The notes beneath the pieces are model-generated. The model had not been told where the DNA came from, searched no databases, and saw only the letters and a program-made list of their open reading frames with translations. A stretch of 43,931 nt of DNA, taken from NCBI RefSeq assembly GCF_002802985.1, contig NZ_NVPT01000018.1, positions 1 to 43,931 on the forward strand. Reading direction: 5' to 3'. The stretch comes from Geodermatophilus chilensis (lineage in GTDB: Bacteria > Actinomycetota > Actinomycetes > Mycobacteriales > Geodermatophilaceae). This document shows, in pieces, positions 1-43,931 of this stretch; the first letter of the stretch is position 1, and each line of letters begins with the position of its first letter. A program made the translations under genes and the position numbers.

Positions 1-1
1 A

Positions 2-76
2 CGGATGCAGTACCGCCCCGGACTGCTGGTCGGCTTCCTGGCCAGCACCGGCTTGGAGTTCGGATCGTTCCTATAA
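2..76 (+). CDS. C-terminal end of an unidentified protein (partial)
   Basis: The window opens inside an open frame that ends with TAA at 74-76; 24 codons are visible and the start lies outside. The tail reads RMQYRPGLLVGFLASTG and then LEFGSFL. It is mildly hydrophobic and carries no motif I recognise. The next 140 bases are less GC-rich than the rest of the window and include a short inverted repeat, GATCT-TT-AGATC, near 90-101. The frame could be chance, because only its end is present. Confidence 0.3.
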   Translation, partial: RMQYRPGLLVGFLASTGLEFGSFL

Positions 77-218
77 CAACCGCCCTTAATGATCTTTAGA
101 TCGTCTGCGGGTCTGCCACTCATCGAGTCGGACCCGTGACCCCTCCGAGTCCATAGGCAGTAGCGGCTTGATCGGTCACCCGACGCACACACTTCTCTCC
201 CGCGAGACTTCCTGCCTC

Positions 219-290
219 GCTGCTCGCCGCCGGTCGGGACGGCGACGCCGTCACGCTGCACCGCATCGCAGTTGATGCGCACCTGTTCGA
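219..290 (+). pseudogene. Remnant of a UbiB/ABC1-like kinase gene
   Basis: Read in the forward frame this stretch gives LLAAGRDGDAV and then TLHRIAVDAHLF. It matches the LLAAGRDGDA-ALHRIAAS segment that follows the DFG motif in the two large kinase genes of this window (around 5338-5400 and 21523-21585). The nucleotides are close to both copies over about 50 bases and then diverge. No start, catalytic loop or continuous frame surrounds it, so it is a relic of a third copy. It abuts a relic of another duplicated gene (311-540). Confidence 0.6.
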
Positions 291-310
291 CCTGGGCAAG
301 GGCCAAGCGC

Positions 311-540
311 GGTCGTCAGACCCCGGCAGGCACGCCGTCGGCCGGGAGCCGACGGGCGGAGCTGAGGACGGCCCGGCCAGGCGCATCGACCCGGTGTCCC
401 GCCGCCGCAGCGGGTCCTCGGCGGAAGGCTCGACAGACGGCGCAGCCGCCAGCTCCGCAGGGCGCGCCGCCGCCACGGTCAGCCGCGACTCCTCCATCAG
501 CTTCCCCATCCCGCCGTCCCCGGCGTCGCGCAGCGCGCCA
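311..540 (-). pseudogene. Remnant of a DUF4407 gene (C-terminal part)
   Basis: This stretch is recognisably homologous to the 3' end of the DUF4407 gene at 16418-17824, in the same orientation. The block starting at 311 matches 16412 onward (the end of the gene, encoding RPADRVPAGV). A second block near 475-535 matches 16696-16762, which encodes the part around KESRLTVAAA. The copy is about 120 bases shorter between the two blocks and has no continuous frame. It is interpreted as a decayed duplicate. Nothing convincing is left between 541 and 730. Confidence 0.6.
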
Positions 541-731
541 GCTGCGACGTTCCGCCGCCGAGGCGGCCGCCACCGTGACGTCCAGGGGCGAGCCCCGAGG
601 GCCACCGCCGCGACGTTCCCGGTTCGGACCGGTGCTGGAGTGCCCGCTGATGCTCACGAGACGCCGGTGCCGCCGACACGCGCCCACCACGTCGCCGTCC
701 GAGGGTCGCCGCGCCGCCGCCGTACACAACG

Positions 732-769
732 GTTAACGTGTCTGGCAAGTGACCTAGGTCACCGTTAAC
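732..769. promoter_or_regulatory. Palindromic operator candidate upstream of phaZ
   Basis: A perfect 14-bp palindrome, GTGACCTAGGTCAC (749-762), is flanked by two GTTAAC hexamers (732-737 and 764-769) 32 bp apart. The group lies 27 to 64 bp before the phaZ start in otherwise GC-rich DNA, a natural place for an operator or promoter. No adjacent regulator gene identifies the protein that would bind it. Confidence 0.45.
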
Positions 770-795
770 GATCCGACTCCGCGACAGGCAGGCCG

Positions 796-2040
796 ATGCT
801 CTACACCGCTTACGAGATGAACCGCCGAGTGGGGGCGCCCGTCGTGGCGGCGTCCGAGCTGACCGCCCGCGCACTGCAGGCCCTGCCCACCCCGCTGGCC
901 AAGGCACCGGCCGTCCGCCACATGCGCGCGGCCTGCGACATCCTCGCCAAGGCGCGGCCCACCCACGACCGCCCGGCGTTCGGCATTCCGACCGTGCCGG
1001 TCGACGGCCGCGAGGCCGACGTCTTCGAGCGCCCGGCGCTGACCACGCCCTTCGGCACCCTGCTGCACTTCGCCAAGCCCTCGGTGACCGGCCAGCCCGG
1101 CGTGCTCGTCGTCGGCCCCATGTCCGGCCACTTCACGACGCTCATCCGGCCGACGATCCGCACGCTCCTGTCCGACCACGACGTCTACGCCATCGACTGG
1201 CACAACGCCCGCGACGTCCCCGCCGAGCACGGGCCCTTCGGGCTCGACGAGTACATCGACCACGTCATGCAGGCGCTGCGCCACCTCGGCCCCGACACCC
1301 ACGTCGTGGCCGTCTGCCAGCCCGCCGTCCCCGTGCTCGCCGCCGTCGCCCTGCTCGCGGAAGCGGACGACCCCGCCCAGCCCGCCAGCGTCACGCTCAT
1401 GGCCGGCCCGATCGACACCCGGATCAACCCCAACCGGGTCAACGACTCGGCCACCACCAAGCCGCTCTCCTGGTTCGAGCGCCGGGTCGTCGACACCGTG
1501 CCGGCCCGGTACCCGGGCGCCGGACGGCGGGTCTACCCCGGCGTCGTCCAGCTGACCGCCTTCATGTCGATGAACCCCCGGCGACACGTGAGCGCGCACA
1601 TGCGGATGTACCGCGACCTCGCGGCCGGCAACGCCGCCGCGGCCGCCACCACCCGCGCCTTCTACGACGAGTACGGCGCGGTCATGGACGTCCCCGCCGA
1701 GTTCTACCTGGAGACGGTCGGCCGCGTCTTCCAGCAGCACGAGCTCCCCCTCGGCCGCTTCACCTGGCGAGGACGGCGCGTCGACCCCGGCGCCATCCGC
1801 GACACCGCGCTGCTCACCGTGGAGGGCGGGAACGACGACATCTGCTCCCCCGGCCAGACCGAGGCGGCCCACCGGCTGTGCACCGGCATCCCGGAGGAGC
1901 GCAAGCGCCACCACCTGCAGGACGGGGTGGGCCACTACGGCGTCTTCAGCGGGTCCCGCTGGGAGGCCGAGATCTACCCCGTCGTCCGCGAGTTCATCGC
2001 CTCCGCCCGCACCGCCGAGCGGGCGACGGCCCTCGGCTGA
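796..2040 (+). CDS. phaZ: Intracellular polyhydroxyalkanoate depolymerase
   Basis: The 414-residue product matches the intracellular PHB depolymerase family, cytoplasmic alpha/beta-hydrolases that release hydroxyacids from storage granules. Family features visible: an N-terminal MLYTAYEMNRR segment, GPMSGHFTTLIRPTIRTLL near 107-125, YAIDWHNARDVP near 131, and a cysteine nucleophile in VVAVCQP (Cys174), where most lipases have GxSxG. The likely acid is Asp347 or Asp348 in EGGNDDI and the likely histidine His380 in VGHYGVF. The length is typical of the family. ATG 796 has a weak purine-rich stretch (AGGCAGG) just upstream and a palindrome further upstream. The next gene, 105 bp downstream, was an acyl-CoA synthetase that may once have activated the released acids. 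Confidence 0.9.
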   Translation: MLYTAYEMNRRVGAPVVAASELTARALQALPTPLAKAPAVRHMRAACDILAKARPTHDRPAFGIPTVPVDGREADVFERPALTTPFGTLLHFAKPSVTGQPGVLVVGPMSGHFTTLIRPTIRTLLSDHDVYAIDWHNARDVPAEHGPFGLDEYIDHVMQALRHLGPDTHVVAVCQPAVPVLAAVALLAEADDPAQPASVTLMAGPIDTRINPNRVNDSATTKPLSWFERRVVDTVPARYPGAGRRVYPGVVQLTAFMSMNPRRHVSAHMRMYRDLAAGNAAAAATTRAFYDEYGAVMDVPAEFYLETVGRVFQQHELPLGRFTWRGRRVDPGAIRDTALLTVEGGNDDICSPGQTEAAHRLCTGIPEERKRHHLQDGVGHYGVFSGSRWEAEIYPVVREFIASARTAERATALG

Positions 2041-2145
2041 CCCGCACCCGCCAGGGGCGGGCGGTCGCAGAGCCGTCCGCCTCTGGCGACGCGGACGTCG
2101 CCGAGCGCACGGTTCCCATCCGGACCACCGGATCGGGAAGTCGCC

Positions 2146-3007
2146 GTGTACCTCACCCAGGGGCTGCACCGCCACGTCCAGCAACCCCCGGACGAGACCG
2201 CCACCGTCTGCACCGGTCGCACCCGGACCCATGCCGAGTCGGTCGACCGGATCGCCCGGCTCGCCGCCGCTCTCCGGCAGCTCGGGGTCCGGGACGGCGA
2301 GCGCGCGGCCATCCTGTCCCTGAACTCCGACCGCTACCACGAGTTCCTCGCCGCCAGGCTGTGGGCCGGCGGCGTCGTCGTCCCGGTCAACATCCGGTGG
2401 AGCGTCCCCGAGATCGCCGACTCGCTCGCCGAGGTCGACGCCCGGGTCCTGGTCGTCGACGACGTCTTCACGGCGTGCGTCGACGGCATCAGGTCAGCGC
2501 ACAGCAGGCTGCAGCACGTCGTCCACTCCGGTGACGGACCTCCCCCCGATGGCATGCTCTCCGTCGAGGAGCTGGTCCATGCGCACGAGCCGGTCGAGGA
2601 CGCCCGCCGCGGCGGTGACCAGCTCGCCGGCATCTTCTACACCGGCGGCACGACCGGCCGGTCCTACCGACCGCCTCAAGGACATGATCATCTCCGGCGG
2701 CGAGAACGTGTACTCGGTCGAGGTGGAGAGCGTCCTCGCCCAGCACCCGGCGGTGGCGACCTGCGCGGTCATCGGCATCCCCGACGAGACCTGGGGCGAG
2801 CGCGTGCACGCCGTCGTCGTCCCGGCGGCCGGCGCCGCCGTGACCCTCGACGAGCTGCGCGCCTTCTGCGCCGACCGGCTCGCCGGCTACAAGACGCCGA
2901 GGTCGACGGACGTCGTCGACGCGCTGCCGCTCTCCCCCGTCGGCAAGGTGCTCAAGCGTGAGCTGCGCAAGCCGTCCTGGGCCGGGCAGAAGCGCGCCGT
3001 CCACTGA
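2146..3007 (+). pseudogene. Acyl-CoA synthetase (AMP-binding) with internal deletion and frameshift
   Basis: Two parts of an ANL-superfamily acyl-CoA ligase are present in different frames. The first, from GTG 2146, carries the N-terminal domain up to the phosphate-binding motif IFYTGGTTGR (near 2632-2661). The second, from about 2667, begins at the hinge, TDRLKDMIISGGENVYS, and runs through VIGIPDETWGERVHA and LPLSPVGKVLKREL to the stop at 3007. Everything between the P-loop and the hinge is missing, roughly 200 or more residues that include the adenylate-binding core. Together the parts code for about 290 residues against about 510-550 for the family. The enzyme cannot be functional. The junction lies around 2655-2667. 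Confidence 0.85.
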
Positions 3008-3148
3008 CCCCGGCTGCTGAGGTCGTGGAAGCGGCCCTCGGGCGTCCGGCGGAGTGATCAGCCGTCCCAGCGTCGTCGGTGCCGAGGTCGCGAGGCGCCA
3101 CACGGCTGGCATCACTCCATGCGGCTCCCCGGTGACGCACCCGTCTCC

Positions 3149-3154
3149 TACTCT
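3149..3154 (+). promoter_or_regulatory. -10 box TACTCT of a leaderless mntA transcript
   Basis: TACTCT is followed by exactly 6 nt and then GTG 3161. Five other genes in the window have the same TAnnnT-N6-start arrangement. It supports GTG 3161 over the upstream in-frame ATG 3119. Confidence 0.55.
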
Positions 3155-3160
3155 CGGGCC

Positions 3161-3568
3161 GTGTCCGTCGCCGACTCACTCAACCGTCTGCGCGCCGCCG
3201 CCGACGACGGGCGGCTCGACCATCTGGCCCGTCGGCACGGCATCGCGCTGATCACCGTCTTCGGCAGCGCCATCCGCACCCCGGAGCGGGCCCGTGACCT
3301 CGACGTCGCCGTGTCCCTCCCCGCAGGAACGCAGGGGCTGCTGGCGCTGGTCGGAGAACTCGCCGACCTGACCGCCAGTGACGACGTCGACGTGCTGGTC
3401 CTCGACGACGCCTCCCCGACGGCACGGTTCTCCGGACTGGTCGGCGCGCGACCGCTGTACGAGGCATCGGCCGGCCTGTTCGCACGAACGCAGATGGCTG
3501 CGGCCCTCGAGTTCTACGAGACGGCGTGGCTGCGCGACCTCGACCTGCAGCGGATGGCGACCTCGTGA
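3161..3568 (+). CDS. MNT-domain nucleotidyltransferase antitoxin (MntA-like)
   Basis: A 135-residue minimal nucleotidyltransferase. The motif FGS (residues 34-36) is followed by nine residues and DLD (46-48), with a further DVDVLVLDD about 25 residues later, which together give the acidic metal-binding residues of the MNT fold. In characterised MntA/HepT pairs the nucleotidyltransferase adds AMP to the HEPN toxin and so neutralises it. The stop codon overlaps the GTG of the HEPN gene (GTGA), the usual gene order of this type VII toxin-antitoxin system. GTG 3161 is chosen because of the TACTCT box 6 nt upstream; ATG 3119 is possible but lacks a ribosome binding site and adds an unconserved-looking leader. 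Confidence 0.8.
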   Translation: MSVADSLNRLRAAADDGRLDHLARRHGIALITVFGSAIRTPERARDLDVAVSLPAGTQGLLALVGELADLTASDDVDVLVLDDASPTARFSGLVGARPLYEASAGLFARTQMAAALEFYETAWLRDLDLQRMATS

Positions 3569-4002
3569 CGCCCCGCCCGGTCGACGTCGCCTCGGTGCAG
3601 GCCAAGCTCCGGTCGCTCGACGAGCTGGTCGGTGCGCTGCGCCTGGTCGGGGACGTGGACTCCGCCCGGCTCGAGCACGACGTGCTGCTCCGTCTGGCGG
3701 TGGAGCGAGCCCTGACCCAGGCCGTCGACCTGATCGTGGCGGTGTGCAGCCATGTGCTGGCCGCCGAGACGACGACGGTTCCGACGACGTACCGCGACGC
3801 CGTCCGTGCTGCGGCCGAGCACGGCCTGATCAGCACCGATCTGGCCGGGTCGCTGGTGGCCGCCGTCGGCCTGCGGAACATCCTGGTGCACGAGTACGCC
3901 CGTGCCGACCTCTCGATCGTCGCTGCGGCCGTACCCGTGGCGCAGCGGGACCTGGCGGACTTCGTCCGGCAGGTCGCGAGCTGGTTGCAGCACCGGAGGT
4001 GA
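3565..4002 (+). CDS. HEPN-domain RNase toxin (HepT-like, DUF86)
   Basis: A 145-residue, mainly helical protein ending in the HEPN signature RNILVHEY: Arg104, four residues, His109, one residue, Tyr111. This is exactly the Rx4HxY motif of HepT toxins, in which Arg and His form the RNase site and Tyr is the residue AMPylated by MntA. GTG 3565 overlaps the mntA stop, so the two are probably translationally coupled. Three bases after the stop, sequence homologous to the 3' end of the gene at 13492-14586 begins. The toxin-antitoxin function is inferred from family and gene order. Confidence 0.82.
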   Translation: MTPRPVDVASVQAKLRSLDELVGALRLVGDVDSARLEHDVLLRLAVERALTQAVDLIVAVCSHVLAAETTTVPTTYRDAVRAAAEHGLISTDLAGSLVAAVGLRNILVHEYARADLSIVAAAVPVAQRDLADFVRQVASWLQHRR

Positions 4003-4005
4003 GCC

Positions 4006-4209
4006 GACCTGACCCGCTTCGGGCACGCCGAGCGCGGACTCCGGCAGGAACTCACGGACGACGCACTGGCGGCCGTCGGCGCATCCGCCGGCGCCTTCCT
4101 CGCGGCCGCGCGCGAACGAGACGAGGACGATGCGGACCGGCCTCGTGCCGCGGAACTGATCACGAGCCGTCGGGCGGCCGCCCGCGCCACCCGCTGCTGG
4201 AGCGCGTGA
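4006..4209 (+). pseudogene. C-terminal fragment of the 13492-14586 gene family
   Basis: Bases 4006-4128 match 14460-14583, the last ~41 codons of the intact gene, nearly base for base. The fragment reads DLTRFGHAERGLRQELTDD and continues ALAAVGASAGAFLAA. The stop codon of the intact copy is absent, so the frame runs on to a TGA at about 4207-4209. No start is present, and the first base of homology lies 3 bp after the HEPN stop. The remaining stretch up to 4377 includes another short open segment, LLERVTVALAGDRDLLAAW, of unknown origin and no clear gene. Confidence 0.75.
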
Positions 4210-4365
4210 CCGTTGCCCTGGCCGGTGATCGAGACCTGCTCGCGGCCTGGCAGCACGAAGGTCTGCAGGTCCTCGACACTCGGTCCTGACCCGGCCGCCA
4301 CTGCCGAGCCGGGACTCGCCAGCCGGGGCAGGAGCGCGCCGGCCACCGACCGCCCTGGTCGGCGC

Positions 4366-4371
4366 TACGGT
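4366..4371 (+). promoter_or_regulatory. -10 box TACGGT of a leaderless kinase transcript
   Basis: TACGGT lies 6 nt before GTG 4378. The paralogous gene at 20540 has TACCGT at the same distance from its GTG, so box and start were both conserved after duplication. Confidence 0.55.
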
Positions 4372-4377
4372 CCGCCG

Positions 4378-5721
4378 GTGACCTCCGAGGACGGTGGGCC
4401 GCCGCGGGGCCGCCTCGCCCGGACGGCGCGGCTCGCCGCGCTGCCCGCGGCGTACGCCGGCCGCACCGCCCTCGGGATCGGCAAGCGCCTCGGCGGCCGC
4501 CCCGCGGAGGTGGTCGCCGCGCAGGTGCAGCAGCGCACCGCCGAGCAGCTGTTCGCCGTCCTCGGCCAGCTCAAGGGCGGCGCCATGAAGGTCGGCCAGG
4601 CGATGTCGGCAATGGAGGCCGCGCTGCCCGAGCAGCTGGTCGGCCCTTATCGAGAGGCGCTCGTCCGGCTGCAGGAGGCGGCGCCGGCCATGCCGACCGC
4701 CCTGGTGCACGGGCAGCTCGACACCGCGTTCGGACCCGACTGGCCGCAGCAACTCAAGAACTTCGACGACCGGCCCGTCGCGGCGGCCAGCGTGGGGCAG
4801 GTGCACCGCGCTACGTGGTCCGACGGCACGCCGGTGGCCGTGAAGGTCCAGTACCCGGGCGCCGCCCAGGCGCTCGTCGCCGACCTTCAAGTGCTGCAGA
4901 CGCTGACGCCGATCGTGCAGGCGGCCGTGCCCGGCCTCGACGCCCGCCGGCTGCTCGCCGAGCTGCGCGACCGACTCGTCGAGGAGGTCGACTACGTCCG
5001 GGAGGCCGACGCTCAGACGGCGTTCGCCGACGCCTACCGCGACGACCCGGACATCGCCGTCCCCGACGTGCTGGCCGTCGAAGGCCAGGTCCTGGTCACC
5101 CGCTGGGTCGAGGGAACACCGCTGTCACGGGTCATCGCCGACGGCACCCAGGATGACCGGGACCGCGCCGGTCAGCTGCTGGTCCGACTGCTCGCCTCCG
5201 CACCCGTGCGCGCCCGCCGGCTGCACGGTGACCCGCACCCCGGGAATTTCCGGCTGCTGCCCGACCGCCGGCTCGCGGTCCTCGACTTCGGGGCGACCGA
5301 GGCTCTGCCGCACGGCTGGCCCGCCCGGCTCGGACCGCTGCTCGCCGCCGGCCGGGACGGCGACGCCGCTGCGTTGCACCGCATCGCCGCCTCCGCGGGA
5401 CTGCTGCGGCCGGAGCAGGTCACCGCCCACGCCCTGCTGGCGCTGCTCGACCCCTACCTGCAGCCGCTGCGCAGCCCCACCTACCGGTTCACCCGGGCCT
5501 GGATGCAGGAGCAGACCCGGCTCGCCTCCGACCCGTTCAGCGCCGCCGCCCGCATCCAGCGCCGGCTGACCATCCCGCCGCGCCACCTGCTGCTCCAGCG
5601 CGTGGCCGCGGGGCTGGCCGGCGTCCTCTGTTCACTGGACGCCACGGTCGCCGTCGACGCCAAGCTCCGGCGGTGGCTGCCCGGCTACGACTCCCACCAG
5701 CGCCCGGGCACCCGGCGCTGA
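4378..5721 (+). CDS. UbiB/ABC1-family atypical kinase
   Basis: A 447-residue protein with the hallmarks of the UbiB/ADCK/ABC1 family: the KxGQ-type segment LKGGAMKVGQAMS (about residue 64), the alanine-rich loop AAASVGQVHRA in place of a glycine-rich loop, the nucleotide-binding lysine in VAVKVQYPG (about 155), the catalytic loop HGDPHPGNF (about 281) and LDFGAT, the DFG motif (about 300). Family members are ATPases or kinases linked to isoprenoid lipid and quinone metabolism; the substrate here is unknown. GTG 4378 is chosen because of the TACGGT box 6 nt upstream and agreement with the paralogue at 20540. This is the intact copy, and the other is frameshifted. Confidence 0.85.
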   Translation: MTSEDGGPPRGRLARTARLAALPAAYAGRTALGIGKRLGGRPAEVVAAQVQQRTAEQLFAVLGQLKGGAMKVGQAMSAMEAALPEQLVGPYREALVRLQEAAPAMPTALVHGQLDTAFGPDWPQQLKNFDDRPVAAASVGQVHRATWSDGTPVAVKVQYPGAAQALVADLQVLQTLTPIVQAAVPGLDARRLLAELRDRLVEEVDYVREADAQTAFADAYRDDPDIAVPDVLAVEGQVLVTRWVEGTPLSRVIADGTQDDRDRAGQLLVRLLASAPVRARRLHGDPHPGNFRLLPDRRLAVLDFGATEALPHGWPARLGPLLAAGRDGDAAALHRIAASAGLLRPEQVTAHALLALLDPYLQPLRSPTYRFTRAWMQEQTRLASDPFSAAARIQRRLTIPPRHLLLQRVAAGLAGVLCSLDATVAVDAKLRRWLPGYDSHQRPGTRR

Positions 5722-5823
5722 CGGGGCGCGGTTCTCCGGCCACCGACCGTCTCCGCTGGTCACGCACGGGGACCGCACCGTCACTCAGCCGTCTGTCACA
5801 CCCTCGTCGATGATGTAACGGAG

Positions 5824-6657
5824 ATGACCAGGACCGATTGCGTCGACATCACGCTCTGCACGAACGGCGTGTTGACGTACGACGAGATCGGCGGACACCT
5901 GCGCCCTGCGGGCCCCGGACCCGTCGAGATCGACCTGACCAGGCTCAGGTTCATCGACCCGGCGGGTCTGGTGAGCCTCGCCGTCATCGCCGAGCGGGCG
6001 ACGCTCCTGCGCCGTCCCATCCGCTTCCGCAAGCCCGAGGGTGGCGACGTCGCCAACTACCTCACCCGGATGCGGCTCGGTGAGCAGCTCGCCGGACTCG
6101 ACGTGGTCCACGACCTGCCGGCGGTGCGGGAGCGCCGACTCGGCCACCGCCTCGTCGAGCTGCGCCGGTTCGACGGGGAGGCCGGGCTCGACACCGTCGC
6201 CGCCGCCCTGGTGCAGACCTACGTCGACGACCACCCCGAGCTCATCCAGCCGCTGTACGCCGCACTCGACGAGATGGCCCGGAACGTCCTGGAGCACAGC
6301 ACCCGGACGCACGGCTACGTGGCGCTGCAGCGCTACGACAACAGGAGGGACATCTCGTTCGCCGTCGGTGACAGCGGCATCGGTCTGCGTGCGCGGCTCG
6401 CCGAAGCGATCCCCGTGCCCGACGACCGGACGGCGGTCGTGCGCGCGGCGCAGGTGCACGTCACCTCCATCGGCCGCCCCGGGCGCGGGCGTGGGATCAG
6501 CCGGGTCATCGGCATCACCGGCGAGCACCGCGGGAGCGTGACGCTGATGAGCGGAGCGGCCAGCGGCACCTTCCGGAGGGGTCAGCCGGATCCCGAGTTG
6601 ACCGATCTCCCGGCGTCCTATCCCGGTACGCTCGCCCACGTGCGCCTGAGCCTGTGA
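5824..6657 (+). CDS. STAS-like plus HATPase_c domain regulator
   Basis: A 277-residue protein. The N-terminal ~90 residues resemble a STAS fold (EIDLTRLRFIDPAGLVSL). The second half is a GHKL-type ATPase domain with an N box, ALDEMARNVLEHS (Glu, Asn, His), a G1 box, VGDSGIGLRA, and a glycine-rich lid, GRGRGISRVIG. Such domains occur in anti-sigma factors and related regulators. The stop overlaps the region that precedes the small DUF4325 gene, so the two are probably co-transcribed and their products may interact. No membrane segment is visible, so a cytoplasmic location is likely. The role in this organism is unknown. Confidence 0.75.
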   Translation: MTRTDCVDITLCTNGVLTYDEIGGHLRPAGPGPVEIDLTRLRFIDPAGLVSLAVIAERATLLRRPIRFRKPEGGDVANYLTRMRLGEQLAGLDVVHDLPAVRERRLGHRLVELRRFDGEAGLDTVAAALVQTYVDDHPELIQPLYAALDEMARNVLEHSTRTHGYVALQRYDNRRDISFAVGDSGIGLRARLAEAIPVPDDRTAVVRAAQVHVTSIGRPGRGRGISRVIGITGEHRGSVTLMSGAASGTFRRGQPDPELTDLPASYPGTLAHVRLSL

Positions 6658-6665
6658 GGAGGTCG

Positions 6666-6962
6666 ATGACCGTGCCTGCAGTCCTCCCACCGATCGAGGT
6701 CCCCCAGCTGAGCGGCGGCCGCGAGCGCGCCCGTGCCCTGGTCGACGGCCTCGCGGACCGCATGGCCGGCGCCACCATCGTGGTCGACTTCCGCCGCATG
6801 GTCGCCGGGACGCCGTCCTTCGCCGACGAGCTGGTCACCCGCGTGCTGGTCGACGGTGGCGCCGCGCTGCTTCGCGCGGAACACGTCACCCGGGAGTTCG
6901 GCGAGTACCTCGTCGAGGCCGCCCGCGACCACGGCGTCGCGGAGCGCCTGAAGACCGTCTGA
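6666..6962 (+). CDS. DUF4325 STAS-like small protein
   Basis: A 98-residue protein with the core VVDFRRMVAGTPSFADELV, typical of STAS-like DUF4325 domains, which often occur beside GHKL ATPases. It starts 8 bp after the stop of the STAS/ATPase gene, and GAGGAGG at 6656-6662 serves as ribosome binding site for ATG 6666. A GTG at 6654 is in frame but lies over that site. The pair resembles a partner-switching module, in which an ATPase and a STAS-fold protein bind each other; this is inference from the domain pairing. Confidence 0.75.
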   Translation: MTVPAVLPPIEVPQLSGGRERARALVDGLADRMAGATIVVDFRRMVAGTPSFADELVTRVLVDGGAALLRAEHVTREFGEYLVEAARDHGVAERLKTV

Positions 6963-6968
6963 CGGCAC

Positions 6969-7415
6969 TCAGTCCGTGACGCGGACGGCCTCGCCGGTCA
7001 CCCGCATCGCCGTCGCCCACGCCTCGGCCTCCGCCGCGGCGGTGCCGGAGTCGTCGCCCTGGAACCAGGGCAGTGCGGCCGTCTCCCAGGCCAGCGCGGC
7101 CTCCCGCGCAGGGGACGACGACACGCGGTGCACGAGCATCTGGTACCTCGACCGGGCGGCCGAGAGCTGCATGTCCGTGGCGCGGGAGGGCAGGATCTGG
7201 CTCCTGTCCCGCACCAGCGCCGCCCGGTAGTCGGCCATGGCGGCCTGCAGCTCGATCAGGGTCTCGCGCTCGAACTCGCGCGACGCGCGCTCGCGCTGGT
7301 CCTGTCGTGCCCGCGCCGCCGCGCGGGCCCTGAGGGACTCGGCCGTGGCCTGGGCGGCGACCGTGAGCAGCCCGCCGGCCACCACGCCGATGAAGGCCCA
7401 GACGGCTGTGCTCAC
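6969..7415 (-). CDS. Membrane-anchored coiled-coil protein, unknown
   Basis: A 148-residue protein with one N-terminal membrane segment (AVWAFIGVVAGGLLTVAAQ), then a strongly charged Arg/Glu-rich helix (RARAAARARQDQRERASREF), then a mostly helical C-terminal part. GTG 7415 is preceded by GGCGAGGGGGAG, a good ribosome binding site. It converges on the DUF4325 gene with a 6-bp gap. The layout, a short anchor plus a cytoplasmic helical domain, is common among actinobacterial proteins of unknown function. I do not recognise a named family. Confidence 0.75.
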   Translation of the reverse strand: MSTAVWAFIGVVAGGLLTVAAQATAESLRARAAARARQDQRERASREFERETLIELQAAMADYRAALVRDRSQILPSRATDMQLSAARSRYQMLVHRVSSSPAREAALAWETAALPWFQGDDSGTAAAEAEAWATAMRVTGEAVRVTD

Positions 7416-7592
7416 TGCGCTCCCCCTCGCCCACCCAGAGTGAAGGCTAGGACCGGGTATGACAAGCGACCTCCGGTCGAGGTCCACTCTCAGGGGGAGC
7501 CTGGAAGGACACCGCCGCCTCGCCCCGACGCCTTGACGGAGGCCTCCCCCGGCGAGATCGTCGATGCGCTCCGGCCCCGAGGGGAGGCCGGC

Positions 7593-8573
7593 ATGCAGAC
7601 GCGCTTCACCGAGCTGGTCGGCTGCTCCGTGTCCGTCCAGCAGGCTCCGATGGGGACGATCTCCTCGCCGGACCTCGCCGTGGCGGTCGCCGATGCCGGT
7701 GGGGTCGGCACGGTCACCGCGCTGGGCCTTGCTCCGGAGGCCCTGGTCCGGCGCCTGGACGAGATGCGCCGGCGCACGTCCGGCGTGCTGTCGGCCAACG
7801 TCGTCAGCGAGGAGGTCGGCGAGCAGCTGGTCGTCGACGTCGCCGAGCGGGTGCGGCTGGTCGACTTCTTCTGGTTCGACCCGTCGCCGCGGATCGTGGA
7901 GCTCGTCCACCGGTCCGGGGCGCTCGTGGGGTGGCAGGTCGGCTCGGTCGCGGAGGCGCGCGCCGCGGAGGACGCCGGCTGCGACGTCGTCACGGTCCAA
8001 GGAGTCGAGGCCGGTGGCCACGTCCGGGGCTCCACGCCACTGCGCCGCCTGCTCCCAGAGGTGCTCGACGCGGTCGACGTCCCCGTGCTGGCGGCCGGCG
8101 GCATCACGGACGGACGGTCCTTCGCCGAGGTGCTGGCGGCCGGTGCGGCCGGTGCCCGCATCGGCACCCGGTTCATCGCGACCGTCGAGTCCGGCGCGCA
8201 CCCGGCGTACAAGCAGGCCGTCGTCGACGCTGCCGGTGACGCCACGGTCATCACCGACGCCTTCGCCGACTGTCCCCTCTGCGCCACCAGCCCACGGGCC
8301 CGGGTGCTGCGGGCTGCGGTGGAGAGGGTCGCCGAGCTGGACGACGACGTGGTCGGGACGGCGACCATGGGCGGTACGCAGGTCCCCGTGCCGCGCGGGT
8401 CCGGCGTCCCGCCCGTTGCCGGTGCCGAGGGCCACCTGGACGCGATGGCCATGTACGCCGGGGCCGCCGTCGGCTCGGTGACCGACATCCGTCCGGCCGC
8501 CGAGGTCATCGCCGAGCTGGTGGCGGAGCTCGAGCGGCGTCTGCCCGCCGCACGCCGGAGCGGCGTCCGCTGA
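7593..8573 (+). CDS. Nitronate monooxygenase / 2-nitropropane dioxygenase-like FMN enzyme
   Basis: A 326-residue TIM-barrel flavoenzyme. It begins with FTELVGCSVSVQQAPMG, has DVVTVQGVEAGGHVRG (the EAGGH segment of the family), then PVLAAGGITDGRSFAEVL for FMN phosphate binding, and GAAGARIGTRFIAT. Members oxidise alkyl nitronates or related compounds using FMN; the substrate here is unknown. ATG 7593 has a clear ribosome binding site (GAGGGGAGG, 7579-7587). The gene stands alone and is followed by a strong hairpin at 8607-8632. Confidence 0.85.
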   Translation: MQTRFTELVGCSVSVQQAPMGTISSPDLAVAVADAGGVGTVTALGLAPEALVRRLDEMRRRTSGVLSANVVSEEVGEQLVVDVAERVRLVDFFWFDPSPRIVELVHRSGALVGWQVGSVAEARAAEDAGCDVVTVQGVEAGGHVRGSTPLRRLLPEVLDAVDVPVLAAGGITDGRSFAEVLAAGAAGARIGTRFIATVESGAHPAYKQAVVDAAGDATVITDAFADCPLCATSPRARVLRAAVERVAELDDDVVGTATMGGTQVPVPRGSGVPPVAGAEGHLDAMAMYAGAAVGSVTDIRPAAEVIAELVAELERRLPAARRSGVR

Positions 8574-8606
8574 GCGCCGGGCCGGTGCACCTCCGTGGGC
8601 AATCGT

Positions 8607-8632
8607 GCTCTGCCCACCGTGGTGGGCAGAGC
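8607..8632 (+). terminator. Hairpin terminator after the nitronate monooxygenase gene
   Basis: A perfect 12-bp stem, GCTCTGCCCACC paired with GGTGGGCAGAGC, separated by 2 nt, lies 34 bp after the stop. There is no T run, as is usual for high-GC actinobacterial terminators. Its TGCCCAC core recurs in the hairpins near 24533 and 35290-35445. Confidence 0.7.
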
Positions 8633-8720
8633 AGGAGTTCCCCGGGACGACCCCGGGGCCGGAGAGCCTGCGGGACGTCAGACCGCCCTCGGGACAGCGC
8701 CTCGTCGGCTGATCGGCTGC

Positions 8721-8912
8721 TCGCGTCGGAGGGCCGCAGTAGCGTCTGTCGGCGAGCCGAAGAGCAAGAAGCGAACCGAGCGCCGCCGTCCGGCTCAGCG
8801 CCGGACGTCGCCCGAGACGGAGCTGATGGACGCTCTGGCCGCCGGGGTCGACAGCCCCACCCCCAGTCCGCTGCTCGGCGTCGTCGGCCTGCTGCTCAGT
8901 GTGGCCGCGGGC
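8721..8912 (+). pseudogene. 5' fragment (promoter plus N-terminus) of the 13492 gene family
   Basis: These 192 bases match 13458-13650 almost base for base, including the TAGCGT box and the first ~53 codons (RRTSPETELMDALAAGVD). A 1-nt deletion has removed the T of the start codon (ATG became AG at 8755-8756). Homology stops at 8912, 18 bases before the stop codon of the convergent HEPN gene. It is a dead fragment. Between 8633 and 8720 I see nothing coding. Confidence 0.8.
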
Positions 8913-8929
8913 AGCAGCCGGCCCATCGG

Positions 8930-9382
8930 TCAGACGACGGTCTGGACTCGACTACGGCCGGCCCGGAACAGTGTCGTGGCCGCGTCAGCGGCGGCGGTAG
9001 CCGCCGCCGTGGTGATCGGCTGGGCGTTGTAGCGCTGCCTGTTGCGGTCGCGACGCATCCGGTCGTAGTGCTGGGACGCGGCGTTCTCCGGCGGGGAGTC
9101 GAAGATGGCAGCCAGGAATCGGCCGAGGGCGTCGTGCTGGCCGGGGCCGTGTCTGGTGCGGCAGCCGTACGCCGCGAGCATGGCCTCGCCGACGTCGTGC
9201 GCGGCGTCATAGGCGAGGTTGTACGTGTTCTGCGCATGGGTGACGTTCGGCAGGTCGCTCAGCGCCGTCTCGGCCTGACTCAGGAACGCCGCGCAGCGCT
9301 GTTCGTCGACCGGGACCCGCTCGAGCCGGCGCGCCGCCACGAGCGCCTCGACGGCGCGCTGCTGCGCGGTCGTCAGGAGCAT
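8930..9382 (-). CDS. HEPN-domain protein, probable toxin of MNT/HEPN module 2
   Basis: A 150-residue helical protein resembling the SAV_6107-type HEPN family. It has NTYNLAYDAAHDVGEAMLAA in the centre and RRDRNRQRYNA near the C-terminus, where an RN..Y pattern replaces the canonical Rx4-6H. ATG 9382 overlaps the stop of the upstream MNT gene (TGATG), indicating coupled translation; in-frame GTGs at 9385 and 9391 are alternatives. By gene order it is the HEPN partner of the nucleotidyltransferase. RNase activity is uncertain because the canonical histidine is not evident. Confidence 0.7.
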   Translation of the reverse strand: MLLTTAQQRAVEALVAARRLERVPVDEQRCAAFLSQAETALSDLPNVTHAQNTYNLAYDAAHDVGEAMLAAYGCRTRHGPGQHDALGRFLAAIFDSPPENAASQHYDRMRRDRNRQRYNAQPITTAAATAAADAATTLFRAGRSRVQTVV

Positions 9383-9969
9383 CACTGCCACGGCAGGTCT
9401 CCGATAATCGGCACGGTCGCGCTGCGTCGGACCTGGGCGAGGAACCCGCTGTGCTCCTGCATCTCCTCGGGGGTCATGATCGTCGCGTTGACCTCACGGC
9501 CGACCTGGTCACCGACCCGCTGGCATGCCTCGTAGACCGCCATCGGATCGGGGGTGCCCACCACCATGACGTCGATGTCGTTGGGTGCCTCACCGGGCTC
9601 GGCGCGCATCCGGGCGGCGAACGAGCCGTACAGGAACGCGGCCTGGACGCCGTCGATGTCGCGCAGCTCGGCGGCCAGCAGCGGGACCGGCCCCGCAGAG
9701 ACCAGCAGCAGGTCTCGGACCGGCTGGGTCAGCGGGGACTCCGGGTTGGGCCGGACGAGCCGGGCCTGACCGACCCGCCGCTCGATGAGCAGCCCCGCCT
9801 CGAGCAGTCGGCGCACTTCCCGATGCACCGTGCCGTAGGCCAACCCAGCCCTGGTGGCGAGTTCGTTCAGGTTGAGCTCGTCCGCCCCGGACAAGAACAG
9901 CTCGGCCAGCAGGCGGGCCTGTCCGTCCGAGCGGAACAGGGGTGCCACGAGCGGCGGCGCAGTTCTCAC
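9382..9969 (-). CDS. Winged-helix plus MNT nucleotidyltransferase, probable antitoxin/autoregulator
   Basis: About 195 residues. The N-terminal third is a winged helix (ELNLNELATRAGLAYGTVHR, then EVRRLLEAGLL). The rest is an MNT-type nucleotidyltransferase with FLYGSFAARM followed after 14 residues by DID. The HTH fusion distinguishes it from the simple MntA at 3161 and suggests that the antitoxin also represses its own operon; a palindromic AT-rich site lies just upstream at 9984-10003. GTG 9969 is chosen because the extra N-terminus from TTG 10005 (ISLSLIVASII) would be read from the operator itself. Confidence 0.75.
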   Translation of the reverse strand: MRTAPPLVAPLFRSDGQARLLAELFLSGADELNLNELATRAGLAYGTVHREVRRLLEAGLLIERRVGQARLVRPNPESPLTQPVRDLLLVSAGPVPLLAAELRDIDGVQAAFLYGSFAARMRAEPGEAPNDIDVMVVGTPDPMAVYEACQRVGDQVGREVNATIMTPEEMQEHSGFLAQVRRSATVPIIGDLPWQ

Positions 9970-9983
9970 AATGATGGAGGCTA

Positions 9984-10003
9984 CTATCAAAGATAGAGAT
10001 ATC
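9984..10003. promoter_or_regulatory. Palindromic operator upstream of HTH-MNT module 2
   Basis: CTATC-AAA-GATAG (9984-9996) is a perfect inverted repeat, followed directly by the palindrome GATATC (9998-10003). This 20-bp AT-rich island sits in GC-rich DNA 15-35 bp upstream of GTG 9969. The position over the expected promoter and the HTH domain of the first gene suggest autorepression. Confidence 0.5.
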
Positions 10004-10069
10004 AAGTGGAGGTCGGTCCTCGGCCGGAAGCGAGCTCCATGTCCTCCGACACCACTACCCGGTCGGAGT

Positions 10070-13000
10070 TCAGGCGAACAGTCCGCGGATGTCCTCGGCC
10101 GTCAGGGCACCGGACAGGGCGCCGCCGTCGTCGTCCAGCACGCGGGCGAACAGGTCCCGCTTGCGCTCCTGCAGGGCCAGGACCTTCTGTTCGATGGTGC
10201 CCGCGGCCACCAGCCGGTACACCATCACCGTCTTGTCCTGGCCGATCCGGTGCGCCCGGTCGACCGCCTGCGCCTCCACCGCCGGGTTCCACCACGGGTC
10301 CAGCACGAACACGTAGTCGGCCTCGGTCAGGTTGAGCCCAAACCCGCCGGCCTTGAGGCTGATCAGGAAGACCGGGGCGCGCCCGCTGCGGAACTTGTCG
10401 ATCCGCCGCTGCCGGTCCCGCGTGCGCCCGTCAAGGTAGGCGTACGGCAGCCCTGCGGCGTCCAGCCGCTGGCGGACCGTGCCGAGGAAGCCGGTGAACG
10501 AGCTGAACACCAGCGCGCGGTGCCCTTCGGCGACCACCTCCTGCAAGTGCTCCAGAAAGGCGTCCGCCTTGCTCGACCGGATCCCGGCGTAGGCCTCGTC
10601 CACCAGCGACGCGTCCAGGGCCAGCTGCCGCAGCAGGGTCAGCGACCGGAAGATGGTGAACCGGTTGCGCTGGAGGTCGTCGACGAGGCCGAGCACCTTG
10701 CGCCGCTCCCGCTGCAGGTGGGTGTCGTAGACCTTGCGGTGTCTCGGGTTGAGCGCCACCTCGAGCACCTGTTCCTGCTTGGGCGGCAGCTCGGCGGCGA
10801 CCTGCTCCTTGGTGCGGCGGCGCATGAGCGGCCGGATCCGGCGGCGCAGCGCGGCCAGCACGTCGGCGTCCCCGCCCTTCTCGATCGGCGTCCGGTAGTG
10901 CTCGGTGAACTTCTGCGGGCTCGGGAAGAGCCCGGGCGCCACGATCGACAGCATCGACCACAGGTCCATCAGGTCGTTCTCCACCGGGGTGCCGGTGATG
11001 GCGAGCTTGAACCGGGCCGGCAGCCGCCGCGCGGCGGCGTAGGTCTTGGCTGCGTGGTTCTTCACGAACTGCGCCTCGTCGAGCACCAGCCCGCTCCACG
11101 GCAGCTCGCAGTAGTCGTCCTCGCCGAGACGCAGCAGCGTGTACGAGGTGATCACCAGGTCGGCACCGCCGACCGCCTCGGCCAGCGGCATGCCGAGCTT
11201 GCGGCCGGTGGCCTCGATGGTCCGGACGACGAGGCCGGGCGCGAACCGCGCCGCCTCGCGCGCCCAGTTCGACACCACGCTGGTCGGGGCCACCACGAGC
11301 ACCGGCGCGGTCAGCTCGCCGGCCTCCTTCGCCCGGCACACCAGCGCCAGCGCCTGCAGCGTCTTGCCCAGACCCATGTCGTCGGCGAGCACGCCGCCGA
11401 GCCCGGCGTCCCACAGCACCGAGAGCCACTGGTAGCCCTGCAGCTGGTAGGGGCGCAGCTGCGCGGCCAGCCCTTCGGGCGCCACCGGCGGGACGGCGTC
11501 GTCGACGTCGAGCAGGGCCCGGACGTCCCGCGCCCACCGCTCGCTCTGCTCGGCCACCACCCCGAGCTCCACGAGCTCGTCCCACAGCCCGGCCTGGTAG
11601 CGGCTGATCCGCAGGCCCGGCCGCTCGGCGTCCTGCAGCGCCCGCGCCTCGTCGATCAGCCGGCGCAGGCGGTCGAACTCCGGACGGCGGATGTCGAACC
11701 ACGTCCCGCTGGGCAGCACCAGGTGCGAGTCGCCGGCGGCCAGCGCGGTGAACAGCAGCGCGAACGGGATGTCCTCGCCGTCCACCGTGACCGTGACGCC
11801 GAGGTCGAACCAGTCGGCGTCCGGCCCGTCCGTGGCGGAGACCCGCACGACCGGGGCCGCGTCGGTGTGCCGGTAGTCCGCGGGCTCCCCGGTCACCTCC
11901 ACCAGCACGCCGGCGTCCGCCAGCCGGGGCAGCACCTCGGTCGTGAGGACGACGGTGTCCATACCGGACAGCACCGCGGTCGGCGCCAGCCGCCGCTCCG
12001 GGCCGTTCTGCCAGAGCCGGGCCAACCGGTCCGTCGGCAGCGGCAGGGACCGCACCAGCCGCTCCTCGGCGGCGACGTCGCGGCCGGCGTCCGGGGCGGC
12101 GCCGTCCTCTCCTGCCAGCGGCAGCCGGCGGACGTCCTCGCCAGTGCGGTACTGCACCGACCAGGTGAGCCGCGCCCGGTGGTCCCCGGCGTGGTCGACC
12201 TGCAGGCACAGCCGCGGAGGGAGCACCTCCGGCAGCTCCACCGACCCGTCGGAGGAGCGGACCGGCAGTGCGCGGTGCAGTGCCGGGTAGAACCCGGTCA
12301 GGAAGCGCGCGCGGTCGCCCGCGGGCACGCGCAGGGACCCGGCGGTGAGCAGCTTCTCCACACGCCGGGGGACCGGCTGCACGGGCACGAGCAGCAGCCC
12401 CCGCTCCGGCACGAGGTCCGGGGGCAGCGCCGGGTCGCCGGGGAGCAGCACGGCGCCGTGCGGCGGGCTGCCGAGCAGGCCCACCGCCGCGGCGGGGACG
12501 CAGACGCCGGAGCCCAGGTCGACCACCGGCTCGATGCGCAGATCGGGGTCGGCATCGGGACCGGCATCGGGATCGCCGTCCCGGCGCAGGTCCACGGCGA
12601 GCGACACCGGCTCCGGGGCCACCCGTACGGGGCCGCCGCGGGTGGTCACAAGGGTCACCCCCTCGTCCACCACCTGCTGCAGGGCCGGCCACAGCGCGGG
12701 GCCGAACTCCTCGAGCCGCACCGGCGCGTCCCCGTAGCCGTAGCCGTAGTACCCGGGGCCGTCGTCGGCCGCCTGGTGGGTGCGGTGCAGTGCGCGCAGC
12801 GCGGCGGCGTGCGCCGGATCGCGCTGCGCGTGGTAGTCGTACTGCAGGTCGCGCCAGGACACCCCGGAGCGGATCCAGCGGCCCTTCGCGCCCGGCACGA
12901 CCGGGCGCAGCCGCACCGACACCCCGGACGCGGCGGCGCGGCGGTTCGCCGCGTTCTCGACGTCGAACTGCAGTCCGATGGGGGTGCCCGTGCCGGAGCC

Positions 13001-13405
13001 GGACGGCGCCGCGGGGACCAGGTCGGCGAGCGCCGTCTCCCAGTCCGGAGCGCGGGCAGCTCCCGTCGGCGGCGCGTCGTCCAGGAACTCCCGGCCGGTG
13101 ATCAGGACGGCGGCGACGTGCTTGCAGTCCGCGCCGACCGGGCAGCTGCACTCCCCCCACCAGCGGGCGCTCTCGGCGTCGTAGGCGACGATGGTCTCGT
13201 ACCGGCGTCCCCCGCTACCGATCACCGTGGCGTCGAACTGGCCGAGCGTGCGGGAGCAGGCGATGTCCGAGACGCGGCCCTCGCCCGCGTAGGCCGCGCC
13301 GCGGCGGAAGGCGTCATGGCCGACCGAACGGCGGATGACGGAGTCGGTGAGCGTCGGCTGCAGCTCGTCCAGCACCCGTCCGAGGCTAACCGCGGCCAGT
13401 GTCAC
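10070..13405 (-). CDS. SWIM zinc finger plus SNF2-family helicase
   Basis: An 1111-residue DNA-dependent ATPase. A SWIM zinc-binding motif lies near residues 85-97 (CSCPVGADCKHVA). A long middle region of unknown fold follows, and then the SNF2 core: Walker A DDMGLGKTLQAL (~675), Walker B LVLDEAQFVKNH (~775), and motifs V-VI in the C-terminal RecA domain, including DPWWNPAVEAQAVDRAHRIGQ with its arginine finger (~1045-1060). Such proteins translocate on double-stranded DNA; the role of this subfamily in bacteria is not well defined. GTG 13405 is 86 bp from the divergent gene at 13492, so the two share a promoter region. The catalytic motifs are all intact. Confidence 0.9.
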   Translation of the reverse strand: MTLAAVSLGRVLDELQPTLTDSVIRRSVGHDAFRRGAAYAGEGRVSDIACSRTLGQFDATVIGSGGRRYETIVAYDAESARWWGECSCPVGADCKHVAAVLITGREFLDDAPPTGAARAPDWETALADLVPAAPSGSGTGTPIGLQFDVENAANRRAAASGVSVRLRPVVPGAKGRWIRSGVSWRDLQYDYHAQRDPAHAAALRALHRTHQAADDGPGYYGYGYGDAPVRLEEFGPALWPALQQVVDEGVTLVTTRGGPVRVAPEPVSLAVDLRRDGDPDAGPDADPDLRIEPVVDLGSGVCVPAAAVGLLGSPPHGAVLLPGDPALPPDLVPERGLLLVPVQPVPRRVEKLLTAGSLRVPAGDRARFLTGFYPALHRALPVRSSDGSVELPEVLPPRLCLQVDHAGDHRARLTWSVQYRTGEDVRRLPLAGEDGAAPDAGRDVAAEERLVRSLPLPTDRLARLWQNGPERRLAPTAVLSGMDTVVLTTEVLPRLADAGVLVEVTGEPADYRHTDAAPVVRVSATDGPDADWFDLGVTVTVDGEDIPFALLFTALAAGDSHLVLPSGTWFDIRRPEFDRLRRLIDEARALQDAERPGLRISRYQAGLWDELVELGVVAEQSERWARDVRALLDVDDAVPPVAPEGLAAQLRPYQLQGYQWLSVLWDAGLGGVLADDMGLGKTLQALALVCRAKEAGELTAPVLVVAPTSVVSNWAREAARFAPGLVVRTIEATGRKLGMPLAEAVGGADLVITSYTLLRLGEDDYCELPWSGLVLDEAQFVKNHAAKTYAAARRLPARFKLAITGTPVENDLMDLWSMLSIVAPGLFPSPQKFTEHYRTPIEKGGDADVLAALRRRIRPLMRRRTKEQVAAELPPKQEQVLEVALNPRHRKVYDTHLQRERRKVLGLVDDLQRNRFTIFRSLTLLRQLALDASLVDEAYAGIRSSKADAFLEHLQEVVAEGHRALVFSSFTGFLGTVRQRLDAAGLPYAYLDGRTRDRQRRIDKFRSGRAPVFLISLKAGGFGLNLTEADYVFVLDPWWNPAVEAQAVDRAHRIGQDKTVMVYRLVAAGTIEQKVLALQERKRDLFARVLDDDGGALSGALTAEDIRGLFA

Positions 13406-13476
13406 GGGAACCGTTCGTCCACAGCCGGCCGGGCGGCGTTCGTGCCGGCAGAGCCGATCGCGTCGGAGGGCCGCAG

Positions 13477-13482
13477 TAGCGT
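13477..13482 (+). promoter_or_regulatory. -10 box TAGCGT upstream of the 13492 gene
   Basis: TAGCGT stands 9 nt before ATG 13492 and was duplicated intact in the fragment at 8721-8912. The short distance implies a very short or absent leader. Confidence 0.4.
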
Positions 13483-13491
13483 CTGCCGGCG

Positions 13492-14586
13492 ATGCCGAAG
13501 AGCAAGAAGCGAGCCAACCGCCGCCGTCCGGGTCAGCGCCGGACGTCGCCCGAGACGGAGCTGATGGACGCCCTGGCCGCCGGGGTCGACAGCCCCACTC
13601 CCGGTCCGCTGCTCGGCGTCGTGGGTCTGCTGCTCGGTGTGGCCGCGGGCGGCGACGACCCGGCCGCCTCCCTCGACGACCTCGTCCGCAGCTTCTCCGC
13701 GGTGGACCGGGCCGAGACGTCGGCCGCCCTGCTCGCGATCGCCACGCTGACCGTCGAGGCCGACCTGCGGCGACGGGTGCGCCGCGAGATCGCCGAACGC
13801 GGGCACGTGCTCCCCCGCTGGCTCGCCGAGCTCGACCGCACCGAGCCGGTCGACCGGGCGGTCGAGATCAGCACGGTGTTCCGGGACGACGACGAGGTGC
13901 TCGTCGGGGTCACCGTGCCCGGCGGCCATCCCCTCACCGCCGTCGTGCGCATCGACAACGAGCTCGGCGCCGTCGCGACCGACGGGTACGTCGTGGAGTC
14001 CCCGCTCGCCTCGGTGGTCCCCCTGCTGGTCGAGGAGGACAACCCGGACGTCCGCGTGCGCGACGTCTCCCCCGCCGACGCCCGCGCCCGCATCACCGCG
14101 GCCCTCCAGGAGCTGGACCTCGGTCCCGGGCGGCTCGGCTCCGAGAACTGGGCCGAGTCGCGCCCGCTCGTCGAGTGGATGCTGTCGTTGCTGCCCGAGG
14201 GCGGTCGGGACGACGTGCTGCAGGAGCTGTCGGAGGACGAGCTCGACGAGATCGCCGGCCGCTTCCTCGCCACCGGCGCACCGTGGTCGGGCGACGACCT
14301 GCGTCCGCTGCTCGACGAGGTGCTGGTGGCCGGCTGCGCCAACGGCATCGGTGATCCGCTCGTGTGGAGCCCGCACAACGTGCACCGGCTGCTCGATCCG
14401 CGGCTCCTGCTCCTCTCCCCCGAGACGCTGTATCCCGACCGCGCACCGGACCTGCTCCGCGACCTGATCCGCTTCGGGCACGCCGAGCGTGGCCTCCGGC
14501 AGGAACTCACGGACGACGCGCTGGCTGCCGTTGACGCATCCGCGGGCGCCTTCCTCGCGGCCGTGCGCGAACCGGACGAGGACTGA
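13492..14586 (+). CDS. Conserved protein of unknown function, intact copy of a duplicated family
   Basis: A 364-residue, probably cytoplasmic protein. It has a very basic start (PKSKKRANRRRPGQRR), a segment rich in Asp, Glu and Leu, and a mainly helical C-terminal half with VEWMLSLLPEGGRDDVLQEL. I do not recognise the family. It is divergent from the SWIM/SNF2 helicase, which may hint at a shared process. Its 5' end is duplicated at 8721-8912 and its 3' end at 4006-4128, each beside an MNT/HEPN module, so the family was once present in three or more copies here. Confidence 0.8.
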   Translation: MPKSKKRANRRRPGQRRTSPETELMDALAAGVDSPTPGPLLGVVGLLLGVAAGGDDPAASLDDLVRSFSAVDRAETSAALLAIATLTVEADLRRRVRREIAERGHVLPRWLAELDRTEPVDRAVEISTVFRDDDEVLVGVTVPGGHPLTAVVRIDNELGAVATDGYVVESPLASVVPLLVEEDNPDVRVRDVSPADARARITAALQELDLGPGRLGSENWAESRPLVEWMLSLLPEGGRDDVLQELSEDELDEIAGRFLATGAPWSGDDLRPLLDEVLVAGCANGIGDPLVWSPHNVHRLLDPRLLLLSPETLYPDRAPDLLRDLIRFGHAERGLRQELTDDALAAVDASAGAFLAAVREPDED

Positions 14587-14630
14587 CCGCGAGCCCTCGC
14601 TGAGCTGCGAGAACTGTCAGTGCTGCTCGC

Positions 14631-14636
14631 TACGGT
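14631..14636 (+). promoter_or_regulatory. -10 box TACGGT of a leaderless DUF222-HNH transcript
   Basis: TACGGT lies 6 nt before ATG 14643, the same arrangement as in five other genes here, and no ribosome binding site is present. Confidence 0.55.
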
Positions 14637-14642
14637 GCGGGC

Positions 14643-16202
14643 ATGGAGGACGAAGGGGTGCCGCGGCCGCCGGAGGCCGGCGAACCGCTCCCCGTCCTGC
14701 CCTCGGAGGTGGTCTCGCCGCAGATCGGTGAGTTCGAGCTGGTCTGTGACATCTGGTCGGCCGATGCGCACATGGCCCGCGAGCACGCCCGTCAGGCGGC
14801 GACCATCGCCGAGCTGGCGCGCAGGCGCTCGGCCGAGCGGGACACCGCCTTCGGCGCCCGGGGCGGGCCCGGACCGGACTCCCGGGCGATGCGCCCGGCC
14901 GCACTCGCCGGCGTCTCCGACGACTTCGTCTCCGAGCTCGCGCTCATCCGCCACTGTTCGGAAGCCGAGGCCGGCCGGCTGGCGGCCGAGTCGCTGCTGC
15001 TCACCACCAAGCTGGCCGCGACCTGGTCGGAGCTCTACGCCGGGCGGCTGACGGTGCGCAAGGCGCGGATCCTGCTCGATCTGCTCGGCGACGCCGACGA
15101 CGGCGTCGCCGCCGGGGTGCAGGCCCGGGTGCTCCCGGGTGCCGAGAACTGCCCGCCGGGCCGGCTCGGCGACCGGGCCCGCTACCATCTGTACCGGCTG
15201 GACGCCGACGCCAAGGAGCGCCGCCGGAAGGAGGCCGAGTGCAAGGCCGACGTGCACGTCGAGCGCACCGCTGACGACCTGGGCCGGCTGGTCGTGGAGG
15301 GGCCGCTGCCGGCCGTGCACGCGGCTCGTGACGCGGTCGACCAGTACGCGCGGTCGATGCGCGCCGACGGCGACGACCGCCCGATCGGCGTGCTGCGCTC
15401 CACCGCCGCCCTGGACCTGATCCTGCGGCCCTGGAACACCAGCCGCCCGCCCGTGACCGCCCATCTCCACATCCATGCCGCACTGCCCTCGCTGCGGGCC
15501 GACGCGTCGGCCGGCGCGGCCCCGGCGGAGATGGACGGGCAGTGGATCTCCGCCGCCCAGTGCCGCGAGCTGCTCCACTCGCTGGACATGCTGAACCTCG
15601 GGTCGGCTCCTGCGGGCGGGTCGGTCCACGTCGCGATCGACGATCCCGCCACTGGCGAGACCATCGCCGTGGCCACCCGAGCCGAGCTCCGCCGCGCCGC
15701 CGGCCGGGGACGCCGCATCCGCCGCCGCGGCCGAGAGAAGAGCAGCCGCGCCGCCGTGGGCACCGAGCGCGACGCCGGCGCAGCAGGCGGGACGCCCCCG
15801 GCCGGCGGGACAGGTGACGGACCCGGCCTGCGCCCTCCGCCGCCAACCGGCAGGTACCGGCCCACCGCCGCCCAGCGCCGCCTCGTCACGGCCCGCGACA
15901 GGCACTGCCGCATGCCCGGTTGCCGCCGCCGTCCCGGCCGCTACGACATCGACCACGGGCAGGCGTTCGCCGCCGGCGGTCCCACCGCCTGCTGGAACCT
16001 CTGTTGCCTCTGCCGACGGCACCACCGAATCAAGACCTTCGCCCGCGGATGGTCCTTCACCCTGCTCCCCGACGGCCGGCTCGTCGTCAGCACCCCGTCG
16101 GGGGTCTCCCGGACAACCCGCCCGTCCGGCTGGTGCCACGATCCCGAACCCGACCCGCCCTGGCTCGACGACCTCTCCCCACCTGATCCGCTCCGCATGT
16201 GA
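14643..16202 (+). CDS. DUF222 / HNH endonuclease domain protein (13E12-repeat type), copy 1
   Basis: A 519-residue protein with an N-terminal DUF222 domain and a C-terminal HNH nuclease motif: CRMPGCRRRPGRYDIDHGQA followed by NLCCLCRRHHRIK. It contains the DH and HH pairs and the Cys residues that bind zinc. The family is present in many copies in actinobacterial genomes and its function is unknown. The ATG has TACGGT 6 nt upstream. A second copy is at 42281-43813, with the same domain order and the shared tail CCLCR.HHR.KT.ARGW.F. Together they provide homology for recombination. Confidence 0.88.
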   Translation: MEDEGVPRPPEAGEPLPVLPSEVVSPQIGEFELVCDIWSADAHMAREHARQAATIAELARRRSAERDTAFGARGGPGPDSRAMRPAALAGVSDDFVSELALIRHCSEAEAGRLAAESLLLTTKLAATWSELYAGRLTVRKARILLDLLGDADDGVAAGVQARVLPGAENCPPGRLGDRARYHLYRLDADAKERRRKEAECKADVHVERTADDLGRLVVEGPLPAVHAARDAVDQYARSMRADGDDRPIGVLRSTAALDLILRPWNTSRPPVTAHLHIHAALPSLRADASAGAAPAEMDGQWISAAQCRELLHSLDMLNLGSAPAGGSVHVAIDDPATGETIAVATRAELRRAAGRGRRIRRRGREKSSRAAVGTERDAGAAGGTPPAGGTGDGPGLRPPPPTGRYRPTAAQRRLVTARDRHCRMPGCRRRPGRYDIDHGQAFAAGGPTACWNLCCLCRRHHRIKTFARGWSFTLLPDGRLVVSTPSGVSRTTRPSGWCHDPEPDPPWLDDLSPPDPLRM

Positions 16203-16373
16203 CCGGCTCATCCACCGCCCGCGACGACCCCGCTCCTGCCGACATGTCGACCTGTCGAGACGCCGCCATGTCCACCGCCGGCGAGGTCCGGGGCGATGGC
16301 CCGCTCACGCCGCTGCGCACCGTGCCCGACAGGGACCGGCCGAAGGCCCGCACGGCCGAGGTCCGGAACGCAG

Positions 16374-16405
16374 AACACCCCGGCGACCGTGGTCGCCGGG
16401 GTGTT
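16374..16405 (-). terminator. Strong hairpin terminator between DUF222-HNH and DUF4407
   Basis: A perfect 15-bp stem (AACACCCCGGCGACC with GGTCGCCGGGGTGTT) and 2-nt spacer sit 12 bp beyond the DUF4407 stop. It can serve both convergent genes. The rest of 16203-16417 holds no gene that I can see. Confidence 0.75.
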
Positions 16406-16417
16406 CGTGCTGGTCCG

Positions 16418-17824
16418 TCAGACGCCGGCGGGCACGCGGTCGGCCGGGCGACGGCGGGCGCCGAGGACGGTGCGGGCCAGGCGCATCGGGCCGGTCTCCC
16501 AGGGCCGCAGCGTCTCCACCGCCGACGGCAGCGGCGCCTCGGCCGCCGCAGCAGCACGCTCCGCCGCGCGGGCAGCCGCCGCCCGCTCGGCTGCAGCGGC
16601 CGCCTCGGCGGCCTCCCGCCGGGCGACGATCGCGGCCTTCTGCCGGTCGATCCGCTCCTGCTCGGCCATCACCAGCATCTCCTCGCGGGCTGCGGCCACG
16701 GTCAGCCGCGACTCCTTCTGCAGCTCCTCGATCTCCACGTCGCCGGAGTCCCGCAGCGCCGCGAGCTTGTCGTAGGCCGAGGGCGGGCCGAAGTTCAGCA
16801 GCAGCTTCATCAGCACGGGCAGGATCTCGATGCTCATGAACAGCAGCGACAGCATCACCTGCGCCGCGGCCAGCGTGGCGTTGCGGTCGCCCAGCCGGTC
16901 GAGGGCCTCCAGCCGCGCCAGGATCCCGTCGGCGTCCTCGACCGTCGCGTCGAACGCCGTCTGCAGCCGAACCTGCTCCGCGGTCAGCCGCTCCAGCTCG
17001 GCCCGGTCGGTCTCCAGCGACGCCGACGCCAGCTGCGCAGCCCGCCCCTCCGCCGCCGAGGCGGCCTCCGTCGCGGCGTCGAGCGCCGACCGCGCCGACG
17101 CCACCACAGCCGCCTGCGCGTCGGCCGCCGCCCGCGCCTCGACGTACGCCTGACCCGTGCCGGCCTCCCCGGTGCCGCAGGTGCCGTCCAACTCGCACTG
17201 CGCCTTCGCCTCGAGCTCGCGCTGGGTCGCCAGCGCCGCGTCGTAGGCCTGCTGCGCCGCCGTCGCGTCGCCGTGCACGACCGCCAACTGCGGGTCCGCG
17301 ACACCACCGGAGGCCACGATCGACTCGCTCAGCGCCACCTCCTCGCGCAGCTCCGCCAGCCCGGCGAAGCGGGCGTCGGTCTCCAGCGACTCCCGGTAGG
17401 CGTCGGCCGCCTCGGCCTGCATCGCCTTGACCTCGGTGTCGATCTCGGAGGAGAACACCTGCAGCGTCAGCGGGGTCGCGATCACCGCGCCCAGGATGAG
17501 CGCCAGCCCCACCCGGGGGACGGCGAGCACCAGGTTCCGCTTCAGCGAGGCGTCGTGCGCCATCCCGACCAGCAGCATCCGGTCGAGGTTGACCACGACC
17601 GCGCCCCAGCCCAGGCCGACCAGCAGCGCCAGCGGCCACCACACACCGAGCGCCATCGCGACGGCGAACGCCATCGAGACGACGGCCAGCCCGCCGGTGC
17701 TCAGCAGGACACCGCCCAGCGCCACGAACCGCGGCCGCGCACCGGGCGCAGCCTCCAGCACGTCGGGGCGGGCGCCTCCGAGCACCGCCAGGCCGTCCCC
17801 GAGTCGTCGCTGCCATGCCGTCAT
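16418..17824 (-). CDS. DUF4407 membrane protein with long coiled coil
   Basis: A 468-residue protein. Three membrane segments near residues 34-55, 60-80 and 98-118 (VALGGVLLSTGGLAVVSMAF; WWPLALLVGLGWGAVVV; VPRVGLALILGAVIA) are followed by a long Ala/Glu-rich coiled coil (~130-310) and a fourth membrane segment near 325-345 (VMLSLLFMSIEILPVLMKLL). A second Ala/Glu/Arg helix follows. This is the DUF4407 layout; function is unknown. The loop between the coils has CELDGTCGTG, a possible disulfide if external. A decayed copy of the 3' end is at 311-540. Confidence 0.85.
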   Translation of the reverse strand: MTAWQRRLGDGLAVLGGARPDVLEAAPGARPRFVALGGVLLSTGGLAVVSMAFAVAMALGVWWPLALLVGLGWGAVVVNLDRMLLVGMAHDASLKRNLVLAVPRVGLALILGAVIATPLTLQVFSSEIDTEVKAMQAEAADAYRESLETDARFAGLAELREEVALSESIVASGGVADPQLAVVHGDATAAQQAYDAALATQRELEAKAQCELDGTCGTGEAGTGQAYVEARAAADAQAAVVASARSALDAATEAASAAEGRAAQLASASLETDRAELERLTAEQVRLQTAFDATVEDADGILARLEALDRLGDRNATLAAAQVMLSLLFMSIEILPVLMKLLLNFGPPSAYDKLAALRDSGDVEIEELQKESRLTVAAAREEMLVMAEQERIDRQKAAIVARREAAEAAAAAERAAAARAAERAAAAAEAPLPSAVETLRPWETGPMRLARTVLGARRRPADRVPAGV

Positions 17825-18010
17825 ATCGAGCCACTCCCGCGACGACGGGGGTAGAGATCAGTCCGTCGTCTCCCCCGGCTCATCGGCACTCAACCGGCGC
17901 GTCCGGACGAGCCAGTCACATCCGCCCCAGCCGCGACAGGCGCCGCCCGCCCGAGTTGCTGCGCCGTCCCGCCCGGTGGACGCTCGTCGTCTGCCCACCC
18001 CGGAGCCGTC

Positions 18011-19129
18011 ATGCCCCGCGTCCGCTGCACCGTCGCGGCCCTCGCCGTCGTCCTGGCGACCGCCGCCTGCACGACCGACGGCGATGCGGGCCCCGCCCCA
18101 CGCACCGGACCCGACGGCGGCCCCGCCCTGCTGGGCACCGTCGACCTCGACGCGGCAGTCGGCGGCGACGCCCGGTTGCTCGACCTCGCCGCTCACCCCG
18201 GTGACGACCCGGTGGCGCTGCTCAGCGACGGGGACACGCGCGGCTGGCTGGTCGCGGTCGGCCCCGGGGACGACGGCCCGACGGCGACGACGCTGCTCGA
18301 GCTGCCCGCCGTCGGCGACGACGCCGAGCTCACCGTCCTCGACGACGGCTCGTTCCTCGTCGCCAACACCAGCCCGACCGCCGGGTACCAGCTGCTCACC
18401 GTCCCGCCCGACGGGCAGGCTACCGTCACCGCCCTCGGCCTGCGCCCGGAGCGTGCGGCCACGGCCCTCTCCGCCGACGGGCGCACGCTCTTCGCCGCGC
18501 TCGCCCTCCCCGCCCCGGCCTCGGCCCAGCTGCTCACCGTCGACCTGTCCGCCGGCGTCATCACGATGACCGCACCGGTCGTCCCCGAGGGGACGGTCAC
18601 CGCGCTCTCCGCGCACCCGGACGGCGGCGTCGTCGCGCTGGTCGAGACCGGCGACGGGCGGGCCTTGCTCACCGCGTACGACGCCGACCTGCGGACGGTC
18701 GGCGAGCCGGTCGACCTCGCGCCCGACGCCCCGGTCGGCGCGCCGGCCGACGTGGACGTCACCGCCGACGGCACCGTGGTCGCCACCCTGCACGTCGGTG
18801 ACGGCCGCAGGCTCGGCCGGCTGGTCACCGTGGTGGACGGCGCGGTCGCGACCTCGGCCGAGCTGGACGGTGTCGGCGACTCCGCGCTCGACGTCGTCGT
18901 CTCCCCCGACGGCCGCTCGGCGTGGCTGCCGCAGGCCGACCTCTCCTACCCCGCCGAGCTGGTCACGATCGACCTGGCCAGCGGGGAGCGGGTCGCCACG
19001 GTGTCGCTGTGCGCCGGCGCGGCCGTGCTGGGCGACGTCGCCCCGCTCGACGGGGACGCCGGCCTGGTCGCCACCGGCTCGTGCGTGGACGGCGACGGCC
19101 CGCAGGCCACCGCCTTCCTCGTCGGCTGA
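18011..19129 (+). CDS. Lipoprotein with beta-propeller repeats
   Basis: A 372-residue secreted protein. The start, MPRVRCTVAALAVVLATAAC, is a lipoprotein signal peptide whose lipobox cysteine is Cys20. The body has repeated segments of about 40-50 residues ending in patterns such as LSADGRTLFAA, LSAHPDGGVVALVE and VSPDGRSAWLP, typical of WD40/YncE-like propeller blades. It is expected to be anchored on the outer face of the membrane; the ligand is unknown. A CGGAG stretch precedes the ATG. The 186 bp upstream is the divergent promoter region shared with DUF4407. Confidence 0.8.
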   Translation: MPRVRCTVAALAVVLATAACTTDGDAGPAPRTGPDGGPALLGTVDLDAAVGGDARLLDLAAHPGDDPVALLSDGDTRGWLVAVGPGDDGPTATTLLELPAVGDDAELTVLDDGSFLVANTSPTAGYQLLTVPPDGQATVTALGLRPERAATALSADGRTLFAALALPAPASAQLLTVDLSAGVITMTAPVVPEGTVTALSAHPDGGVVALVETGDGRALLTAYDADLRTVGEPVDLAPDAPVGAPADVDVTADGTVVATLHVGDGRRLGRLVTVVDGAVATSAELDGVGDSALDVVVSPDGRSAWLPQADLSYPAELVTIDLASGERVATVSLCAGAAVLGDVAPLDGDAGLVATGSCVDGDGPQATAFLVG

Positions 19130-19241
19130 GGCCCACCGCCACGTCTCCCCGCGGTGACCATGCGGTTGTTGCCGGCCTGCACGGCATGTCCGCGGGTGTC
19201 GGCGACAACGACCCCGTGATCAACACGGAGGGGGGCGCGGC

Positions 19242-19622
19242 TCAGCCCTTCATCGACCGGACGACCAGCGCGGCCGCGCCGTAGGCCACCGAGCTGGCGA
19301 CCGCCCGCAGCGTGGTCGCCCGGCCGGCCTGCGCAGCCGCCGCGAGCGCGGTCAGCGCATCGATCGCGTTCATGCCGGCCACCACGGCCAGCCCGCGGTC
19401 GACCTCCTCGTCGGTGCGCGCGGTCAGCGCCAGGACGGAGATCGCCAGCGCCCGGCTGCCGAACAGCCGCTGCAGCTGCAGACCCGCCGCGGTGACCGGC
19501 ACGCCGTACGTCCCGGCGACCGCCCTCGGCGCGACGATGCTGGCCAACCCGAAAGCCGCCCCCGTGGCGCCCAGCGCCCTCGCCAGCTGCTGCTTCGACA
19601 TCCCCGCGACCGTCGTCGCCAT
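19242..19622 (-). CDS. Small integral membrane protein (DUF4267-like)
   Basis: A 126-residue protein with about four hydrophobic stretches (ATGAAFGLASIVAPRAVAG; LFGSRALAISVLALTA; LAVVAGMNAIDALTALAAA; AVASSVAYGAAALVV) and little else. The GSRALAISVLAL segment and size resemble DUF4267 proteins. ATG 19622 is preceded by GGGGGTG; an in-frame start at 19646 would add 8 residues. Function is unknown. It diverges from the alpha/beta hydrolase gene at 19727. Confidence 0.65.
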   Translation of the reverse strand: MATTVAGMSKQQLARALGATGAAFGLASIVAPRAVAGTYGVPVTAAGLQLQRLFGSRALAISVLALTARTDEEVDRGLAVVAGMNAIDALTALAAAAQAGRATTLRAVASSVAYGAAALVVRSMKG

Positions 19623-19714
19623 GGCGCACCCCCAATGGACCAGCACGGACGGCTCGGCTCACCGCCTGCCGGGAGTCAACCAGCAACGCCGCCCCTTCGC
19701 AGGACGCCGGTGGC

Positions 19715-19720
19715 TACCGT
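19715..19720 (+). promoter_or_regulatory. -10 box TACCGT of a leaderless hydrolase transcript
   Basis: TACCGT is followed by 6 nt and ATG 19727, matching the leaderless pattern. Confidence 0.55.
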
Positions 19721-19726
19721 CACGCC

Positions 19727-20509
19727 ATGGTTGCCGACCCCGGTGTGGGTCCACACCCGCCGCCCGACGTCGAGCTCGCCCACCGCCCCACCACCTGGGG
19801 CGTGATGCGCAGCCGCACGGTCGGCACGCCGCACGACGGCGTCCCGGAGGTGGTCGTCGTCCCCGGCCTGGCCGTGGCCGACTACCTGCAGCCGGCGCTG
19901 TACGAGCTCGCCGCCTGGACCCGCGCCCACCTGGTCGAGCTGCCCGGCTTCTCCGGCAGCGGGGAGCCGCCGCACCCGCTGGACGTCGCGCAGTTCACCG
20001 ACGCCGTCGTGCAGTGGCTCGACGCCAGCGGGCTCGACCGGGTGGTGCTCGCCGGGCACTCCAGCGGCACGCAGGTGGCCGCGCGGGTCGCGGTGCGCCG
20101 TCCGGACACCGTGCGGGCGCTGGTCCTGGCCAGCCCGACCATCGACCCGCGCTACCGCAGCCTGCGCCGGGTGCTGCTGGCCTGGCGCCGCAACCACGCG
20201 CTGGAGCCGCCGAGCCTCGACGCGGAGCACACCTCCGAGCGACAGCGGGCCGGGTTGCGCCGGGTCCGGCACGCGCTCTCGGCGCACCTCGCCGACGCGC
20301 TGGAGGACGTCGTCCCGCAGGTGCAGGTACCGATACTCGTGCTGCGCGGGGACCAGGACCGCCTCTGCACGGAGGAGTGGGCGCGGGAGCTCGCCGAGCT
20401 GGCACCCGACGGGCGGTTCCGTGCCGTGCCCGGCGCGCACAGCTTCGTCTGGACGGCGCCGGCCGCCTGGTCCGGACCGATCGAGGACCTCGCGCGCCGA
20501 CCGGCGTGA
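19727..20509 (+). CDS. Alpha/beta-fold hydrolase
   Basis: A 260-residue serine hydrolase. The oxyanion region VVVVPGLAVADY (~45) is followed by the nucleophile elbow VVLAGHSSGTQVA (Ser of GHSSG ~109), the acid in LVLRGDQDRLC (~208) and the histidine in VPGAHSFVW (~231). These place it with esterases and C-C hydrolases of the alpha/beta fold. The substrate cannot be told from sequence. It is followed 30 bp later by the kinase pseudogene, which has its own promoter box. Confidence 0.85.
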   Translation: MVADPGVGPHPPPDVELAHRPTTWGVMRSRTVGTPHDGVPEVVVVPGLAVADYLQPALYELAAWTRAHLVELPGFSGSGEPPHPLDVAQFTDAVVQWLDASGLDRVVLAGHSSGTQVAARVAVRRPDTVRALVLASPTIDPRYRSLRRVLLAWRRNHALEPPSLDAEHTSERQRAGLRRVRHALSAHLADALEDVVPQVQVPILVLRGDQDRLCTEEWARELAELAPDGRFRAVPGAHSFVWTAPAAWSGPIEDLARRPA

Positions 20510-20527
20510 CCCGGCTGCGGGCGGCGC

Positions 20528-20533
20528 TACCGT
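20528..20533 (+). promoter_or_regulatory. -10 box TACCGT of the second kinase gene
   Basis: TACCGT lies 6 nt before GTG 20540, the same distance as in the intact paralogue at 4378. Confidence 0.5.
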
Positions 20534-20539
20534 CCGACG

Positions 20540-21887
20540 GTGGACCAGCCCGAGGACGGCCGACCGACCCGCGGCCGCCTCGCGCGCGTGGCCCGGCTCG
20601 CCGCGCTGCCGGCCGCCCACGCGGGCCGCACCGCCGTCGGCATCGGGAAGCGGATCGGCGGCCGCCCCGCCGAACTGGTCGCCGCACAGGTGCAGCAGCG
20701 CACCGCCGAGCAGCTGTTCGCCACGCTCGGGCAGCTCAAGGGCGGCGCGATGAAGCTGGGCCAGGCCATGTCCGCGATGGAGGCCGCGCTGCCCGAGCAG
20801 CTGGTCGGCCCCTACCGGGAGGCGCTCATCCGGCTGCAGGAGGCCGCCCCCGCCATGCCGGTGTCGATGGTCCACCAGCAGCTCGACACGGCCCTCGGAA
20901 GGAGCTGGCGGCAGCTGTTCCGCGACTTCGACGACCGGCCGGTCGCCGCGGCCAGCGTGGGGCAGGAGCACCGTGCCGCCTGGTCCGACGGCACCCCGGT
21001 GGCGGTGAAGGTCCAGTACCCGGGCGCCGGTGAGGCCCTCGTCGCCGACCTGGGGGTGCTGGAGAAGCTGGCGCCGGTCATCTCCGCGGCCGCGCCCGGC
21101 CTCGACGCGCGGCAGCTGCTCGCCGAACTGCGTGCGCGGCTCGTCGAGGAGGTCGACTACGTCCAGGAGGCCGACGCCCAGACCGCGTTCGCCGACGCCT
21201 ACCGCGTTCGCCGACGCCTACCGCGACGACCCCGCCATCGTCGTCCCCGACGTGCTGGCCGCCGAGGACCGCGTGCTGGTCACCCGATGGGTCGACGGGA
21301 CGCCGCTCTCCCGCGTCATCGCCGACGGCACCCGGGACGACCGGGACCACGCCGGCGCCCTGCTGCTGCGCCTGCTGGCCTCCGCTCCGGTGCGCGCCCG
21401 CCGGCTGCACGGCGACCCGCACCCCGGCAACTTCCGGCTGCTGCCCGACGGCCGGCTCGCCGTCCTCGACTTCGGCGCCACCGAGGACATGCCGCACGGC
21501 TGGCCGGCCCGGCTCGGCCCGCTGCTCGCCGCCGGGCGGGACGGCGACGCAACGGCCCTGCACCGCATCGCCGCCTCCGCGGACCTGCTGCGGCCGGACC
21601 ACGTGACCGCACCTGCCCTGCTGGCGCTGCTCGACCCCTACCTCGAGCCGCTGCGCAGCCCGACGTACCGGTTCACGCGGGCCTGGCTGCAGGACCAGAC
21701 CCGACGGGCCTCCGACCCCTTCAGCGCCGCCTCCCGCACCCAGCGCCGGCTGACCATCCCGCCGCGCCACCTGCTGCTGCAACGCGTGGCCAGCGGGCTG
21801 GTCGGTGTCCTCTGCTCGCTCGACGCCACCGTCGCCGTCGACACCGAGGTCCGGCACTGGCTGCCCGGCTACGCATCGGCGGGGTGA
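20540..21887 (+). pseudogene. UbiB/ABC1-family kinase, frameshifted by a 19-bp duplication
   Basis: A close paralogue of the kinase at 4378-5721. The first frame runs from GTG 20540 through LKGGAMKLGQAMS, AAASVGQEHRA and VAVKVQYPG to ADAQTAFADAY, where a perfect 19-bp tandem duplication (21184-21221) shifts the frame by one. The rest of the kinase, including HGDPHPGNF and LDFGATE, continues in the new frame to TGA 21885-21887. Without one duplicate unit a full-length protein like its paralogue would result. No other lesion is visible, so the break is recent. The protein made now would lack the catalytic loop. Confidence 0.88.
21184..21221 (+). repeat. Perfect 19-bp tandem duplication inside the kinase gene
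   Basis: The unit CGCGTTCGCCGACGCCTAC occurs twice in direct succession (21184-21202, 21203-21221). The paralogue at about 5020-5038 has one unit. Because 19 is not a multiple of 3 it causes the frameshift. Confidence 0.95.
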
Positions 21888-22078
21888 GGTGCAGCCGTGG
21901 CGTCTCCCTGCGAAGGCAGACCGCCCGGCGCCCGGGGAGTCACCGGCGCGTCGGCGCGTGTCGCAACGGCAACTCTCGACGAACGGAACGTTGATGTCTC
22001 GGTGTTGTCGGTACGTGCCCGACCCGTTCCGGATGGGTGATGGTGGTCCCCCCACCGCCGTCCTCCCCGGGAGAGCCC

Positions 22079-22486
22079 ATGCGCCGCACCACCGCCGCCG
22101 CCGGTGTCCTCGTCACCGCCGTCCTCAGCCTCGGCGTCACCGGCACCGCGAGCGCCGCCACCGACCGTGACTGTCCCGACTTCGCCAGCCAGGCCGCCGC
22201 GCAGGCCGCCTTCGACGCCGTCCCGGGCGACCCCGAGCGCCTGGACGCCGACGACGACGGCATCGCCTGCGAGGACCAGCAGTACGCGCCGGCCTCGTCG
22301 ACCAGCGGGCAGACCGGCACCGGCAGCTCGCAGGTCTCCACCCGGCCGGCCGGCGCCGTCGCCGCCGGTGACGGCAGCGCGAGCGAGGACGGCAGTACCC
22401 TGCCCTACGTCCTCGGCGGTGCGGCCCTGGCCGCCGCCGGTGGCGCGGCCGTCGCGGCCCGGCGCAGCTTCCGCGCCTCCGCCTGA
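22079..22486 (+). CDS. Excalibur calcium-binding surface protein
   Basis: A 135-residue secreted protein. A Sec signal peptide (to about TASAA, residue 27) is followed by an excalibur domain, RDCPDF...AAFDAVPGDPERLD and then the calcium-loop motif DADDDGIACE (57-65). A Ser/Thr/Gly-rich linker follows, then LPYVLGG, a hydrophobic stretch and an Arg-containing tail (AARRSFRASA). The tail has the layout of a cell-wall sorting signal, though without LPxTG. A class F sortase gene starts 11 bp downstream. ATG 22079 is preceded by GGGAGAG. The 190 bp before it has no gene. Confidence 0.82.
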   Translation: MRRTTAAAGVLVTAVLSLGVTGTASAATDRDCPDFASQAAAQAAFDAVPGDPERLDADDDGIACEDQQYAPASSTSGQTGTGSSQVSTRPAGAVAAGDGSASEDGSTLPYVLGGAALAAAGGAAVAARRSFRASA

Positions 22487-22497
22487 CCCGGCGGGCC

Positions 22498-23361
22498 GTG
22501 CCGCAGCGTCCGCCTCCTGCCCGCCCCGGTCCGTCCGCGACCGGGGCGGGCGGAGCCGCGCCCGGCACCGGCACGCTCGCCGTCCGGCTGCGCGACGACC
22601 CCGACGGCGACGTCCGGATCGTCGGCGCCTACCCGCCGCCGCTGGTCCCGGCGGACGTCGGTGCGCTGCTCGCCCGGCCACCCCGGGTCACCCGCTACGG
22701 CCGGCACCGGCGGCGCGGACCGCGCGCCGCCCGTGCCTGGTCCGCCGCCTCCGTCGTCCTCGCCGTGACCGGCGCCGGCCTCCTCGTGCTCGGCCCCACC
22801 CCCGCCGAGGCGCCCGTGCACCGCGTCGTCGCCGCGCCCGCCGAGCTGCCGCCGGAGCAGCCCGCCCGGGCGGCCTCCGCGGCCGTCGCGCCGGTCGCCG
22901 TCGTCCGCCAGTTGCCCGCGAGCCCGCCCACCGCGGTCCGCATCCCGGCCCTGGGGGTCAGCTCCGACGTCATGGAGCTGGGGCTGCGGCGGGACGGCGC
23001 CATGGAGGTCCCGCCGGGCGCGTACCCGGTGGGCTGGTACGACCGCAGCCCCACCCCCGGCCAGCTCGGGCCCGCCGTCCTGGCCGGGCACGTCGACTGG
23101 GCCGGCGAGCCCGGTGCCTTCGCCGGGCTGGACGAGCTGCTGCCCGGCGACACCGTCGAGGTCGACCGCGCCGACGGCAGCACCGCCGTCTTCCGCGTCG
23201 ACCGGGTCGAGGAGCACGCCAAGGACGCCTTCCCCAGCGACGCCGTCTACGGCGACCTCGACCACGCCGGCCTGCGGCTGATCACCTGCGGCGGCACCTT
23301 CGACGAGGACACCGGCGACTACGCGGACAACGTCATCGTCTTCGCGCACCTCACAGGCTGA
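22498..23361 (+). CDS. Class F sortase
   Basis: A 287-residue membrane-anchored transpeptidase. A basic cytoplasmic N-terminus precedes a membrane segment (~84-100, ASVVLAVTGAGLLVLG). The sortase barrel follows, with PTAVRIPALGV, GHVDW (catalytic His198) and LITCGGTFD (catalytic Cys264). The position before DNVIVFA, where class F members often have Arg (YRDN), is Ala276 here. Sortases join surface proteins to the cell wall or to each other; the excalibur protein 11 bp upstream is the obvious candidate substrate. The start is GTG 22498. Confidence 0.88.
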   Translation: MPQRPPPARPGPSATGAGGAAPGTGTLAVRLRDDPDGDVRIVGAYPPPLVPADVGALLARPPRVTRYGRHRRRGPRAARAWSAASVVLAVTGAGLLVLGPTPAEAPVHRVVAAPAELPPEQPARAASAAVAPVAVVRQLPASPPTAVRIPALGVSSDVMELGLRRDGAMEVPPGAYPVGWYDRSPTPGQLGPAVLAGHVDWAGEPGAFAGLDELLPGDTVEVDRADGSTAVFRVDRVEEHAKDAFPSDAVYGDLDHAGLRLITCGGTFDEDTGDYADNVIVFAHLTG

Positions 23362-23429
23362 GGTCCGCGGTCCTCACCCTCCGCCGACTTACCATGACGG
23401 TCCGCGTCCCCCAGGGAGAACACCGCCCC

Positions 23430-24524
23430 ATGCCGCACGCCCCGTCGGATCGCTGGCCCACCCGTCGCCGTCGTGGCCGCGGCACCACGACCGCCGACCG
23501 GCCCGCGGACGACTGGTCCGGGTACGGCAACGACTCGGCTCCGGTCCCTCCGCCGCGCTCGCCGTGGGACGACGTCGCCGACCGCTACGGCCCCCCGCCG
23601 AAGGAGCACCCCGGACGCCGGTCACGCCGCTCCGACCGCCGCGACCCCGACGAGCGGCGTCCCCGTGGTGGGCGGTGGGACCGCGACGACCGACCCGACC
23701 GGCCCCGGTCCCGCTCGCGCCGGCAGCTCGCCGGGCGGGTGGCGAAGGTGGTCGCGGTCGGCTTCGTCCTGCAGTTGCTGGTGATGGTGTCGCTGCGCTG
23801 GGTCGACCCGCCGACGACGGCGTTCATGGCGGCCAACCCGAACGGCGCGATCCAGCAGTCGGTGCCGGTCGAGCACGTGTCGCGCAACTTCCTGGCCGCG
23901 GTCATCGCGCACGAGGACGCCAAGCTGCCCTACCGCGCCGGCGCCTTCACCTGGGCGGAGATGCTGGGCCGCGCGCAGGCGCACCTCTCCGGCGAGGAGG
24001 ACCCGTCAGGCTCGACCATCCCCCAGCAGGTCGCCAAGAACCTCTTCCTCAACCAGGAGATGAGCGCCTGGCGCAAGGCGGTCGAGGCCGGGCTGTCCGC
24101 GGAGCTGGCCCTGGCGGTCGACGACCGGCGGATGCTCGAGCTCTACGTCAACTACGCCCAGTTCGGGCCGTCGCTGTACGGCGTCTGCGCGGCGAGCTGG
24201 TACTACTTCGACCGCCCGCCGCAGGACCTCCCGGTCGGGCAGGCCGTGCAGATCGTCGGGCTGCTGCCCTCCCCCGGGCACGTGCAGCGGGCGCCCGGCG
24301 GCGGCCTGGACTTCGACGTCGCCGACGGTCAGGGCTGGCTCTCCCGCTCGCACGTCATCAACGCGCAGAACCGGGTGCCGCGGCACATCGAGCGCCTCGG
24401 GTTCCAGCCGGTCGAGGACGCCGGGATCACCGGCCTGGCCAGCGACCAGCCGGCCTCGGACGACGACTGCTCGACCCGACCGCAGGCGGTCGCCGACCTG
24501 ATCGCCGCGGAGGGCACGGCCTGA
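23430..24524 (+). CDS. mtgA: Monofunctional peptidoglycan glycosyltransferase (GT51)
   Basis: A 364-residue protein. A long Arg/Pro-rich cytoplasmic tail (~1-100) is followed by one membrane segment (VAKVVAVGFVLQLLVMVSLRW) and a GT51 domain. Motifs: VIAHEDAKLPYRAGAF (catalytic Glu of the EDxxF box, with Leu for Phe), STIPQQVAKNLFLNQ, AWRKAVEAGLSAELAL and MLELYVNYAQFG. It should polymerise lipid II on the outer face of the membrane; no transpeptidase domain is present. ATG 23430 is preferred because of the AGGGAGAA site; ATG 23394 in frame coincides with a promoter-like TTACCAT. The 3' end is duplicated in the following repeat. Confidence 0.85.
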   Translation: MPHAPSDRWPTRRRRGRGTTTADRPADDWSGYGNDSAPVPPPRSPWDDVADRYGPPPKEHPGRRSRRSDRRDPDERRPRGGRWDRDDRPDRPRSRSRRQLAGRVAKVVAVGFVLQLLVMVSLRWVDPPTTAFMAANPNGAIQQSVPVEHVSRNFLAAVIAHEDAKLPYRAGAFTWAEMLGRAQAHLSGEEDPSGSTIPQQVAKNLFLNQEMSAWRKAVEAGLSAELALAVDDRRMLELYVNYAQFGPSLYGVCAASWYYFDRPPQDLPVGQAVQIVGLLPSPGHVQRAPGGGLDFDVADGQGWLSRSHVINAQNRVPRHIERLGFQPVEDAGITGLASDQPASDDDCSTRPQAVADLIAAEGTA

Positions 24525-24836
24525 CGCAGCCTCAGCCCCTGCCCACAGTGCGGGGCACCGGCTGACCTCGACGCCTGCTCCCACCCGGAAGCAGGGGTCG
24601 AGGTCCGCGGAGGAGACGTCGGCCGGCCGGCCTCGGACGACGACTGCTCCACCCGGCCACGGGCGGTCGCCGACCTGATCGCCGCGGAGGGCACGGCCTG
24701 ACGCAGCCTCCGCCCCTGCCCACAGTGCGGGGCACCGGCTGACCTCGAAGCACGACACCTCCCCGCGCGACCTCGCCCCCTGCTCCCACCTGGCAGCAGG
24801 GGGTCGAGGTCCGCGGAGGGGACGTCGGGCGGCCGG
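24451..24836 (+). repeat. Imperfect tandem duplication carrying the 3' end of mtgA and its terminator
   Basis: Copy 1 (24451-24628) contains the last 24 codons of mtgA, its stop, a terminator hairpin and a CTGCTCCCACC...GCAGGGGTCGAGGTCCGCGG block. Copy 2 (24629-24836) repeats all of it at about 90% identity with one insertion of about 30 bp. Copy 2 therefore carries a dead C-terminal piece (CSTRPRAVADLIAAEGTA) followed by a second hairpin. This fills the whole gap of more than 300 bp between mtgA and the next gene. Confidence 0.9.
24533..24564 (+). terminator. Hairpin terminator after mtgA (repeated at 24710-24741)
   Basis: CAGCC-CC-TGCCC pairs with GGGCA-CC-GGCTG around an 8-nt loop, 8 bp after the stop. 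A second copy at 24710-24741 comes from the tandem duplication and has lost the outer pairing by one base change. The core TGCCCACnnTGCGGGGCA is shared with the hairpins at 35291-35445. Confidence 0.65.
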
Positions 24837-24839
24837 GGG

Positions 24840-25109
24840 TCAGCCCGCGTCGTCGTCCGAGTCGCCGGGGGTGTCGCTGCCGGTCGGGTCGTCGGTGTCG
24901 TCGTCATCGTCGATGCCGCCCGTGCCGGGGTCGACGCCGTCGGGGTCCTCCTCGCCGCCGTCCACCGGATCCGGGTCGCTCGAGCTGTCGGCCTCCTCGC
25001 TCGGCACCGCGTCGCCGGCCGGGTCACCCGCCGCGCTGCCCGAGCAGCCGGTCACCCCCAGGCTCACCGCCAGCACGGTCCCGGTCAGCCACCGTCGTGT
25101 CCTGCGCAT
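24840..25109 (-). CDS. Small, extremely acidic lipoprotein
   Basis: An 89-residue protein. A lipoprotein signal peptide, MRRTRRWLTGTVLAVSLGVTGC, puts the lipidated Cys at 22. Nearly all the rest is Asp, Glu, Gly, Pro, Ser and Thr with runs such as DDDDDTDD. It is probably an unstructured, calcium- or wall-associated surface protein; no family is recognised. A good site (GAGGGAGGAG) precedes ATG 25109. It shares a divergent promoter region with the gene at 25238. Confidence 0.75.
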   Translation of the reverse strand: MRRTRRWLTGTVLAVSLGVTGCSGSAAGDPAGDAVPSEEADSSSDPDPVDGGEEDPDGVDPGTGGIDDDDDTDDPTGSDTPGDSDDDAG

Positions 25110-25237
25110 GCCGCTCCTCCCTCGTCGGACTCCCGTCGGGGCTGCCCACGAGGCCGGCCGCCATGCCGGGACGACGACACCGACACGAGGTCGTCATCTA
25201 CCGTCTGCCGACGCGATCCGAGACCGCGGGGGCACGC

Positions 25238-25861
25238 ATGGACGTCATGGCACTGGCGCGCGCCGAGCGCGAGGACCTGCTCGACCTCCTCGTCACGCTC
25301 AGCCCGGAGCAGTGGCGGGCGCCGTCGCTGTGTGCGGGATGGAGCGTGCAGGACGTCGTCGCGCACGTGCTCAGCTACGAGGAACTGGGCCCGCGGCAGC
25401 TGGCCGCCCGCTTCACCCGCGGCCTGCTCGCGTTCGACCGCGTCAACGCCGTCGGGCTGCAGGAGTACGCCGTCCGCACGCCCGCCGAGCTGGTCGACCT
25501 GCTCCGCCGGCACCTCACGCCCACGGGGCTGACCGCCGGTCTGGGCGGCGCGATCGCCCTCACCGACGGGTTGGTCCACCACCAGGACATCCGGCGTCCG
25601 CTCGGCCTGCCCCGCGAGGTCCCGGCCGATCGGGTCGTGCCCGCGCTGCGCACGGCGCTGTTCGCCCCGACGCTGCGGGGCGTGGTGCGCGTCCGCGACG
25701 TGCGGCTGGTCGCCACCGACGTCGACTGGTCCTTCGGCCGCGGACCCGAGGTCCGGGGCACCGCCGAGGCGCTGCTCATGGCCGTCGCCGGTCGGCGCAC
25801 CGTCACCGACGAGCTGACCGGCCCCGGCCGGGACCGGCTCGCCCGACGGCTCGCGGCCTGA
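25238..25861 (+). CDS. Maleylpyruvate isomerase family mycothiol-dependent enzyme
   Basis: A 207-residue DinB-like protein. It has LCAGWSVQDVVAHVLSYEE (the conserved W and metal-binding His) and ALTDGLVHHQDIRRPLGLP (the HxxD segment), typical of the mycothiol-dependent maleylpyruvate isomerase family with N-terminal DinB fold. Its reaction is unknown; many members are generic mycothiol S-transferases. ATG 25238 follows a GGGGGC stretch. It converges on the leftward operon with a 6-bp gap. Confidence 0.8.
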   Translation: MDVMALARAEREDLLDLLVTLSPEQWRAPSLCAGWSVQDVVAHVLSYEELGPRQLAARFTRGLLAFDRVNAVGLQEYAVRTPAELVDLLRRHLTPTGLTAGLGGAIALTDGLVHHQDIRRPLGLPREVPADRVVPALRTALFAPTLRGVVRVRDVRLVATDVDWSFGRGPEVRGTAEALLMAVAGRRTVTDELTGPGRDRLARRLAA

Positions 25862-25867
25862 CCGGCC

Positions 25868-26866
25868 TCAGAGCGGGCGGACGGCGGCGGTGACCGAGCG
25901 GGTGCCGCCCATCCACGTCGGCAGCAGCGCCATCTTGACGCCCGGCCCGCCGGTGACCACGACCCGGACGTCGTCCGCCGAGGCCGCCACTCGCAGGTCG
26001 CCGGCCGCGTAGACCGGCGACACCCCGGCCACCCGCGCCGCGCCGGCCGCGAGCAGTGCGTTGCCCTCGTCGAACAGGAACGCGGCCGCCCGGCAGGCGT
26101 CCCAGCCGCGCGAGGACAGGAACCCGGCGAGCTCCGGTGGCAGCAGCAGGAAGTGCTCGCCGCCGCGGGAGCAGCCCGGGTCGCCGGCGGCGAGCGCCAC
26201 CCCGGCCAGGGCCGCGGCGGCCGGCGCGAGCACCTCGGCCGGCGTCCGGTAGCCCGACGCCGGCAGCACCTCGAGCACCCCGCCGGCCCCGACGACGGTC
26301 ACCGCGTCGCCGTCGGCCAGGGGCGGGAAGGGCTCCGGCAGCGACGCGGTGCAGCACGTGTACTTGCCCGGCCAGCCGATCGTCGCCATGTCGGTCAACC
26401 CGGCCCGGGCACCGCCGATGCCGGCCAGCGCCAGCGACACCGCCCGCCCGACGCAGGCGTTGGCCCGCGCGCCCGGACCGAGCCCGCCGGCGGCGGACAG
26501 TCCCAGCCCGGCGCACCCGTGCACCAGCACCGCCACCGCCGGCGACCCGGTCGTCGTCGCGATGCCCAGCAGGTTGAACCGCGGCTCGAGCGCCGCGCGC
26601 ACCGCGGCCACCACCACCGGCAGCTCGGCCGGCCGGCACCCGCCCAGCACCGCGTACCAGGCGACCGCGCGCACGGTGAGCGCGCCGAACAGCGGCGGCA
26701 CCTGCCCGAGGACGGCGTCCGGGTCGGCCGCGTCGTCCACCATCGCCGCGAGCCGCGCGGCGGTGGGTGGCACCACCGGCAGCCCGTCGCCGTGCCCGGC
26801 GGCGAGCAGCTCGGCCGCCACCGCGGCGGGGTCGGCGTCCGGGGCGGACAGCGGTAGGTCGGACAC
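25868..26866 (-). CDS. Conserved protein of unknown function, paralogue 2 of the UGSC operon
   Basis: A 332-residue, probably cytoplasmic protein, clearly paralogous to its upstream neighbour. Both share a start like GWGDGLP-VxPTxARxAA, the block GCRPAxLPVVxAAVRAL, a central GxGxRANAxxGRAV and GGAR.G..D.AT.G.P.KYT.C. This copy has GCSRGGEHFLLLPPEL in its second half. It begins 3 bp after the stop of that neighbour and is the last gene of the operon. I do not recognise a characterised member of this family, which I associate with UGSC proteins by context only. Confidence 0.75.
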   Translation of the reverse strand: MSDLPLSAPDADPAAVAAELLAAGHGDGLPVVPPTAARLAAMVDDAADPDAVLGQVPPLFGALTVRAVAWYAVLGGCRPAELPVVVAAVRAALEPRFNLLGIATTTGSPAVAVLVHGCAGLGLSAAGGLGPGARANACVGRAVSLALAGIGGARAGLTDMATIGWPGKYTCCTASLPEPFPPLADGDAVTVVGAGGVLEVLPASGYRTPAEVLAPAAAALAGVALAAGDPGCSRGGEHFLLLPPELAGFLSSRGWDACRAAAFLFDEGNALLAAGAARVAGVSPVYAAGDLRVAASADDVRVVVTGGPGVKMALLPTWMGGTRSVTAAVRPL

Positions 26867-26869
26867 GGT

Positions 26870-27898
26870 TCAGGAACGGGCGGGCACGGCGCGCGACACC
26901 GCCGCCGTCGCTCCGAACGACGGGATCCACACCGAGTGCTTCCCCGCTCCCCCGGCCACCAGCACGTGCAGCCTCTCCGGGCCGGTGCTCACCGGGTACG
27001 CGTCGCCGTCGGGCAGCACGCCCCAGTCCTCGAACTGCCGCTGGTTGGCCTCCGAGACCCTCGACACCGGGATCCGCGCCCGCTCCCACAGCGCGTCGCG
27101 GACCGCGTCGGCCGTCCACCCGTCGCGGGCGAACGTCGCTGCGTGCTCCGGGCCGAGCACCAGGAAGTGCGGGCCCTTCACGTACACGTTGTTCGACCCC
27201 GGCTGGGCCATCGTCCCGGCGATGGTGAGCAGCAGGTCCTCGGCCGTCGTCCCGCCGTGGTCGTTGACGTTGTGCGGCCCCTCCGTCGCCGCGACGGTCA
27301 CCACCGACTCCCCCGGCGCGAAGCCGCGGCGCACCGAGAACGGCGGGAACGGGCTCTCCTCCTCGTTCTCCCCGAAGCAGAAGGTGTACTTCGCCGGCCC
27401 GCCCTGCGTCGCCCGGTCCATGACGCCCGGCCGCGCCCCGCCGACGTGCGTGGTCACCAGCTGCACCGCCCGGCCGATGACCGCGTTGGCGCGGGTGCCC
27501 TGGCCCAGACAGTTGCTGCCGGAGTTGATGCCCAGCTCCGCGCGCACCGGGCCGCTCACCACGACCATCGGCGCGCACGGGTGCGTCGTCGCCAGCACGC
27601 CGTGCAGGTTGTACTCGGGCGCCTGCAGCGCGCGGACCGCGGCCAGCACCACCGGCAGGTCCGCCGGCCGGCACCCGGCCATCACCCCGTTGGCCGCGAG
27701 GCTCTCCCGGGTCGGCACCAGCCCGGACGGCGGCAGCGGCCCCAGCTCCAGGTCGATGCCGTCGAGCGCGGCCAGCGCCGCCGCGACCCGGGCCGGCGTC
27801 GGGGCCACCAGCGGCAGCCCGTCACCCCAGCCGCGGCGGTACGCCTCCTCCTGCCAGCTCTCCTCGGTCACCCCGGGCAGGTCGAGCACGGCACTCAC
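26870..27898 (-). CDS. Conserved protein of unknown function, paralogue 1 of the UGSC operon
   Basis: A 342-residue protein of the same family as the next gene. Segments: GWGDGLPLVAPTPARVAAAL near the N-terminus, AGCRPADLPVVLAAVRAL (~95), GTRANAVIGRAVQLV (~170), VMDRATQGGPAKYTFCFGE (~200) and a C-terminal part with VYVKGPHFLVLGPEHA. GTG 27898 overlaps the TGA of the selenoprotein gene (GTGA), so translation is coupled: ribosomes must pass the in-frame TAG upstream to terminate there. Function is unknown; two linked paralogues suggest a heteromer. Confidence 0.78.
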   Translation of the reverse strand: MSAVLDLPGVTEESWQEEAYRRGWGDGLPLVAPTPARVAAALAALDGIDLELGPLPPSGLVPTRESLAANGVMAGCRPADLPVVLAAVRALQAPEYNLHGVLATTHPCAPMVVVSGPVRAELGINSGSNCLGQGTRANAVIGRAVQLVTTHVGGARPGVMDRATQGGPAKYTFCFGENEEESPFPPFSVRRGFAPGESVVTVAATEGPHNVNDHGGTTAEDLLLTIAGTMAQPGSNNVYVKGPHFLVLGPEHAATFARDGWTADAVRDALWERARIPVSRVSEANQRQFEDWGVLPDGDAYPVSTGPERLHVLVAGGAGKHSVWIPSFGATAAVSRAVPARS

Positions 27899-29310
27899 GA
27901 CAGACCCCTCGCCTCGTCGGCCATCCGCAGCAGCTCGGCCGCCGCACCGTCGATCCGCCCGGCCAGCTCATCGGCGTTCAGCCCGCCGACCGGGTGCGGG
28001 ACGACGACGAGCCGCGGCTGCACCCGTCGCGCCTGGGCCTGCGCCTGCACCAGCGGCAGGAACGTCTCGGTCACCACCAGGGGTGCCACGACGCCGCGCT
28101 TCTCCAGTTCCACCGAGTCGTGGAGACTCCACGACGAGCACGAGCCCTAGTCGGCGACCGCGACCAGCACCATCTTGAAGCGCTGCGACAGCCAGTCGAT
28201 CTGGTCCTCCTCGGCCGGCATCGAGGCGCTCTCCTTGGCCGCGAAGCCCAGTTCCGGCAGGCCCCAGTGCGCCTGCAGCCGCGCACCCAGCCCGCGCAGC
28301 AGCTCGGTCGCGTTCGGCTTGGAGTTGGTGAACAGCGCGACGTCGGTCCACGTCGCCGTGCTGGCGGCGGTGTCCACCGGCCCGGCGTCGTCCTCGGGCA
28401 GCACGCCGTACGTCGGGTCGACGATGCGCAGCGACCCGGCCGCGGCCGACAGCGCTGCCACCGCGGCCTCCCCGGCGGCGCGACCGTCGGCCTCGGCCGC
28501 GGCCAGCGACTGCTCCGCCCCGGCGCCCGCGTCGCCGGCCACGAGCACGCCGTCCCCCGGCAGCACGCGGCCCTCCGCGTCGGCGGACAGCCCGGCCACC
28601 AGGCCCTCCGGGCCGCGGCGGCCCACGAACGGGAACACCCCCGCGACCCCCAGCTCGCGCTCCCCGTCGGCCGTGCGGACGGCGAGCCCCGACAGCACGC
28701 CCTCGCCGCGCAGCGCGGTGACGGTCGCACCGGTCACCACCTCGACCGGCTCGGCCGCCGCCAGCCGCGCCGCGCGATCCGGCGACCAGCGCGGCGCGCC
28801 CGGCACCAGCACGGTCACCGCCGACGCGAAGCCGGCCAGCTCGAGCGCCTCCTCCGCCGTCCACTCGTCGTCGCCGACCACGGCGACCGCGCGGCCGCGG
28901 AACAGCGGCCCGTCGCAGCCCGCGCAGGTGGAGACGCCCCGGCCGACGAGCGCCTCCTCCCCCGGCAGTCCCAGCCGCCCGGCGGACAGCCCGGCCGCGA
29001 CGACGACCACCCCGGCGGCCACCTCGCCGTCGGCGGTCTCCAGCCGCGCCGGCGTCCCGGGGTGCACCCGGGTGACCTCGGTGTGGGCGATCCGCACACC
29101 GGCGCCCTCGGCCGCCGCGGTCAGCGCCGCCGTCAGCTCGGGACCGGTCCCGCCGGGGTGGTCGTGCAGCGTCGTCAGGTTGACCAACTGCCCACCCGGG
29201 CTCATCCGTTCGTAGGCGACGACGCGCAACCCGCGCTCGGCGGCGGTCCGCGCGGCGGTGAGGCCGGCGATCCCCGCGCCGACGACGGCGACGTCCCAGT
29301 CGGTGTTCAC
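27895..29310 (-). CDS. Flavoprotein-UGSC fusion, selenoprotein with UAG-encoded Sec388
   Basis: Read through the TAG at 28147-28149 this is a 471-residue protein. Residues 1-295 resemble thioredoxin reductases: FAD motif VVGAGIAGL (9-17), redox motif CAGC (129-132), a second dinucleotide region GDDEWTAEEA (146) and VLVAGDAG (255-262). Residues ~296-471 match the UGSC family: FTNSKPNATELL (~327), then VAVAD-[TAG]-GSCSSW, HDSVELEKRG and VVTETFLPL. The family signature is U-G-S-C, with Sec or Cys in front of GSC; here that codon is TAG. A SECIS-like hairpin follows directly. GTG 29310 overlaps the upstream stop and TGA 27895-27897 overlaps the next start. If not recoded, it would be a 387-residue flavoprotein plus a 72-codon orphan frame (28113-27895) without a ribosome binding site. 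Confidence 0.8.
28117..28149 (-). promoter_or_regulatory. UAG selenocysteine codon and bacterial SECIS-like stem-loop
   Basis: On the minus strand TAG (28149-28147) is followed by 11 nt, then GTCGTGGA (28135-28128), loop GTC (28127-28125) and TCCACGAC (28124-28117). The 8-bp stem is perfect. The apical loop is 3 nt with G first, 20 nt after the codon. This fits the known bacterial SECIS consensus: stem of 4-16 bp, apical loop of 3-14 nt with G in its first two positions, 16-37 nt from the Sec codon. Confidence 0.75.
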
Positions 29311-30371
29311 GCGACCAGCCCCCTCGAGATGTGCGGCCACAACGCGTCGGCGCCCTCGGCGGCCAGCCGGCGGCCCAGCTCGCGGCTCCAGTACCGCTCG
29401 CCGCCGAACTCGTCGCGCCACGACCACAGCCGGCGGGTGAGCTGGCCCAGCTCGTACTCCTTGGTCATGCCGATCGCGCCGTGCGCCTGGTGGGCCGCCC
29501 GGGCGGCGACCGTCGCCGCCTCGCCGGCCGCCGCCTTGGCCGCCGCGACGTCGTCGAACGCGGGGTCCGGCCGGGCGTTCAGCGCGGCGACCTGCGCCGC
29601 GAGCCCGGCCAGCTGGGCCTCCTCCGCGATCGTCACCAGGTGCGCCTGCACCGCCTGGAAGCGGGCCACCGGGCGGCCGAACTGCTGGCGCTCGCCGGTG
29701 TAGCGCACGGTGAGCTCGGTGACCCGGGCCAGCGCGCCGGCGATCTGCGCTGTGCGGGCCAGTGCCCCGCGCAGCCGCAGCGCCGCGGTGTCCACCCCGT
29801 CCGGGGCCGGGGCGATGTCCGCGTCGGCGAGCTCGACGTCGTCCCACACGAGGGTGTCGCGCGGCTCGGCGGCGAGGTTGCGGCCCGGCGTGACGGTCGC
29901 CGCGTCGATCGGCGCCGCGACGACGAACCGCTGCCCGCCGCTCTCGGCGAGGGCGACCACCCGGGTGCTGCGCCCGCCCCACGGCACCCGGCTCAGCCGC
30001 GCGGAGAACCGCCGCCCGGTGAGCTCCGCGACGTCGTCGGGTCGGCCGACCGCCACCGACAGCGGGCCCCCGGGCAGCTCCAGCCCGGCGGCGGCCAGCG
30101 CCCAGCCGGCGAGCAGCCCGGTCTCGGCCAGCGGCACCGGGGCGGCGAACCGGCCGGCGACGGTCAGCAGCGCGCAGGCGTCGGCGACGTCCCCGCCGGA
30201 GCCGCCGGCCGCCTCGGGCACCGACACCAGCGGGAAGCCGGCCTCGGTGAGCGCGTCCCAGAGCCGCCCGCTCCAGCCGGTCGCCTCCGCGGCGACGACG
30301 TCCTCGGGCGTGCACAGGTCGCGGAACAGGCCGGTCGCGACCTCGGTCAGCATTCGCCGGTCGTCACTCAT
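29307..30371 (-). CDS. Acyl-CoA dehydrogenase, small/second subunit type
   Basis: A 354-residue acyl-CoA dehydrogenase-fold protein. The middle domain has RDTLVWDDVELADADIAP, and the C-terminal helical domain has TAQIAGALARVTELTVRYTG followed by ERQQFGRPVARFQAVQAHL. It ends with QAHGAIGMTKEYELGQLTRRLW. Actinobacterial FadE pairs, such as those in steroid degradation, form alpha2beta2 heterotetramers in which one subunit is this shorter type. ATG 30371 overlaps the stop of the first dehydrogenase (ATGA), consistent with a two-subunit enzyme. The stop overlaps the selenoprotein start. Confidence 0.85.
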   Translation of the reverse strand: MSDDRRMLTEVATGLFRDLCTPEDVVAAEATGWSGRLWDALTEAGFPLVSVPEAAGGSGGDVADACALLTVAGRFAAPVPLAETGLLAGWALAAAGLELPGGPLSVAVGRPDDVAELTGRRFSARLSRVPWGGRSTRVVALAESGGQRFVVAAPIDAATVTPGRNLAAEPRDTLVWDDVELADADIAPAPDGVDTAALRLRGALARTAQIAGALARVTELTVRYTGERQQFGRPVARFQAVQAHLVTIAEEAQLAGLAAQVAALNARPDPAFDDVAAAKAAAGEAATVAARAAHQAHGAIGMTKEYELGQLTRRLWSWRDEFGGERYWSRELGRRLAAEGADALWPHISRGLVA

Positions 30372-31504
30372 GCGGCCAGCCCCTTCGCGGCGACGGAGCG
30401 GAGGATCTCGGTGGTGCCGCCGCGCAGCGTGTACGACGGCGAGGTCAGCACCGCCTCGGCGAGCAGCGCCTGGAACAGCGAGTCCGAGCCCTGGTCCGGC
30501 TCGGACTCCGCCGCCTCGCGCAGCGCCTCGACGAGGTCCTGCTCGAAACGGGTGCCGACCTCCTTGACCAGCGCCGCCTCGACCGCGGGCGCCTCGCCCG
30601 CGTCGAGCGCGCGGGCGACCGACAGCGACAGGTGCCGGATCGCCCGTGCGCGGGCGGCCAGCCGGCCGAGGACGGCGGCCTCCTCGCCGGAGACGGCCGG
30701 CCCCCGCTCGCGCAGCCACGCGCGCAGCACCGGGAAGGTCGACAGCCAGCGGTCCGGACCGGAGCGCTCGTAGGCCAGCTCGCTGGTCACCTGCTTCCAG
30801 CCGGAGCCGAGCTCGCCGAGCACCATGTGGTCCGGTACGAAGACGTCCTCGAGCGCGACCTCGTTGAAGTGGTGCGAGCCGTCGAGGTACGGGATCGGTG
30901 AGATGCGGACGCCGTCCGCGTGCAGGTCGACGATCAGCTGGGACAGCCCGGCGTGCTTGTTGCCCTCCTCCATCGGCGAGGTCCGGCAGAGGACGGCGAA
31001 GTAGTGGTTGTTGTGCGCCTCGCTGGTCCACACCTTGGTGCCGGTGACCGTCCAGCCGCCCTCGACCCGGGTGGCGCGGGTACGCACCGAGGCGAGGTCG
31101 GAACCGGAGTCGGGCTCGCTCATGCCGAGGGAGAAGTAGACCTCGCCGGCGGCGATGCCGGGCAGGAACCTCCGCCGCTGCTCTTCGGTGCCGAAGTGCA
31201 GCAGCGCCGGCGCGGTCTGCCGGTCGGCGACGAAGTGCGCCCCGATCGGCGCGCCGGCGGCGAGCAGCTCCTCCGCGACGACGAACCGGTCGACCGCGCT
31301 GCGGCCGTGCCCGCCGTACTCGGGCGGGATGGCCATGCCGACCCAGCCGCGCTTCGCCAGCGTGCGGGAGAACTCGGGGTCGTGCCGGCCGGCGAAGCCG
31401 AGCGCGGGCCGGTGGTCCGGTGGCAGCTCGGTGGCGAGGAACGCGCGCACCTCGGCGCGCAGCGCCTCCTCGGCGGGGCTGAGCACGGTGGGGGCGAACT
31501 GCAC
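30368..31504 (-). CDS. Acyl-CoA dehydrogenase, large/first subunit type
   Basis: A 378-residue FAD-dependent acyl-CoA dehydrogenase that oxidises acyl-CoA to enoyl-CoA. Visible family motifs: YFSLGMSEPDSGSDLASVRT (substrate/FAD loop), GGWTVTGTKVWTSEAHN, HFNEVALEDVFVPD and the C-terminal YTLRGGTTEILRSVAA. GTG 31504 is preceded by AGGAGGG. It forms an overlapping pair with the next dehydrogenase gene. The acyl substrate is unknown; the operon context suggests a CoA-activated carboxylic acid. Confidence 0.88.
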   Translation of the reverse strand: MQFAPTVLSPAEEALRAEVRAFLATELPPDHRPALGFAGRHDPEFSRTLAKRGWVGMAIPPEYGGHGRSAVDRFVVAEELLAAGAPIGAHFVADRQTAPALLHFGTEEQRRRFLPGIAAGEVYFSLGMSEPDSGSDLASVRTRATRVEGGWTVTGTKVWTSEAHNNHYFAVLCRTSPMEEGNKHAGLSQLIVDLHADGVRISPIPYLDGSHHFNEVALEDVFVPDHMVLGELGSGWKQVTSELAYERSGPDRWLSTFPVLRAWLRERGPAVSGEEAAVLGRLAARARAIRHLSLSVARALDAGEAPAVEAALVKEVGTRFEQDLVEALREAAESEPDQGSDSLFQALLAEAVLTSPSYTLRGGTTEILRSVAAKGLAA

Positions 31505-31567
31505 GGCGTCCCTCCTGGGGGTGGGCCCCGCCGGGCCGGCGCCGTTGCCGGCCCGGCGGGGGTCGGG

Positions 31568-32305
31568 TCAGGCGGTCTCGCGCCGCCGCTGGGACCACAT
31601 CTGGGTGGCCCGCTCGAAGTGCAGCGCGGCCTCCCAGCCGATCCCGGGCGGGCCGGCCTCGGTGCGGAAGGAGCGGGCCGCCTCCCGGGCCAGCTCGGGG
31701 TCCTTGGCCGCGCGGCCGGCGAGCTCGAGGGCGAGGTCCTCGACCTGGTCGTCGGGCACCGCCTTCCACGCCAGGCCGATCTCGGCGGCGCGGACACCGT
31801 CGATCTCCTCGCTGAACAGCCCCATGGCGGCGGTGGCCTCGCGGCCCGCCGTCCGGCTGCTGATCGTGAAGTAGCCGCCGCCCGGGTGCAGGCCGATGCG
31901 CAGGAAGCCGGCCAGCAGCCGGGCGTCCTCGGCGACGATGCGCAGGTCGGTGGAGAGCGCCAGGTTGATGCCGGCGCCGACCGCGGCACCGCGCACCGCG
32001 GCGATCGTCGGCACCTGCAGCGTGCCCACCCGGCGGAAGGCGGTGTAGACCGCGCCGAGCTCCTTGTAGGTCTTGTCCTCGGCCTGGTCGCTACCCGGCG
32101 TCCACCGCCGGCGGTCCGCGCCCGAGCAGAACGTGCCGCCCGCCCCGCGGACGACGGCCGCGCCGATCGCCGGGTCGGCGTCCACCTCGTCGCACAGCTC
32201 CGACAGCTGCAGCCCCATCTCCGGGGTGAGCCCGTTCTTGACGTCGGGCGAGTCGACCGTGAACACGGCGACGCCGCCGTGCCGCTCCAACTGGATCTGT
32301 CCCAC
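31568..32305 (-). CDS. Crotonase-family protein (enoyl-CoA hydratase/isomerase-like)
   Basis: A 245-residue crotonase fold protein: GTFCSGADRRRW (first oxyanion-hole loop), VRGAAVGAGINLALSTDLRI (second) and the LRIGLHPGGGY segment. The two catalytic glutamates of classical enoyl-CoA hydratases seem to be missing: the first position, PE in most members, reads GF, and the second, in the helix after TAG, reads Ala. It may therefore catalyse isomerisation or another CoA-ester reaction. GTG 32305 is chosen for the match with family N-termini. It lies 46 bp after the synthetase stop and 63 bp before the dehydrogenase. Confidence 0.82.
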   Translation of the reverse strand: MGQIQLERHGGVAVFTVDSPDVKNGLTPEMGLQLSELCDEVDADPAIGAAVVRGAGGTFCSGADRRRWTPGSDQAEDKTYKELGAVYTAFRRVGTLQVPTIAAVRGAAVGAGINLALSTDLRIVAEDARLLAGFLRIGLHPGGGYFTISSRTAGREATAAMGLFSEEIDGVRAAEIGLAWKAVPDDQVEDLALELAGRAAKDPELAREAARSFRTEAGPPGIGWEAALHFERATQMWSQRRRETA

Positions 32306-32351
32306 GCTGGGTGTCCTGCCTCTCTGCTGGGGGGTGGTCTGCCGAGGATGC

Positions 32352-34496
32352 CTACTCGCCCACGGGCTCCCGCGAGCCGGTGGTGCGCACGAGGACGTCG
32401 ACGGCGGTGGCGCCCCGCCCACGCGGCGCGACGATGAGCGGGTTGACCTCGAACTCGGTCAGCCGGTCGCCCGCGGCGAGCGCGGCCTGCGCCAGCCGGG
32501 CGACGGCGTCCACCGCGGCCGGGACGTCGGCGGGCTCGGCGCCGCGGAAGCCGGCCAGCAGCGGCCAGGCCCGCAGGCTGCGCAGCATCGCCCACGCCTC
32601 CTCCGGGGTCACCGGCGCCAGCGCCGAGGCGAGGTCGCGGTACAGCTCGGTGGTGACCCCGCCGAGGCCGACGGTCACCACGGGCGGGAAGCCGTCGCGC
32701 CCGGCGGTCACCGCGAGGATCAGCTCGGTGCCCGGCGGGACGAGCTCCTGCACGAGCACGCCCTCGACCCCGGGGACGTGGTGCGCCCGCGCGGCGTCGA
32801 GCAGCTCGGTGAAGACGGCGGCCGCCTCGTCGGGGCCCACGCCCACCCGCACCCCGCCGACCTCGCTCTTGTGCGCCAGGTCCCCGGCGGCCAGCTTGAG
32901 CACGCCCGGGCCGGGCAGCGCGGCGACCGCCTCCCGCGCCGCCTCGGGGGTGGTCACCAGCGTGGACGACGGCTGCGCGATGCCGACCGTCCGCAGCAGC
33001 GCCGCGCCGTCCACCACCGGGGCCTCGAGCAGCGCGCGCACCTCCGCGGCCGGGACCTCGGGCACCGGCGGCAGCGGCGGCGGGGTGCCGCGGTGCCGCT
33101 GCGGGGCCAGCCGGGCGGCGACCCGGGCGAGGTCGCCGACCGAGCCGAACACCGGGACGCCGGCCTCGCGGAAGACCCGTCGTCCCTCGACGGTGAGCTC
33201 CTGCCCGGCGATCCAGCCGACGAGCAGCGGGCACGGGAGCTTGGCGGCCGTGGCAACGAGGTCCTCGGCCAGCCGGGCGCCGGCTTCGCCGACGACCATG
33301 GTCACGAGGACGGCGACGACGTCCACCGCGTCGTCCTCGGCGATGATCCGGCAGACGTCGCCGAAAGCGTGCGCGCCCCGGTTGAACAGCTGCGCGGTGA
33401 CGTCGACCGGGTTGGCCAGCGCGCCGAAGGGCGGGATCAGCGGGCGCAGCCGCGCCTGGGTGGCGGCCGAGAGCTCGAGCAGCTGCAGGCCGACGTCCTC
33501 GCACTGGTCGGCGGCCAGGCTGCCGGCTCCGCCGGAGGTCGTGACGACGGCGACCCGCGGCCCCTCCGCCGGCTTCCCGGCAGCCAGCACCGCGGCGACC
33601 GCGAGCAGCTCGTCGATGTCCTCGACGAGCACCACGCCGTATCGCCGGGAGGTGAGCACGAAGGCGACGTCGTCGCCGAGCATCGAGCCGGTGTGGCTGG
33701 CCACGGCCCGGCGCCCGGCGCTGGACCGCCCGGAGCGCAGCACGACCAGGTGCTTGCCGGCCTCCTGGGCGCGGCGGGCCAGCTCGGCGTAGGCGGCGCC
33801 GTCGCCGGTGGCCTCCACGTAGAGCATCAGCACCCGCACCGTCGGGTCGGCCAGCAGGTGCAGCGAGACCTCGGTCAGGTCGAGGTCGGCCTGGTTGCCG
33901 GTGCTGAACCACGCCGCCAGGCCCAGCCCCATGTCGGTGGCGAGGTCGAGCACCGAGCCGCCGACCGCACCGCTCTGCCCGACGTAGGCCACACCGCTGC
34001 CCGAGGTCAGCGGCCGGTCGGCGGCGGCCGTGAAGGTCGCCACCACGCCGGTGGGCGCGTAGAGGAAGCCCTGGCAGTTCGGCCCGACGACGCGGACGCC
34101 GGTCTCCCGTGCCACCGCCGTCAGCCGCTGCTGGAGCGCCACGCCCTCGGGGCCGACCTCGGCGAACCCGGAGGCGTAGACGACGGCCGCCTTGGCGCCG
34201 ACCGCGGCGGCCTGCCGGATAGCGTCCTCGACCCGGTCGGCGGCGACGAGCACGAGCACCAGGTCGACCGGGCCCGGGACGTCGGCCAGCGTCGGGTAGC
34301 AGCGCCGGCCCACCAGCTCCTCGTAGTTCGGGTTGACCGGGTGGATGCCGCCCTCGTAGCCGTGCTCGACCAGGTAGCGAAGCGGCCGGGACATGAGGTT
34401 CTCCGACCGGCCCGAGATGCCCAGCAGCGCGATCCCGCGCGGCCGCAGCAGCGCCTGCAACCCGTCGTCGTCCGGGGGCGGCGTGGACGCGGTCAT
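32352..34496 (-). CDS. ADP-forming acyl-CoA synthetase (acetate-CoA ligase family)
   Basis: A 714-residue fused synthetase. It has a CoA-binding domain (LRPRGIALLGISGRSENLMS, then GIHPVNPNYEELVG), succinyl-CoA ligase-like domains with YVGQSGAVGGSVLD and the phosphorylated histidine in ASHTGSM (His268), and a C-terminal ATP-grasp domain (VLKLAAGDLAHKSEVGGVRV; EFEVNPLIV). It should convert an acid plus CoA and ATP to acyl-CoA, ADP and phosphate. It is the first gene of the leftward operon and would supply the CoA ester for the dehydrogenases. Its stop is TAG (32352-32354), so TAG also terminates in this genome. Confidence 0.88.
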   Translation of the reverse strand: MTASTPPPDDDGLQALLRPRGIALLGISGRSENLMSRPLRYLVEHGYEGGIHPVNPNYEELVGRRCYPTLADVPGPVDLVLVLVAADRVEDAIRQAAAVGAKAAVVYASGFAEVGPEGVALQQRLTAVARETGVRVVGPNCQGFLYAPTGVVATFTAAADRPLTSGSGVAYVGQSGAVGGSVLDLATDMGLGLAAWFSTGNQADLDLTEVSLHLLADPTVRVLMLYVEATGDGAAYAELARRAQEAGKHLVVLRSGRSSAGRRAVASHTGSMLGDDVAFVLTSRRYGVVLVEDIDELLAVAAVLAAGKPAEGPRVAVVTTSGGAGSLAADQCEDVGLQLLELSAATQARLRPLIPPFGALANPVDVTAQLFNRGAHAFGDVCRIIAEDDAVDVVAVLVTMVVGEAGARLAEDLVATAAKLPCPLLVGWIAGQELTVEGRRVFREAGVPVFGSVGDLARVAARLAPQRHRGTPPPLPPVPEVPAAEVRALLEAPVVDGAALLRTVGIAQPSSTLVTTPEAAREAVAALPGPGVLKLAAGDLAHKSEVGGVRVGVGPDEAAAVFTELLDAARAHHVPGVEGVLVQELVPPGTELILAVTAGRDGFPPVVTVGLGGVTTELYRDLASALAPVTPEEAWAMLRSLRAWPLLAGFRGAEPADVPAAVDAVARLAQAALAAGDRLTEFEVNPLIVAPRGRGATAVDVLVRTTGSREPVGE

Positions 34497-34539
34497 CGGG
34501 GGAACGCCTCCTCGGGAGCACGACAGGGCAGCTGATCGC

Positions 34540-34569
34540 AGCTAAGTTGACATCGACGTCAATGTCAAC
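34540..34569 (-). promoter_or_regulatory. Operon promoter overlapping a 24-bp TetR operator
   Basis: GTTGACATCGACGTCAATGTCAAC (34546-34569) is palindromic except for one mismatched pair. On the minus strand TTGACA (34568-34563), a 17-bp spacer and TTAGCT (34545-34540) make a near-consensus promoter for the synthetase operon. A second TTGACA on the plus strand (34547-34552) lies in the same palindrome and faces the TetR gene, though its -10 is poor. Binding of the TetR dimer would block the operon promoter. Confidence 0.75.
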
Positions 34570-34589
34570 GAGTGCGCCCGGAGGAGCCC

Positions 34590-35255
34590 GTGCCTGCTGC
34601 CGACCCGTCCGCCGGCACGACCGCTCCCCCGGCCGTGCCGACCACCGAGCGCGGCCGCCGGATGCGGGCCCGGCTGCTCGCCGCAGCCCGAGAGGTCTTC
34701 GAGCGCGACGGCTTCCTCGAGGCCCGCGTCACCGACATCTCGGCGGCGGCCGGCGCCGCGCACGGCAGCTTCTACACGTACTTCGGCTCCAAGACCGCCG
34801 TCTTCCGGGCGCTCGTGGCCGAGACGATGGACGACCTCTACGCCTCGATGGCCACCCGCGGCGAGGCCGGTCCGCCGGACGGGTCCCCCGCCGAGGTCGC
34901 GGTGCACCGCATCGACCAGGCCAACCGCCGGTTCGTCGCCATGTACCGGCAGAACACCGCGCTCATGGCGCTCTTCGAGCAGGTGACCACCTTCGACCCG
35001 GAGGTCCGCGCCCAGCGGCAGGCGGCCCGGGAGCGCAACGTCGGCCGGGTGCGGCACAGCATCGAGCAGCTCCAGCGCGACGGCCTGGTCGCCGCCGACC
35101 TCGACGCCGAGTACGCCGCCCACGCGCTGGTCGCCATGGTCAACGGCGCGGTGCACTACTGGCTGGTGCTCGACGGTGAGTTCGAGGAGGAGCGGCTCGT
35201 CGCCACCCTGACCCGGCTGTGGGCCCAGGCCCTGGGTCTCCCGGTGCGCAGCTGA
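34590..35255 (+). CDS. TetR-family transcriptional regulator
   Basis: A 221-residue regulator. The N-terminal HTH reads RLLAAAREVFERDGFLEARV and then TDISAAAGAAHGSFYTYFGS, a standard TetR_N domain. The C-terminal ligand domain ends with WLVLDGEFEEERLVATLTRL. GTG 34590 is chosen for its ribosome binding site (GGAGG, 34580-34584, 5 nt spacing); GTG 34572 is in frame but overlaps that region. It is divergent from the acyl-CoA operon with the palindromic operator between them, so it probably represses that operon until an acyl-CoA or acid ligand binds. Confidence 0.85.
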   Translation: MPAADPSAGTTAPPAVPTTERGRRMRARLLAAAREVFERDGFLEARVTDISAAAGAAHGSFYTYFGSKTAVFRALVAETMDDLYASMATRGEAGPPDGSPAEVAVHRIDQANRRFVAMYRQNTALMALFEQVTTFDPEVRAQRQAARERNVGRVRHSIEQLQRDGLVAADLDAEYAAHALVAMVNGAVHYWLVLDGEFEEERLVATLTRLWAQALGLPVRS

Positions 35256-35290
35256 CCGAGGCGTACCGACCTGCCCCGCTGACGGTCACC

Positions 35291-35547
35291 CCCTGCCCAC
35301 CATGCGGGGCAAGGGCTGAGCGCGTGAGACGAGGACATCCAGCCATCCTCAGGCCCTGCCCACGATGCGGGGCAGGTGCTGAGGATGCCGGTGAGGAGCT
35401 CCCTCCTCCCTCCACCCCTGCCCACCGTGCGGGGCAGGGGTGGAGCATCCGTGAGGCCGTCCCACCTGCCGGCGACGCACCGCTCCCGCACGGTCCGACC
35501 TGTCCCCCGGAGGGTCAGCCGCTGCTCCCACCTGTGAGCACGGGCTG
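35291..35547 (+). repeat. Array of four hairpins between convergent genes
   Basis: CCCTGCCCACnnTGCGGGGCA begins at 35291, 35354 and 35416, a spacing of 62-63 bp. Each copy forms a hairpin; the second extends outward with ATCCTCAG...CTGAGGAT arms (35345-35386). A fourth, unrelated-core hairpin, CAGCC...GCTC...GAGC...GGCTG, is at 35516-35547. The array fills the gap of about 350 bp between the TetR gene and the convergent hydrolase gene; no gene is seen in it. Confidence 0.8.
35410..35445 (+). terminator. Strongest hairpin of the array, probable bidirectional terminator
   Basis: A 14-bp perfect stem (CTCCACCCCTGCCC with GGGCAGGGGTGGAG) encloses an 8-nt loop. It lies between the convergent TetR and hydrolase genes. 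Confidence 0.7.
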
Positions 35548-35612
35548 ACTCTCCCGGGCGAGGACGTCTGTCAGGAACGGGGCCCGTACCCGGAGGACCG
35601 GCCTCCCCGGGC

Positions 35613-36389
35613 TCAGCTCGCGACGATGCGGGTGGACAGCGAACCGATGCCCTCGATGCTCACGGTCACCTCGTCGCCGGCCTGCAGCGGACCGACACCG
35701 GCCGGGGTGCCGGTCAGCACCACGTCGCCGGGCAGCAGGGTCATCGTCTGGCTGACCCAGGACACGCACGCGGCGACGTCGAGCAGCATGTCCGCGGTCG
35801 TGCCGTCCTGGCGCACCTCGCCGTTCACCGTCGTCCGCAGCGGCAGCGCCGACGGGTCCACGTCGGTCTCCACCCACGGCCCCAGCGGGCAGGACCGGTC
35901 GAAGCCCTTCGCGCGGGTCCACTGCTTCTCGGCCCGCTGCATGTCCCGCATCGTCAGGTCGTTGGCGACCGTGTAGCCGAGGACGACGTCGGCCACCCCC
36001 TCCGCCGGGACCCGCGTGCACTCCCGGCCGATGACGACCGCCAGCTCGCCCTCGAAGTGCAGGTTCTCCGTGTCCGGCGGGTAGGGCATCTCGGCGTCCG
36101 GGCCGACGACCGACGTGGAGAACTTGGCGAACACGACCGGGATCTCCGGCACCTCGTTGCCCAGCTCGCGGGCGTGCTCGGCGTAGTTGCGGCCGAGGCA
36201 CAGCACCTTGCTCGGCTCGACCGGGGCCAGCAGCCGCACCTCGGCCAGCGGGGTGCGCTCCCCCGTCGTCCGGATCCCGTCGAAGGGCGGACCCTCCAGG
36301 CGGACGACGACCGCGTCGCCGCCGTCTCCCTCGACGAGGCCGTACGACGCCGGGCCGCCGGCGACGGGCTCATAGCGGGCGATGCGCAT
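35613..36389 (-). CDS. Fumarylacetoacetate hydrolase family protein, copy 1
   Basis: A 258-residue FAH-fold protein. It has VLCLGRNYAEHARELG, NLHFEGELAVVIGRE (two of the metal-binding Glu), GYTVANDLTMRDMQ (the Asp ligand) and LLPGDVVLTGTPAGVG. Family members cleave or decarboxylate beta-keto acids with Mg2+. ATG 36389 overlaps the TGA of the SDR gene (TGATG), so translation is coupled. It is the last gene of the leftward operon. The substrate is unknown; homologues act on acylpyruvates or 2-hydroxyhepta-diene-dioate types. Confidence 0.87.
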   Translation of the reverse strand: MRIARYEPVAGGPASYGLVEGDGGDAVVVRLEGPPFDGIRTTGERTPLAEVRLLAPVEPSKVLCLGRNYAEHARELGNEVPEIPVVFAKFSTSVVGPDAEMPYPPDTENLHFEGELAVVIGRECTRVPAEGVADVVLGYTVANDLTMRDMQRAEKQWTRAKGFDRSCPLGPWVETDVDPSALPLRTTVNGEVRQDGTTADMLLDVAACVSWVSQTMTLLPGDVVLTGTPAGVGPLQAGDEVTVSIEGIGSLSTRIVAS

Positions 36390-37177
36390 CAGATGGCCCG
36401 GACCATGCCGCCGTCGACCAGGAAGTTCTGACCGGTGACGTAGGTGTTGGCGCCCGAGGCGAGGAACGCCGCCACCTTGCCGAACTCCTCCGCGGTGCCG
36501 TAGCGGCCCAGCGGGATGCTCTTCTCGCTCTGCGCGCGGACCTCCTCGACCGACTGCCCGGTCTTCTCGGCGCGCCCGGCGTCGAGCGAGGCGACGCGGT
36601 CGGTGGCGATCCGGCCGGGGCCGATCGTGTTGACCAGCACGCCGTCCCCGGCCACCTCGAGCGCGACGCTCTTGGCCAGCCCGAGCAGGCCCACCCGGAA
36701 CGTGTTGGACAGCGTGAGGTTCTCGATCGGCTGCTTGATCGACGAGGACGCGACGGTGACGATCCGGCCCCAGCCCTGTTCGCGCATGTGCGGCAGCACG
36801 CCGCGGAACAGCCGCACGGTGGAGAGCAGGTTCAGCTCGAAGGCCTGCTGCCACTGGGTGTCGTCTAGCGCGTCGAACCCGCCCGGCGGGGGCCCGCCGG
36901 CGTTGTTCACCAGCACGTCGACGCCGCCGAGGCGCTCCCGTGTCTCGCGCAGCAGCCGGTCGAGGTCGGCGGCGTCGGAGACGTCGGCCGGGCAGTGCTC
37001 GACCTGCACGCCGGTCGCGTCGGCGATCTCCGCGGCCGTCCGCGCCAGCTGGTCGGCGCCGCGACTGGAGATCATCACCCGCGCGCCCTCGGCGGCCAGC
37101 TGGGTGGCGGTGGCACGGCCCAGGCCCTTGGAGGCGGCGGTGACCAGGGCGACCCGGCCGGTGAGTTCGAGGTCCAT
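36389..37177 (-). CDS. SDR-family protein lacking the catalytic Tyr and Lys
   Basis: A 262-residue short-chain dehydrogenase fold. The cofactor motif TAASKGLGRA (13-22) and NNAGG (91-95) are present and the C-terminal NFLVDGGMV is typical. The active site is unusual: after Ser144-Ser145-Ser146 the YxxxK motif is replaced by S157-N-T-F-R161, in the context IENLTLSNTFRVGLLGLAKS. A subgroup of SDRs shares such an LSNxxR segment, so this is probably a family trait and not damage. Classical hydride-transfer chemistry is uncertain. It lies between two FAH-family genes. Confidence 0.83.
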   Translation of the reverse strand: MDLELTGRVALVTAASKGLGRATATQLAAEGARVMISSRGADQLARTAAEIADATGVQVEHCPADVSDAADLDRLLRETRERLGGVDVLVNNAGGPPPGGFDALDDTQWQQAFELNLLSTVRLFRGVLPHMREQGWGRIVTVASSSIKQPIENLTLSNTFRVGLLGLAKSVALEVAGDGVLVNTIGPGRIATDRVASLDAGRAEKTGQSVEEVRAQSEKSIPLGRYGTAEEFGKVAAFLASGANTYVTGQNFLVDGGMVRAI

Positions 37178-37205
37178 CGGATGCGCTCCGTCGGTTGGGG
37201 GGCCG

Positions 37206-38060
37206 TCAGGCCACGGGGTTGATGAGCTCGCGGAAGCCGGTGATCTGCACGCCGGCGGTGTCGCCGGAGCGGATGTGCACCGCTCCGGGCGTGCCGGTCG
37301 AGATGACGTCGCCGGGCAGCAGGGTCATGACCCGCGAGTGGAAGGCGACCAGCCACCACGGCCGGAAGGTCATGTTCGAGACGACGTTGCGCCGGTGCAC
37401 CTGCCCGTTGTGGACCGTCGCGACCTCGAGCGCGTCGACGTCGTCCACCTCGTCGACGGTCACCAGCTCCGGGCCGAAGCTGAAGAAGGTGTCGAAGCTC
37501 TTCGACCGGGTGAGGTAGCGCGGGTTCTTCTCGAGGATGTCCTCGGCGGTCATGTCGACGATCGTGGTAAAACCGGCGACCACCGAGGGGGCGTCGGCCT
37601 CGTCGACGTCCTTACACTCGCGGCCGATGACCACGCCCAGCTCGCCCTCGGCGGTGGTGCGCTGCGACTGCGGCGGGATCCGGATCGGGTCACCGGGGCC
37701 GATGATCGCGGTGTCGGGCTTGAGGAAGCTGGCCGGCTCGGTCGAGGGTGCCTTCTCCGACAGGTCGGCGGCGTGCTCGACGTAGTTCAGCCCGATGCCC
37801 CAGATCTTGCGCGGCCGGCGGTAGAGCGGTGCGTACACCAGCTGCTCCTGCGGCAGGACCAGCCCGTCGAGCCGGGCGGCGTCCTGGCCGGCCACCCAGT
37901 CGCGCAGCTCCTCGACCCGGCCGCGCTCGAGCAGCTCCTGCACGGTCCCCGGCCAGTCGGTGCCGAAGGCGTCGTTCAGCGCGGTCAGCGGCACCGCGCC
38001 ACCGGGGCGCACCAGCGCCCCCGGCTCGGCGCCGTCCAGTCGCAGCGTCGTCAGTCGCAC
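37206..38060 (-). CDS. Fumarylacetoacetate hydrolase family protein, copy 2
   Basis: A 284-residue FAH-fold protein with a longer N-terminal domain than copy 1. It has KIWGIGLNYVEHAADL, TAEGELGVVIGRECKDV, GFTTIVDMTAEDILEKN and LLPGDVISTGTPGAVHI. It carries the metal-binding Glu-Glu-Asp set. Start GTG 38060. The two FAH copies are clearly divergent, so they probably act on different steps or substrates of the same acid. It precedes the SDR gene by 28 bp. Confidence 0.86.
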   Translation of the reverse strand: MRLTTLRLDGAEPGALVRPGGAVPLTALNDAFGTDWPGTVQELLERGRVEELRDWVAGQDAARLDGLVLPQEQLVYAPLYRRPRKIWGIGLNYVEHAADLSEKAPSTEPASFLKPDTAIIGPGDPIRIPPQSQRTTAEGELGVVIGRECKDVDEADAPSVVAGFTTIVDMTAEDILEKNPRYLTRSKSFDTFFSFGPELVTVDEVDDVDALEVATVHNGQVHRRNVVSNMTFRPWWLVAFHSRVMTLLPGDVISTGTPGAVHIRSGDTAGVQITGFRELINPVA

Positions 38061-38134
38061 GGGCGTGTCCTCTCGCAGGCGGGACCCCGGGCGCGCGGCA
38101 GCGCGGCACCGGAGCGGTGGGTGGGACGGCAGGG

Positions 38135-39022
38135 CTACAGGCCGACGGCGGCGATGAGGTCGTCGAGCTCGGCGAGGGTCAGCTCATCGACCGGCGGCGC
38201 CGGGAAGCGGGCGTGCGGCGAGGCGATCGCGCCGCGGCGGGCGAAGACCTGCTTGCGGATGGTCACCCCGCCGACGCCGAGCTGGGCCTCGTAGCGGATC
38301 AGCGGCAGATACCGGAAGAAGAACTCCTGCGCGCCGGCCCGGTCGCCGGCGACGAACCGCTCGTAGGTGCCGACCAGCACCTGCGGGAAGCCGAAGCCGG
38401 TCATGATGCCGTCGGCGCCGCGCAGCAGCTCCTCGTACAGGTAGAGCCCGCCGAGGCCGCCGAAGACGCCCACCGGCTCCTTCGCCCGCTGCTTCACCGC
38501 AGTGATCTTCGGCAGCGTCGGCGTCTCCTCGAGCTTGAGGTAGCGGCAGCCCGCGATCTCGTCGAGCAGCCGCACGAGGAACGGCGCGGGCATCACGACC
38601 CCGGTGTTCACCGGCTCGTCCTGGACGACGACCGGCACCGACACCGCCTCGGCGACGAGCCGGAAGTGCTCGAAGACCAGGTTGAGGTTCCGGGTGTTGT
38701 CCGGCGGGGCGAGCATGACCGCCGCGGCGCCGGCGTCCTCCGCGCGGCGGGCGTAGTCCAGCGCCATGCGGGTGGCCCGCGCCGAGACGCCGGCGACGAC
38801 CGGCACCCGGCCGGCCGTGGCCTGCAGGTAGCGGCGCAGCACCCGCTCGCGCTCCTCGTCGAGGAGCTTGGCGGCCTCGCCCATGATCCCGAGGACCGTC
38901 AGCCCGTGCGCCCCGGCGCCGAGGTAGTCCTCGACGAGGGTGTCGATGCTGCCCTCGTCGACCTCGCCGTCGTCGGTGAACGGGGTCAGTGTGATCGGTA
39001 GCACACCCGTGAGCGCGGTCAT
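38135..39022 (-). CDS. DHDPS/NAL-family aldolase-lyase
   Basis: A 295-residue TIM-barrel protein. The Schiff-base lysine is in CRYLKLEETPT (Lys163), and GIMGEA (45-50) is the family GxxGE motif. The tyrosine seen at YNVP in dihydrodipicolinate synthase is replaced by Gln134 (VVVQDEP), so it is probably not DapA itself. The family cleaves or joins pyruvate or 2-keto acids. It is the first gene of a leftward operon with two FAH proteins and an SDR, consistent with a hydroxy- or keto-acid pathway. Its stop is TAG (38135-38137). Confidence 0.85.
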   Translation of the reverse strand: MTALTGVLPITLTPFTDDGEVDEGSIDTLVEDYLGAGAHGLTVLGIMGEAAKLLDEERERVLRRYLQATAGRVPVVAGVSARATRMALDYARRAEDAGAAAVMLAPPDNTRNLNLVFEHFRLVAEAVSVPVVVQDEPVNTGVVMPAPFLVRLLDEIAGCRYLKLEETPTLPKITAVKQRAKEPVGVFGGLGGLYLYEELLRGADGIMTGFGFPQVLVGTYERFVAGDRAGAQEFFFRYLPLIRYEAQLGVGGVTIRKQVFARRGAIASPHARFPAPPVDELTLAELDDLIAAVGL

Positions 39023-39161
39023 CGGGAACTACCCTGCGGACGGGGACGACGGCCTCGGGCCGGGAGGGCGACGGGGATCACACCGGTCACCGTAGCCGCC
39101 GGGCCGTGGGTCCCCAGGCCTGCCCCGCGGTGACGCGGCGGCACCCGGAGGACGGAGGACG

Positions 39162-40373
39162 ATGCCGGTCCAGCGATACGCCGTGGTCGGTGGGGGGATC
39201 ATCGGGACGGCGGTGGCCCGCCGGCTGCTCGCCGAGCGGCCCGACGCCGAGGTGACGGTCCTGGAGAAGGAGCCCCGGCTCGCCGCCCACCAGACCGGCC
39301 GCAACTCCGGCGTCGTGCACGCCGGCCTCTACTACGAGCCCGGCTCGCTCAAGGCCACGCTGTGCCGGCGCGGGGTCGCCCTGCTCAAGGAGTTCTGCGC
39401 CGAGCACGGGCTGCCCTACGACGAGATCGGCAAGGTGCTCGTGGCGCTCGACGGCGCCGAGGAGCGGCGGCTGGGCGCGATCGCCGAGCGGGCCCGCGCC
39501 AACGGCGTCCCCGGCGTCCGGGTGATCGACCGGGGGGAGCTGCGCGAGCTCGAGCCGCACGTCAGCGGCATCGCCGCGCTGCACTCGCCGACGACCGCGA
39601 TCGTCGACTACGTCGCGGTCACCGAGCAGCTGGCGGCCGACGCCCGCGCGGCCGGGGCGACGGTCCGCACCGGCTTCGAGGTGGCCGCGTTCCGGTCCGC
39701 CGACGGGGAGGTCGTCGTCGGCGGCACGTCCGGCGAGGAGGTCGTCGCCGACCGGGTGGTGCTCTGCGCGGGCCTGCAGGTCGACCGGCTGGCCCGCCTG
39801 GCCGGGGACGACGACGCCCCGCGGATCGTGCCCTTCCGCGGCGAGTACTACGCGCTCACACCGGAGAAGCGGAGCCTGGTCAACGGCCTGGTCTACCCGG
39901 TCCCCGACCCCCGCTACCCGTTCCTCGGGGTGCACCTGACCCCGCGGGTGGACGGCGAGGTGCTGGTCGGCCCCAACGCCGTCCTGGCGCTGGCCCGCGA
40001 GGGCTACCGGTGGCGCGACGTCTCCCCCGCCGAGCTGGCCGCGATCGCCCGCTTCCCCGGGTTCCGGCGCTTCGCGAGGCAGCACTGGCGCACCGGCCTG
40101 GCGGAGATGCGCGGGTCGCTGTCCAAGCGGGCCTACACCGCGGCGGCCCGCCGCTACGTGCCCGAGCTGACCGTCGAGGACATGGTGCCGGCGGCCGCGG
40201 GGATCCGCGCCCAGGCGCTGGAGTCCGACGGCAGCCTGGTCGACGACTTCCGGATCACCCGGCGGGGCGCTGTGGTGGCCGTGCGCAACGCGCCCTCCCC
40301 CGCCGCCACGTCGTCGCTGGCGATCGCCGAGCACCTCGTCGGCGTGCTGCTGGCCGAGGACGGCCGGCCGTGA
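39162..40373 (+). CDS. lhgO: L-2-hydroxyglutarate oxidase
   Basis: A 403-residue FAD-dependent oxidoreductase. FAD motif VVGGGIIGTAVARRLL (8-23), ADP-ribose acid LEKE (~36), HQTGRNSGVVHAGLYY (~44-59) as in LhgO/L2HGDH enzymes, and a C-terminal GIRAQALESDGSLVDDF. It oxidises L-2-hydroxyglutarate to 2-oxoglutarate and passes electrons to the quinone pool or to oxygen. ATG 39162 has a good site (GGAGGACGGAGG). It is divergent from the aldolase operon across 139 bp and 10 bp before a transporter gene. Confidence 0.88.
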   Translation: MPVQRYAVVGGGIIGTAVARRLLAERPDAEVTVLEKEPRLAAHQTGRNSGVVHAGLYYEPGSLKATLCRRGVALLKEFCAEHGLPYDEIGKVLVALDGAEERRLGAIAERARANGVPGVRVIDRGELRELEPHVSGIAALHSPTTAIVDYVAVTEQLAADARAAGATVRTGFEVAAFRSADGEVVVGGTSGEEVVADRVVLCAGLQVDRLARLAGDDDAPRIVPFRGEYYALTPEKRSLVNGLVYPVPDPRYPFLGVHLTPRVDGEVLVGPNAVLALAREGYRWRDVSPAELAAIARFPGFRRFARQHWRTGLAEMRGSLSKRAYTAAARRYVPELTVEDMVPAAAGIRAQALESDGSLVDDFRITRRGAVVAVRNAPSPAATSSLAIAEHLVGVLLAEDGRP

Positions 40374-40383
40374 GCCGGGCCTC

Positions 40384-41607
40384 GTGAGCGGCGGCCGGGG
40401 ACGGCCCGCGGGCCCGGCCCGTGCGGCGACCGCGGCGGTCACGGTGACCACCGCGGGCGTGCTCCCGGCCTACCTCGTCGGCGTGCTGTGGGTGCAGGTG
40501 CGCGCCGACCTCGGCCTCAGCACCTCCCTGCTCGGCCTGCTGGTCGCCGCGTTCTTCGCCACCTCGGCCGTCGCGGCGCTCTCCGCCGGCGCGCTGGTGC
40601 GGCGCCTGGGCACCGTGCCGGTTGTGCGCCTCTCCGGGCTGACCGCGGCGGTCACGATGCTCGTGGTGGCGCTGGCCGCCGCCCATCCCGCCGTCCTGGT
40701 CGCCGCGCTCGTCGTCGCCGGGTGGGGCAACGGCGTCGGCCAGCCGGCGAGCAACGACCTCATCGCCCGCTCGGTGTCCGCCGGGCGGCAGGGCCTGGCC
40801 TACGGCCTCAAGCAGGCGGCGATCCCGCTGTCGACGCTGCTGGCCGGGGTGGCGGTCCCGCTGGTCGCCATCCCGCTGGGCTGGCGCACGGCGTTCGGCC
40901 TCGGCGCCGTCCTGGCCCTGCTGGTGGTGCTCTCCGTGCCGGGTCCGCGGCGGCTGGGGTCGGCCGGGTCGTCGTCCCCGCCGTCGGAGGCGGCCGGGCC
41001 GTTCCGCCGCGCGCCGCTGTACGTGCTCGCCGCCGGCCTGGCGCTCGGCGCGGGTACCGGCAACGCGCTGGGCGCCTTCTCCGTCAGCACCGCCGTCGCC
41101 GGCGGCATCGCCCCCGCGACCGCCGGCGTGCTCGCCGCCGTGGCCAGCGGCGTGGGCGCGCTGGCCCGGGTGCTCTTCGGGTGGCTGGCCGACCGGGTGC
41201 GTACCCGCTGGCTGCTCGTCGTCGCCGCGCAGATGTCGGTGGGCGGGCTGTCCTACGCGCTGCTCGGCACCGGCGTCGAGGCGCTCATCGCGATCGGCGC
41301 GGTCGTCGGCTACTGCACCGGCTGGGCGTGGGCCGGGCTGTCGACCTACGCCGTCACCCGGATGCACCACGGCATGGCTGCCCAGGCCACGTCGATCACC
41401 CAGGGCGGCATGGGCCTGGGCGCCGCGCTCGGGCCGCTGGCGTTCGGCGGCCTGCTCTCGGTCAGCTCCTACGCCGTCGCCTGGACCGCGACCGCCGCCC
41501 TCGCCGTCGTCGGCGGGCTGGTCATCGTGCTCGGCCGGCACCTGCTGCTGCGCGAGCGCCCGGCGCTGGTGGCCGCGCACCGCCGCCGGGCCGCCGCCCG
41601 CGCCTGA
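40384..41607 (+). CDS. MFS transporter
   Basis: A 407-residue major facilitator protein with about 12 membrane segments. It has RRLGTVPVVRLSGL in the loop between helices 2 and 3, GWGNGVGQPASNDLIARSV near helix 4-5, LKQAAIPLS, and FGWLADRVRTRWLL between helices 8 and 9. The substrate is unknown. A gap of 10 bp after lhgO suggests co-transcription and so a role in uptake or export of a related organic acid. Start GTG 40384. Confidence 0.87.
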   Translation: MSGGRGRPAGPARAATAAVTVTTAGVLPAYLVGVLWVQVRADLGLSTSLLGLLVAAFFATSAVAALSAGALVRRLGTVPVVRLSGLTAAVTMLVVALAAAHPAVLVAALVVAGWGNGVGQPASNDLIARSVSAGRQGLAYGLKQAAIPLSTLLAGVAVPLVAIPLGWRTAFGLGAVLALLVVLSVPGPRRLGSAGSSSPPSEAAGPFRRAPLYVLAAGLALGAGTGNALGAFSVSTAVAGGIAPATAGVLAAVASGVGALARVLFGWLADRVRTRWLLVVAAQMSVGGLSYALLGTGVEALIAIGAVVGYCTGWAWAGLSTYAVTRMHHGMAAQATSITQGGMGLGAALGPLAFGGLLSVSSYAVAWTATAALAVVGGLVIVLGRHLLLRERPALVAAHRRRAAARA

Positions 41608-41681
41608 GCGGGCTCCGGGGCGTGCGTGCACTGCGGTGCGCCTGGACGGTCGGTCGCGGCGGGGCCAGGCGACCAGTGGGT

Positions 41682-42119
41682 TCAGCTGCGCACGGGCCAG
41701 GCGGCCAGCGGCGGCTGGTCGTCGCCGTGGCTGCCCCCGGCGTGGGCGACGGCAGCCAGCACGAGGGTGAGGCCGTCGCGGTCCAGGCCGGCGGCCAGGT
41801 CGCCGAGGTCGACCGGCTGCCCGTCGGCGAGCGAGGCCGCGGCGCGCAGCAGGCGCAGCTGGCTCCCGCTGCCGCCGATGGTGCCGGCGCGCAGCGCGGC
41901 GTCGAGGTCGGGCCAGGCGACCTGCGCCCAGAGCCCGTCGCCGTCGACGTCCCCCAGGACGGAGATCAGGCCGGCACCCTGCAGCTGGGCCAGCCAGTGC
42001 CCACTGTTGGCCAGCAGCAGCACCGCGGCCTCGGCGGCGTAGTCGCCGACCGCGGCACGCAGCAGGGCGCTCTCGATGTCGACCAGGTCCAGATCGGTCG
42101 CTCTGGGCTCGAGGATCAC
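41682..42119 (-). CDS. Hypothetical protein
   Basis: A 145-residue acidic protein with no membrane segment or motif that I recognise. It has AVGDYAAEAAVLLLANSGHW, VDGDGLWAQVAWPDLDAAL and a helical middle. GTG 42119 is preceded by GGGGAGGG. Codon use fits the surrounding genes, which supports it as real. It is divergent from the second DUF222-HNH gene. Confidence 0.65.
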   Translation of the reverse strand: MILEPRATDLDLVDIESALLRAAVGDYAAEAAVLLLANSGHWLAQLQGAGLISVLGDVDGDGLWAQVAWPDLDAALRAGTIGGSGSQLRLLRAAASLADGQPVDLGDLAAGLDRDGLTLVLAAVAHAGGSHGDDQPPLAAWPVRS

Positions 42120-42268
42120 CGCGTCCCTCCCCGGAGTGCGTGTGGCGTCTCGCCGATCCTGCCCGGACGGTCTGACAGTTCCGGTCGGCGGTGACCTCGA
42201 TCCGCTGGTCCCGGCCGGTCAGATGCAGATGCGCTGCTCGGCCGCCCGGAACTATCGGACCCCGTACG

Positions 42269-42274
42269 TATGTT
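42269..42274 (+). promoter_or_regulatory. -10 box TATGTT of a leaderless DUF222-HNH transcript
   Basis: TATGTT, the best -10 match in the set, is followed by 6 nt and ATG 42281. Confidence 0.6.
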
Positions 42275-42280
42275 CGGGTC

Positions 42281-43813
42281 ATGGGTCGGATGCGGGGTCA
42301 GCAGGCGGTGGAGGAGCTGCTGGTCGACTGGTCGGTGGCCCAGCCGCTGCCCGACCGCCGGCTGCCGGTGTCGCTGCTGACCCGGGAGCAGAAGGCCGCG
42401 GAGTTGCAGCGGGTGCAGGCCCGCCGGGCGATGGACGCCGCGTACGAGGCGGAGCTGGTGCTGGGGCTGGCCGACGACACCCCGGACACCCTGGATCCGC
42501 CGGCGGACCAGCCGGGTGCGCGGCGGGGATCGTGGGCGCCGGAGCCCGAGCTGCCCGGGGTGGCGCAGTTCTTTTCCGCCGAGCTGGCGGTGGTGCTCAA
42601 CTGCGGCCGCCGCAGCGCGGCGAACCTGGCCCAGCGGGCGTGGACCTACCGGCAGCACCTGCCCGCCACCTGGGCGGCGCTGGCCGCCGGTGTGCTGGAC
42701 GAGGCGCGCGCGAAGGTGCTCGCCGACGTGCTCGGCCTGACCTCGCCCGCGCTCGCCCGGCAGATCGAGGCCCAGGTCCTCGCGGAGGCCACCGACCTGT
42801 CGACCGGCCGGCTCAAGGCCAAGGCACTGGCCCTGCTACTCAAACTGGACGCCGACGCCGTCGACGCCCGCCGCAAGGACGCCAAGCGGCAAGCCGACGT
42901 GCGCACCTATCCCTCCCAGCTGGAGGGCATGGCCACCCTGGCCGCGGAGCTGCCCGCCGACGAGGCCGCCGAGGCCTTCGACCTGATCGACCAGCTGGCC
43001 CGGATGGCCAAGGCCGACGGCGATGACCGGCCGATCGGCCAGATCCGGGCCGAGGTCTGCTCGCTGCTGCTGCGCCGCCCCGCCGACCACGGCCTGCCCG
43101 GCGTCACGGCGAACGTGACGGTGACCGCCGCCCTGGACGCCCTGGAGGGCACCGCGGCCACGCCGGGATCGGTGAACGGCCTGCCGATCACCGCCGGGCA
43201 CGTCCGCGAGCTGCTGGCCCGCCTCGGCGCGCTGGGCCTGCGCGCCCCCGAGGGCGGCTCGCTGACCTGCGCGCTCACCGACGCCGACGGGCGGCTGCTC
43301 GCGACGGCCACCCTCGAGCAGCTGGCCCGGGCCGCGCGCCGCGGCTGCCCCGACCACCGCACCGGCGACTGCGGCTGCCCGGTGCTGGACCGGCCGCCGC
43401 CCACCGAGGCGCACGACCCCACCGAGGCTCAGCACGCCTTCCTCACCACCCGCGACCGGGCCTGCCGCTTTCCCAACTGCGGCCAACGCACCGGCTGGGC
43501 CGACCGCGACCACGTCATCCCGCACGCCTGCGGCGGGGCCACCGACTGCGCCAACCTCTGTTGTCTGTGTCGCAGCCACCACCGGCTGAAGACCCACGCC
43601 CGCGGCTGGCGGTTCGTCATGGACCCCGACGGCACCCTGCACGTCACCACGCCCTCCGGCGTCACCCGCACCACCCGACCACCCGGGATGCGACCACCAC
43701 CCGGCCCCGCACCCGCGCCCGATCCACCCGAGCCGGCCGGTGACCCGCCGCCGCACGCGTCGCCCAGCGACGACGATCCACCACCGTTCTCATATGGGGG
43801 CTGCCCGTTCTAG
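42281..43813 (+). CDS. DUF222 / HNH endonuclease domain protein (13E12-repeat type), copy 2
   Basis: A 510-residue protein with the same design as the gene at 14643. An N-terminal DUF222 domain contains AWTYRQHLPATWAALAAGVL, and the C-terminal HNH motif is CRFPNCGQRTGWADRDHVIP followed by NLCCLCRSHHRLK. A low-complexity Pro-rich tail follows. The HNH residues are intact. The two copies are diverged outside the HNH part. Its stop is TAG (43811-43813). Confidence 0.88.
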   Translation: MGRMRGQQAVEELLVDWSVAQPLPDRRLPVSLLTREQKAAELQRVQARRAMDAAYEAELVLGLADDTPDTLDPPADQPGARRGSWAPEPELPGVAQFFSAELAVVLNCGRRSAANLAQRAWTYRQHLPATWAALAAGVLDEARAKVLADVLGLTSPALARQIEAQVLAEATDLSTGRLKAKALALLLKLDADAVDARRKDAKRQADVRTYPSQLEGMATLAAELPADEAAEAFDLIDQLARMAKADGDDRPIGQIRAEVCSLLLRRPADHGLPGVTANVTVTAALDALEGTAATPGSVNGLPITAGHVRELLARLGALGLRAPEGGSLTCALTDADGRLLATATLEQLARAARRGCPDHRTGDCGCPVLDRPPPTEAHDPTEAQHAFLTTRDRACRFPNCGQRTGWADRDHVIPHACGGATDCANLCCLCRSHHRLKTHARGWRFVMDPDGTLHVTTPSGVTRTTRPPGMRPPPGPAPAPDPPEPAGDPPPHASPSDDDPPPFSYGGCPF

Positions 43814-43822
43814 GGGCAGGGT

Positions 43823-43860
43823 GAGGCAGCCTCTCCAGCCGTCGCTCGAGGGGCTGCCTC
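43823..43860 (+). terminator. Hairpin terminator after DUF222-HNH copy 2
   Basis: GAGGCAGCC pairs with GGCTGCCTC across a 20-nt loop, 9 bp after the stop. Nothing else is visible to the end of the window. Confidence 0.6.
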
Positions 43861-43931
43861 TGGACCGTTGATGCGGGCCGGTGACGAGCGTGTCGGTGAT
43901 CGACGCGTGGTCACTCTCATATGCGCGGGTC

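Follow-up and report, generated by a model that had tools for sequence, protein, structure and literature searches.

UAG-recoded selenocysteine in the Geodermatophilaceae was reportedly described by Mukai et al. in 2016. A later account records a CUA tRNA-Sec in three genomes of the family (PMC5330540), and its section 17, citing its own reference 56, places UAG in formate dehydrogenase (FDH) and in UGSC-motif proteins. UAG-encoded selenocysteine in this family, UGSC proteins included, is already a known phenomenon, and what the initial annotation had stated about these selenoproteins and their CUA tRNA-Sec agrees with that section. UGSC proteins were found in 2008 to be a major selenoprotein family of the GOS samples, and a fusion with Unknown_1 was described (PMC2398784). 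The functions of such proteins were still called largely uncharacterised in the relevant part of a 2026 review (PMC13188914).

Here, we examine a fusion gene of Geodermatophilus chilensis in a window of 43,931 nucleotides (the whole stretch of DNA analysed, contig NZ_NVPT01000018.1). With the known UAG system of the family it shares a CUA tRNA-Sec and a UAG where FDH and UGSC-motif proteins have Sec; a thioredoxin reductase (TrxR) fusion is absent from section 17 of PMC5330540, and our searches of open-licence papers returned no description of a TrxR-UGSC fusion. With the GOS selenoproteins (PMC2398784; PF24696, NF041046) it shares the U-G-S-C motif, the UxxC redox pair and a domain above the Pfam cut-off. 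However, those are TGA-encoded and, in the part of that study covering fusions, have Unknown_1 as the only described partner, whereas the partner here is a TrxR-like flavoprotein and the UGSC half scores below the NF041046 equivalog cut-off (106.9 versus 125 bits). Bacterial low-Mr thioredoxin reductase (TIGR01292) and AhpF share with it an FAD/NAD(P) domain with CxxC and a clear fold match (best Foldseek E 4.4e-26 for this half, to a bacterial TrxR), but the fusion falls below the curated cut-offs (156.9 versus 343.45 bits for TIGR01292) and carries a C-terminal selenoprotein domain; because TIGR01292 is not reached, we call the N-terminal half TrxR-like only. What is added here to UAG-encoded selenocysteine in the family is a hairpin, a comparison of 43 loci that sets TGA against TAG, the UCA-keeping genera and the partner genes; the 2016 work may already list the fusion gene itself. 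The features of the locus are as follows.

25868..26866, minus strand: assoc2, a 332-aa paralogue of assoc1.
26870..27898, minus strand: assoc1, a 342-aa conserved protein without a Pfam or NCBIfam family.
27895..27898, minus strand: GTGA, in which the TGA stop of the fusion overlaps the GTG start of the next gene.
27895..29310, minus strand: gene of the putative TrxR-like/UGSC fusion selenoprotein; GTG start, 471 codons, codon 388 TAG, TGA stop.
27925..28425, minus strand: UGSC domain PF24696, residues 296-462, 126.9 bits (gathering cut-off 25).
28117..28135, minus strand: bSECIS-like hairpin, nucleotides 15-33 from the U of UAG; 8-bp stem, AGUCU apex.
28147..28149, minus strand: UAG codon with predicted reading as Sec388, from column conservation and the TAG/TGA contrast.
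28399..28434, minus strand: low-confidence inter-domain linker, residues 293-304; pLDDT below 50 at 293-298 and 301-304.
28474..29298, minus strand: TrxR-like FAD/NAD(P) domain, residues 5-279; TIGR01292 156.9 bits, PF07992 68.3 bits.
28915..28926, minus strand: CAGC redox motif, residues 129-132.
29307..30386, minus strand: acyl-CoA dehydrogenase-like gene (ACAD2), overlapping the fusion gene by 4 nt.
30368..31504, minus strand: acyl-CoA dehydrogenase (ACAD1).
31568..32422, minus strand: enoyl-CoA hydratase/isomerase.
32352..34496, minus strand: acyl-CoA ligase with CoA-binding, Succ_CoA_lig and ATP-grasp_5 domains, probably of the ADP-forming type.

Translation bore out the frame first proposed for the fusion: 387 residues, the TAG, GSCSSW directly after it, and 83 residues up to the TGA. 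The PF24696 match spans the TAG without a break, and a profile search of the whole genome recovered the domain at 122.9 bits with one TAG inside the match. An open frame is little proof by itself, since at the G+C of this DNA antisense frames are also long, and beyond the TAG one of the other frames lacks stops in 16 of 19 fusion orthologues. It is conservation, not openness, that lifts the frame above chance. These 19 orthologues, found among the family's 112 genomes, all have TAG in the identical column, followed by exactly 83 residues, and each has CAGC or CAAC at the redox site. Their in-frame pairwise pN/pS is 0.103/0.224 after the TAG and 0.158/0.284 before it, while the shifted frames after the TAG give ratios of 1.26 and 1.66.

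Public gene models tell another story. Among the best 120 of 204 database homologues (one of them the window's own), query coverage is at most 82%, and the named copies (thioredoxin reductase, NAD(P)/FAD-dependent oxidoreductase or similar) end at or before the TAG, just the truncation by gene callers that had been foreseen. These models would suit a UAG that is a true stop, with a 387-aa TrxR-like protein as the product and the 83 downstream codons as a decayed remnant or a separate frame. TAG does serve as a terminator in this organism: of 75 coding-like ORFs in the stretches of G. chilensis analysed, 10 have it as their stop, one being the frame antisense to the fusion gene, which leaves up to 9 of 74. 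(The selB gene of this UAG-recoding genome, L009:6148-7923, minus strand, itself ends in TAG.) Nevertheless, we give this reading hardly any credence. Purifying selection continues past the TAG with constant length in the 19 orthologues, the TAG sits exactly at the Sec column where 28 of 28 outgroup loci have TGA, a hairpin is conserved after the codon, and the GTGA overlap sets the start of the next gene on the read-through stop. This last arrangement, in which assoc1 begins on the stop of the fusion, favours read-through and, we infer, coupled translation. Because TAG still ends ordinary ORFs, UAG appears to be recoded locally and not reassigned; release could then compete at codon 388, and a 387-aa product may be made in addition to the full-length selenoprotein.

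UGSC matches in the Geodermatophilaceae number 95, in 54 of 112 genomes: 72 contain one TAG, 23 contain no stop and none contains TGA. We read 68 of the 95 individually, namely 45 TAG copies and the 23 stop-free ones. In all 45 TAG copies, TAG is the U of U-G-S-C, which answers the question raised in the initial annotation of whether it always falls at the Sec/Cys column. The stop-free copies comprise 18 with C-G-S-C, four with DCAGC or DCGAC and a Cys at the site, and one (G066) without the motif. All 34 aligned UGSC rows have the U/C residue and, three positions later, a Cys. Elsewhere in the same order there are another 34 UGSC matches (stops counted within the match; the G221 match ends short of the Sec column), 15 with TGA, 19 stop-free and none with TAG. 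A search of genome contigs in GTDB release 220 with a profile of the fusion returned 45 loci, of which 43 include the Sec column (L164 and L165 being TrxR-only). At that column, TAG is found in 15 of 15 Geodermatophilaceae loci and TGA in 28 of 28 loci of other groups. The TAG is also not confined to the fusion: the second UGSC gene of G. chilensis has it at the Sec site, as does its FDH, in QARI-U-HSATVPGLG, a position that we take to be the FDH Sec site.

The tRNA follows the same pattern. In the G. chilensis genome a single tRNA-Sec scores strongly (65.1 bits), and its anticodon is CTA; a second row that passes the tRNA-Sec cut-off, L002 at 48.2 bits, is called tRNA-Ser by ARAGORN. On a single contig, selA (415.1 bits) and selB (278 bits), both above curated cut-offs, lie on one flank of the tRNA-Sec, and a selD-like gene, assigned from its AIRS and AIRS_C domains and its position, adjoins it on the other. 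The machinery that the initial annotation had proposed looking for was found, selD as a selD-like gene. Across the family, 108 of 112 genomes have a tRNA-Sec, and the anticodons of 110 genes could be read (102 CTA, eight TCA). Seven of the TCA genes belong to genomes of genera g5-g7 (G066, G068-G070, G072-G074), which retain a UCA tRNA-Sec, and the eighth is an extra copy in G058. The retention in g5-g7 allows the codon change to be placed within the Geodermatophilaceae. The two TCA genomes with UGSC (G066 and G072) have no stop within it, and the FDH Sec site is TGA in G072 and G074; two more FDH rows with TGA are listed for G071 and G073, the Sec site being confirmed in G072 and G074 only. 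By these sequence comparisons, Sec codon and tRNA-Sec anticodon switch together inside the family.

G058, of the same genus as G. chilensis, has two tRNA-Sec genes, a CTA type between selA and selD and a higher-scoring TCA type. The latter lies on contig C17 (L118:1173-1263) with an AhpD-like gene (PF02627; L118:1579-2157) 316 bases away, which has an in-frame TGA in C-F-Y-U-M-E-S-H followed by a hairpin with an AGUUU apex. The stretch has lower G+C, lies near a contig end and, by eye, includes transposase-like ORFs. Among the AhpD-like matches listed for the family, which come from 73 of its 112 genomes, no other has an internal stop. From these sequences, G058 seems to hold both UAG and UGA selenocysteine systems.

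One may ask whether the UAG is decoded as some other amino acid, for example pyrrolysine or one delivered by an amber suppressor, because ARAGORN labels the CTA tRNA as tRNA-Pyl. From the CTA tRNA, a PylS search and the Sec column, we find this very improbable. The tRNA scores as tRNA-Sec and, compared with a UCA tRNA-Sec from the family, has 7 differences in 92 positions, of which two fall in the anticodon; the best PylS match in the G. chilensis genome reaches 23.5 bits, where the cut-off is 178.15; and relatives read at the column have Sec-type stops or Cys codons. Selenocysteine remains the reading of choice, and the genome has the parts expected of a UAG-decoding system: the CUA tRNA-Sec, SelA, SelB and a putative SelD, UAG at the Sec/Cys column (twice in UGSC, once in FDH) and a predicted SECIS hairpin, seen in both sequence and folding.

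Bacterial SECIS (bSECIS) elements carry an apex of the AGU-containing kind. A stem closing an AGU-containing apex occurs at one place, nucleotides 15-33 from the codon, in each of the 24 distinct TAG sequences. Three sequence versions occur, with changes on both sides at three of the eight pairs; the two outer pairs fail to form in 5 of the 24. The same apex and core stem are present in 28 of 28 TGA orthologues and the apex is missing from the 18 distinct Cys sequences, whose mean folding energy is similar to that of the TAG genes, so that folding energy alone does not separate the two. The Ser codon of the loop is AGT in every one of the 24 distinct TAG sequences, whereas AGT accounts for 4 of the 322 Ser codons counted in 18 other genes of the window.

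Altogether, coding signal, conservation, machinery, hairpin and neighbours support insertion of Sec at UAG 388. The claim of a true selenoprotein with Sec388 thus fared well in the comparative data, including the covariation of codon and anticodon; the CUA tRNA-Sec is present, the column shows no random sense codons in the relatives read, and the downstream frame is intact in 19 of 19 orthologues. Mechanistically, the CUA tRNA-Sec would be charged by SelA with selenophosphate from SelD, and SelB, bound to the hairpin just past the codon, would deliver it to the UAG.

The neighbours of the gene hint at what the protein does. Downstream of UGSC, assoc1 is present in 43 of 43 loci and a separate assoc2 in 40 of 43. 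assoc1 has 3531 database relatives, and none of the best 120 carries a Pfam domain. Two cysteines are common to assoc1 and assoc2 rows, Cys76 (31/33 and 13/15, respectively) and Cys174 (33/33 and 13/15). Upstream, an acyl-CoA ligase, an enoyl-CoA hydratase and two acyl-CoA dehydrogenases are found in 14 of 15 Geodermatophilaceae loci, the exception (L136) missing both dehydrogenases. One cluster of Alicyclobacillus tolerans (L163) has two TGA UGSC genes and three assoc-type matches, with acyl-CoA dehydrogenases on the opposite strand. Outside the family, a separate TrxR-like gene adjoins UGSC in 13 of 28 TGA loci, and no TrxR match was seen in the fetched flank of the other 15; in the sampled loci, the TrxR-UGSC fusion is confined to the Geodermatophilaceae.

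These data suggest an electron path from NADPH to FAD, to Cys129/Cys132 of the TrxR-like half and on to Sec388/Cys391 of the UGSC half. Such an internal relay is most likely, judging from the motifs, the fusion, and the loci elsewhere in which TrxR and UGSC are separate genes side by side. The selenoprotein could also work without in-chain transfer, the fusion serving only to co-deliver its halves or the TrxR-like half reducing thioredoxin or assoc1. The 15 TGA loci without a TrxR match in the flank imply that UGSC can use another donor. Moreover, the predicted structure has a flexible linker, with a pTM of 0.58 and low confidence in the mutual orientation of the domains. At the second UGSC locus (L019:104-1498, L021; C279 in the G. 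chilensis genome), the UGSC gene instead follows an assoc1-like protein whose N-terminal CPTC segment is a weak thioredoxin-like match (19.4 bits, below the cut-off of 27). On the other hand, a direct partnership is suggested by the 19 fused orthologues and by the 13 of 28 loci in other groups where the two genes are adjacent, and we consider separate working of the halves unlikely, if still a serious contender. In the relay reading, the reduced selenol would serve a complex that includes assoc1 and assoc2 (the conserved pair of proteins encoded next), which may reduce some intermediate in the CoA-ester pathway of the operon. Taken whole, a full-length selenoprotein made via Sec388, most likely relaying electrons from the TrxR-like half to Sec and presumably serving assoc1/assoc2 in CoA-pathway reduction, is with high probability the best explanation of the locus.

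A possible chemical precedent is GrdB, the selenoprotein B of glycine/sarcosine/betaine reductase (PF07355). In a profile alignment of UGSC with GrdB the two Sec residues coincide, and a similar helix and a P-x-G segment follow Sec in both, which makes GrdB-like chemistry possible for UGSC. The hhalign probability is only 26.8% (p 6.8e-4; controls 0.2% and 0.3%), no PF07355 match to the fusion is among those listed at E up to 10, and, in contrast to GrdB, the fusion is missing a large N-terminal part; assoc1 shows no relation to that part. As for GrdB itself, matches in other Actinomycetota (L284-L298) end exactly at the Sec codon, as PF07355 does, and in all 14 that were read, out of 15 long ones, the codon is TGA and some 90 residues follow it, which suggests a Pfam model cut off at Sec. 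G. chilensis has a protein (G000:C80:5641-6057, minus strand) that matches only positions 206-347 of PF07355, without an internal stop.

The same Sec column and a near-identical hairpin, with UGA elsewhere and UAG in one family, provide a clean natural experiment on codon identity, in which the Sec codon keeps step with the tRNA anticodon across orthologous selenoprotein genes. If the G058 assembly is right, two selenocysteine codons coexist in one cell. A broad annotation error is also exposed, the database copies among the best 120 of 204 being truncated. More tentatively, the fusion with assoc1 and assoc2 could represent an undescribed NADPH-driven, Sec-dependent reductase of several phyla, mechanistically akin to glycine reductase, whose electron path in the Geodermatophilaceae was welded into one chain after the Sec codon moved from UGA to UAG, and which was placed in a CoA-ester catabolic operon. 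In any case, a conserved unnamed cassette is now marked (a UGSC selenoprotein, two uncharacterised partners and often a flavoprotein donor), and its substrate can be sought.
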